From: a virus
DNA length: 37,749 nt
Strand: one strand, 5' to 3'
Virus record (IMG/VR): IMGVR_UViG_3300037246_001616
Location: 1-37,749 of that record
A program made the position numbers and the translations under genes. The notes beneath the pieces are model-generated. The model saw only the letters and a list, made by a program, of their open reading frames with translations, did not search any database and was not told the origin of the DNA. Below are positions 1-37,749 of the stretch, one piece after another (position 1 is the stretch's first letter; each line of letters opens with the position of its first letter).

Positions 1-125
1 TGGTCATCAACACCGACGATGATCGTGCCGGTGTTGTCAAGCGTGCGACCCAGTACCTTAAAGTTGTTCGGCAGGTACTGGGCAACACTCTTGGATTTGC
101 CCGTGGCAGCGATTGCGATTCTCAC
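1..125 (-). CDS. Partial small phage protein of unknown function (5' end only)
   Basis: This reading frame begins with GTG at 125-123 and runs off the left edge, so only the first 41 codons are visible. The start overlaps the TGA of the upstream gene as GTGA, the same translational coupling used elsewhere in the window. The visible N-terminus begins (M)RIAIAATGKSKSVAQYLPN. The stretch AATGKSKS resembles a P-loop but lacks the full GxxxxGK[ST] spacing, so an ATPase role cannot be claimed. I do not recognise the family. It is downstream of the 461-489 promoter and probably co-transcribed with the 122-424 gene. The call as a real gene rests on coupling, uninterrupted frame and phage-like composition. 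Confidence 0.6.
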   Translation of the reverse strand, partial: MRIAIAATGKSKSVAQYLPNNFKVLGRTLDNTGTIIVGVDD

Positions 126-424
126 GCGGCTACTCCTCGGCGGGCGTTAACACGGATAGCGATAACTTCTTTCTCCGTGGTGTGCGACGTGACCAGCTGA
201 CGGCTGGGCTTCAGCTTCGCAGCTACTGCCTTCCAGTTGATGGTCGTGCGCAGGGACTCTACAACAACTGCGCGGAAGGTCGCACCTTCCATTGCTGTAA
301 TGCCAGCTTCGATGAAGGTCTCGCGAATGTCAGACTCGCGATCTTTCAGGTCAGCTATCTGTGCCCGGAGGAAGCCAAGCTCGTCGGCTAATTTGGGCAG
401 GTCTCTCTTTGCTACTTTACTCAT
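122..424 (-). CDS. Small phage protein of unknown function, coiled-coil N-terminus
   Basis: This 100-residue protein has an N-terminal helix rich in K, D, E and L (about residues 5-35), likely a coiled coil. A middle section containing TFRAVVVES and TINWKAVAAKLKPSRQL follows, and the C-terminus is basic. The W-K-x-[VI]-A-x-K-L-x-P-S pattern recurs, as I remember it, in small early proteins of many phages whose function is not established. It has a Shine-Dalgarno-like AAGGAG about 9 bases before the ATG and sits just downstream of a near-consensus sigma-70 promoter. It is coupled by GTGA to the next leftward gene. It could be an early host-takeover or DNA-associated protein, but that is inference. 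Confidence 0.8.
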   Translation of the reverse strand: MSKVAKRDLPKLADELGFLRAQIADLKDRESDIRETFIEAGITAMEGATFRAVVVESLRTTINWKAVAAKLKPSRQLVTSHTTEKEVIAIRVNARRGVAA

Positions 425-460
425 GGTCGTGCTCCTTCTGCGTATCGTGAATTCTCATTC

Positions 461-489
461 ACTATACACGGGAGCGCAGCCGTTGTCAA
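461..489 (-). promoter_or_regulatory. Sigma-70-like promoter reading leftward
   Basis: On the minus strand TTGACA (489-484) is separated by exactly 17 bases (483-467) from TATAGT (466-461). That is a perfect -35 box, optimal spacing and five of six -10 matches. It lies about 37 bases upstream of the ATG of the 122-424 gene, leaving room for a short leader with its ribosome site. A second TTGACA occurs at 508-503, 19 bases upstream in the same orientation, but has no -10 at the right distance. This is the best bacterial-type promoter I found, and suggests early transcription by host RNA polymerase. Confidence 0.75.
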
Positions 490-524
490 GTAGGGGTTAT
501 TATGTCAAATAGATCAATTACTTA

Positions 525-2639
525 CTAGTCGAAGGATTTTTTGAAGTAGCAGGTGTTGTCGTAGACTTCGGTGGTACCGATGACATCAGCGTCAAGGAGA
601 TCGTTGATGATCTGTTCACGCTCATGTCTTTTAATACGTCCTGTCTGGCGCAGGAGAAGTGAGTTAGGCATCATGCCGTTTTTCACGCAGAGCCTCTGAT
701 TCGCTGTCATCTCTTGCGCAAGGTATTTCTGGGGTTGGCTAATCACTGCTTGAACTCGTAGTGCATTCTTCTCAACGTAACTGGTGCCAGAAGAGACGAA
801 TTGCATTTTGCTTGCCCAACACTCATTACTCCATGACACTAACCTGATTGCCCACGTTGCGATGTCAGATGTAATGACAGGACGATTTGCATCGACACCG
901 ACTGCTGCGGTGCCTGCCAATATTAATGCGTTTTGGTTCGCTCTTCCCCACGTTTCATCTTTACGTGATCGACGACGCGATGATTCTTCAAACTCATCAA
1001 ATCGAGTGTAGGTGTCGGTGTCCTCAAATACGATCTCAGTGAACTCGTCATGTGGCTCGTGTGCAATAAGATCGCGCGCGTGTTTCTTGAGAGCTGACGG
1101 GAACACTTTTTTGCGTCGTGTGTTGCGTGCTGGGAAGTAGTCACCAGTGTCCATGAGAATGAATCGATTGATGAAGCCGGTCTCACGTGCAGTACCTGTG
1201 ATGGCTTCCATAAGTGCGTCAGGTTGCGCTGTGGCGAGAAGAGTGAGGAACGGATGATCAAGAGCAGGGATTGATTGTCTGCGACCGGGCGTGCCCGGAA
1301 CGAATTTGTTTGCTGCACCGTAGAGTGAAATGACGTGCGTGAGAATGGCGAAATCTTGTCCGCTGCTATTTCGTACGTTTGCCATGTACCTTGCAGCTTC
1401 GTCCCATAGCCAACATGCCATTCCCTCCTCACCTAAAATATCGAGCATCGCGTAGTAAGATTGAAAGCCTCGGAAGGCAACATCATCGAGACCAATTTGG
1501 TGAGTGAACTCTGTGACTGACGCGAGTGCAGAATCCTTTCCTCCGCCTGTGCCTGCGGTCACTAAAATGTACGGCTGCAGTGGTGTGTCCCAGTGTTGCA
1601 CGACGTAGTGATTGCAGCTCGCCAATGCAGTGCACATGATGCCGGAAGCGAGAGCGAAGATCGGCTGATCGAGGTACTGTGTTCCGCGTGCCCATTTTGT
1701 GCACTCACCGACCAGTCCGGGCACTTCGAGTAACTGCTCATCGAATACTATTTTCGTGTTGCTTTCTGCTGACGGTGTGTCATCGATAACTGGACGCGTG
1801 ACGATCTGTCCTTCATGCATTCCGCTCTGCGTCCACCTACGCAGTGCAGAGATGACTGGCATCGACATCCAGTCCTGCAACGTCGTGAATCCTTTTGTGC
1901 GATCACCAGCGTCGTGCTTTTCGAGGGTGTTGACTACCGCATTCATGCGGTCATCTATTTCGTCATCTTCTTCTTGAATGATGGTGAGTACTGCACCCAT
2001 CACGCGCTTCACTTTTTTAGCAGGCCACCGCTGGTGACACAGTGCACCTGTGCAGGCGTGGACAAAGTCGTGTCGAGATCCAGACTCGGGGTAGTAATGA
2101 AGGAAGACGGCAGCGACAGCAATTTCATCGCAAAGTCGTTCGAGATCGAGCTTGGTCAGGGAGACAAACTCGGCATCTCCATCACTGTGCGTGAAGTAAA
2201 AGCCACCCTCAGGATGACGTGATGGAGGAAGGACAGATTGAGATCCTGTGCTGCGAATTTCGACGATGGTGCCCAGTTCGGCCACCTGCCATTTTTTAGT
2301 CTTCGCGCCCGCGACGCGATAAATATAGTGAGAGTATTCTTTGTCGGTGCGACCGTAAATGTACGTCGCGGGAAGCAGCTGTTCGGCTACCCAAACAGCC
2401 TCATCCATGTCCAGATCGACGTCGGTAACGTGCGCAGATGGCTCGCCCCAGAGTGCTCCGATGTTGTCACCGGGCTTAAATGCGCCGTTTCGGAGATCTT
2501 CCTCAACCAGTCGGAGGTGCGGCCAGTTCTTGCCTTTGGGTCTTTTTGACCTCCTCTGCAGCGGAACTGTGTAGACATCCATCGCTAACCAGTACAACGC
2601 AGTTTGCGTCGCGTTCCATCCTGCTTTATCCTCTGCCAT
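525..2639 (-). CDS. Bifunctional primase-polymerase (prim-pol) with DUF3987-like helicase/ATPase domain
   Basis: This 704-residue protein is the likely replicative primase-helicase. Residues about 8-175 match the archaeo-eukaryotic primase/prim-pol fold: the metal-binding DxD is in TDVDLDMDEA (D73, D75), a histidine follows in SHYIYRV (H104), and the glycine/serine-rich motif TGSQSVLPPSRHPEGG spans 131-146. Residues about 290-560 form a P-loop ATPase like those in DUF3987 proteins, with Walker A GTGGGKDS (363-370) and Walker B ACWLWDEAA (408-416). The C-terminus (about 620-704) looks like a small winged-helix region. Such proteins prime DNA and are thought to unwind it at the fork. The start ATG has an AGAAGAGGCGAG ribosome site and faces the divergent polymerase gene across 160 bases. 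No T7-type primase or DnaB-type helicase is visible in the window, so this protein probably fills both roles. Confidence 0.88.
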   Translation of the reverse strand: MAEDKAGWNATQTALYWLAMDVYTVPLQRRSKRPKGKNWPHLRLVEEDLRNGAFKPGDNIGALWGEPSAHVTDVDLDMDEAVWVAEQLLPATYIYGRTDKEYSHYIYRVAGAKTKKWQVAELGTIVEIRSTGSQSVLPPSRHPEGGFYFTHSDGDAEFVSLTKLDLERLCDEIAVAAVFLHYYPESGSRHDFVHACTGALCHQRWPAKKVKRVMGAVLTIIQEEDDEIDDRMNAVVNTLEKHDAGDRTKGFTTLQDWMSMPVISALRRWTQSGMHEGQIVTRPVIDDTPSAESNTKIVFDEQLLEVPGLVGECTKWARGTQYLDQPIFALASGIMCTALASCNHYVVQHWDTPLQPYILVTAGTGGGKDSALASVTEFTHQIGLDDVAFRGFQSYYAMLDILGEEGMACWLWDEAARYMANVRNSSGQDFAILTHVISLYGAANKFVPGTPGRRQSIPALDHPFLTLLATAQPDALMEAITGTARETGFINRFILMDTGDYFPARNTRRKKVFPSALKKHARDLIAHEPHDEFTEIVFEDTDTYTRFDEFEESSRRRSRKDETWGRANQNALILAGTAAVGVDANRPVITSDIATWAIRLVSWSNECWASKMQFVSSGTSYVEKNALRVQAVISQPQKYLAQEMTANQRLCVKNGMMPNSLLLRQTGRIKRHEREQIINDLLDADVIGTTEVYDNTCYFKKSFD

Positions 2640-2799
2640 CTCGCCTCTTCTTGTTGTCGATGTGAGAACCGGAGGAGGAGGTCATCTTGTTGGGAAGGCC
2701 TCCTCTCTCCAAATTCAAATGAGTGTTTAAATTTTGTTAGGCCGACCAATCTAACAGAGATTACGGAGCACTGGAAATGGTCTTAGCTTTTGCGGGCTC
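2640..2799. promoter_or_regulatory. Divergent intergenic region between prim-pol and DNA polymerase genes
   Basis: This 160-base spacer must carry the start signals for both the leftward prim-pol gene and the rightward replication operon. Visible structure: a purine/pyrimidine inverted repeat, GGAGGAGGAGG (2671-2681) against CCTCCTCTCTCC (2699-2710), able to form a stem with a 17-base loop; and a 6-bp inverted repeat TGTTAG-N10-CTAACA (2735-2756). The 9-mer AATCTAACA (2748-2756) recurs at 11241-11249 in the other plus-strand leader region. I could not find a convincing -35/-10 pair in either direction, so the promoter may be phage-specific or weak. Confidence 0.45.
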
Positions 2800-2812
2800 A
2801 TGTCGAGCCTGA
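2777..2812 (+). CDS. Possible 11-residue leader peptide overlapping the polymerase start
   Basis: ATG at 2777 opens a 12-codon frame, MVLAFAGSCRA and stop, whose TGA (2810-2812) lies just inside the polymerase gene that starts at 2800. A CGGAG ribosome-site candidate (2764-2768) is 8 bases before this ATG, whereas the polymerase ATG at 2800 has no obvious Shine-Dalgarno of its own and no in-frame alternative start upstream (a TAA occurs at 2752-2754). Ribosomes ending the leader could re-initiate at 2800, coupling polymerase synthesis to leader translation. A frame this short can arise by chance, so this is tentative. Confidence 0.3.
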   Translation: MVLAFAGSCRA

Positions 2813-5304
2813 ACCCGAATTGTACCGACTGCGGCCTCCACGCCACCGCTGCGACAGTCTGCATGGCAGGCTCTGGACCGCGCACTGCTAAAGACATTCA
2901 GGTCATGGTGGTCGGCGCAGCACCCAACGCAATTGAAGACAAGCGAGGCGTGCCGTTCCTCGGAGACGGTGGCAAGATTCTGCGCACCGCGCTAAACAAA
3001 AACAATCTGCTCGATAAAACGTACATCACTCAGCTGGTCAAATGCCGACCACCTAAAGATCGCGCACCGACCGCAGCTGAAGTCAAAGCCTGCCGCCCCT
3101 ACCTCGAAGAAGAAATTGCAGAATTAAATCCGGGGTACGTCGTCACCACCGGAGTCCTCCCGACGAAAACACTCTTCCGTGGAAAAGCGAAGATCACTCA
3201 GTTCCATGGAGAGATCATAGAGAATCCCAAAGTCGAGTTCGTCGGGATGCCCCTCTTCGATCCCTCGTACACGCTTCGCGATCCGTCTAAGCTCCCGGCT
3301 TTTCAAGATGACATCGCTCGGCTCGCTCGACTCATGAAGGGCGGCTTGCGCCACGATACAGTCAACTGGACGGTCGTTCGCAAGGGAAACCTCGACACCT
3401 TTATACGAGAGTTTGAGGAGGCAACCGAATTCGCATACGACTGCGAGACATCGGGGCTCTTCCCATTCGATAAAGATCGGCGAATCACCGCAATTGCTAT
3501 AGCCCTCGAACACAGGACGTGGGTCATCCCCGGATTTATGCATCCTGATTACCAGAGATTCTCGCACTCCCCGTTTGCGCATGGAGATGCGCTTCGGAAA
3601 CTGATGCGGCTTTTGTTTTTTCTTGCTCATCGTGACAACAAAAAAGCTTACGCCCAGAATGGGAAGTTCGATAACAAATGGATGCGATGCATGTTCGGTG
3701 GATCATTCCGCCTCACGTTCGACGTGATGCTCGCACACCATGTGTTGGACGAAAATCTCGCGCACGATCTGACCAGCCTGTGCCGCACCTACCTTGATGA
3801 GCCTGAGTATGACATCCCGCTGGCAGAGAAGCAGGGCAAGTCCGAGAAGCCCATGCGCAACTACAAATACTGTGGTCAGGATGCCCAGTACACCTTCCGC
3901 CTTGCGCACTTATTCATGCGGATGCTGCGTGAGGAGCCGGAGCTGCATCGCGTCTTCTGGAAGATCACCATGCCCGGTGCACGCGCGATGGAAGACGCCG
4001 AGATGGAAGGCCTCGCGATCAACGAGGTAGGCCGCAAAGAAGTCGGGCTCGACCTGCTATCAAAGATGATCACGCAACGTGAAGAGCTGAACGACATGAC
4101 TGGTGGCGACGTGAACTGGAACAGCCCAGCGCAGATCGGAAAACTCCTATACGAGGATCTGGGATATCAGTGCAAAATTTTTACAAAGAAAGGCGCGAAC
4201 AGCACCTCTGAAGAAGCGCTGCTTAGCATCGCAACCAAACCCGTCGTCAAAAAATTGCTCGCCTATCGTGGCGCAGCAAAAATGTTCAACACCTATATAA
4301 AGGGGTGGCAGAAGTATCGTGTCGGTGACAAATATTATTTCGATTACAAAATCCACGGCACTGTTACGGGACGCTATTCATCACCTCTGCACCCGATCCC
4401 ACGTGACGGGCAAATCCGCAACCTCATTACTGCGCCAAAAGGCTGGACATTCTGTGCGTTGGATCTCGCCACCGCTGAAATGCGCGTTGCTGCACACCTG
4501 TCCAAAGACCCAGAGATGCGTCGGTGCTTCGTTGACGGCATAGACGTTCACTGGCGCACGATGATTGAGAACTTAGCGATCACGACGCAAGGCGAGTGGA
4601 CTGAGCGTGTGTTTGCGACTGCAGAGAAACTCACCGGCAGAGCACACTCTTATAGTAAGTCCCTTGAGGTCATGATGGAGGCAGGACCAAAAAAGTGCAT
4701 CGCTGTCGAAAAGAAATGGTACGAAGGCCGAACGCGTGCCAAGGCAATCAACTTCGGTTTCATCTACGGCATGTACCCAAAGAAATTCATCCAGCAGGCA
4801 ACGCTCGACTACGGCTGGACGCCGACAATGACCGAGGCAAAGAACGCACGCACAGCGTACTTCCGTCTCTATTCTCGATTGGCAGGATGGCACACACGTA
4901 CAAAACGATTGGCAAAGACCGATGGGTTTATTCGCTGCCTGACGGGTCGTATGAGACGGCTCCCCGGCATCCAAGCCAGAGACAAATACGTTCGCATGGA
5001 GAACGAACGTCAGGCAGTGAATAGCCCTGTGCAGGGTTTGATCGGAGATTACAAAGTGATGCTCCTGATTGAAATTCATGAGACCTTTCCGCGCTCGAAG
5101 GTCAGGTTGGTCGGTGAGCATCACGATGCAGTGTTAACCATAGTGAAAAACGAGTCCATCGATGAGTGCGTACCGCAGATGTTGGAGATGGCAGCGCACC
5201 CGAAACTGATGGACACCTTTAAAATTAACCTCAGCGTACCGATGGAAGGCGAAGCCGAACTCGGACCTTGGGGAGCCGGAGTGAAATACGATGTCGCCGC
5301 TTGA
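2800..5304 (+). CDS. polA: Uracil-DNA-glycosylase-like domain fused to family A DNA polymerase with 3'-5' exonuclease
   Basis: This 834-residue protein is the replicative DNA polymerase. Residues 1-180 match family 4 uracil-DNA glycosylase: the four iron-sulfur cysteines are present (C8, C11, C82, C98, in a C-x2-C...C-x15-C layout) with the typical KCRPPKDRAPT segment. However, motif 1, usually GEAPG, reads GAAPN (39-43), and the usual HP motif reads DPSYTLRDP (154-162), so glycosylase activity may be altered or lost. Residues about 205-375 are a complete proofreading exonuclease: D214/E216, N287/D291 and Y357/D361. The polymerase palm carries motif A LDLATAEMR (catalytic D555), motif B RAKAINFGFIYG (K648; the Pol I 762-equivalent is F652) and motif C EHHDAV (D776). 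No 5'-3' exonuclease domain is present. It heads the rightward replication operon and overlaps the next gene by 14 bases. Confidence 0.93.
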   Translation: MSSLNPNCTDCGLHATAATVCMAGSGPRTAKDIQVMVVGAAPNAIEDKRGVPFLGDGGKILRTALNKNNLLDKTYITQLVKCRPPKDRAPTAAEVKACRPYLEEEIAELNPGYVVTTGVLPTKTLFRGKAKITQFHGEIIENPKVEFVGMPLFDPSYTLRDPSKLPAFQDDIARLARLMKGGLRHDTVNWTVVRKGNLDTFIREFEEATEFAYDCETSGLFPFDKDRRITAIAIALEHRTWVIPGFMHPDYQRFSHSPFAHGDALRKLMRLLFFLAHRDNKKAYAQNGKFDNKWMRCMFGGSFRLTFDVMLAHHVLDENLAHDLTSLCRTYLDEPEYDIPLAEKQGKSEKPMRNYKYCGQDAQYTFRLAHLFMRMLREEPELHRVFWKITMPGARAMEDAEMEGLAINEVGRKEVGLDLLSKMITQREELNDMTGGDVNWNSPAQIGKLLYEDLGYQCKIFTKKGANSTSEEALLSIATKPVVKKLLAYRGAAKMFNTYIKGWQKYRVGDKYYFDYKIHGTVTGRYSSPLHPIPRDGQIRNLITAPKGWTFCALDLATAEMRVAAHLSKDPEMRRCFVDGIDVHWRTMIENLAITTQGEWTERVFATAEKLTGRAHSYSKSLEVMMEAGPKKCIAVEKKWYEGRTRAKAINFGFIYGMYPKKFIQQATLDYGWTPTMTEAKNARTAYFRLYSRLAGWHTRTKRLAKTDGFIRCLTGRMRRLPGIQARDKYVRMENERQAVNSPVQGLIGDYKVMLLIEIHETFPRSKVRLVGEHHDAVLTIVKNESIDECVPQMLEMAAHPKLMDTFKINLSVPMEGEAELGPWGAGVKYDVAA

Positions 5305-5473
5305 AAATGCAATACAAGAACAATTAGGTCTCGCCAACAAGGGCTATTCGGTCGAGCAAATTCAGTGCGCTGCGCTGCAGGTAATTGCTGAGCGTCTCAG
5401 TCCAGAAGGTATCGGAGATCTGGTCGAAGTACTGTCGGAGCGATTCGAGGAGTACCAGAATGGAGCAGATTAG
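5291..5473 (+). CDS. Small hypothetical protein between polymerase and nuclease
   Basis: This 60-residue acidic, mostly helical protein starts MSPLENAIQEQLGLANKGYS. It overlaps the polymerase 3' end by 14 bases and the nuclease start by 14 bases, so it would be translated by coupling within the operon. A GGGGAGC-type ribosome site lies 11-17 bases upstream inside the polymerase gene. I do not recognise a family; two predicted helices (about 3-15 and 20-55) with a charged face are all that can be said. The overlap at both ends and a sensible composition support it as real. Confidence 0.6.
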   Translation: MSPLENAIQEQLGLANKGYSVEQIQCAALQVIAERLSPEGIGDLVEVLSERFEEYQNGAD

Positions 5474-6464
5474 TTTCAGCGAAGTCAACGCGTATCGACG
5501 ATGCCCGAAGGCGTGGGAATATCGATACCTCGAACGCATCAAGCGCAAGTGGAAAGGCATGCGTTTGCTGCGCGGTGAGATCCTGCACGAGATGCTCAAC
5601 GCGTACATCAACACCAAGATCCATGGACTGAAATACGAGGGCGAAGATCCATGGGATGTGCTGGAAATTTACGCTGAAAAGTACGCTGCCTACTTCGAAG
5701 AAGAGCGCGACCTGCACGGTGACATCATCGGCGACTGCGGCCAGATCTTCGAAGGATATTTACGCAAGTACCGTCACGACCCACTGAAATATGAGCAGAC
5801 TGAGCTGAAGCTCGAACTGGATCTGAGCAAGCTGGGCAGCGGTGCGATCAACGTCAAATTCATCGGCTTCATTGATAAGATTGCAGTGGACCAACAGAAG
5901 CGTCGCTGGGTGATGGATCACAAATTTGTGAAGAGCATCCCGACTGCGGATGACCGCTTCAGCGAGCTGCAGCTCTTACTCTACGTCTGGGCCTATGGCA
6001 TGCAGAACCCGAAGGAGAAGATCGATGGCGTCTGCTGGGACTACGGTAAGGCCAAGGCACCCACGATGCCCGAAGTGCTCAAGAACGGCTCTCTGAGCAA
6101 GCGTAAGAACCTTGACTGCGACCCGTACACCTATCGTCAGGCAATTCGTAAGAATGGGTTGGTTGAGCAGGACTATGACGATATGCTGTCGCTCCTTAAA
6201 GGCAAGGAGGATACATTTTTCGAGCGTGTATTCCTGCCGGTGCCGGGTACCGACATGATCGTCGCGGTGGTCAATGACTTCCTGCAAACGACAGCTGAGA
6301 TTCAGGCCAAGCGTGATGGTGGACGCTGTACTCGCAACATGTCTCCATTCAACTGCGCAACGTGTGACTTCCGTCCGCTGTGCGAAGCCGAGGTCCGAGG
6401 TCTCGACGCTGATTTCATTCGCAAGAGCGAGTATGAAAAGAGAGGTAGTTACAGTGGCGCTTAA
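5460..6464 (+). CDS. PD-(D/E)XK nuclease, RecB/Cas4-like, iron-sulfur type
   Basis: This 334-residue protein belongs to the RecB/AddB/Cas4-like exonuclease group. The N-terminus ISFSEVNAYRRCPKAWEYRY is the standard opening, with C15 as the first cluster cysteine. LRGEILHEML (38-47) supplies the motif-I histidine region. The core nuclease motif is GFIDKIAV...WVMDHKFVKS, with D139 and a D153-x-K155 pair, followed by the Q171-x3-Y175 motif. Three further cysteines (C299-x2-C302-x5-C308) near the C-terminus complete a probable [4Fe-4S] site. I chose ATG 5460 rather than an upstream ATG because the family motif begins right there. In the operon it precedes a Sak4-like ATPase and an SSB-like protein, which fits end-resection for recombination or replication. 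Confidence 0.88.
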   Translation: MEQISFSEVNAYRRCPKAWEYRYLERIKRKWKGMRLLRGEILHEMLNAYINTKIHGLKYEGEDPWDVLEIYAEKYAAYFEEERDLHGDIIGDCGQIFEGYLRKYRHDPLKYEQTELKLELDLSKLGSGAINVKFIGFIDKIAVDQQKRRWVMDHKFVKSIPTADDRFSELQLLLYVWAYGMQNPKEKIDGVCWDYGKAKAPTMPEVLKNGSLSKRKNLDCDPYTYRQAIRKNGLVEQDYDDMLSLLKGKEDTFFERVFLPVPGTDMIVAVVNDFLQTTAEIQAKRDGGRCTRNMSPFNCATCDFRPLCEAEVRGLDADFIRKSEYEKRGSYSGA

Positions 6465-7320
6465 AAAGAAAGGCCGAAAGAAGCTGGGCAAGAAAATAGG
6501 TGCGAAGAAAAAGCCCGCTCCCCCCACGTCCTCGATCCTTGACAAGATCCAGCCAGTCACCGAACTGAAAACGAACACGGTGATGATGGTGTACGGTCGC
6601 TCCGGCACAGGCAAAACGCACTTCGGTTCGACGTTCCCCAAGCCGATACTGTTCATCGACACTAACGAACGTGGCACCGAGACCATTGCGCTGGAAGAAG
6701 ACATCGATGTCGTGCGTGTCACAGAATGGGCGGAGATCGACGAGCTGTACTGGGCGTTGCTCAACAAAGAGACCGACGTCGCGTACAAGTCCATCGTCAT
6801 TGATCAGGTGAGCAACCTGCAAGACATCGGCATGGCTGAGGTGCTACGCAAAGGCCGCAAGGGTCGAGACGAAACATTCACGCAACGCAACTGGGGACAG
6901 CTGTCCGGAATGCTGAAGCAATTCATCAGCGACTTCCGCGACCTGTCCGACCATTACAATTTGCTGCTGATTGCGCACGAGCGTATCAACGAAGCAGGCG
7001 ACGATGAGGAAGAGTCCATCGAGCCAAGCATCGGTGCACGCGTGATGCCGTCAGTGAGTTCTTTCCTTGATGGTGCCGTCGATGCCATCGGATCAACGTT
7101 CATTAAAGAGCGTTGGGAAACGGAAGACAAAGAAGAAGTCAGGCACGTGGACTACTGTATGCGAATCGGTCCTCATGCGTACTACTCGACAAAGATTCGC
7201 AGACCAGTGTCCGCTGGTCCGATCCCGGAGCTGCTCGTCAACCCGACGTTCCAGAAAGTGAAGGATTTAACCACGGGCAAACAAAAACCTAAACGTAAGA
7301 AGATCAGGAGAAAAAGCTAA
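6454..7320 (+). CDS. RecA-fold ATPase, Sak4-like single-strand annealing/recombination protein
   Basis: This is an about 288-residue P-loop ATPase. A lysine-rich N-terminal tail (3-20) precedes Walker A VYGRSGTGKTHF (46-57), a Walker B-like segment SIVIDQVS (113-120) and NLLLIAHE, a strand common in RecA-like phage ATPases. The C-terminus is again strongly basic (KQKPKRKKIRRKS). Size, motif layout and the neighbouring SSB-like gene match the Sak4 group of phage annealing proteins. I chose GTG 6454 because AGAGAGG lies about 9 bases upstream; ATG 6433 is in frame and would add seven residues. It overlaps the nuclease gene and is linked to the next gene by TAATG. Assignment to Sak4 rather than another AAA_24-type ATPase is inference from context. 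Confidence 0.82.
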   Translation: MALKKKGRKKLGKKIGAKKKPAPPTSSILDKIQPVTELKTNTVMMVYGRSGTGKTHFGSTFPKPILFIDTNERGTETIALEEDIDVVRVTEWAEIDELYWALLNKETDVAYKSIVIDQVSNLQDIGMAEVLRKGRKGRDETFTQRNWGQLSGMLKQFISDFRDLSDHYNLLLIAHERINEAGDDEEESIEPSIGARVMPSVSSFLDGAVDAIGSTFIKERWETEDKEEVRHVDYCMRIGPHAYYSTKIRRPVSAGPIPELLVNPTFQKVKDLTTGKQKPKRKKIRRKS

Positions 7321-8096
7321 TGGCAACAAGAAAGAAACGCCCTGCCAAGAAGGCAGCGAGCAAGAAAAAGGCGTCACGCGGACGTCGGGGCAAGAACATC
7401 ATATCCGTCGATTTTACAGACGTTGAGTCCGGAGGTGGTAGTCCTACACCAGACGGTTATTACGTCGCTGAGATCACGAAGGCGGAGCAGGAGGTCAGCT
7501 CTGCAGGTAACGATATGATCGTCGTGCGCTGGAAGACCAACATCGGTTCGGTTGTATTCGACCGGTTTGTTCTCGTCCCTCAGTCGCTCTGGGTGCTGCG
7601 TACGGCACTTGAGTCCATGGGTTACGACATCCCGGACGGTCAGTTTGACTTTGATCCCGAAGATCTGGTCGGCGACAAGTGTGGTATTGAAATCACCAAC
7701 GAGGAGTTCGAAGAGAAAGACCAGCCTCGTGTGACGGGTTACATGTCTGCTGAAGTCGCCGAAGCGGAGATCGAAAAAGCCGGTGGCTACGTTGAGCAGG
7801 AGGAAGAAGAGGAGCCCGAAGAAGAGGAGGAGCCTGAAGAGGAAGAAGAAGAGCCAGAAGAAGAAGAGGAAGAGGCACCTCCCGCTCGGAAGAAGGCTTC
7901 GAAGAAAAAGGCTCCGGCAAAGAAAAAGAAGAGAGCCTCGGGTGCATTGCGACCGGGTGCTCGCGTCGTGTTTGAAGACGAAGACGGCGAAGAGTATCAG
8001 GGTGTGATCGAGGGCATCGAAGATGACATTGCAGTTGTCGTTGACGATGAAGAGGGCGAATGGGAGATCCCGGTCGGTGAGCTGAAGAAGGCGTGA
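7320..8096 (+). CDS. SSB-like (DUF669-type) protein with acidic repeat and C-terminal SH3/Tudor-like domain
   Basis: This 258-residue protein has four parts. Residues 1-25 are a Lys/Arg/Ala tail. Residues about 28-145 resemble the DUF669 family, which accompanies Sak4-type ATPases in many phages and is thought to bind single-stranded DNA (GYYVAEITKAEQEVS, MIVVRWK). Residues 160-185 are almost pure Glu with Pro interruptions, like an exaggerated SSB acidic tail. After a Lys/Ala linker (189-206) comes a compact beta-rich module, RPGARVVFEDEDGEEYQGVI to IPVGELKKA, resembling an SH3/Tudor-type barrel. SSB tails are normally terminal; here the acidic run is internal. It overlaps both neighbours (TAATG upstream, GTGA downstream). 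Confidence 0.75.
   Translation: MATRKKRPAKKAASKKKASRGRRGKNIISVDFTDVESGGGSPTPDGYYVAEITKAEQEVSSAGNDMIVVRWKTNIGSVVFDRFVLVPQSLWVLRTALESMGYDIPDGQFDFDPEDLVGDKCGIEITNEEFEEKDQPRVTGYMSAEVAEAEIEKAGGYVEQEEEEEPEEEEEPEEEEEEPEEEEEEAPPARKKASKKKAPAKKKKRASGALRPGARVVFEDEDGEEYQGVIEGIEDDIAVVVDDEEGEWEIPVGELKKA
7797..7874 (+). repeat. Acidic codon repeat (Glu-rich tract) inside the SSB-like gene
   Basis: GAA/GAG codons repeat with regular CCC/CCT/CCA proline interruptions, giving residues 160-185 of the SSB-like protein. The units EEEEEPEEEEEPEEEEEEPE differ by one Glu, as expected from slippage expansion. The tract probably acts as a DNA-mimicking tail or a docking surface for replication partners, as SSB tails do. 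Confidence 0.8.
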
Positions 8097-9520
8097 TCCG
8101 AACTGAACTCCGTCCCTATCAGGAAGAGGCTGTCGCTGCGGCACGTCCGCACGACGGCTTCTGCCTGTTCCCAGAGCAACGCACAGGGAAGTGTCTTGTC
8201 TCTCTCGCGATTGTGGATGAACGCAAGCCCGATGTACTGATCATTCTCTGTCCAAAGAAAGCGGTGCTCACGTGGGACACGGAGATCGACAAGCACCTCG
8301 ACAACGACTGGGACTGTGAAATTTACATCATCACATATCAGGAGCCTGTCAAAAATCTGGAGCTGCGCAAGGATTGGTACAAAGAGACGCTGAAGTGGAA
8401 AAAACAGGGCGTCAAGATGATGATCATCGGTGATGAGATCCAATACATTAAAAAGCCGGGGACTGCCCAAGGCAGATTCGCACGCACGTTAGCCAAGCGT
8501 TGCGTCTGGAAACTTGCTCTCAGTGGCACACCAGTTGACACAGGTTTTGAACAGTACTGGGCAATCTTCGACTTCATCGATCACAAAGAAATTTTTGGCA
8601 CTTACGATAGCTTTAAGGAGGAGTACTGTGTTTATGAAATCAAAAGACGCAAAGACGGACGACAGTACCCCGTGCTCACGGGATATCAAAACGAAGAGCA
8701 ACTGCTCGAAGTCATCCATGAATACAGTTACCGAATCACGTTCAACGAAGCGCGAGTTGCCATGGGAAAGTCCCCCGTGCGCCTCCGCCGGAAGAAGGTG
8801 CGTTTCGACCTCGGTCGTAAGGCGCGTGCGATCTACACGGACTTAGAAACAGACATGGAAACCACCATAGGCGAGTTAACGGTGGGTGCTCCGCTACCGG
8901 TCACACTGCCGCAGAAATTGCAGCAGGTTTGTGGTGGTTTCCTTTTGCATCAAGAGCGCATTCCGGGGCAGCGAAAACGCATTCGGACGGTGATCCCATG
9001 TGGCACGGAAAAGATCGACAGACTCATGGGACTGCTGTCTGGTTTCGGGCAGGAGAAGGCTGTCATCTGTTGCCGGTTTACGCACGAGATCAATGCTATC
9101 GCAGCCCAGTTTGAAGAGTTCGGTTGGACGTATAAGATCATCGATGGCAGTCACGAATGGGACGAGAAGTTTGATGTGGACTTCGTCATCTTGCAGGTGA
9201 GGAGCGGTCTTGGGTTCGATCTGTCTGAGGCAAATGTGTACGTGTTTTACAGCTGGGACCAGAGCTGGATCACGTTCGACCAGTCACGTTTCCGCATCAT
9301 GAACATGGAAACTACCAACTGGGTGTACTACTACTTTATGATGGCGAACGACACGATAGAGGATGAATTTTATGAAGCTGTTGCGAAGAAGAAAGAATTC
9401 TCAACGCTCGTGCTCGACAGGTACCGTAAAAAGAAGGTACAAGAGCGTCGAGGATCAACTTGGCGAGGTGCGCGCAGAATTCGCAAAACCCATCTCCTTG
9501 CAGACGCCCCTTATAGGTGA
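8093..9520 (+). CDS. SF2 helicase, SNF2/DEAD-like
   Basis: This 475-residue protein is an ATP-dependent DNA helicase or translocase of superfamily 2. Visible motifs are RPYQEEAV (7-14, Q-motif region), motif I EQRTGKCL (28-35), motif II GDEIQ (113-117), motif III LSGTP (143-147), motif V QVRSGLGFDLSEA and motif VI DQSRFR near the C-terminus. Motif I has Cys where most relatives have Thr/Ser after GK, which may weaken magnesium coordination and is worth checking. The DE-x-Q motif and phage-style length (no extra SNF2 domains) match phage SNF2-like helicases that remodel forks or recombination intermediates. It starts with GTG overlapping the previous TGA. The last about 45 residues are basic. 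Confidence 0.87.
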   Translation: MIRTELRPYQEEAVAAARPHDGFCLFPEQRTGKCLVSLAIVDERKPDVLIILCPKKAVLTWDTEIDKHLDNDWDCEIYIITYQEPVKNLELRKDWYKETLKWKKQGVKMMIIGDEIQYIKKPGTAQGRFARTLAKRCVWKLALSGTPVDTGFEQYWAIFDFIDHKEIFGTYDSFKEEYCVYEIKRRKDGRQYPVLTGYQNEEQLLEVIHEYSYRITFNEARVAMGKSPVRLRRKKVRFDLGRKARAIYTDLETDMETTIGELTVGAPLPVTLPQKLQQVCGGFLLHQERIPGQRKRIRTVIPCGTEKIDRLMGLLSGFGQEKAVICCRFTHEINAIAAQFEEFGWTYKIIDGSHEWDEKFDVDFVILQVRSGLGFDLSEANVYVFYSWDQSWITFDQSRFRIMNMETTNWVYYYFMMANDTIEDEFYEAVAKKKEFSTLVLDRYRKKKVQERRGSTWRGARRIRKTHLLADAPYR

Positions 9521-9563
9521 ATCGGTGAAATAGCGTGCGATATTTTTGCGGAAATACGGTTTT

Positions 9564-10064
9564 ATGAACGAAGCGAGTTTATGGGAGTGGCTGCGAGACG
9601 TTGCGCTCCCGCTGGGGCATTACTCCAGAATCGAATCCCCCGAGACCGCGCCGGGATTTCCTGACGTATTCTTTACTGTGGGTCAGGATCCACGTCGTAG
9701 TCGCAGAGATACACCCCCTACTCCGGGCAAAGCTGGCTCCGGCACCATCGAATTGAAAGCGACCGACCGTAGCATGCGTGTGCCCTTCCCTGATGAGGAG
9801 AAGGGACTGCACACATCACAGCTGCGATGGATCCGAGAGAACGTAGCTGCAGGTGGAGTCGTTTTGATCATTGCAGAAACTCCCGGTATCATTTACATTA
9901 TCCACGGCAAGGATGCCGCGAAATTTAACGGGGCAAGTCACGAAGACCTGCTTGAGATGTCATGGGATACCCTGAGCAGGAAAGAACCTAAACAAGCTGC
10001 ATCCATACTGGATAAAATGCTTAGAGTGACGGATAACTTCCGTCTTCACGCAGAGTACTACTGA
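9564..10064 (+). CDS. VRR-NUC-like PD-(D/E)XK endonuclease
   Basis: This 166-residue protein carries the VRR-NUC/Holliday-resolvase-like nuclease core: E24 in RIESPE, GFPDV with D34, and a strand IELKAT giving E63-x-K65. HTSQLRWI (Q86, W89) then matches the usual QxxW helix. Phage VRR-NUC proteins are thought to cut branched DNA. I chose ATG 9564; a TTG at 9546 is in frame and would add six residues. The ribosome site is weak at either. A 43-base gap separates it from the helicase gene, longer than usual here. The segment between the catalytic Asp and the ELK strand contains a basic loop (RRSRRD) that could contact DNA. Confidence 0.8.
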   Translation: MNEASLWEWLRDVALPLGHYSRIESPETAPGFPDVFFTVGQDPRRSRRDTPPTPGKAGSGTIELKATDRSMRVPFPDEEKGLHTSQLRWIRENVAAGGVVLIIAETPGIIYIIHGKDAAKFNGASHEDLLEMSWDTLSRKEPKQAASILDKMLRVTDNFRLHAEYY

Positions 10065-10075
10065 GGAGAATAAAA

Positions 10076-10288
10076 ATGTTTGACGATGAAAACCAAGCAG
10101 TTGAAGCAACAGGTCGCGCACTCATGGACCACCGTCCACCAACTGTCAGCGAGAAGCTGGAGCAAGAGAAGAAAGAACTGGAGCTACGTCTCGAAGCAGT
10201 CACTGATCTGATCGCATCACTGGATGCGTCTCCGAATGTCAGAGACATCGTCGATAGGCTCTCGCAGCTCGGGCATCGGGTGTACTGA
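10076..10288 (+). CDS. Small coiled-coil protein of unknown function
   Basis: This 70-residue protein has a strong AGGAG site 7 bases before its ATG. Residues about 24-50 (SEKLEQEKKELELRLEAVTD) form a clear charged coiled coil, followed by a short C-terminal helix. It is linked to the next gene by TGATG. The family is not recognised; dimerisation through the coil is likely, function unknown. Confidence 0.75.
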   Translation: MFDDENQAVEATGRALMDHRPPTVSEKLEQEKKELELRLEAVTDLIASLDASPNVRDIVDRLSQLGHRVY

Positions 10289-10704
10289 TGCGCAGCTGCA
10301 CCTTCCGAAACAAACATCATGTCGAGTGCTGCACTGAGTGTGGCCTCGGCATTGATTTCTGCCAGTGCGTTGACCCTGATGCCATCGCGGATGACCGACT
10401 GACCAGTGCAGACGGACTGGTCTTTAAGATGATCCGTGATGAACTGGTAGCTGCACGCGAAGCATTCCCCGGCAAGACACACATGCTTTGCGCGACAGTC
10501 GAGGAGGTAGGTGAACTTGCGCAAGCAATGATGCAACACGACCGCAGTGAAGGGACCAGCGTGACTGAGGTCCTGCGTGAAGCAGTACAGGTAGCAACGA
10601 TGGCAATACGCGTCGCAGTCGAAGGGGACGACAACTTCCTGTACGAATTTCCTGCAATCGAAGATGAGTTACCACGCGGACCAGTTGGAGGGCAATACCA
10701 ATGA
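10288..10704 (+). CDS. mazG: MazG-like nucleotide pyrophosphohydrolase-type protein with N-terminal zinc-finger-like segment
   Basis: This 138-residue protein joins a Cys-rich N-terminus (C14/C15, C18, C25, C27, plus H10/H11), probably zinc-binding, to an all-alpha NTP pyrophosphohydrolase-like domain. The MazG signature EExxE is present in VEEVGELAQAM (E72, E73, E76). The second metal motif, usually ExxD, reads EAVQVATMAIRVA (E98; Q101 where Asp is expected), a change shared by some phage MazG-like proteins as I recall. Members hydrolyse non-canonical NTPs or adjust nucleotide pools. Here it sits in the replication operon, overlapping its neighbours by TGATG and ATGA. The altered second motif leaves catalytic activity uncertain. 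Confidence 0.75.
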   Translation: MRSCTFRNKHHVECCTECGLGIDFCQCVDPDAIADDRLTSADGLVFKMIRDELVAAREAFPGKTHMLCATVEEVGELAQAMMQHDRSEGTSVTEVLREAVQVATMAIRVAVEGDDNFLYEFPAIEDELPRGPVGGQYQ

Positions 10705-10955
10705 GATACGACCGCGAACGAGTCAACAAGATCCTCGACAAGATGCTCGACAACGCTCGACGCAAAGGCATCTATCAGATGGAAGAGTGCACCGACGAGC
10801 TAGAGCAACTGCTTGGTGGTGTCCGGGCAGAAGCAATCCAGTACACGTGGACCGAGGCCTGTTCACACTATGATCGCGGCATGGATCCACGCAACTACAC
10901 CATCCCATTGCTGGTGGAAAAAGCAGCTGCCGATCTCAATCCAAAGAGAGAGTGA
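10701..10955 (+). CDS. Small helical protein of unknown function
   Basis: This 84-residue protein begins MRYDRERVNKILDKMLDN and appears wholly helical, with charged amphipathic stretches at about 4-25 and 28-50. ATGA coupling links it to the MazG-like gene and GTGA to the next gene, so it belongs firmly to the operon. I do not recognise the family and see no catalytic motif. Confidence 0.75.
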   Translation: MRYDRERVNKILDKMLDNARRKGIYQMEECTDELEQLLGGVRAEAIQYTWTEACSHYDRGMDPRNYTIPLLVEKAAADLNPKRE

Positions 10956-10957
10956 CG

Positions 10958-11200
10958 ATGAGCAACGAAGACGAGAATGGAAAGGACGACGCTCCAGAGG
11001 CTACGATAATTGGCAACGACGAAGGCAGCGAGGAAGAAGCCCCTGATCTGGGGATCTCTGTCGGTGTCGAGAACGGCAACGTAATTATTGTGTTCAGTCA
11101 AAGGCTTACGACCATTGGTATGCCTCCTAAAGCTGCTGAAGATATGGCAAATGCCCTGCTTAAACACGCTGCTGAGGCTCGTGCAATGCAGAGCGACTAG
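10958..11200 (+). CDS. Small acidic protein of unknown function
   Basis: This 80-residue protein has a very acidic first 30 residues (EDENGKDDAPEA, EGSEEEAPD), then a beta-rich section (GISVGVENGNVIIVFSQRL) and a C-terminal helix (PPKAAEDMANALLKHAAEA). I chose ATG 10958 (AGAGAGAG just upstream); GTG 10952 overlapping the previous TGA is an alternative adding two residues. The C-terminal half recalls small phage proteins of unknown role. It is the last gene before the 11196-11257 regulatory region. Confidence 0.7.
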   Translation: MSNEDENGKDDAPEATIIGNDEGSEEEAPDLGISVGVENGNVIIVFSQRLTTIGMPPKAAEDMANALLKHAAEARAMQSD

Positions 11201-11257
11201 TTCCTGTACACGCAAGCGGAAGTGTGTATACTAGTAGCTAAATCTAACATTGGAGGT
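11196..11257 (+). promoter_or_regulatory. Putative promoter within an imperfect inverted repeat, with strong ribosome site
   Basis: An imperfect inverted repeat pairs ACTAGT (11196-11201) and GTACAC (11206-11211) with GTGTGT (11222-11227) and ACTAGT (11230-11235), leaving a 10-base loop. A -10-like TATACT (11227-11232) lies in the right arm. No good -35 is present at 16-18 bases (CCTGTA/CTGTAC at best). AATCTAACA follows at 11241-11249 and a strong GGAGGT ribosome site at 11252-11257. The arrangement suggests an internal start for the last genes of the plus operon, perhaps regulated, but the weak -35 keeps confidence modest. Confidence 0.4.
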
Positions 11258-11264
11258 AGTCCGC

Positions 11265-11444
11265 ATGGCAATGCAAGCCCATAGCGACAGCATCGGTGCA
11301 CAGATGGCAATGATGCGCAAGCGAGGCTGGAAAAAGTGTGCGAACCCGGAGTGCAAGAAGCGTTTCGAGGGTCTCACCATCACTACATACTGCTCGGACG
11401 AGTGTCGTTTCCGGGCAGCTTATCTGCGACGCAAAGGAAAATAA
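11265..11444 (+). CDS. Small zinc-ribbon protein
   Basis: This 59-residue basic protein is preceded by GGAGGT 7 bases before ATG 11265; a TTG at 11250 would place the start upstream of the ribosome site and is rejected. It contains a likely zinc site, C-ANPE-C and YC-SDE-C (C-x4-C...C-x3-C), within a short FCS/zinc-ribbon-type fold, flanked by Lys/Arg-rich tails. Proteins of this kind bind DNA or act as small regulators; no specific role can be assigned. Confidence 0.75.
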   Translation: MAMQAHSDSIGAQMAMMRKRGWKKCANPECKKRFEGLTITTYCSDECRFRAAYLRRKGK

Positions 11445-11445
11445 C

Positions 11446-11682
11446 ATGGCGTTTTTAAAGCAACACCGAAAGGCAGAGCTGCAACTCGAAGGGCGAAAGC
11501 TCATCGGTAAGTTCAGCGTGAGCCTGACCAATTCGGGCGACCGCGAGGTGATCCTTGAGTTCATCAACGAAATGCGTAAGCAGCTCCGCGAGTTTGATCC
11601 GAACAAGGGCAAGAAGAAGACGGGCGCGAAGCGACGTACCAAGAAGAAAGCCAAACGAAAGGTCATCAAGAGACGTAGGTGA
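11446..11682 (+). CDS. Small protein with highly basic C-terminal tail
   Basis: This 78-residue protein starts at ATG 11446 with AAAGGA upstream, one base after the previous stop. Residues 1-50 are mixed helix and strand (GRKLIGKFSVSLTNSGDREV), and residues 52-78 are almost all Lys/Arg (KKKTGAKRRTKKKAKRK). The tail suggests nucleic-acid binding. The family is not recognised. Confidence 0.7.
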   Translation: MAFLKQHRKAELQLEGRKLIGKFSVSLTNSGDREVILEFINEMRKQLREFDPNKGKKKTGAKRRTKKKAKRKVIKRRR

Positions 11683-12140
11683 TCATGGTCGATCTGGAAG
11701 GCACGCTGAGTGATCACACTGGTCGCTTAGCAACCCTTCTGGAGAACGAAGAGAAGTATCTCAAGCGTGACCGCACTGCGTGGAAGACCTACTACGCAGG
11801 ACTCATCGACGATCCGCCGCGCACTCACATCATGGAATTGGTGCGCGAGTACATCGAAGAAGACATTCGTCCCCTCATCTACAGCACCCGCTTCGTCAAC
11901 AAATACAAGCACGAAGAGCAGTGGTTGAAGCTGCACGGACTGTGGGATGAGGTCGATCTCTTGCAACGTGAGCCCCACATGACCAAGATCAAGGGACCTG
12001 ATCTCGTCGCGCAGTGGGTACGTCAGTACACCCCGCTGCTCATCGTCGATGATCGAGAAGAAGTACGCGAGTTGGTGCGTGAAATGCACACCGAATGTGT
12101 TGCTTACGCACCCGAAGCGTTCATCAACTTGGAGGGGTAA
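11679..12140 (+). CDS. HAD-superfamily phosphatase, polynucleotide-kinase 3'-phosphatase-like
   Basis: This 153-residue protein resembles the phosphatase half of T4-type polynucleotide kinase. Motif I reads MVDLEGTLSDHTGR: the nucleophile Asp is present, but the usual second Asp of DxDGT is Glu here. The typical RTAWKTYYAGLIDDPP segment, a strand PLIYSTRF ending in motif II, a Lys in MTKIKGPD and the acid motif LLIVDDREEV follow in order. It may remove 3' phosphates from nucleic acids for repair or act on nucleotides; no kinase domain is attached. GTG 11679 overlaps the previous TGA; ATG 11685 (two codons in) is an equally plausible start. Confidence 0.8.
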   Translation: MIMVDLEGTLSDHTGRLATLLENEEKYLKRDRTAWKTYYAGLIDDPPRTHIMELVREYIEEDIRPLIYSTRFVNKYKHEEQWLKLHGLWDEVDLLQREPHMTKIKGPDLVAQWVRQYTPLLIVDDREEVRELVREMHTECVAYAPEAFINLEG

Positions 12141-12358
12141 TGGACATTCACTGCACGAACGGCTGGGTCTTCCACGAATGGAAGAACAACAAGTGCGAAC
12201 GCTGCGGCACTCCTACCGGAATGAACTGGACCGACGTGACATGGGGGGACGACCCGTCCCTTTTTGGAGTGCCCTCGCAAGCCCCCCTTGTTGATCGCTC
12301 ATCCCCACGCGGTTCGGTGGGCCACCCGCTCCGGCTGGTCCGGGGACGCCACGCCTAG
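12140..12358 (+). CDS. Small zinc-ribbon protein, last gene of the rightward operon, overlapping the late operon
   Basis: ATG 12140 overlaps the previous TAA (TAATG) and opens a 72-residue frame. Residues 1-36 look like a genuine short zinc-binding protein: C5 and then C19-x2-C22 with W, H and N residues around them (HEWKNNKCERCGTP). From about residue 37 the frame runs antisense to the Gly/Pro-rich late gene and becomes low in family-like character. A hairpin plus T-tract (12246-12265) lies inside it, before the stop at 12356-12358. The true functional part may end near there, or the terminator may be inefficient. Confidence 0.55.
   Translation: MDIHCTNGWVFHEWKNNKCERCGTPTGMNWTDVTWGDDPSLFGVPSQAPLVDRSSPRGSVGHPLRLVRGRHA
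12168..12185. other. Perfect 7-bp hairpin with UUCG-type loop downstream of the late-operon stop
   Basis: TCTTCCA (12168-12174) and TGGAAGA (12179-12185) pair perfectly around a four-base loop, CGAA on the plus strand and TTCG on the minus strand. It lies 28 bases beyond the minus-strand stop at 12213. No T-tract follows in either direction, so it is not a standard terminator, but a stable UUCG hairpin could protect the 3' end of the late mRNA. Confidence 0.4.
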
Positions 12359-15038
12359 GACGATTCATCATCCGCTGCCGTTGCATGTGACCGCGCAGGT
12401 TCGGAGGAATCATAGGTCCACCTGTCACTCCACCCGGTCCTTTACCCGGTGGAGGTGCGATGGGTCCGCCTCTCGGATCGTAGCCGCTAGGTTTCTGGAA
12501 TCTCTGCGTCTGATTACGAAGTCGAGACATCAGGTCTCTACCACCCATCCGTTGCGTAGGATGCACTCGATCACGTGGACCGGGGAGGTTACCACCACCG
12601 GGCGGCATCATCGGGGGAGATGTTCGTCCCGGTCCTTTACCCGGCGGCATTCCTCGTGGCATGCCCCGACCTCCACCCATCGGGTTCGGTCCCGGACCTT
12701 GCCATGGAGCAGTCATTCCTTGACCACCACCGGGCATGGCACGAGGCGGAGGTGCACCGCGCCACGGCATGCCACCACCCATTGGAGGACGACCCTGCAT
12801 CTGCGGCGGGATGCCACCTCGACGCGGCATCGCACCTCTCATCTGCGGAGGCACGCCACCTCTCGGCGGACCTGCGAATCCTGTTGCGGAAGCCAGTCCA
12901 CCGTGCTGATAATTCTGAATGTAACCACCGTATGCTTCTTCCATCTCTGCTAGACCCTCGTCAATTTTGGTGGTGTCTCCGTAGTCCATGATTCTCTTGT
13001 ACCACGGGACATCTTCCTCAGGCGGAGGTGGGGGTGGAGGTGGAGGTGGGGCCACATGATTCCGGGTCTCCCAGTAGTTGTATCGAGCACTGTTTACTGG
13101 GTACGGATTCGCACCCTCTGCATGACCGGGACGGACAGCTCCGCCTTCCTCGTAGTAATTCACTTGACCTCCTCCTGCGTAGCCACCCGGTGGCACCGCT
13201 AATGATGCTGCGACACGTGCTTTGTGTGCAAGTAATGCTCTTGAATATTCAGTGTCTCTTCCTGCTCGTGGATCTGGTGGGACGAAGGGAGGCACAACGG
13301 GAGGCTCGACGTCAGGCGGCAGACCACCACCTCCGCCTCCGCCTCCGCCTCCTCCACCACCGGGAGGTCCACCACCTCCACCTCCGCCACGTCGTCCACC
13401 ACCTCCGCGACGTCCACCTCCACCACGTGGTCCTCGGTTAGGACCTGCGCCTGCGACTGGGTCAGTGAGTAGTGGGACGCCACCGTCGGGACGGATGTCC
13501 GGAGTGAGCGAGGGAACGGTACCCGTACCAGCTACGCCAGTCGGTTCCGGTGGGTAGTACAGCGTGTTCTTGGTGGGATCTCCTCCCTGACTCGTGTCCG
13601 CCATCCAACCACCTTCCTTAGTAAGCTTCATAAGCCGGAAGAAACCTTTGATCCCTCCGCCCAGTTTGTTGATGAGTTGTTTCTGCGTGAGTGGTTCGTT
13701 GCCTAAGTTAAAATAATCCTGAGCGTCCGCAAGCCAATCCGCATCTACGTCACCACCTTCCTGAAAATTAAGACCCGGTGCATCCATTCGTTGACGCAAA
13801 TCTTCCATCGGTGCGAGTCCGCCTTCCCACATACCCGGCTCTTCTCCCGGCATGAAGATGTCTTCGCCACGGTCGTTAACACCGATGCGTCTCAGCTCGT
13901 CTGCTGTCGGCATGCGACCCAAGTCTTCGGGGGTCGCTCCGGGTCCGGGCATCATCTGCTCCATCTGCTGCTGTTCAAAGTCAGACATCTGACCCTTTGA
14001 CTCTTGCGCTTGTCTCTGCAGCGCTTCGCTCCACTTGCCACGCCAGAGACGTACTTGGGACTGCGCACGGATGTAGTCAGCAATAGAGTGACCTTGCCCA
14101 TGCTTTGACTGTCCGATATCTTTGAAAGTTTGCATCGCACCGATCAGTCGAGGCTTAATGAACTCTACTTGCTGCGGTCCATTCATGGTGGCGAGCTGCT
14201 CATCGATATTTGTTTTGGTTTCCAAGTTAGGAGTCGAGTTCTCCCAGCCGTAGTCGATCACTGCCGACTCTGCGTCACTCTTCGTGCCTTTCATGTCCGA
14301 CAGCATTTGTTCAAGCGCGGGACCAATCTCTTCGGCTGTCTGCGGACTGTACTCTCCGGGTGCGCTCTGGTAATCCCGTTCGAAGTCACTCTTCACACCT
14401 ACTATTTCTTCCACGGTACCTCCTTCAGCACCTCCCGGTCGTGAGATATATTGTATGCGCGGATCCACAGCGGGGACGTAAGGTTGACCCGGCGTCAGGT
14501 TACGCAGTTTGTTCACAAATTGTTGACCCGGTTGACCCGGTCGTCCAGTGCCACCTACTCCTTGCGGTGGGTAAAACACAGTGTTCTTGTTGAGTGACGT
14601 GGCGTACTTTTTGCCTGACTTTCCTTTCGCTCCTTGCACGCCTTTACGTGTGGCGCTAGGGGTATCTGCATACCAACCAGCACGCACAAGGTTACGACGC
14701 TTGTCGGGGTTCTTGACACCAGTCATGATCTCGTCACCCCACTGACCCTTCTCCTGCAGGCTCGCCGCACGCTTACGACGTTTGCGTTCCTTCTTGTTAA
14801 TTCCCTTCGCGCTATAAGACCCCGGTGCCATCAGATCGTACAGCGCGAAACCCTTATTCTTGGTTGCCCCCCAGTTACCAACCCACGACCTGCCACCGGT
14901 CGCCATGTGCAATGCACCTTTGTCGGCTTCATGAAATTCGGAAGCAACACCTTGAGAGATGCCTGCCTTCGCAGCGAACTTAGGATTGTTCGCAGCAGCT
15001 GCCATGAACTTGCGTTGCTTATCTGATGTGCTAGGCAT
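12213..15038 (-). CDS. Large Gly/Pro-rich virion-associated protein of unknown function
   Basis: This 941-residue protein starts with a module, PSTSDKQRKFMAAAANNPKF to ASEFHEADKG (1-40), found at the start of many phage proteins of unknown role. Two related segments follow, each with GW-Y/M-ADT then KNT-[VL]-[FY]-YPP and a GTG (about residues 120-165 and 480-515), an internal duplication. Residues about 535-580 are a Gly/Arg repeat ending in poly-Gly, about 660-675 is poly-Pro, and the final 240 residues are Gly/Pro/Met/Arg-rich and surely disordered. It is the last gene of the late operon, overlaps the small-terminase-like gene by 8 bases, and its 3' end overlaps a plus-strand gene. No enzyme motif is visible. 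Confidence 0.8.
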   Translation of the reverse strand: MPSTSDKQRKFMAAAANNPKFAAKAGISQGVASEFHEADKGALHMATGGRSWVGNWGATKNKGFALYDLMAPGSYSAKGINKKERKRRKRAASLQEKGQWGDEIMTGVKNPDKRRNLVRAGWYADTPSATRKGVQGAKGKSGKKYATSLNKNTVFYPPQGVGGTGRPGQPGQQFVNKLRNLTPGQPYVPAVDPRIQYISRPGGAEGGTVEEIVGVKSDFERDYQSAPGEYSPQTAEEIGPALEQMLSDMKGTKSDAESAVIDYGWENSTPNLETKTNIDEQLATMNGPQQVEFIKPRLIGAMQTFKDIGQSKHGQGHSIADYIRAQSQVRLWRGKWSEALQRQAQESKGQMSDFEQQQMEQMMPGPGATPEDLGRMPTADELRRIGVNDRGEDIFMPGEEPGMWEGGLAPMEDLRQRMDAPGLNFQEGGDVDADWLADAQDYFNLGNEPLTQKQLINKLGGGIKGFFRLMKLTKEGGWMADTSQGGDPTKNTLYYPPEPTGVAGTGTVPSLTPDIRPDGGVPLLTDPVAGAGPNRGPRGGGGRRGGGGRRGGGGGGGPPGGGGGGGGGGGGGLPPDVEPPVVPPFVPPDPRAGRDTEYSRALLAHKARVAASLAVPPGGYAGGGQVNYYEEGGAVRPGHAEGANPYPVNSARYNYWETRNHVAPPPPPPPPPPEEDVPWYKRIMDYGDTTKIDEGLAEMEEAYGGYIQNYQHGGLASATGFAGPPRGGVPPQMRGAMPRRGGIPPQMQGRPPMGGGMPWRGAPPPRAMPGGGQGMTAPWQGPGPNPMGGGRGMPRGMPPGKGPGRTSPPMMPPGGGNLPGPRDRVHPTQRMGGRDLMSRLRNQTQRFQKPSGYDPRGGPIAPPPGKGPGGVTGGPMIPPNLRGHMQRQRMMNRPRRGVPGPAGAGGPPNRVGMSDQQGGLARALQKGTGRPPMSRRSSSFR
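12246..12265 (+). terminator. Rho-independent terminator-like hairpin at the convergence point
   Basis: GGGACG (12246-12251), loop ACC, CGTCCC (12255-12260) and then TTTTT (12261-12265) form a GC-rich 6-bp stem plus T-tract on the plus strand. It sits at the end of the rightward operon, where a terminator is expected. It is nevertheless inside the coding frames of both the plus gene 12140-12358 and the minus gene 12213-15038. In the minus direction no T-tract follows, so it should act only on rightward transcription. Confidence 0.6.
13019..13053 (-). repeat. Poly-proline codon tract
   Basis: CCA/CCT/CCC codons run together on the minus strand, giving about eleven consecutive prolines after HVA in the Gly/Pro-rich protein and before EEDVPWYKR. 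Such a run stalls ribosomes and normally needs EF-P for translation. It probably acts as a stiff linker. Confidence 0.8.
13319..13440 (-). repeat. Poly-glycine/Gly-Arg codon repeat
   Basis: GGA/GGT/GGC/GGG codons with CGT/CGC interruptions repeat over about 120 bases on the minus strand, encoding RGGGG-type units, then GGGGGG-PP-GGGG and a long poly-Gly run. The 3-base and 6-base periodicity suggests slippage expansion. RGG-type repeats bind RNA or DNA in other proteins; a role here is inference. Confidence 0.8.
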
Positions 15039-15597
15039 CGTCTACTTCTCCGGTGCGCCCGTCGATCACTGCGTTGTCGGGCTTCGGGTGAATCAGTGAC
15101 AGGATGCTGGACATGACTTCCATCTTCGTCTCGTCACGAATACCAATGGGTGCTCCTTCCTTACCGCTGACTTGAGTCTCACGACGGTCGGACCAGTTCT
15201 GCTTCTGACGGTTGGTCAACCACAACTTGATTGCTTGCACGTCAGGTTTGTAATGCTTGATGGTGTCGGCACGGATGACTTCACCGTCCCACATCATTAT
15301 CTTTTCTTCGTCGTGCGTGTAGCCGGTCGCTGTCTGGAACAGAGCGTTCAGCACCGCAGCATCTGCATCGGTGTAGCCCTGCTCGACAGCCTTCTTGAAG
15401 TGTGGGTACTGTGCCTTCCAGATACCCATCTGCCTGCGACTGATGTCGAACACCTCGGAGATGTCGTCCTCGTCCATGCCGTTCATCATGATCGCGCGGA
15501 TCTGATCTGGGAAGTCAGGCAGGAATACACGGGAGCCAGCTGGCATTATCTGCCCATGGTTATTTCTCGCCTTGCGATTGATTCTCTTGGCTGGCAT
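15031..15597 (-). CDS. terS: Probable terminase small subunit
   Basis: This 188-residue protein has a basic N-terminal tail, a helix-turn-helix-like segment (MDEDDISEVFDISRRQMGIW, about 41-60), and a middle with ATGYTHDEEKIMMWDGEVIR. It then has KHYKPDVQAIKLWLTNRQKQ...WSDRRE, the sequence pattern typical of phage small terminase subunits, which recognise the packaging site and hand DNA to the large subunit. The large subunit is not in the window, so the two genes are far apart. It is coupled to the upstream gene by TAATG and overlaps the next gene by 8 bases. A related DNA-binding regulator is the main alternative. Confidence 0.72.
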   Translation of the reverse strand: MPAKRINRKARNNHGQIMPAGSRVFLPDFPDQIRAIMMNGMDEDDISEVFDISRRQMGIWKAQYPHFKKAVEQGYTDADAAVLNALFQTATGYTHDEEKIMMWDGEVIRADTIKHYKPDVQAIKLWLTNRQKQNWSDRRETQVSGKEGAPIGIRDETKMEVMSSILSLIHPKPDNAVIDGRTGEVDDA

Positions 15598-18233
15598 TAC
15601 GGTGGTGGCTCCAGAGTTTCTTCTACCATTTCCGTCAGACGTTCAGTCATGTCGGGACCTCCTTCCTCTCCGGCTCCCGGAGTAGCTGCCCCTAGATTCT
15701 CTCTCAGTTGATCTATCAAACCGGGCTCCCGTGTCTGCCCCATCACTTCTAAGGCCTCATCAGAGAGGTAGACTTTCCCCTGAGGATCGTTCTCGGTCAA
15801 ATCCTGCATGTACTGTCGGCCACCTGCCATGAGCAGCGGCGTGAGTTCTCTCATGATGGCATCTTTCGCACGCACATCAGGTCCGATGTGGTACAGCCGC
15901 AGAAACAAGTTACGAATGGGTGCACTCTGATAACCATGACCCAACAAACCAGCGATGCCTAAAGTTGCAAAGTTGACAGCGTTCCCAGCAAAGGTACCGA
16001 AGCCTCCTGCCGCAGCTATACCGACACCTTTACCCAAGCTCTCTACCTGAGCAGTCATTCTCAGGTATTCCAACATGCCGTCGAATTCTTTTGCGGGGAA
16101 GAAACCTCTAATCTGTCCCTCAACAGAGTCACCTGACATATACTTTAGGAAATCATTAGGAGAAACGAGAGCTTCACTTGCTGCTGTTCGACGCCAACCG
16201 GCGAAGCGCATAGCATCATGCAGGATCCATTGTTGTGCTGCTCTCTTACCCTCTGGGCTGAGGTTGTCACGTAGAAGTTTTATGTCGTCAACATTTCCTC
16301 GGCGCATAACTCTTTCAATGACTGCTGAATCGACCTCGCCTGATTTGATCACAGCTCTAAGAGATTTACCCTCCGCTGCTGCAACGAGTTCCGCCTCTTT
16401 AGCAAGACCAGACAACCATTGCTGTCCTGCATCACCACCTTGCTCTCGTGCTGCAAGTTTAAGGTCTGCCTCCAATGCGTCAGCAACCTCATTAAGTGCC
16501 ACCCGTACAGCAGGCTTTCCTGAGGATGCTTCCACTCTCAATCGTTGCAGCCAGTCAGAAATGTGACCGAACCCACGAGCGAAATCTTGTTCCTTACCTC
16601 CCTGCCACACAGCGTTACGAGCTGTGTTCAATACATCAATAAGAGCGGGGTCTGCCAGATCTCCGTATTTTTCTTCGGCTTTAATGAGATCATACATTTT
16701 GAATCGGAAATCTCTGATGTTGATCCGCATCTCTGGATTGTCAGCCATTACTTGCACTGCTTCATCAGCCTGTGCACGTGCAACGTAAAGCGCGTCACCT
16801 GTGGCACCACTCAACTCTTTGAGAACCTTGGCACCGTAGTTGGTGACCGGATCAACCCCAAACCTATCTGCCACATAACGTATAACTTCAACACGTTGTT
16901 CCTTTTGAGCGGCACGAACACCACCGGTACCGGTAAGGAACATACGCTCAACCACCTTGAGCAGGATCTTCATCCGTGGGGAGTGCATCTCAGGGATTGC
17001 GTCTTCCGTCATGACTTTCGCGGGACGTCCAGACTTTAACCAGTCTGCAGCCTTCTCAGAAAACTCGATGACCTCGTGCTTGAACGCAGGAATGACACCA
17101 GCCAATCCTCGCGTGTGCCTCTCTACAAATTCCCCCGTCCCTTTCGTCCAAGAGCTGGGGATATAACTGCCGATGAATTTACCTGATCGTTGAACCAAAC
17201 CAATCGCAGGACGTGCTATATCGATGAGAGGACCGAGGCCTGCACTCAACGCGACATCCATGTCATCGAACTGACCTCCCACTGCTTCATGTCCTGCTTG
17301 GATAACAGTCTCAGTCAGACCTGCGGTGCCAGCACCAACCATCATGCGAGGGAGTGTGGATTTCATAGCTGCGGTAGCTTTACCGGCAGGCGTAAACGCA
17401 GCAGCAAGACCAGCTCCCTGCATCACATCCATCTTGCTCACGCCGGGAGCATTAATCATTGCTCGCGCACCGTTGATTCTATTGCTAACGAGGACAGTTC
17501 CATCAGGCGCGTGCTGAATATCAAACTGCGGCCATTTACGCTCACCCGTTTCCGGATCCACTTGCGTCAGCATCTGTGCAATCTCTGAAGGGTCGAACAT
17601 GGTGAGTGCTGCGGCAGAGATCAGGGCTTGGTCTGCCAGCGACATCCCCTCACCCATACTTGACCCTGCGCGTATGGTTTCGCTACCTTCCATCTCTTTG
17701 AGCGACAGCATCAAACCCACTCGCTCGAAGAAAGTCAGGTCCGGATTGTCCAAACGCTCTGACATTCTTTCGTAGGCAGGATTCATGATGGTCTTGCCCG
17801 TGAACATCTCGGGCAATGATTCCATTGCGAGTTCACCTTCGGCATTCAGAATGGGGATCTTCTTCCCCTCCGGACCTAAAGCATGTTCACCAGTTTCAGG
17901 ATCTATTTCGTAAGAGCCTGCCGCTGCAGCCGACGCTCCGGGCTGCAACGGGAATTCACTCATGCCTCTATTTTTCTGGCGAATGTCTTCAAGGCTCACG
18001 CCCCCAAGCGTACCTTCGCGCATGATTTCCAACCCAGTGTCTTGACCGAAGCCAACCGGGTCTTGTGCTGCCTCACCCATCCAGCCTAGGTCAGTAGCAC
18101 GTCCCAGATCTTCGCCAACTGCACGATCAGAACGCTGCTGTAGGATTTCACCCCACTCACCACGTTCCGGTGCAGCAGGTTCTACTGGAGCAGGTGTTAA
18201 AACTTCTTCTTCGATGAGATCTTCGTCTGCCAT
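15597..18233 (-). CDS. Large internal virion / DNA-ejection-type protein
   Basis: This 878-residue protein has an acidic, Pro-rich N-terminus, two hydrophobic Gly/Ala-rich amphipathic regions (about 255-310, GAGLAAAFTPAGKATAAMKS; and about 735-770, GIAAAGGFGTFAGN to LGIAGLLGHGY) and a long helical charged middle (about 430-700). No transglycosylase or other enzyme motif is visible. Size, composition and position among other large non-enzymatic late genes match the ejection (internal core) proteins of short-tailed phages, which leave the head and help form a channel across the host envelope. That role is inferred from pattern and context. TAATG couplings link it to both neighbours. Confidence 0.65.
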   Translation of the reverse strand: MADEDLIEEEVLTPAPVEPAAPERGEWGEILQQRSDRAVGEDLGRATDLGWMGEAAQDPVGFGQDTGLEIMREGTLGGVSLEDIRQKNRGMSEFPLQPGASAAAAGSYEIDPETGEHALGPEGKKIPILNAEGELAMESLPEMFTGKTIMNPAYERMSERLDNPDLTFFERVGLMLSLKEMEGSETIRAGSSMGEGMSLADQALISAAALTMFDPSEIAQMLTQVDPETGERKWPQFDIQHAPDGTVLVSNRINGARAMINAPGVSKMDVMQGAGLAAAFTPAGKATAAMKSTLPRMMVGAGTAGLTETVIQAGHEAVGGQFDDMDVALSAGLGPLIDIARPAIGLVQRSGKFIGSYIPSSWTKGTGEFVERHTRGLAGVIPAFKHEVIEFSEKAADWLKSGRPAKVMTEDAIPEMHSPRMKILLKVVERMFLTGTGGVRAAQKEQRVEVIRYVADRFGVDPVTNYGAKVLKELSGATGDALYVARAQADEAVQVMADNPEMRINIRDFRFKMYDLIKAEEKYGDLADPALIDVLNTARNAVWQGGKEQDFARGFGHISDWLQRLRVEASSGKPAVRVALNEVADALEADLKLAAREQGGDAGQQWLSGLAKEAELVAAAEGKSLRAVIKSGEVDSAVIERVMRRGNVDDIKLLRDNLSPEGKRAAQQWILHDAMRFAGWRRTAASEALVSPNDFLKYMSGDSVEGQIRGFFPAKEFDGMLEYLRMTAQVESLGKGVGIAAAGGFGTFAGNAVNFATLGIAGLLGHGYQSAPIRNLFLRLYHIGPDVRAKDAIMRELTPLLMAGGRQYMQDLTENDPQGKVYLSDEALEVMGQTREPGLIDQLRENLGAATPGAGEEGGPDMTERLTEMVEETLEPPP

Positions 18234-19522
18234 TACTCTGCCTCAGTCGGGAAAGGTTTCTCCCCGTAAGGAGAACCCCAGTGATCAATGCGATAGAATT
18301 TGTCACCCGGCTTCAACTTGTCGTAATCAGCCCTCGTCTTAACGAAGATGGCATCTGGTGCGAATTTGTACCCTCCGACGGACTCCCACAAATCTGCAAC
18401 GGAGTGCATGTAACTCCGCTTGTCAATCGCAGACGTCGAATTTACCGAAGCGAAATAAGCTTCGCGGATACCTGTGCGAATTGCATTCGTGTAGATGCCC
18501 TCCATTTGTTTCAGCATGCGATAGTTCGCAGTCGTGTTCTGCCCCATGCCGACGGAGATGCCTTTCATTTCCGCGAGGTCTTTGTCGGACGCTGGACCTT
18601 TTAAATCTGCCAGTTTATCGAGATAGTCCTGAGCAATCCGCATCTGTATTTCAGTCAACTCAACGGTGTCACCAAAGTCAATGCCAAGCCAATTCGCGGC
18701 ACGATTCTTCAGGTGTTGGATACCACTGGTCTTAATTATAGTATCCGCATTTTCGATAAGCCTGTTCACCTCCCTGATATTTAGAAGCGGAGCCCTCCGT
18801 CCGTACGCTTCATTGATAAAATCTTCACTGCGACCGGTCGAAGCCTGCGCTCTCTCGGCTGCTCGGATAAGTGCAGCTGCACGCGCAGGATCTAATTTCG
18901 ATGCCGCTTCAAACATCGTACCGTCTGCACCTTGCAAAGGTGTCAGCTTCAGACCCAGCTCGGGTGCTTCCGGATCTACTTGCATCGCACCAAAGACGAT
19001 GCGCTGATTCTCGACTTCCTTACCCATGTCAGCAGGGTGCACCATCGTTTGGATAGCACCGTGAATAGCTTTGCCTGCAGCCCCATGCCCAGCTAGCTCA
19101 AGCATTTGATCGACAGCCTCGCTCTCCATAGCGGTCTCAGCAGCCACCATGTCCATCATCCGCTCATCGTGAGCTACTTCAGCATCTGCTCCTCGCGCAC
19201 GTTCGTCACGTATTGCACCTGCAGCCATGCCGACGTTCTCGCCGAACGCACCCGTCTGCGTCGGTGATAACATTGCCTGCGCCATCGCAAGCCACTTGTC
19301 CTGTTTCTCCCGCTTACGTGCGTCATCCCGACGGGAAGATAAGTTTTCACGTGTTGCCCGCAGACGCTCAATCGCATTCTGCTTGTTCATCAGGATCATG
19401 GTAGACAAACTCTGCCCTGCTGCAGGGTTAGTCGCACGTTCGACAAGTTGCTCAGACGTAATGGCTTGCTCCTCCTCTGGAGGAGTGAGGGTAGTCGCTT
19501 GCTCTAATGCGCCGTTTGCCAT
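18233..19522 (-). CDS. Internal virion / structural helical protein
   Basis: This 429-residue protein starts at ATG 19522 (AGGACT upstream, four bases after the previous stop); an upstream in-frame start would lie inside the neighbouring gene and is rejected. It is nearly all helix, Ala-rich and charged, with an Asp/Arg-rich stretch (SSRRDDARKREKQDKW) and Met/Glu-rich segments. No transmembrane segment or catalytic motif is visible. Its place among several large late genes suggests an internal or ejection protein, as for the 15597-18233 product. The family is not recognised. Confidence 0.6.
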   Translation of the reverse strand: MANGALEQATTLTPPEEEQAITSEQLVERATNPAAGQSLSTMILMNKQNAIERLRATRENLSSRRDDARKREKQDKWLAMAQAMLSPTQTGAFGENVGMAAGAIRDERARGADAEVAHDERMMDMVAAETAMESEAVDQMLELAGHGAAGKAIHGAIQTMVHPADMGKEVENQRIVFGAMQVDPEAPELGLKLTPLQGADGTMFEAASKLDPARAAALIRAAERAQASTGRSEDFINEAYGRRAPLLNIREVNRLIENADTIIKTSGIQHLKNRAANWLGIDFGDTVELTEIQMRIAQDYLDKLADLKGPASDKDLAEMKGISVGMGQNTTANYRMLKQMEGIYTNAIRTGIREAYFASVNSTSAIDKRSYMHSVADLWESVGGYKFAPDAIFVKTRADYDKLKPGDKFYRIDHWGSPYGEKPFPTEAE

Positions 19523-19526
19523 TTGC

Positions 19527-20795
19527 TTAGTCCTGTTTCCATTGCAGTTCGATATCTTTCTTGTCAGCCTCGTCGTTAGCCAACGTGTGACCACCTAAGA
19601 CGCCGATGCTGTCGGTCGTGTCGGGACGAAGTTTTTGTGCCCATGCACTCAACCCACCCCACGCACTTTTCCCAAGCCCGTACATCTTCTTCCACGCTGC
19701 CGTGGCGAGACCTCCTATCCCGTACTCCTGTTCAGGAATGTATCCGCCCTCAGCTAATGCTTTTGGGGACACATACCCACCCTCCGCATCTGTTAAGCCA
19801 CGATAAACACCGTAAGCACCAACCATCTGCGACAACGGTGACGGCTGATAAATACTTGCCGGTCCATAGTCGGTACGCGTTGCTGTTCTGTCCATCGGCA
19901 AGCCACGAACCATTTCGTTCATGAAGCCCAACCTTTCGAACGGCAGGTTGCGTTGTTCGAGGAAGTCTTGGTATGCAAGGTCCAAACTCTGTTGTTCCTG
20001 CTGCTGTTGTTGCGCACCGATGCCTTCCATTGATGCAGCGTCCATGAGACCCATGCCCTGAGCAGCTTCGCCCATTTGACCAAGACCTTGGGCTCCGGCG
20101 TACATGCTTGCTGCACCAGCTTCTTCGAGTGCCCCTGAAATGCGTGCCAGCTCGCCTTGTCGCGACATGTCGGCACCAAAGATGTCTGCGCCCTGACCGT
20201 ACGCTCCGGACAGTGCTTCGAGTCGTTGTGCTTCGAGACCTTCCTGAATGTCGCGCACGCCTCGGATACCGACTGACTCCATCGAACCGGTACCACCACG
20301 AGAGCCATACTGTCCTGCACCACCGAACATGCCAGACAGTTGCGGCATGAAATCTTCTTCCAGTGTTCGGGTAGCCATCTGCTCCTGTCGGTCGAGGACG
20401 CCACTGATGTACGGGTTCATGTACGACTCGGCGACACCTTCATCCGTCCACTGTTTTCCACCTGCTTCGAGGTAAGGAGATGCCGCGCCATAGATGTTCG
20501 CAGCGCGATCCAGTCCGCCCATGTAGCCTGCAGTTCCTGCTTCCATGTAGGGTTGCCACGCACCGACGTTCGCTTCGACCATGCCGAACGCAGCTTGCTG
20601 CTCCGGCGCGAAGCCAGCGATCCTCGGACCACCGTAAGGAATGTACGGCTCAGAAGCGGCTGCATTCGCTCGCGCGATCAGTCCCTGCGTGTAATCCGAC
20701 ATCCATTTGGGAATGTTTTCAACCGTCTGCCCCCACGTTGTAGTGGACTGCGGAGGCTTTCCTTCAAACAGAAAGTCGGCAATGTTGTCAGCCAT
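19527..20795 (-). CDS. Virion structural protein, Gly/Ala/Gln-rich
   Basis: This 422-residue protein has an N-terminal region (PYIPYGGPRIAGFAPEQQAA), a conserved-looking SYMNPYISGVLDRQEQM segment with GGAGQYGSRGG, and a glutamine run (AQQQQQEQQ). LAYQDFLEQRNLPFERLGFM then leads to an EGGYV/EGGYI tail. The NPY...V-D-R-Q and LAYQDFL...LPFERL patterns recur in late proteins of short-tailed environmental phages, usually called structural or internal proteins. A Trp-rich amphipathic helix (AAWKKMYGLGKSAWGGLSAW) near the C-terminus could touch membranes. Its role in ejection is inferred. It is coupled by TAATG to the gene upstream. Confidence 0.65.
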   Translation of the reverse strand: MADNIADFLFEGKPPQSTTTWGQTVENIPKWMSDYTQGLIARANAAASEPYIPYGGPRIAGFAPEQQAAFGMVEANVGAWQPYMEAGTAGYMGGLDRAANIYGAASPYLEAGGKQWTDEGVAESYMNPYISGVLDRQEQMATRTLEEDFMPQLSGMFGGAGQYGSRGGTGSMESVGIRGVRDIQEGLEAQRLEALSGAYGQGADIFGADMSRQGELARISGALEEAGAASMYAGAQGLGQMGEAAQGMGLMDAASMEGIGAQQQQQEQQSLDLAYQDFLEQRNLPFERLGFMNEMVRGLPMDRTATRTDYGPASIYQPSPLSQMVGAYGVYRGLTDAEGGYVSPKALAEGGYIPEQEYGIGGLATAAWKKMYGLGKSAWGGLSAWAQKLRPDTTDSIGVLGGHTLANDEADKKDIELQWKQD

Positions 20796-22723
20796 TACGC
20801 TCTCCCTGCCGCAGCTCTAAGCCTTGGCATGTAGCTCGCAGGCGACCTCGCTTTGTGACTGAAGCCACCCTTGCTCAGGTTCTTCGCTTTGTGCATCCGA
20901 ATTTCCCTGCGCATCTCATCCAACCGTTTCGCTCCCGCGTCACCGGATCCGTCACCCAAGAGTGACACCGTTTCTGCGTCTATGACGTACTCACCGTCGC
21001 TCAGTCGCGCCGGGATGTCGTCGGACCTACCAGTGCCCGGTCCTTTAACATAACGCCCTGCGGCGCTCACAGTGGGACTGATGCGCTGTACGTCGGCGTT
21101 CTGAGCGAAGTGATCGAAGTGACCTCCACGCTGGAAGCCAGTGCCTTGCCCAAGCTCTGGCGGAGGTGGCATCCACGTGCCGGTGTTCTGATCCAGATTG
21201 TAGCCAGCTGCTCGCAGTCGGCCACCATTACCCCGGACCATGTTGGCTGGAACAGGCTGACCTTGTGCCATCAGCGCAGCGATCTGATCTTGTGCTCCCA
21301 GTCCGCCCGTCGGACCCGGTCCAGCTGTTGGCGTGCCAGTCTCTCCAGCGAAAGGATCTGGAGTGATGAACAAGCTCTCACCTGTCTGCGGTGCTCCTGC
21401 CCTGCCGTACGTGTAGTACGCGTTCGGATCTGTCGGGCCAATGAACTGACGCTGGCTATCGTAGATCGGCAGTGACTCCAACATGTGCGGTGGCAATTCA
21501 GGAGGTGGCTCTTCTTCGTACTCACCACCCTGCAGTGCACCCATCATAGTCATGGCTGGGAGCGCGTACTTCATCAGATCGCTCTGACCACCCGTCGGCG
21601 GAGCTGCTGCTGGAGGAGGTGCTCCAGCAGAGGCAGCGGCAGGGGCTCCTGTGCCAGCAGGGTATTCGCCAAACACATCTTCGGTAGTCTGCACCGAACC
21701 TTCAGGGACCGGACTCATAGGTAACGGAGCATCGAGGCTGATCAGATCTTGTGAAGCTGGGTCAGCAACAGCCGACAGCGCACCCGTTTCAGTGGGCCGC
21801 ACTGCCATGATGCCACCGGCACCCGGATCTTCGAGATTGAATAGTTCCTGACCTCTCTCGGTGATGCCCTCCATCGTTGGCTGCATCATCTGACTCATTG
21901 CGCCCTGCATAGCACCCGTTGCGAAGTCACCACCGGTCAATTCGGCACCTGCGCCACTGGCGAGGCTTGAACCGATGAGAGCTGCAGTTGAGTCCTGCAA
22001 TCCGGGAGCAATATCTTTCACGAAGCCACCCGCGACGTCGCCGAGACCTCCAGCGACAGCACCAGAGATTGCACCCGTTGCAAAGTCGCCACCACCTGCT
22101 GCGGACAGGCCACCTCGGACTACTGCATTACCGATGATACTCGCCGCAGCACCTGACCCACCTCCGGTCAACAGGCCACCGACCCACGTACCCAGTCCGG
22201 GTGCGAAAATGCTCAGTGCAATTGGAGCAACGATCTGGAAGATCTTGGATTCGAAGACTTTCTTCACTGCCTTCTTTACTTTCTTCCAGATCTTGGAGAA
22301 GAATCCGTACTCAGGCATGCCGGTGTTCGGGTTGATGTCGGCCTTGCCCCACATTCCTTCGAGAACGCCCAACTCTTCAGGCGTCATGTGCACCATCATC
22401 GAGTCACCGTTACGTCCGCCTTTGCGTGTCGTCTCAGCAGCTTTTGCCAGACCACCCTCGGCTTTATCGACGTAGCCACCGATCTCGTACAGCTTCACCT
22501 TCTTGGCGTCGCTCGTTGCCATCCCCGCTTTCTTCATCATCTCTGATATAGCAAACGAATAGAGCAACTCAGGACCACCGGGGACGCCCTCGATCAGTTC
22601 AGCAGCATCAACGATCTCTTTGTCGCCACCTTGTTCTGCCAGCATGGGAGCAAGACCGCGTCGTGCACGGATTGCCGCTCCGGCGTTAGCCTCTTCGGGT
22701 GCAGAATTATTTCGTGTAGCCAT
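20795..22723 (-). CDS. Structural/internal virion protein with glycine-zipper region
   Basis: This 642-residue protein starts at ATG 22723, four bases after the preceding small gene. Residues about 135-155 are a basic amphipathic helix (FFSKIWKKVKKAVKKVFESK), followed by a long hydrophobic Gly-zipper region (about 155-270, including LSIFAPGLGTWVGGLLTGGG). In it GGDFATGA occurs twice, an internal repeat. The middle is Pro/Ala-rich and disordered. The C-terminus has DDIPARLSDGEYVIDAETVS and AKRLDEMRREI, a tail motif common in phage virion proteins of unknown exact role. The membrane-like region suggests envelope penetration during ejection; this is inference. Confidence 0.7.
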   Translation of the reverse strand: MATRNNSAPEEANAGAAIRARRGLAPMLAEQGGDKEIVDAAELIEGVPGGPELLYSFAISEMMKKAGMATSDAKKVKLYEIGGYVDKAEGGLAKAAETTRKGGRNGDSMMVHMTPEELGVLEGMWGKADINPNTGMPEYGFFSKIWKKVKKAVKKVFESKIFQIVAPIALSIFAPGLGTWVGGLLTGGGSGAAASIIGNAVVRGGLSAAGGGDFATGAISGAVAGGLGDVAGGFVKDIAPGLQDSTAALIGSSLASGAGAELTGGDFATGAMQGAMSQMMQPTMEGITERGQELFNLEDPGAGGIMAVRPTETGALSAVADPASQDLISLDAPLPMSPVPEGSVQTTEDVFGEYPAGTGAPAAASAGAPPPAAAPPTGGQSDLMKYALPAMTMMGALQGGEYEEEPPPELPPHMLESLPIYDSQRQFIGPTDPNAYYTYGRAGAPQTGESLFITPDPFAGETGTPTAGPGPTGGLGAQDQIAALMAQGQPVPANMVRGNGGRLRAAGYNLDQNTGTWMPPPPELGQGTGFQRGGHFDHFAQNADVQRISPTVSAAGRYVKGPGTGRSDDIPARLSDGEYVIDAETVSLLGDGSGDAGAKRLDEMRREIRMHKAKNLSKGGFSHKARSPASYMPRLRAAAGRA

Positions 22724-22727
22724 CGCT

Positions 22728-22997
22728 CTATCCCATAAAGTTTGTGGTGGAGAACATTCTCCTCGCCCACTCTTTCCAATTGTCATAGTCCATTGGGTCA
22801 GGCACATCTTGCCCCAACGCATCGACTCCGCCAAACACGCCGCTCGCCCACTGCTGCCACTCAGCTGGATCGTCCAGTCGGGGGTAGTTGGGATCGGATC
22901 CATTCTGGTCGCTGGAAAAAAACTCCAGCTCACCAGTCATCCGGTCAGCCCACTGGATCACCTCACTGTCAGCGAAGCCTCGGGGATCGATGATCAT
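22728..22997 (-). CDS. Small acidic, Trp-rich protein of unknown function
   Basis: This 89-residue protein starts ATG 22997 overlapping the previous TGA (ATGA). It is rich in Asp, Pro and Trp (DDPAEWQQWASGVFGG, MDYDNWKEWARRMFS). The segments EWQQWASGVFGG and NWKEWARRMFST may be a short internal repeat. It lies between the gp10-like tail gene and a large virion gene, so a minor structural or chaperone role is possible. The family is not recognised. Confidence 0.7.
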   Translation of the reverse strand: MIIDPRGFADSEVIQWADRMTGELEFFSSDQNGSDPNYPRLDDPAEWQQWASGVFGGVDALGQDVPDPMDYDNWKEWARRMFSTTNFMG

Positions 22998-24550
22998 GAC
23001 TCGACCCTTCCGTCGGCTGGTTCAATGTGCGCGTAGGTCTTGCCCTGTTCGAAGTTGCCTCCGCCTGTGTTCGACTCAAACTTGAAGCTCATCAGCCGCC
23101 GGATGTCTTTAAATTTAACAGTTTCTTCGTCGCTTGCCGAAGGTGTCGCAAAAATCGTCTCCGGATCTGACGTCACGACGCTGGCTTTAGCGTTCGCACG
23201 ACCCTTAACTTGCACCGTCATGTCACCTGCCTGCACGAAGTCGGGTTCGATCCGTGCAACACGCAGAGACTTGTTCGCGTCGCCTTGGTCAAGCAACGCA
23301 AACTCATGTGTTTCGAACGACGCGCGCACCGCACTGATGTTACTCAAACGGATCTTGTCGAACGCAGTCTCGTGCTGCCACAGTGTGCGACCTGCACCGG
23401 AGACGATCTCGTTGTCCACCATGAAGGGACGCTGATACACATCGGCGTAGATGCCTGCGCAACGTCCCTGATTGAGGTCATCGCTGTCAGGCAACGCAGT
23501 GTCGAACCAGTAACCTTCGCGCACGTTGTAAACAACTGCATGCGTGCACTCGGTTGCATTGCCTCTTGGATAACACCACCACAGCTCACCGTAGCGAGGG
23601 ATCTTCATGCCGAAACATTTTTGCCGCTCGCGGAAGTTGATGTTGTCGAAGAACCAATTCTGATTCAGGTTGTTGGGAACCTCTCGCACGACACCGTTGA
23701 ACATGTACCACCGATCCACTCCGGGCCAGTAGTAAATGCCATCCATTTCAATGACGCCCTGAGAACTCATGATGGTCATGCCACGAGCAATAACGTCGTA
23801 CGCGAAGTCAGGTTGACCACCTCCACCACCGGGGATGAAAGTGGCGCGAATAAGAATGTCCAGTCCCCAGAACAATGCTGCGGGACCTTGCCCAGCTCCA
23901 CGCAGCGGCATGCCCTTCACGATCTTCTGCGTACCAATATTTATAGCGACCGGTGCCAACGTAAGATTGTTAGGTTGTGACTGAAGGATGAGTCCCTTAC
24001 TGCCGTAAGTCCACGTGAACACGCCACTCACGACGACGCCACCACTGGTTGCTTCGGAAGCGTTGTAATCAGCGTGCAGACCTGTGGTGTTAAGGATGGT
24101 CGTCGCATCGACGGTGTCAATGTACAGAGTACCGTTGACGGAGTTGTCGATGTTCGCTGCGTTCTCTGCAACGTGCGCCATCAGCAAATGATTACCGGTA
24201 CCACCCGTGTCGGCGAAGATGTCGAACTGCCACAGGTTGTTGAGATCTGCATTGAATCCTGCAGGCGTGCGATCACTGAACAGGTTAAGCGAACCGTTCG
24301 ACACTTGGTACTGCCCGATGGTATTCGGATGACCAAGATGTAAGTACTGGATGTCGTCTGCAGAGAACGAAGCTATGCCGCGAGTAATCTCCGGCACCGT
24401 GTCGGTGACCTGCTGATAGCCGCCAATCTTTTTTGGTTTGCCACGCTGGAACCTGCACCACTGACCATCGAGGTAGTGCTCGCTGTCGAAACGCGTCCCG
24501 TCCCGTTTAATTCCGGGAGCAGACGCTAGCAATGCAGGTTGTTCAGGCAT
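22994..24550 (-). CDS. Tail nozzle/hub-like beta-propeller protein (P22 gp10-type)
   Basis: This 518-residue beta-rich protein opens with an APGIKRDGTRFDSEHYLDGQ WCRFQRGKPKKIGGY region. This is the pattern of podovirus tail proteins of the P22 gp10 / 'DNA stabilisation' type that close the portal end and form the tail hub. Many regularly spaced aromatic strands follow (WYMFNGVVREVP, YGELWWCYPRG, VVYNVREGYWFD), as in beta-propellers. The C-terminal 90 residues are a separate beta domain. It lies directly downstream of a large fibre gene, as expected for tail genes. The assignment is by sequence pattern only; T7 gp12-like nozzle is the closest alternative name for the same role. Confidence 0.7.
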   Translation of the reverse strand: MPEQPALLASAPGIKRDGTRFDSEHYLDGQWCRFQRGKPKKIGGYQQVTDTVPEITRGIASFSADDIQYLHLGHPNTIGQYQVSNGSLNLFSDRTPAGFNADLNNLWQFDIFADTGGTGNHLLMAHVAENAANIDNSVNGTLYIDTVDATTILNTTGLHADYNASEATSGGVVVSGVFTWTYGSKGLILQSQPNNLTLAPVAINIGTQKIVKGMPLRGAGQGPAALFWGLDILIRATFIPGGGGGQPDFAYDVIARGMTIMSSQGVIEMDGIYYWPGVDRWYMFNGVVREVPNNLNQNWFFDNINFRERQKCFGMKIPRYGELWWCYPRGNATECTHAVVYNVREGYWFDTALPDSDDLNQGRCAGIYADVYQRPFMVDNEIVSGAGRTLWQHETAFDKIRLSNISAVRASFETHEFALLDQGDANKSLRVARIEPDFVQAGDMTVQVKGRANAKASVVTSDPETIFATPSASDEETVKFKDIRRLMSFKFESNTGGGNFEQGKTYAHIEPADGRVES

Positions 24551-24560
24551 TAAAGGTCAC

Positions 24561-26849
24561 TCATGAGATGTTGTCGTTCTCCGAGACTTCAAAGAAGGAA
24601 GGCTGGAGGATCGTAGTGTTCACAGCACTGGCTGTGTTCTGTGCAAACTGCAAAGCGAGAGTTCCCGCCAGCGTAGCGTGTGACTCAAAGGTAAACTCAA
24701 TCAGCACACAGTTTGTCCCTGTCTCCATCGTGGTGATGTTGATTTCATTAAAGGCACTCAGCTCTACGTCTGTCTCTACCGTGCTGACGGCAGACGTGGA
24801 CGTCCATATGGCAAACCCTGTTTCTTCCGGTGTCTGGCTATAGTCCAGAGCGAACTTAATGTCAGCCACTGTGGTTGAAGACCAGAAGATGGTCGCCTTG
24901 CATTTATAACGTCGAGCGGGAGCGATGTGGTAGTTAGATAAGTTGCCGATGTTAGCGAGGACATCGTCGTTATTCATTACATCAAGAGCAAGAGTAGCTC
25001 TGCGCTGCATCCCATCAATCCTGTAGTCATTACCAGAATCATCCTCAAAGTGCATCGTGTTCGGATTCGTGCCGACTACATTGGGACCATCACTCCAAAG
25101 CTGACCAAACCCTCCAACCTGTGCTTCAGGACCACCCGACCGCTCGCCTAAGAAGATAGACCCATTCGTGAACCTCCAAATCTCATCGGTCTGGAAGTGG
25201 AAGATAGTGCCACCGGAGGAAACGAGGAAAGCAGTCCCCCCTCCTACGAACAGTTCTACTTGATCAGCTCCACTCGATGCGATGAAGCTTTGACCGTTGT
25301 TAGTTTTAATATCTCCCGCTACACCAATTTCAATGTTTCCTCCAGCATCAACCCAACCACCAGAGCCATCCCCCTTCAGCAGACGACCGAGTGCTGCGCT
25401 CGCTCCGACATCGCTGCCGGGAATCGTGATTGTCTTCGTCGAACCGACACCACTTGCCGTTACACCTGCCCCTACGAAGTCGAGCGTGTCTGCCAACGTC
25501 GCTAACGGCACACCTTCGTCTTCAATGGTGATACCCGGCGAGGCCAGATCGACGATGTCTTGAATCGTCGCTTTGTACGTCAGATTGTCATCGATGTCCT
25601 CGAACGCAATGAAGTCACCTACGACAGGTGTTGGTGTCACGTTCGCACTGTTGATGTCGAGGATGAGCGTGCGGTCTCCTGTTAGGTCACCACCACCATC
25701 CAGTCCAGCACCTGTATTGATCAATCGGCCTTCAGGAGGTACTTCCAAGTTGATTTGTGCACCACCGGGAGTCGTCGCACCCGTGCCACCCTGTCCAACG
25801 GTGATCGGGAACGCCACACTGGTGGATGACGTTGCGTTGATCACGTCGGTAGCATCGGAGTAAAGGATTACGCTTTGCCCTTGCGGGACAGTTATCCCGG
25901 CACCAGCAACTGTGCTGACCTCCAGCGAAAAGGCACCGCTCGTCTGGTTGTCTGCCCAGTACTGCTGCGTCGTATTCGGTACGACGATGCGTCGGTTACC
26001 CGTCAGTGCGCCCGTGAATCGATACGAGATCCTGTCGAGGTTCGCACCAGAGAGCACGAAGTCACCAGAGCCCGGTACCGCAAGCGACACGAAGTCGAAC
26101 GCGATGACCGAAGCGACCGTCAGACCGATGGTGTACCAGTCAACGCCGTCCGTGAAGATGAACGTACTGCCATTCGGATCGAGGTTAAGACTCGATGCTC
26201 CATCGATGTCGCCAGACGGAGGTACGATGTTGAGCGTACCGCTGCCGGAGTTGCGCAGCATAAAGAACCAGTTGTTGCCAATGTCAACCGCTCCCGCACT
26301 CGGCAAGTTACAGGTGCCTGCACCTGCGATGTAGATGAGACACTTCGCTCGATCACCAGTGACCACGGTAAATGGTGTCGCAGCTTCCTCATCCGAATCA
26401 ATAATCTGGTTGAGTTGTGAGCCGTCAGCTTCGAGTCCATCACCTGCTAACACGGAAGCAGACGCTGGGGTGGCTGCATTGCCCCCCAAAAGGAACGTGG
26501 TCCACAAGCCCATGTCCGTGGTGTTGTCAGTCAGTATGATGACCCACTGCTCACCGGGCTGCACATCTTGAATCGTGCCGCCTGTGACATCACGCACAGT
26601 GAACGTGTTCCCGCCAACGTTATTGAACGTCGCCTTATTACCCAGCGAGGTGTTCCTCGCGTCGGGCATGTCTATGTTGAGTGCCGGAGCCGTAGTGTTG
26701 ACATCCATGACATCCGCAACGACGTCGCCGCCTGTGATCTGCTGCTCAGTCGGCCATTGCAAAACAACATCGATGGCTGTTTCGAGTTCGAGATAACTGA
26801 CCCTCGATGGGAAGATCAGGTTGCCTCCAAATACGTCGGTATAAGACAT
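24561..26849 (-). CDS. Tail fibre / receptor-binding protein
   Basis: This 762-residue protein has an N-terminal part (about 1-340) of beta-strand repeats with NRRIVVPNTTQQYWADNQTS and QGQSVILYSDATDVINA, typical of phage tail fibre shafts. PITVGQGGTGATTPGGAQIN (about 349-366) is the well-known fibre linker motif. Residues 440-476 carry an 'IEDEGVPLATL...STKTIT' module also present in two other late genes. The C-terminal about 150 residues form a compact beta-rich head likely to bind the receptor. It overlaps the upstream adaptor-like gene by TGATG, so it is tightly coupled to tail assembly. Confidence 0.8.
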   Translation of the reverse strand: MSYTDVFGGNLIFPSRVSYLELETAIDVVLQWPTEQQITGGDVVADVMDVNTTAPALNIDMPDARNTSLGNKATFNNVGGNTFTVRDVTGGTIQDVQPGEQWVIILTDNTTDMGLWTTFLLGGNAATPASASVLAGDGLEADGSQLNQIIDSDEEAATPFTVVTGDRAKCLIYIAGAGTCNLPSAGAVDIGNNWFFMLRNSGSGTLNIVPPSGDIDGASSLNLDPNGSTFIFTDGVDWYTIGLTVASVIAFDFVSLAVPGSGDFVLSGANLDRISYRFTGALTGNRRIVVPNTTQQYWADNQTSGAFSLEVSTVAGAGITVPQGQSVILYSDATDVINATSSTSVAFPITVGQGGTGATTPGGAQINLEVPPEGRLINTGAGLDGGGDLTGDRTLILDINSANVTPTPVVGDFIAFEDIDDNLTYKATIQDIVDLASPGITIEDEGVPLATLADTLDFVGAGVTASGVGSTKTITIPGSDVGASAALGRLLKGDGSGGWVDAGGNIEIGVAGDIKTNNGQSFIASSGADQVELFVGGGTAFLVSSGGTIFHFQTDEIWRFTNGSIFLGERSGGPEAQVGGFGQLWSDGPNVVGTNPNTMHFEDDSGNDYRIDGMQRRATLALDVMNNDDVLANIGNLSNYHIAPARRYKCKATIFWSSTTVADIKFALDYSQTPEETGFAIWTSTSAVSTVETDVELSAFNEINITTMETGTNCVLIEFTFESHATLAGTLALQFAQNTASAVNTTILQPSFFEVSENDNIS
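25422..25532 (-). repeat. Fibre module A copy (IEDEGVPLA...STKTI), in the 24561-26849 fibre gene
   Basis: This copy encodes about 37 residues, GITIEDEGVPLATL, a DFVGA core and SGVGSTKTITI. Related copies occur at 30790-30894 and 35757-35868 in two other genes. DNA similarity between copies is visible but interrupted at third positions, which points to old duplication or exchange and protein-level selection. Confidence 0.8.
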
Positions 26850-27493
26850 CAGACTGTATCCCTTGTGACTTGTCTATCGACGATACGTTTGATGTCTTGA
26901 CCTTCGAGAATCGCAAGGTCCTTTTCGTAAATTTTTTCCCACACATCAATTCGTTCATCGTTCTTTAAAAATGGAGTTGCCTGCAGGAGTGCACCATGAA
27001 GCAGGGCGTTCGGGGCAAAGTCCGTCGTCCAGTTCGTTTGGTTGGTGTTATCCAGTAGCGCAGGCAACTCCCAATAGTTCACCTCGAACGGATAAGCAAA
27101 ATCCGCCGAGGGAACAATCAACCAGTTAAAGTAATCGTAGTCGGCATAGAATTTTGGCTGGGCTGTGAGTGCCTCATCAGGCCAATAACGCCGACAGTAT
27201 TCATACGCGCGAGCAAACAGAGGGGTGCGTACCTGAGTAACGCCCACGCCGAAGTTGATGCTGATAGTGTCACGCCAGCGATCAGGTTTCGGGATAACTG
27301 ATTGTCCAACCCCCATGGTGTCCGTGACGACAGTAACGAAGCCAAGAATCTTCAGTCGGTTCGCCAGCTCCCGCTCTGCGAGATTAATCAGAGAGGGGAG
27401 CTGCTCGAATACTGTCGGATCCACACTCGTGCCTCGCTCCAGATATTTTCGGAGATCTTCTAAGAGCGAGTTGAATGTCATCGAAACAGCCAT
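26849..27493 (-). CDS. Head-tail adaptor / tail tubular-A-like protein
   Basis: This 214-residue protein is helical at both ends with a beta middle. The opening MTFNSLLEDLRKYLERG and PSLINLAERELANRLK, then VIPKPDRWRDTISINF and KFYADYDYFNWLIVPSADFA, follow the layout of podovirus adaptors (P22 gp4/T7 gp11-type) that join portal to tail. A C-terminal helix (NDERIDVWEKIYEKDLAILE) completes it. The strong AAGGAG ribosome site precedes ATG 27493. The window has a second adaptor-like gene at 31405-32472, so one of them may serve a different collar position. Confidence 0.7.
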   Translation of the reverse strand: MAVSMTFNSLLEDLRKYLERGTSVDPTVFEQLPSLINLAERELANRLKILGFVTVVTDTMGVGQSVIPKPDRWRDTISINFGVGVTQVRTPLFARAYEYCRRYWPDEALTAQPKFYADYDYFNWLIVPSADFAYPFEVNYWELPALLDNTNQTNWTTDFAPNALLHGALLQATPFLKNDERIDVWEKIYEKDLAILEGQDIKRIVDRQVTRDTV

Positions 27494-27503
27494 GGGTTAC
27501 TCC

Positions 27504-27929
27504 TTACGCGTTGGGATCGACGACTGGGTTGTCATCATCCGGCAGCGTATCTTCTGCGGGTGAAGCTGGTTCAGAGTCAACGGTGTCGGTTGGTACTTCG
27601 TCGTCCACAGTTTCTTCCGGCTCTTCTTCTTCAAGAAGTTCCTCCTTCGCTGCCTGCAGACGCGCGTGTGCATCGTCAGACCTTGCACGCATGACAGCCC
27701 ACTCACTGTCATTGGGTGGCCTACCTTGCGCAGCCATGTCTTCGATGGTTTTGGTGAACACTTTGAGTTCGTCGAGAGCATCATCACCTTGTGAAATTAA
27801 AGCGCCGAGTATGCCGAGTAGCTCGGAGGCTTGGCCGAACTTTACGCTGCTGCCACCACCCAATGCAGGGTTGGACAACACCGTACTCAGACCATTGATT
27901 GCGAGTATTGCTAGTGAGATTGGATCCAT
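27504..27929 (-). CDS. Acidic-tailed protein of unknown function next to the lysis genes
   Basis: This 141-residue protein has a hydrophobic N-terminal half (ISLAILAINGLSTVLSNPAL; LLGILGALIS) that is not long enough for a clear membrane span, and a helix with AQGRPPNDSEWAVMRARSDD. The tail is very acidic (EELLEEEEPEETVDDE). The G-R-x-P-[NT]-x-x-E-W pattern recurs in small phage proteins near lysis or structural genes. AAAGGAG lies about 10 bases before the ATG. The function is unknown. Confidence 0.7.
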   Translation of the reverse strand: MDPISLAILAINGLSTVLSNPALGGGSSVKFGQASELLGILGALISQGDDALDELKVFTKTIEDMAAQGRPPNDSEWAVMRARSDDAHARLQAAKEELLEEEEPEETVDDEVPTDTVDSEPASPAEDTLPDDDNPVVDPNA

Positions 27930-27931
27930 TG

Positions 27932-28342
27932 TTATTGTGCTCCTTTGATGTTTCGAATTATTTCATTTATCAGGGGAGCTAACTCTGTAATCCAACCGTC
28001 AAGTTCCCTCGACGCGCTGAGTAAGCGCTGTTCGCTTGTTTCTCCCGCGTCGAATTCGCCCTTAATAATTAGAAATGCCGTGTAAGCGTCCAACAAACTG
28101 TCGGCCACCGGCTTCGCTCGTTCCTCTGCCTGAATGATGCGTAGTTTTACACCGCGAGGGATGGCTGGATCTTCAACAAGATCAGCAGCCGTCTCCTGTA
28201 CGATGACAAACGTGCCGTAAGCAGCATATGCTCGCTGCTCAGATGTTTCCGCTGCCGCAATGGGATTTGCAGTCTGACATCCTGCAAGAGCAAAGAGCCA
28301 AAGCATCAACCATGCGTAGCGGTAGTCGAGTTTCCTCACCAT
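27932..28342 (-). CDS. Phage-encoded lipoprotein, possible outer-membrane spanin or exclusion protein
   Basis: This 136-residue protein has a signal peptide ending in the lipobox L19-A-G-C22. Positive residues precede it (VRKLDYRY) and a hydrophobic core follows (AWLMLWLFALAG). Cleavage before C22 would leave a 115-residue lipoprotein, mostly helical. I chose ATG 28342 because GGAGGT lies 8 bases before it; ATG 28357 would be upstream of that site. It lies beside holin, endolysin and a membrane-anchored coiled-coil protein, so an o-spanin role is attractive. At 115 residues the mature protein is longer than typical Rz1-type o-spanins, so superinfection exclusion or another envelope role remains possible. 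Confidence 0.75.
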   Translation of the reverse strand: MVRKLDYRYAWLMLWLFALAGCQTANPIAAAETSEQRAYAAYGTFVIVQETAADLVEDPAIPRGVKLRIIQAEERAKPVADSLLDAYTAFLIIKGEFDAGETSEQRLLSASRELDGWITELAPLINEIIRNIKGAQ

Positions 28343-28343
28343 A

Positions 28344-28574
28344 CTAAATACCTCCATCCCCGGTGCCTGAGATTTTGTTCACCGTACGCCGCACCGTGAG
28401 CGCTTGGTAATCTTTAAAGAATGCTACTGCTGCACCACCGACAAGAGAGACCCACGTCGCTGTCGTTAGATCGGCGAACGTCAGATCTGGATTGCTGGTG
28501 AACAGCGTTACGACGCTTGATCCAAACAGAATCAGCGCTGCAATGAGTGCTCCTGTGAGAGTGTTAATGTTCAT
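28344..28574 (-). CDS. Holin-like two-TM protein
   Basis: This 76-residue protein has two hydrophobic segments (about 5-25, LTGALIAALILFGSSVVTLF; and 36-53, TWVSLVGGAAVAFF) and a basic C-terminal tail (VRRTVNK). That is the layout of a class II holin. ATG 28574 has an AGGAAGGG ribosome site 2-9 bases away, and the gene begins inside the 3' end of the endolysin gene. Holins open the inner membrane and release the endolysin, which fits this endolysin having no signal sequence. Confidence 0.75.
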   Translation of the reverse strand: MNINTLTGALIAALILFGSSVVTLFTSNPDLTFADLTTATWVSLVGGAAVAFFKDYQALTVRRTVNKISGTGDGGI

Positions 28575-29022
28575 GTCCCTTCCTCCAGTTATTGATGTAC
28601 TCGTCCGTCGTGCCACGTCCGAGATCTGTGTTGTAGTGCTCCTTCCAGTAAGTAGCCTGATGTTTCAGGTCACCTGCTTGCGGAAGTGGAGCGCGCACAC
28701 GCCTGTAATGCACACGACACATCGCAACTGCGTATTTCAAATTCCAGATCAGCTCTCGCGAATCCGGGCCTCCGATCTCAGACACAGCTGCTGCTAGCCT
28801 GTCACGGAACTGCAGGTAGTTATTCCAAATGTCATCATGCGTTGCGGGTTCCATCTGGCACACGCCCAACGCTGGACCGCTGCCCAGCTGCTTGATGTAA
28901 ATAAGTCTCGACTCTTGAAGACATGTGCCCAGCACCAGCTCGGAAGCTGCTGTCGAATACAAGCCCAGATCTTCGAGAGTCGGCTCGATGATCAGGTCAA
29001 TAAATTGTTCGCGATCAATCAC
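28564..29022 (-). CDS. Endolysin, lytic-transglycosylase/lysozyme-like
   Basis: This 152-residue protein starts with GTG overlapping the previous TGA. It carries the lysozyme-like core: catalytic E37 in GTCLQESRLIY and the substrate strand GPALGVCQMEPATH (49-62). This is like the E-S...GxxQ[MI] arrangement in soluble lytic transglycosylases and phage endolysins. No signal peptide or membrane anchor is present, so it should be exported through the adjacent holin. It probably degrades host peptidoglycan. Whether it is a glycosidase or a transglycosylase cannot be told from sequence alone. Confidence 0.8.
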   Translation of the reverse strand: MIDREQFIDLIIEPTLEDLGLYSTAASELVLGTCLQESRLIYIKQLGSGPALGVCQMEPATHDDIWNNYLQFRDRLAAAVSEIGGPDSRELIWNLKYAVAMCRVHYRRVRAPLPQAGDLKHQATYWKEHYNTDLGRGTTDEYINNWRKGHEH

Positions 29023-29366
29023 GAAGTGTCTTCCGTTTTCAATTCTGCTCTCGCTTCTTGCAACGCTTCCAGCTCAATCTGCAGATCAGTCAGATACTCT
29101 GCGTCCTCTGACTCCCAGTCCGTGTCCTGACGCTGCCGGAACTTCAACGCTGCGATCTCTTTGCGCAGCGAATTGATGTCACGTGTCAGCAGCACCGAGA
29201 ACGCAGACTTAATTGGCTGCGCCTGATCCTGTGCGATCTGCTTGAAGTCTTCAGCCAATGCATTGGAGATGAGTGGCTTGCCGACGTACCACAGAACGGG
29301 GATCAGGACCGCAAGAGACGCAACGGTACTAAAAATTGTGCTTACTGAAACTTCTCTTGCAGCCAT
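29019..29366 (-). CDS. Membrane-anchored coiled-coil protein, i-spanin-like
   Basis: This 115-residue protein has one N-terminal transmembrane segment (about 9-29, STIFSTVASLAVLIPVLWYV) and a long charged coiled coil (about 60-110, RDINSLRKEIAALKFRQRQD and following). That is the i-spanin layout: inner-membrane anchor with a periplasmic coil. It is coupled by GTGA to the endolysin gene. A partner lipoprotein gene lies at 27932-28342, not nested as in Rz/Rz1. Alternative: a tail-associated or other membrane protein. Confidence 0.7.
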   Translation of the reverse strand: MAAREVSVSTIFSTVASLAVLIPVLWYVGKPLISNALAEDFKQIAQDQAQPIKSAFSVLLTRDINSLRKEIAALKFRQRQDTDWESEDAEYLTDLQIELEALQEARAELKTEDTS

Positions 29367-29377
29367 AATCCTCTTCC

Positions 29378-29695
29378 TTACGCTTCAGGCTTTGGGTCTT
29401 CAGCGCTTTCGTTTGCGGCCTTTCCTTCTTCCCCGCTTGGGCCTTGGTCCCCTTGGGGTGGGGTTTCCACGGGAGCCATGGGGGGCTTTGGGTCACCTCC
29501 TCCAGAATTTTCCGGCTGCGGTTGTGCAAGCACAACTTCACCTTGTGCCAGTGCCTGCAGCATCCCTTCGAGGACACCCAGTGCGCCGGATTTTGCCACC
29601 GACAGTGGCACCGGTAGATCATCTACCTGTAACAACTTCACACCCGCTGCCGCAGCCATCTGAATCTGGACTGGACTTACTTCTTGCTTTGCCAT
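29378..29695 (-). CDS. Small Pro/Glu-rich late protein of unknown function
   Basis: This 105-residue protein starts at ATG 29695 (GGAGAAAAAGAA upstream). The N-terminal half (VSPVQIQMAAAAGVKLLQVD; VLEGMLQALAQGEVV) is helical, and the C-terminal half is Pro/Gly/Glu-rich and disordered (PKPPMAPVETPPQGDQGP). It is the first gene before the lysis cassette proper. The family is not recognised. Confidence 0.65.
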   Translation of the reverse strand: MAKQEVSPVQIQMAAAAGVKLLQVDDLPVPLSVAKSGALGVLEGMLQALAQGEVVLAQPQPENSGGGDPKPPMAPVETPPQGDQGPSGEEGKAANESAEDPKPEA

Positions 29696-29734
29696 TTCTT
29701 TTTCTCCTAAGTTAAGGCTTTCGCCCACGTAAAA

Positions 29735-30199
29735 TTAAGGTCCTTCGATAACTTCCATCGTATTAGTCGCTGTCGTAATCTCAACCATAGTGCCCGCGTC
29801 TCGTATCCGAAGAATTCCATCAGGTATTTCCGGAGGTCCGCCAACTGGGTTGTTGACTTCGTACTGCCACTCGGGACCAGAGCCAAGTCCGCTACCTGCC
29901 ACCCACACATTGATCTGAGTGAACGCTAGGTTTGGCGCGAAAGCACCTTGCTGATCCCACATGAAATCGTAATCGTTCTGATCAAAGCCAGCACCCGTGT
30001 AAAATGTGCCGATCTGAAATCCGGGTCCAAGCTGATCTGATTGTCTGACCTCTCCGGTGTTGAAATCAAAGATAATTCCGATCTGTGCAGGGTCATCAAA
30101 CGTCTGTCGGGTTTGATCGTATGCTCCTGCATTGAACTGGATCACAAGAGGAGCAGCCCCCTTCTGTGCCAGTGAAAATTTTCGTTGAAGCAATGACAT
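29735..30199 (-). CDS. Virion-associated beta-rich protein of unknown function
   Basis: This 154-residue protein starts at ATG 30199, overlapping the previous stop (TAATG). It is aromatic- and Gly-rich with short strands (IGIIFDFNTGEVRQS, NLAFTQINVWVAGSGLGSGP). The composition matches structural proteins and the coupling to the fibre-like gene upstream suggests a tail or fibre accessory, perhaps a fibre chaperone or cap. The family is not recognised. Confidence 0.6.
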   Translation of the reverse strand: MSLLQRKFSLAQKGAAPLVIQFNAGAYDQTRQTFDDPAQIGIIFDFNTGEVRQSDQLGPGFQIGTFYTGAGFDQNDYDFMWDQQGAFAPNLAFTQINVWVAGSGLGSGPEWQYEVNNPVGGPPEIPDGILRIRDAGTMVEITTATNTMEVIEGP

Positions 30200-31044
30200 T
30201 AGCTTAGTCCTGCTCCTGCGATCTTCCACCTAGTTGCAGCGATCTTTTGTGCCACTGCTGCTCCACCTGCTGCCAATGATCTTGTACCGGTAGATGCGTC
30301 GTCCGCAAAGATCAACGTGTCGGTTGTGATTGCGATGCTAAACGGATTGACGCCGTCATTGTCCCAACCTAGGAGTGTTCCTATCGGATAAGCAACGGCA
30401 CCGTTCGCAGGGATGGTCATTGTCTGGCCTGCATTAGCGCCAGTGAAACCAACCGTCTGACCCCTGTCACTTAAGATGCCAACCCGACTAACAGTTGTCG
30501 AAATGATCCCGGAGATTCCTGATCCCGCAGGCTCCGAATATGCACCCGTCTCATCGAGGTAATCTGTCGCTGCACCAGCAGAACTCAACACAACCCCGTT
30601 CGTTGGAGAATTGTAAACACCAGTCTCATTGAGGTAGTCGCTAGCAGCTCCTCCATCGTTCAACGTGACTCCGTTGACACTGACACCTGTGATTGCTGCG
30701 TCAAGGTTGACAACAGGATTGATTGGATCCCCAGCATTGACGCTGATATTTACTCCGCCAACGACCGAGTTAACCACCCCTCCACCGGAGATCGTGATTG
30801 TTTTCGTCGAACCTGCACCGCTCGCTACGACATTGGGACCGACAAAGTCCAGCGTCGTCGCTCCACCCGCAAGAGGAACACCTTCGTCCTCAATTACGAT
30901 AGCGGAGGATATGTTTATATCGTCAGCCGCAATCTTACGACTGACTGTAATGCCAGCCTCGATGGTTTGCACTTCGAAGAAACTGTTAGGTCCGTCCAAC
31001 GGCAACGTCGCAAGTGGCAGACCTGAAATAAAGATGTTAGGCAT
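30199..31044 (-). CDS. Short tail-fibre-like protein with shared repeat modules
   Basis: This 281-residue protein starts at ATG 31044; upstream in-frame starts would lie inside the neighbouring gene. Residues 51-85 carry module A (IEDEGVPLAGG...STKTITI). Residues 91-142 carry module B (SVVGGVNISVNAGDPINPVV...VNGVTL...ETG), and a partial second B repeat with DYLDETGAYSEPAGSGI follows (151-177). The C-terminal 100 residues form a small beta domain (GQTMTIPANGAVAYPIGTLL). The same modules occur in the reverse order (B then A) in the 33714-36200 fibre. Fibre or adhesin function is inferred from these motifs and location. Confidence 0.75.
   Translation of the reverse strand: MPNIFISGLPLATLPLDGPNSFFEVQTIEAGITVSRKIAADDINISSAIVIEDEGVPLAGGATTLDFVGPNVVASGAGSTKTITISGGGVVNSVVGGVNISVNAGDPINPVVNLDAAITGVSVNGVTLNDGGAASDYLNETGVYNSPTNGVVLSSAGAATDYLDETGAYSEPAGSGISGIISTTVSRVGILSDRGQTVGFTGANAGQTMTIPANGAVAYPIGTLLGWDNDGVNPFSIAITTDTLIFADDASTGTRSLAAGGAAVAQKIAATRWKIAGAGLS
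30514..30894 (-). repeat. Fibre modules A, B and partial B' in the 30199-31044 gene
   Basis: Module A spans about 30790-30894, module B about 30619-30774 and a partial repeat of B about 30514-30594. The B segment VNLDAAITGVSVNGVTL is identical to the copy at 35757-36056. The order here is A-B-B', the reverse of the long fibre gene. Confidence 0.8.
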
Positions 31045-31402
31045 TATCGGCTTCCTCGTTTCCGTCAATTTCCGATTCTTCAAGCACACGTAGCCTGCCG
31101 TCTTCCGTTGCACGTGGGCTCTCACCGAAAGCTTCGCGCACACCACCGAGGAAGTTCACGTTCGGATCCGGACCTCCTGTCGTCAGGTCTTGGTCGGGCC
31201 GATAGAACGGCAGCGTGATGCGATCAGCCTGACGCGGAGCCAGACGATATGGATCGTAGTCATCGAGATCATCGATACAGACCTTGATCCCCGGACTGTT
31301 CGGGTCCGAATGCAAATCTTTCAAGAAAAACTTCCGCGAGCATCTCTGGCAAATGCCGATGCCGTAAGTTGAGTTGCCTGTTGGGTCTAAAAAAACTGGC
31401 AT
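31037..31402 (-). CDS. Conserved phage protein with cysteine zinc-site-like motif
   Basis: This 121-residue protein has GICQRCSRKF (C-x2-C), KDLHSDPNSPG and KVCIDDLDDYDPYRL, the layout of a common small phage protein often placed among tail or connector genes. Relatives I remember end the second knuckle with C-x2-C; here the last Cys position is Asp (CIDD), so the zinc site appears to have lost one ligand. The rest is charged and Pro-rich. CGAGGTAG precedes the ATG. The function is unknown. Confidence 0.7.
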   Translation of the reverse strand: MPVFLDPTGNSTYGIGICQRCSRKFFLKDLHSDPNSPGIKVCIDDLDDYDPYRLAPRQADRITLPFYRPDQDLTTGGPDPNVNFLGGVREAFGESPRATEDGRLRVLEESEIDGNEEADNA

Positions 31403-31404
31403 GA

Positions 31405-32472
31405 CTACCTCGTGTACGGTGCAATGTTAGGACGCAGGTACGCTTCCGACTCGTCGGTCTCACCATCCCATGCGTCTTTCAAATATTTTTCTGCGTCGAT
31501 ATCGATGAACGGTAGCTGTGAAACATCTACCTCTTTAATCTCACGACTCAGCTGTCGAGCAAGCTCACAAATAATTGCGAGGTACCAACGATCCGGCACC
31601 TCCAGTTCGTCTGTTAGTGCACCGACATCCTGCAACTGTCGCTGGATAAATCCGGTCACCTGATCGAACGTGAACTCAGCACCGGGTGCAGGCCACAACT
31701 CGATCTCCGGTCGTGTGCGTTGCCTGTCGTACCAGAACTGAGTCGGTCGTCCAGTGCTCGCTTTGTCAGGCAGGTTTGCGTAGTCGTTCCGATTGAGCTT
31801 GTACATCGGAATCTCGTTGGGCTTGTTCTGATAGACCAACTCAATCACATCGAGCACTGTGGTACCGGTCGCACGCAGTCGCCACGCATCGAACTCCACG
31901 ACGCGACTCGGTGCCTGCACATCTTCCCAGATCCATTCGTTGGCAACGACTTCTTGCTCGGTGCGTGTGATGTACGGCACTGCAGTCACGAAATTATCGT
32001 TCGACGCTTCGATCACATAGTCCCACGTCCCAGAGACGTTGGGCATGATGCCGAAGGTAGAGATTGCCATCGCACTGTCCAGTGCCATGGTGATCGTGCC
32101 CAACATCGACACCTGCGTGCACGCTGTCGTCAGGTCACTGTCGAACGCATTGCCAGCTACGCCTTCCGATGCAGTTGCGTCGCCAGTGAGCCGATTCTGA
32201 TTACGCAAGTTGATCGTGTACGTGGCTTCAGTACCAAGAGGACACGGCACCGTCTGCACACGCTCGTAGATCGGCAGGATGATCGGCACAACATTCCAGA
32301 GCTTGATGCCCTTATTGCTGAGCGTCATTACATACAGCCACAGCAGTTCGAGAGCAATCTGCAGATGCTCACCTGTGATCTGTTGTTCAACCATCTTGCA
32401 ACGCCGGAAGGCGTGGTCGATGAGTTGCTGGTTCAAAAATGTTGTTGAACCAATTGTCCCTGATGTCGGCAT
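31405..32472 (-). CDS. Tail adaptor-like protein with discoidin-like insertion
   Basis: This 355-residue protein has adaptor hallmarks in its N-terminus (helices to about 60, then NVVPIILPIYERVQTVPCPL). They resume in its C-terminal half: NEIPMYKLNRNDYANLPDKA, GRPTQFWYDRQ, IELWPAPGAEFTFDQV and DELEVPDRWYLAIICELARQ. Between them, about residues 92-212 form a beta-sandwich-like insertion resembling an F5/8 type C (discoidin) domain, with 'SEGVAGNAFDSDLTTACTQV' and 'GTWDYVIEASNDNF'. Discoidin domains often bind carbohydrate. The gene follows directly after a TAG stop of a tiny upstream ORF. Both domain calls are by pattern. Confidence 0.72.
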   Translation of the reverse strand: MPTSGTIGSTTFLNQQLIDHAFRRCKMVEQQITGEHLQIALELLWLYVMTLSNKGIKLWNVVPIILPIYERVQTVPCPLGTEATYTINLRNQNRLTGDATASEGVAGNAFDSDLTTACTQVSMLGTITMALDSAMAISTFGIMPNVSGTWDYVIEASNDNFVTAVPYITRTEQEVVANEWIWEDVQAPSRVVEFDAWRLRATGTTVLDVIELVYQNKPNEIPMYKLNRNDYANLPDKASTGRPTQFWYDRQRTRPEIELWPAPGAEFTFDQVTGFIQRQLQDVGALTDELEVPDRWYLAIICELARQLSREIKEVDVSQLPFIDIDAEKYLKDAWDGETDESEAYLRPNIAPYTR

Positions 32473-32562
32473 CTATCTCGCTCCGCGTGCGCTACTTCCC
32501 CGTCCACCGCGTGGACGTTGTTGATGTCCGCGTGGGCGAGGAGCTTTGATGTGTTTGTCCAT
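32473..32562 (-). CDS. Possible 29-residue Arg/Gly-rich peptide
   Basis: ATG 32562 opens a 30-codon frame whose TAG stop (32475-32473) directly abuts the ATG of the adaptor-like gene. The product is MDKHIKAPRPRGHQQRPRGG followed by RGSSARGAR, strongly basic with RGG motifs. The ribosome site is weak (GAGAATGTA). The exact stop-start junction suggests coupling and supports a real gene, but the length is so short that chance is possible. It fills the otherwise unexplained gap 32473-32585. Confidence 0.45.
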   Translation of the reverse strand: MDKHIKAPRPRGHQQRPRGGRGSSARGAR

Positions 32563-32585
32563 TACATTCTCAGCTTCTCGCCTCG

Positions 32586-33224
32586 CTATTTTTTTATGCT
32601 GCCACCTCTCGCGTACCCAACGCTGCCACCTTTGCACTTGACGTTCTTCGGCATGCCTGCCTTCGAAGCTTGACGTGCATTTTTGGGTGCTTTCAGTTTA
32701 TGCTTACCGTGCAAAACTTTTTTGGCATGTTTAAGAGCAGCATCAGCCAGTGCACCACCACCAGAACTAGCCGCAGCTTTCATGTAGCCGCCCTTTTTCA
32801 GTCCCGGCTTCAAACGTCCAGTGCCACCAGCTTCTGCTTCGGCCTGATTGCGGGCATTCTTCCCGCGACGAGCGGGCTGAACACCATGGTCCATGGTCTT
32901 CTGCTTGCCCTTCTTCATCTTGAACTCATCGGAGGTGTCGCCGCTCGCACCGTACTTCTTCACCTGACCACCGTACTTGTAGCCCATCTTTGCGCCAGCT
33001 TTCTTCAGCTTGCCGTGCATGCCGCCTTTCATGTAACCACCTTTCGCACGAGGCGTCGTGATCGTCACATCATCGACTTGGATCTCACGCTCTGGTCCCA
33101 TGAAGCCGCCTGCCATTTTCTTCACTGGACCACCACGTTTGTAGCCCTTGACGCGAGAACCAGTGAAGCCCTGTTCCGAAGGGAATTCAAATTCCCCGTA
33201 TGTTAATCCAACGTTCCGTTTCAT
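32586..33224 (-). CDS. Highly basic Lys/Gly-rich virion-associated protein
   Basis: This 212-residue protein is about one-third Lys/Arg/Gly, with repeated units such as GYKRGGPVKK, GYKYGGQVKK, KGGYMKGG and KKGGYMKA, and a basic tail. Such sequences bind DNA or act as disordered spacers in virions; similar K-G-G-Y-M repeats are common in late genes of environmental phages as I recall. The start overlaps the previous TGA by ATGA. No enzyme motif is present. Confidence 0.65.
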   Translation of the reverse strand: MKRNVGLTYGEFEFPSEQGFTGSRVKGYKRGGPVKKMAGGFMGPEREIQVDDVTITTPRAKGGYMKGGMHGKLKKAGAKMGYKYGGQVKKYGASGDTSDEFKMKKGKQKTMDHGVQPARRGKNARNQAEAEAGGTGRLKPGLKKGGYMKAAASSGGGALADAALKHAKKVLHGKHKLKAPKNARQASKAGMPKNVKCKGGSVGYARGGSIKK

Positions 33225-33712
33225 GAGTCTGGATCTCCTGTGATCTGTTGAATTCGTTGCCGAATCTGTTCTTTGTGGCCGCGTAAATTTTCGATGCCTT
33301 GGCCCAGTGCATCTTTGACCTGACGAGTTGCGCCAGTCTTAAAGCCTTGCATCGTAGTGATGCTTGTGTCGATTTCATCTCGCTCAGCTCGCAGCTCGAT
33401 CAATTCAAGGGCTGCATCAGCTGGCTTAGTTTCTTGGAGCTGTCCGATAGTACTGAGCGAATCGAACAATGCTCTGTGCGCCACCGCATCGTCAATGATG
33501 CTTAAACGCATGTTGTTATAGGTGGGGTTGTTGATCACTCCCACTCGATTGATTTCCCCTGCAACGGCATCAATCAAAGCCGTAGCCTCAGCGTTACTGA
33601 AGTTACTGGTGATGACGGTACGAATCGCATCAGCGAAGCCACCCTTGTTGAGCGTATTGTCAGCAACGACTGCGTCGATGCCTGCTTGCCATGCGTCTGA
33701 GAGAGTCGTCAT
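33221..33712 (-). CDS. Helical protein of unknown function downstream of the large fibre
   Basis: This 163-residue protein is helical, with an Ala/Asp/Thr-rich first half and a coiled-coil second half (ELIELRAERDEIDTSITTMQ; NLRGHKEQIRQRIQQI). AGGAAAT lies before ATG 33712. Its position directly after the fibre gene would suit a fibre chaperone or attachment factor, but no sequence match supports this. The family is not recognised. Confidence 0.65.
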   Translation of the reverse strand: MTTLSDAWQAGIDAVVADNTLNKGGFADAIRTVITSNFSNAEATALIDAVAGEINRVGVINNPTYNNMRLSIIDDAVAHRALFDSLSTIGQLQETKPADAALELIELRAERDEIDTSITTMQGFKTGATRQVKDALGQGIENLRGHKEQIRQRIQQITGDPDS

Positions 33713-33713
33713 A

Positions 33714-36200
33714 TTATTTCCTCAGTGCCGTGTAGATGAAATCACCATCAACCAAATCGATGATGCCCACCCCAGTCGTATTTGTCAGGTGAATCTCAAA
33801 TGCAATGCCAAGAGCCACTGCGATAGGGTTCGTAGCATCCGCGAACGGGAAAGTAATGTCCATGGTGTACATGTCTCCGATTGCAAGCCTACCAGTCACC
33901 GCTGTAAATTGTCCGGTGACCTGAGTGCTCGCCTTAGCAATCCCCGCTCCAGTCGCAATCGTCGGTGCAGTGTAATCGCAAGTGAAGTCGCAAGTATCTC
34001 CGTTGGTCTCGACCGCAGCGAGAGAAAACTGGAGCCGGAGGGTAATATCATGATTCCTGTCCAAATCCTCGGGGAAGGAGTGGTACAAGGATGCCAGTTC
34101 ACCGACCAGTGCAAACTGGAGCGCTGCAATCGTTGGCGTCGAGCCGATGGTAACATCCGTGGGCGCAGTCACACCTCTACGGAACTGGTCTCCGCTCAGG
34201 TGTAAGGTCTGTAGAGGAGGTGCCGCTTTGTCGATGATGCGCCAACGTGAATTAGTCGTATCGTAACGCACCTTGATTGTCTCGTCCGCTTCGAGCGTGT
34301 AGGTGTCGTTCGTAGCGGTGATGATGCGGTTGGCTGCTAGTGATGCTACATCCTCATCCGTAATTTCAATAGCATTCGCACTGATGTTTGTCAGGTCAAA
34401 TGTGTCACCGTCTTCAGCTGCAGTCGCATCGATACCAGTCAAGACAGATGTCGTCGCGTTGCCACTGATCCGTGCCCAATGTCGCATATTTGCGCTGAAC
34501 GCATCCGTCAACAAGCCGGTCCAATCGTTGTTGTTGCCTGCACCCAGTGCTGCCGGAGTGATCGGCGGATACTCCATCGCGCCTCGAACACGAACACGAC
34601 CACCGCTCAAGTCAAGTGCGTTGTTTGCCGGTAGCCACTGCATCTCCGCGTCAGGTGTAGCGATGACGTTGCCCATGGAGAAAGACGTGTCATCATCGAC
34701 ATGAACGTTGCCAGCACCGAAGTCAGATTGCGCGCCACCTGTATTCAAGATGAGGTAGTTCGATGCGAAGTTTATGATGGCTGAGCGAACTGCTATCCGA
34801 CTGCCCGAAACAACGAGACCAGTGAGCACATCCATGTCGAGGCCAATCCAGTCAGTTGCGATCTCAGAACCGATACCGAGACCAAAGAGAATGGTCGTAG
34901 CATTGGTCATGTGAACGCCACGGATAACTCCGTAGTTTGCGACTGCCGTTGCGTTGCGCGTATTAAAAAGAGGCTGGAGAATCAGTCCAGTAGTGCTACC
35001 AAGATTCAGTTCGTCACCTGCGTTATCGACACGGATGATTGGAGCGAAACTGAACCCACGATAAGTAACGACCGGGGTGACTCCTGCGCCAGTTATATGA
35101 TACTGACCCTGAGCCGCGTACATGAAAGATTGTGAAGGTGAAATGCCAACAGTCGTTGATCGATATGTAGGTCTCGCAAAGAACAGTGTCTGTACCGCGA
35201 ACCCCGGATTGACCGTCCACCGAATGTTACTGAGGTCATCTACGGTTGAAGAAATGAACGTAGGAGAATCGACAGTGAGGATGTTCGCAACTTGGAAGAG
35301 ACCAGCGACTGCCAATCCAGTAGCGGGAATAGTGTTCGCCCATCGGATTGCATAGAAACCAATATCTGTAGTCCAATCAAAATCGATAAGAATCGTACCG
35401 TGAGTATTGATCGTGCCACGACCCGCAGCATTCGCCCCTTGGAGATTCAGAATGTCGGCTACACCAGTACCACCGAAGATGTCACTGCCGGTCGTATTCA
35501 TGCGCATCAGATCAACGTCTGCCTCATCTCTCACTGCGAAGACATCACCTCCGACAGCGTTCGCATCAATCGTCAACTCATCAGTAGGATTGACAGTAAT
35601 CTGTGGGACTGTTGGATCGACATCGTATAGAGTTTGCAAACTGCTCAGACCTAGAGCAGCAGCAAGGTCTACACTGATGGGAGACGCGCCGAATGTCTGC
35701 GTCAAGTTCAGTATCGTTCCGAAAAGACCACTCAGGAACAGACTCGTGACGACCTGATCAACTGCCGTTATCGTCTTGGTGCTTCCTACACCACTGGCTG
35801 TGATGCTGGCACCTACGAAATCAAGAGAGGTCGCTAAAGTCGCTAGCGGAACGCCCTCTTCCTCAATGGTAATGCCAGTGCCAGCTGGAACTGAGTAGGC
35901 TCCGGTTTCGTCAAGGAAGTTGGTTGCGGCACCAGCCGCAGTGAGCGTCACTCCGTTGACGGACACGCCAGTGATGGCTGCGTCGAGATTGACAATGGGA
36001 TTGATAGGATCCGCCGCATTGACGTTAATATTAACGCCACCGACAACGGAATCTACCTGCCCACCTCCGCCTCCACCGGCAAGCCAATCGTAGTCGTAGT
36101 TATCAGGGGTGAGCTTGGTTAGAACTTCTCCAGTCGCGCCGTCATCCGGGATCTGTATCGCTACAATCCCTGAGAAACCTAGACCCGACTGTGCAGTCAT
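33714..36200 (-). CDS. Large tail fibre / adhesin
   Basis: This 828-residue protein has an N-terminal segment with NYDYDWLAGGGGGGQVDSVV, a module B-A pair (residues 49-148; GGVNINVNAADPINPIVNLD to STKTITAV) and a very long beta-strand shaft (about 150-680) with GDTFDLTNISANAIEITDED and 'DETIKVRYDTTNSRWRIIDK'-type strands. A distinct C-terminal domain of about 150 residues opens LHLSGDQFRRGVTAPTDVTI. No intramolecular chaperone or enzyme motif is evident. It probably binds the host surface. The ribosome site GAGGTAACTC precedes ATG 36200. The upstream coiled-coil gene could supply an attachment partner. Confidence 0.75.
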   Translation of the reverse strand: MTAQSGLGFSGIVAIQIPDDGATGEVLTKLTPDNYDYDWLAGGGGGGQVDSVVGGVNINVNAADPINPIVNLDAAITGVSVNGVTLTAAGAATNFLDETGAYSVPAGTGITIEEEGVPLATLATSLDFVGASITASGVGSTKTITAVDQVVTSLFLSGLFGTILNLTQTFGASPISVDLAAALGLSSLQTLYDVDPTVPQITVNPTDELTIDANAVGGDVFAVRDEADVDLMRMNTTGSDIFGGTGVADILNLQGANAAGRGTINTHGTILIDFDWTTDIGFYAIRWANTIPATGLAVAGLFQVANILTVDSPTFISSTVDDLSNIRWTVNPGFAVQTLFFARPTYRSTTVGISPSQSFMYAAQGQYHITGAGVTPVVTYRGFSFAPIIRVDNAGDELNLGSTTGLILQPLFNTRNATAVANYGVIRGVHMTNATTILFGLGIGSEIATDWIGLDMDVLTGLVVSGSRIAVRSAIINFASNYLILNTGGAQSDFGAGNVHVDDDTSFSMGNVIATPDAEMQWLPANNALDLSGGRVRVRGAMEYPPITPAALGAGNNNDWTGLLTDAFSANMRHWARISGNATTSVLTGIDATAAEDGDTFDLTNISANAIEITDEDVASLAANRIITATNDTYTLEADETIKVRYDTTNSRWRIIDKAAPPLQTLHLSGDQFRRGVTAPTDVTIGSTPTIAALQFALVGELASLYHSFPEDLDRNHDITLRLQFSLAAVETNGDTCDFTCDYTAPTIATGAGIAKASTQVTGQFTAVTGRLAIGDMYTMDITFPFADATNPIAVALGIAFEIHLTNTTGVGIIDLVDGDFIYTALRK
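35757..36056 (-). repeat. Fibre modules B and A in the 33714-36200 gene
   Basis: Residues 49-108 of the large fibre form module B and 109-148 module A. Here B comes before A; in the 30199-31044 gene A comes before B. The identical stretch VNLDAAITGVSVNGVTL in both genes indicates fairly recent exchange or strong selection. Confidence 0.8.
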
Positions 36201-36208
36201 GAGTTACC

Positions 36209-36772
36209 TCAGACTACAGTGTTGATCAGCTCGCGCACCTTCACGAGCTGGTCTTCTTTCCCTTTAAGCTCATTAGCTCTCGTATCGAGGGCATCAGCTT
36301 TCTGTTGGAGTGAGGCTTCCCGACCATCCAACTCACCTGCGCGAGCTTCGTTGGTTCTCTTTTCGGATTCCACGGCAGCAACAGTGCTCTCCGCCCGCGT
36401 GAGCGCTAATTTTTCGCGGTCATGTAGGCTTTGCGCCTCTGCCGTTAATGCATCCGCTTCCTGCGTGCTTTTTTCCACGATCAGCTGCGCCTGAGTTTTA
36501 GCCTCCTCGACAATAGCTTCGCTTTTCTCCAGCGCTTCCGCCAACGCTGTGTCAGCTTCTGCTCGGGCCTGCTTAGCCTGCTCTTTGATGATGCCGATCT
36601 CGCTAACATCACCGATTACAGCAGCAGCCTCCTGCGCTTTGCTCTGCAGCTCCTCGAAGTCTGCAACCTTCTTTGCAAGTTGGGGTGAGTCCTCAAAAAG
36701 GAAACGCGGGACGCGAACAAAGTCGCTCCCCACGTTACCAGCCATGTCTCCGCCTGCCAGTCCGTTGCTCAT
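36209..36772 (-). CDS. Coiled-coil virion-associated protein
   Basis: This 187-residue protein, after a 25-residue N-terminal segment with FVRVPRFLFEDSPQLAKKVA, is a continuous charged coiled coil with alternating Ala/Glu/Lys heptads (AKQARAEADTALAEALEKSE and so on). The ATG overlaps the previous TGA (ATGA). Such proteins may act as scaffolds or fibre-attachment spacers. It lies between a beta-rich virion gene and a large fibre gene. The function is not known. Confidence 0.7.
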   Translation of the reverse strand: MSNGLAGGDMAGNVGSDFVRVPRFLFEDSPQLAKKVADFEELQSKAQEAAAVIGDVSEIGIIKEQAKQARAEADTALAEALEKSEAIVEEAKTQAQLIVEKSTQEADALTAEAQSLHDREKLALTRAESTVAAVESEKRTNEARAGELDGREASLQQKADALDTRANELKGKEDQLVKVRELINTVV

Positions 36773-37407
36773 GCCGCTAACCCCGCTTGAACGAGATCGA
36801 ACTCACAGGTGCCAATACCGGAGTTGGTAAGCAACCTGACTGCCTGAGGAGGGAACGCCAAGTTGCCGTCCGCATCTGCCGTCTCTCCTGCGAGAGTTGG
36901 GTGATCGAACCACGTGAGAATGGTGCTGGCGTCTTCCCACGGACTGTCGAACGTATGCTGCACAGTGACGTTCACCGTTCCCGTGATGATAAGTGCGAGA
37001 CCGATGCTCGTCGGTGTTACGTTCTTATCGACAGGAATAACAATGGAACCACCAACTCCGTTAGTGCCGATTTCAATATTGGTCCCGACAGCAGCATCAG
37101 CAAAGATCGAATCCACAGTGAGGAAGTCGAGCTGAGTTTCGACGGTCCCAGCAGCGGGACCAGCAATCGTTTCGCTGATGGGACGATTCTGCTCATCAGT
37201 GCCTGTGATCGTGAAGTTGATGCCGCTAAGAGCACCGACAGACTCCAATTCCACTCGCCGCTGCACATCGAGCGTCGCAGGTGCAACGCCCCCGTCAGAA
37301 AAAGCTCCGTTGATCAGCAAGAAGCCTGCACCTCCTATCTGCTGATCTACGCAAATTCCATTGGGGTCCGCTGCATCCAGCTGCCTAATTTGCTGAATAG
37401 GTCTCAT
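36769..37407 (-). CDS. Beta-rich virion structural protein
   Basis: This 212-residue protein is beta-rich with VELESVGALSGINFTITGTD, GTNIEIGTNGVGGSIVIPVD and a jelly-roll or Ig-like composition. It starts at ATG 37407 with TAAGGAGAGC upstream, directly after the stop of the partial gene at the window end. The sequence resembles decoration or tail-associated structural proteins of environmental phages, though no precise family is recognised. Confidence 0.65.
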   Translation of the reverse strand: MRPIQQIRQLDAADPNGICVDQQIGGAGFLLINGAFSDGGVAPATLDVQRRVELESVGALSGINFTITGTDEQNRPISETIAGPAAGTVETQLDFLTVDSIFADAAVGTNIEIGTNGVGGSIVIPVDKNVTPTSIGLALIITGTVNVTVQHTFDSPWEDASTILTWFDHPTLAGETADADGNLAFPPQAVRLLTNSGIGTCEFDLVQAGLAA

Positions 37408-37418
37408 GTCCGCTCTCC

Positions 37419-37749
37419 TTAGCTACGCTCGGTCGCCGCGAAGAGGTAATCGAGGTCCAGAGCTACGGCACCTGAAGCACCTGCAAACACACTGAGCGTC
37501 GGAGCCAAGGGTCCAACCGGCAACGTTGATGCGTCAAGGAAGCCCAGAGGCGTACCGTTGGCACCGTAGTAAATCCGATCTTGTCCATCCCAGTAGAACT
37601 CGACAGTGAACGACGTGGCATCAGCAATCGATGCGACGGCAAGCGCTACATCGATGTCTGCGCTACCAGATCGAAGCAGGACATCCAGATCGAGATCACT
37701 CGTGTCCTTGCGGAACTGGATACAGTTGTTGGGAACCAGTGCAGCACTG
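37419..37749 (-). CDS. Partial beta-rich virion protein (3' end only)
   Basis: This frame enters from the right edge and ends at TAA 37421-37419, giving the last 109 residues. They include VPNNCIQFRKDTSDLDLDVL, SFTVEFYWDGQDRIYYGANG and the end LFAATERS. Composition and position match a late structural protein. The stop is followed by a GGAG site for the next gene 12 bases on. The frame runs uninterrupted to the window end. Confidence 0.7.
   Translation of the reverse strand, partial: SAALVPNNCIQFRKDTSDLDLDVLLRSGSADIDVALAVASIADATSFTVEFYWDGQDRIYYGANGTPLGFLDASTLPVGPLAPTLSVFAGASGAVALDLDYLFAATERS

Follow-up and report, generated by a model that had tools for sequence, protein, structure and literature searches.

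The family A DNA polymerase encoded in a 37.7-kb virus record (IMG/VR IMGVR_UViG_3300037246_001616; "the window" hereafter denotes the whole analysed stretch of 37,749 nucleotides) carries at its N-terminus a domain with the fold of family 4 uracil-DNA glycosylases (UDGs), in which the uracil pocket has been rewritten. Judging from mutants of the Thermus enzyme (Tth UDGa), this domain has very likely lost uracil excision. The loss of the pocket is recent, lineage-specific and focused on the motifs. The reading that we favour, by a little better than an even chance, is that the domain is a family 4 UDG without uracil excision that would now serve a proofreading polymerase, otherwise active, as a structural or DNA-holding module.

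In this protein, a single chain unites the UDG fold with a 3'-5' exonuclease and a family A polymerase, as in the phage fusions of PHROG_17, and the AF2 model of the full protein reaches a pLDDT of 91.1 and a pTM of 0.87. The features are presented in Table 1. The exonuclease model matches aa 197-376 of the ORF, and the intactness of the exonuclease and polymerase catalytic residues was read from invariant alignment columns. The ORF lies in a replication block with genes for a PD-(D/E)XK (Cas4-like) nuclease, a Sak4-like ATPase, an SSB-like protein and an SNF2 helicase, and a primase-helicase gene is located nearby on the opposite strand. Near the end of the block, a protein with a PNKP-type polynucleotide phosphatase domain (Pfam HAD_PNKP, PHROG_415) is encoded at 11679-12140 (+). 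The genes in 31037-37407 (-) form a variable part of the phage; in a comparison of eight contigs, their clear relatives came almost exclusively from G007 and G008. A search for a near-identical cultured phage found none.

Table 1 Features of the UDG-exonuclease-polymerase fusion in the window (residue numbers refer to the fusion protein)
Feature	Position	Strand	Evidence
UDG-exonuclease-polymerase fusion gene, 834 aa, family A DNA polymerase	2800..5304	+	Pfam DNA_pol_A, DNA_pol_A_exo1, UDG; PHROG_17
UDG-fold domain of family 4 at the N-terminus, aa 1-182 (aa 8-179 matched by the family models)	2800..3345	+	TIGR00758; AF2 domain model
C8 and C11, predicted first two Fe-S ligands (CxxC)	2821..2832	+	Alignment with Tth UDGa and relatives
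Motif 1, aa 39-43: GAAPN, canonical GEAPG (A40 = Tth E41)	2914..2928	+	Alignment
E46 (= Tth E47), kept	2935..2937	+	Alignment
F53 (= Tth F54, stacks on uracil), kept	2956..2958	+	Alignment
Q78, where Tth UDGa has the uracil-reading Asn (N80)	3031..3033	+	Asn in 17 intact relatives; two base substitutions needed
C82, predicted Fe-S ligand	3043..3045	+	Alignment with Tth UDGa and relatives
D87, where Tth UDGa has the water-positioning Asn (N89)	3058..3060	+	Alignment
C98, predicted Fe-S ligand	3091..3093	+	Alignment with Tth UDGa and relatives
Motif 2, aa 154-156: DPS, canonical HPA (D154 = Tth H155)	3259..3267	+	Alignment
3'-5' exonuclease domain, about aa 190-380	3367..3939	+	Pfam; D214, E216, D291, Y357, D361 intact
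Family A polymerase domain, about aa 385-834	3952..5301	+	Pfam; D555, R644, K648, F652, H775, D776 intact

The similarity of the N-terminal domain to family 4 UDGs is far beyond chance: TIGR00758 matched with an E value of 1e-34 and 119.7 bits (5.6 bits below the curated cutoff of 125.3), Pfam UDG with 5e-23, and PDB 1UI0 (Tth UDGa) with 1.3e-23. A fold search with the full-length model yielded only polymerases among the matches listed, and the UDG domain was therefore modelled and searched alone. The model of the isolated domain (AF2, pLDDT 92.1) superposes on the S. tokodaii and Thermus enzymes (4ZBX, Z 26.3; 1UI0, Z 26.1; rmsd 1.8 Å over 176-178 residues), with lower scores for UdgX (up to Z 24.5) and family 5 UDG (Z 19.6). 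The original prediction, made from the sequence alone, that the first ~180 residues are a family 4 UDG is thereby confirmed both at the sequence level and by the structural comparison that it had proposed. The four cysteines that it named as iron-sulfur ligands (C8, C11, C82 and C98) are correctly placed in the alignment, which points to an Fe-S cluster in the window domain.

In Tth UDGa, the pocket consists of E41, G42, E47, F54, N80 and H155, while N89 places the water (Xia et al. 2017, PMC5387724). The window has A40 for E41, A41 for G42, Q78 for N80, D87 for N89 and D154 for H155; only F53 and E46 survive, and the pocket does not fit the pattern of active family 4 enzymes (motif 1 with Glu and Gly/Ala, motif 3 with Asn and motif 2 with His). 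The motifs GAAPN and DP (DPS) had been read correctly in the original prediction, and its view that the usual catalytic residues are not kept is borne out, with E, N, N and H all replaced; the pocket is in fact more altered than reported there, since the changes at the N80 and N89 equivalents were overlooked. N80 of Tth UDGa recognises uracil through two base-specific hydrogen bonds, H155 contacts O2, and single mutations reduce k2/Km about 2500-fold (H155S), 900-fold (E41Q), 40-fold (N80A) and 7-fold (N89A) (PMC5387724). The joint replacement of these four residues, together with the large costs of single mutations in the Thermus enzyme, therefore makes the loss of uracil excision in the window domain very likely.

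How recent is this change, and how far is it focused on the pocket? Close IMG/VR relatives with about 66-86% polymerase identity keep GEAPG, N and HPA, and the pocket is almost fully canonical in 17 close relatives. Q78, D87 and D154 are common only to the window and two further contigs, L001 and L002 (92% identical; these three are referred to as the trio), two pattern scans for additional members of the altered clade gave only L001 and L002 again, and H154D was found in the trio only, both in the pattern scans and among 85 fusions. Sequencing error is ruled out for positions 78, 87 and 154, at which three contigs agree, while A40 is present in the window contig alone (motif 1 is GEAPS in L001 and GESPN in L002). 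Across the 17 intact relatives, 70 UDG positions are invariant; the trio departs from them at seven, six of which fall in motifs. The proportion of changed positions is 6/10 in motifs versus 1/60 elsewhere (Fisher 1e-5), or 4/5 versus 3/65 if the pocket is defined from the literature (p 1.8e-4), values that describe concentration rather than discovery, as the domain was chosen for its odd motifs. Private changes at these positions in the control relatives were restricted to L003 (N87G) and L038 (E46D), L030 being a separate altered case.

The UDG domain is under purifying selection, with pairwise dN/dS of 0.09-0.20 within the trio, similar to the rest of the protein. Positions 40, 41, 43 and 156 vary inside the trio, whereas four control triples, each comparably or more divergent, show no variation at motif positions. 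Such motif variation combined with low dN/dS is the pattern predicted by a relaxed catalytic constraint and a continued constraint on the fold. Two further observations concern this phage group. Synonymous divergence among the trio is lower in the UDG domain (2800-3345; 0.25-0.37) than in the exonuclease-polymerase part (3367-5301; 0.49-0.73), perhaps as a trace of recent module exchange. Moreover, L030:3501-5996 (contig 3300027978_000009) displays an independent partial pocket loss, with GDAPK, N78T and D87 and with H154 kept.

The UDG module has been swapped by recombination between closely similar polymerase bodies, as is evident from L034, which carries a canonical UDG domain on a near-identical polymerase body. 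The window and L034 are 67-73% identical over aa 1-180; past this point the values are mostly 85-97%. In the exonuclease-polymerase tree, L034 nests with the window and L002 (support 96/93), whereas in the UDG-domain tree it groups with L007 (support 97/87). A UDG tree constrained to place L034 with the trio was rejected (AU p 0.004), as was an exonuclease-polymerase tree constrained to place it with L005/L007 (p 0.036). The conflict between the trees and the step in identity therefore indicate that canonical and rewritten modules sit on closely similar bodies, a natural contrast by which glycosylase activity can be told apart from a structural role. The presence of a canonical domain on a near-identical polymerase also means that catalysis is not generally unwanted.

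Another important question is whether pocket loss is peculiar to this lineage. Among 85 distinct UDG-polymerase fusions, the pocket is canonical in 56 and altered in 15, motif 1 is of the GQ type in 11, and three are incomplete; all four cysteines are kept in 79. On a tree of the exonuclease-polymerase part only, built by a quick method and containing some long branches, the altered state requires nine changes, at least six of them forced by well-supported branches. Pocket loss thus recurs at least six times among the 85 fusions, usually with the Fe-S cysteines kept, which suggests that the fold, and not uracil removal, is often under selection. Cultured phages that combine kept cysteines with a changed pocket are PMBT14, Serbin, LysYB1, PaBHU15 and BSTP12, and in the SPO1-type phages Goe2 and EalM132 the pocket is degenerate and the cysteines are lost too. 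The earlier suggestion of novelty for a kept cluster beneath changed motifs may hold for the combination with H-to-D, seen in three contigs only, but not for cysteines over a degenerate pocket as such, which recur in other phages. A different variant is found in the UDG domains of L046-L053, L166 and L169 (L046:3501-4013), in which motif 1 is GQNPG and N, F, H and the cysteines are kept; its Gln-Asn doublet resembles both the E41Q-G42D doublet engineered into Tth UDGa, which restored activity (PMC5387724), and the QD pair found in family 1.

The fusion itself is known, as the original prediction had suspected: PaBG gp205 (PMC7412058), the SPO1 gp31-type proteins and the polymerase of Thermus phage phiLo (PDB 9QHS) share the window's domain order, the UDG fold preceding a family A polymerase. 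In PaBG and its relatives, the UDG-polymerase fusion has been described and the domain taken as active (PMC7412058), and the SPO1 polymerase name is attached to UDG-family PDB entries. The solved phiLo structure (9QHS) has a canonical pocket, unlike the window, and the SPO1 type has lost both cysteines and pocket, whereas the window keeps the cysteines and carries D in place of H. The open papers searched contained neither a paper on the phiLo polymerase structure nor an account of catalytic status across phage fusions. What is new here is the time scale of pocket loss, as a natural series of presumably active and inactive domains, and not a new category.

Among stand-alone enzymes, family 4 UDGs (Tth UDGa, 1UI0; S. 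tokodaii, 4ZBX) share with the window about 33% sequence identity, the fold, the four Fe-S cysteines and the F54 and E47 equivalents, but they possess the E41, N80, N89 and H155 equivalents and no polymerase fusion. UdgX of M. smegmatis (6AJO) likewise has an Fe-S UDG fold (Z about 24); its hallmarks are the KRRIH cross-linking loop and the motif 1 GEQPG (PMC10776899), whereas the window has no such loop between aa 82 and 98 and lacks the GEQPG, N and HP motifs. The poxvirus UDGs (vaccinia D4, monkeypox virus E4) offer a precedent for the role proposed here, in that the UDG fold acts in a clamp-like way within a viral polymerase (PMC10115419), although they are separate subunits of a family B polymerase and glycosylase activity is reported in the vaccinia holoenzyme. 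Uracil read-ahead sensing by archaeal family B polymerases was also compared, and the known uracil-contact residues are absent from the window domain.

Taken together, the replaced pocket, the motif-focused change, the predicted intact fold, the intact exonuclease and polymerase residues and the recurrence of pocket loss argue for a retained domain without glycosylase function. In such a scenario, the UDG domain of a small phage lineage would have lost uracil excision and stayed folded, probably stabilised by an Fe-S cluster, and it could serve as a built-in grip on the template or duplex, like the clamp-like UDG of poxviruses, while the exonuclease and polymerase, whose catalytic residues are intact, would remain active. 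The DNA-holding role is suggested by analogy, and docking of DNA by the domain is compatible with the data. Three points count against this reading: the identity of Q78, D87 and D154 in the trio could reflect a new function or just shared ancestry, the near-identical polymerase of L034 has a canonical domain, and the low dN/dS could result from folding constraint alone.

The main rival, which we consider rather unlikely, is that the domain is a relic inactivated by drift, functionless and kept solely since an essential polymerase needs a folded N-terminus. The drift of motif positions within the trio agrees with it, as do the shrunken and strongly degenerate N-termini of Agatha, Triscuit and the SPO1-type phages. 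However, the losses in the trio are confined to the pocket, with 59 of the 60 other conserved positions kept, the Fe-S cysteines included, and the domain is present in every closely examined relative.

A switch of specificity, in which the remodelled pocket would recognise or excise a different base, either damaged or modified, appears improbable. UDG-superfamily enzymes with other residues in motifs 1 and 2 do act on other bases (PMC5387724), and Q78, D87 and D154 are identical in three contigs, N78Q requiring two base changes; yet the members of the trio differ in motif 1 and at position 156, unlike in a newly selected pocket, and no base-modification gene tracking the trait was found. We give an equally small chance to the extended version, in which these three residues would form a polymerase-tethered reader or remover of a non-uracil base and phages would recombine uracil-type and new-type modules on the same body.

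Uracil sensing without excision, proposed in the original prediction, would have the domain bind template uracil and stall the polymerase. It could draw on the kept stacking Phe and E46, but in Tth UDGa E41Q or G42D alone left no visible binding of U-DNA (PMC5387724), and the N80 and H155 equivalents are both replaced. We regard it as very improbable because the residues that recognise uracil are themselves gone, the uracil-reading Asn being Gln and the O2-contacting His being Asp. Some UDG families work without a Glu in motif 1, and the TIGR00758 score lies close to the family 4 cutoff. Nevertheless, a still working uracil-DNA glycosylase with an alternative set of residues is hardly credible, since four pocket residues are replaced together and H155S alone costs more than three orders of magnitude (PMC5387724).

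A genomic cause of the loss was sought as well. A uracil-DNA or modified-DNA phage genome was rejected as the reason, as altered and canonical close relatives show no difference; thymidylate synthase occurs only in L041 and two cultured relatives, and dUTPase (PF00692 only) in none of 18 records. A compensating second UDG was likewise rejected, each record having a single UDG match, inside the polymerase. No gene was credibly gained or lost with the altered trait. In L009, L010, L011, L013, L016 and L197, genes for thymidylate synthase, dCMP deaminase, dUTPase or pyrimidine hydroxymethylase, which the window group lacks, are located beside or upstream of the UDG-polymerase gene, and such neighbours in many cultured relatives hint that the fusion is connected with pyrimidine metabolism or with modified bases.
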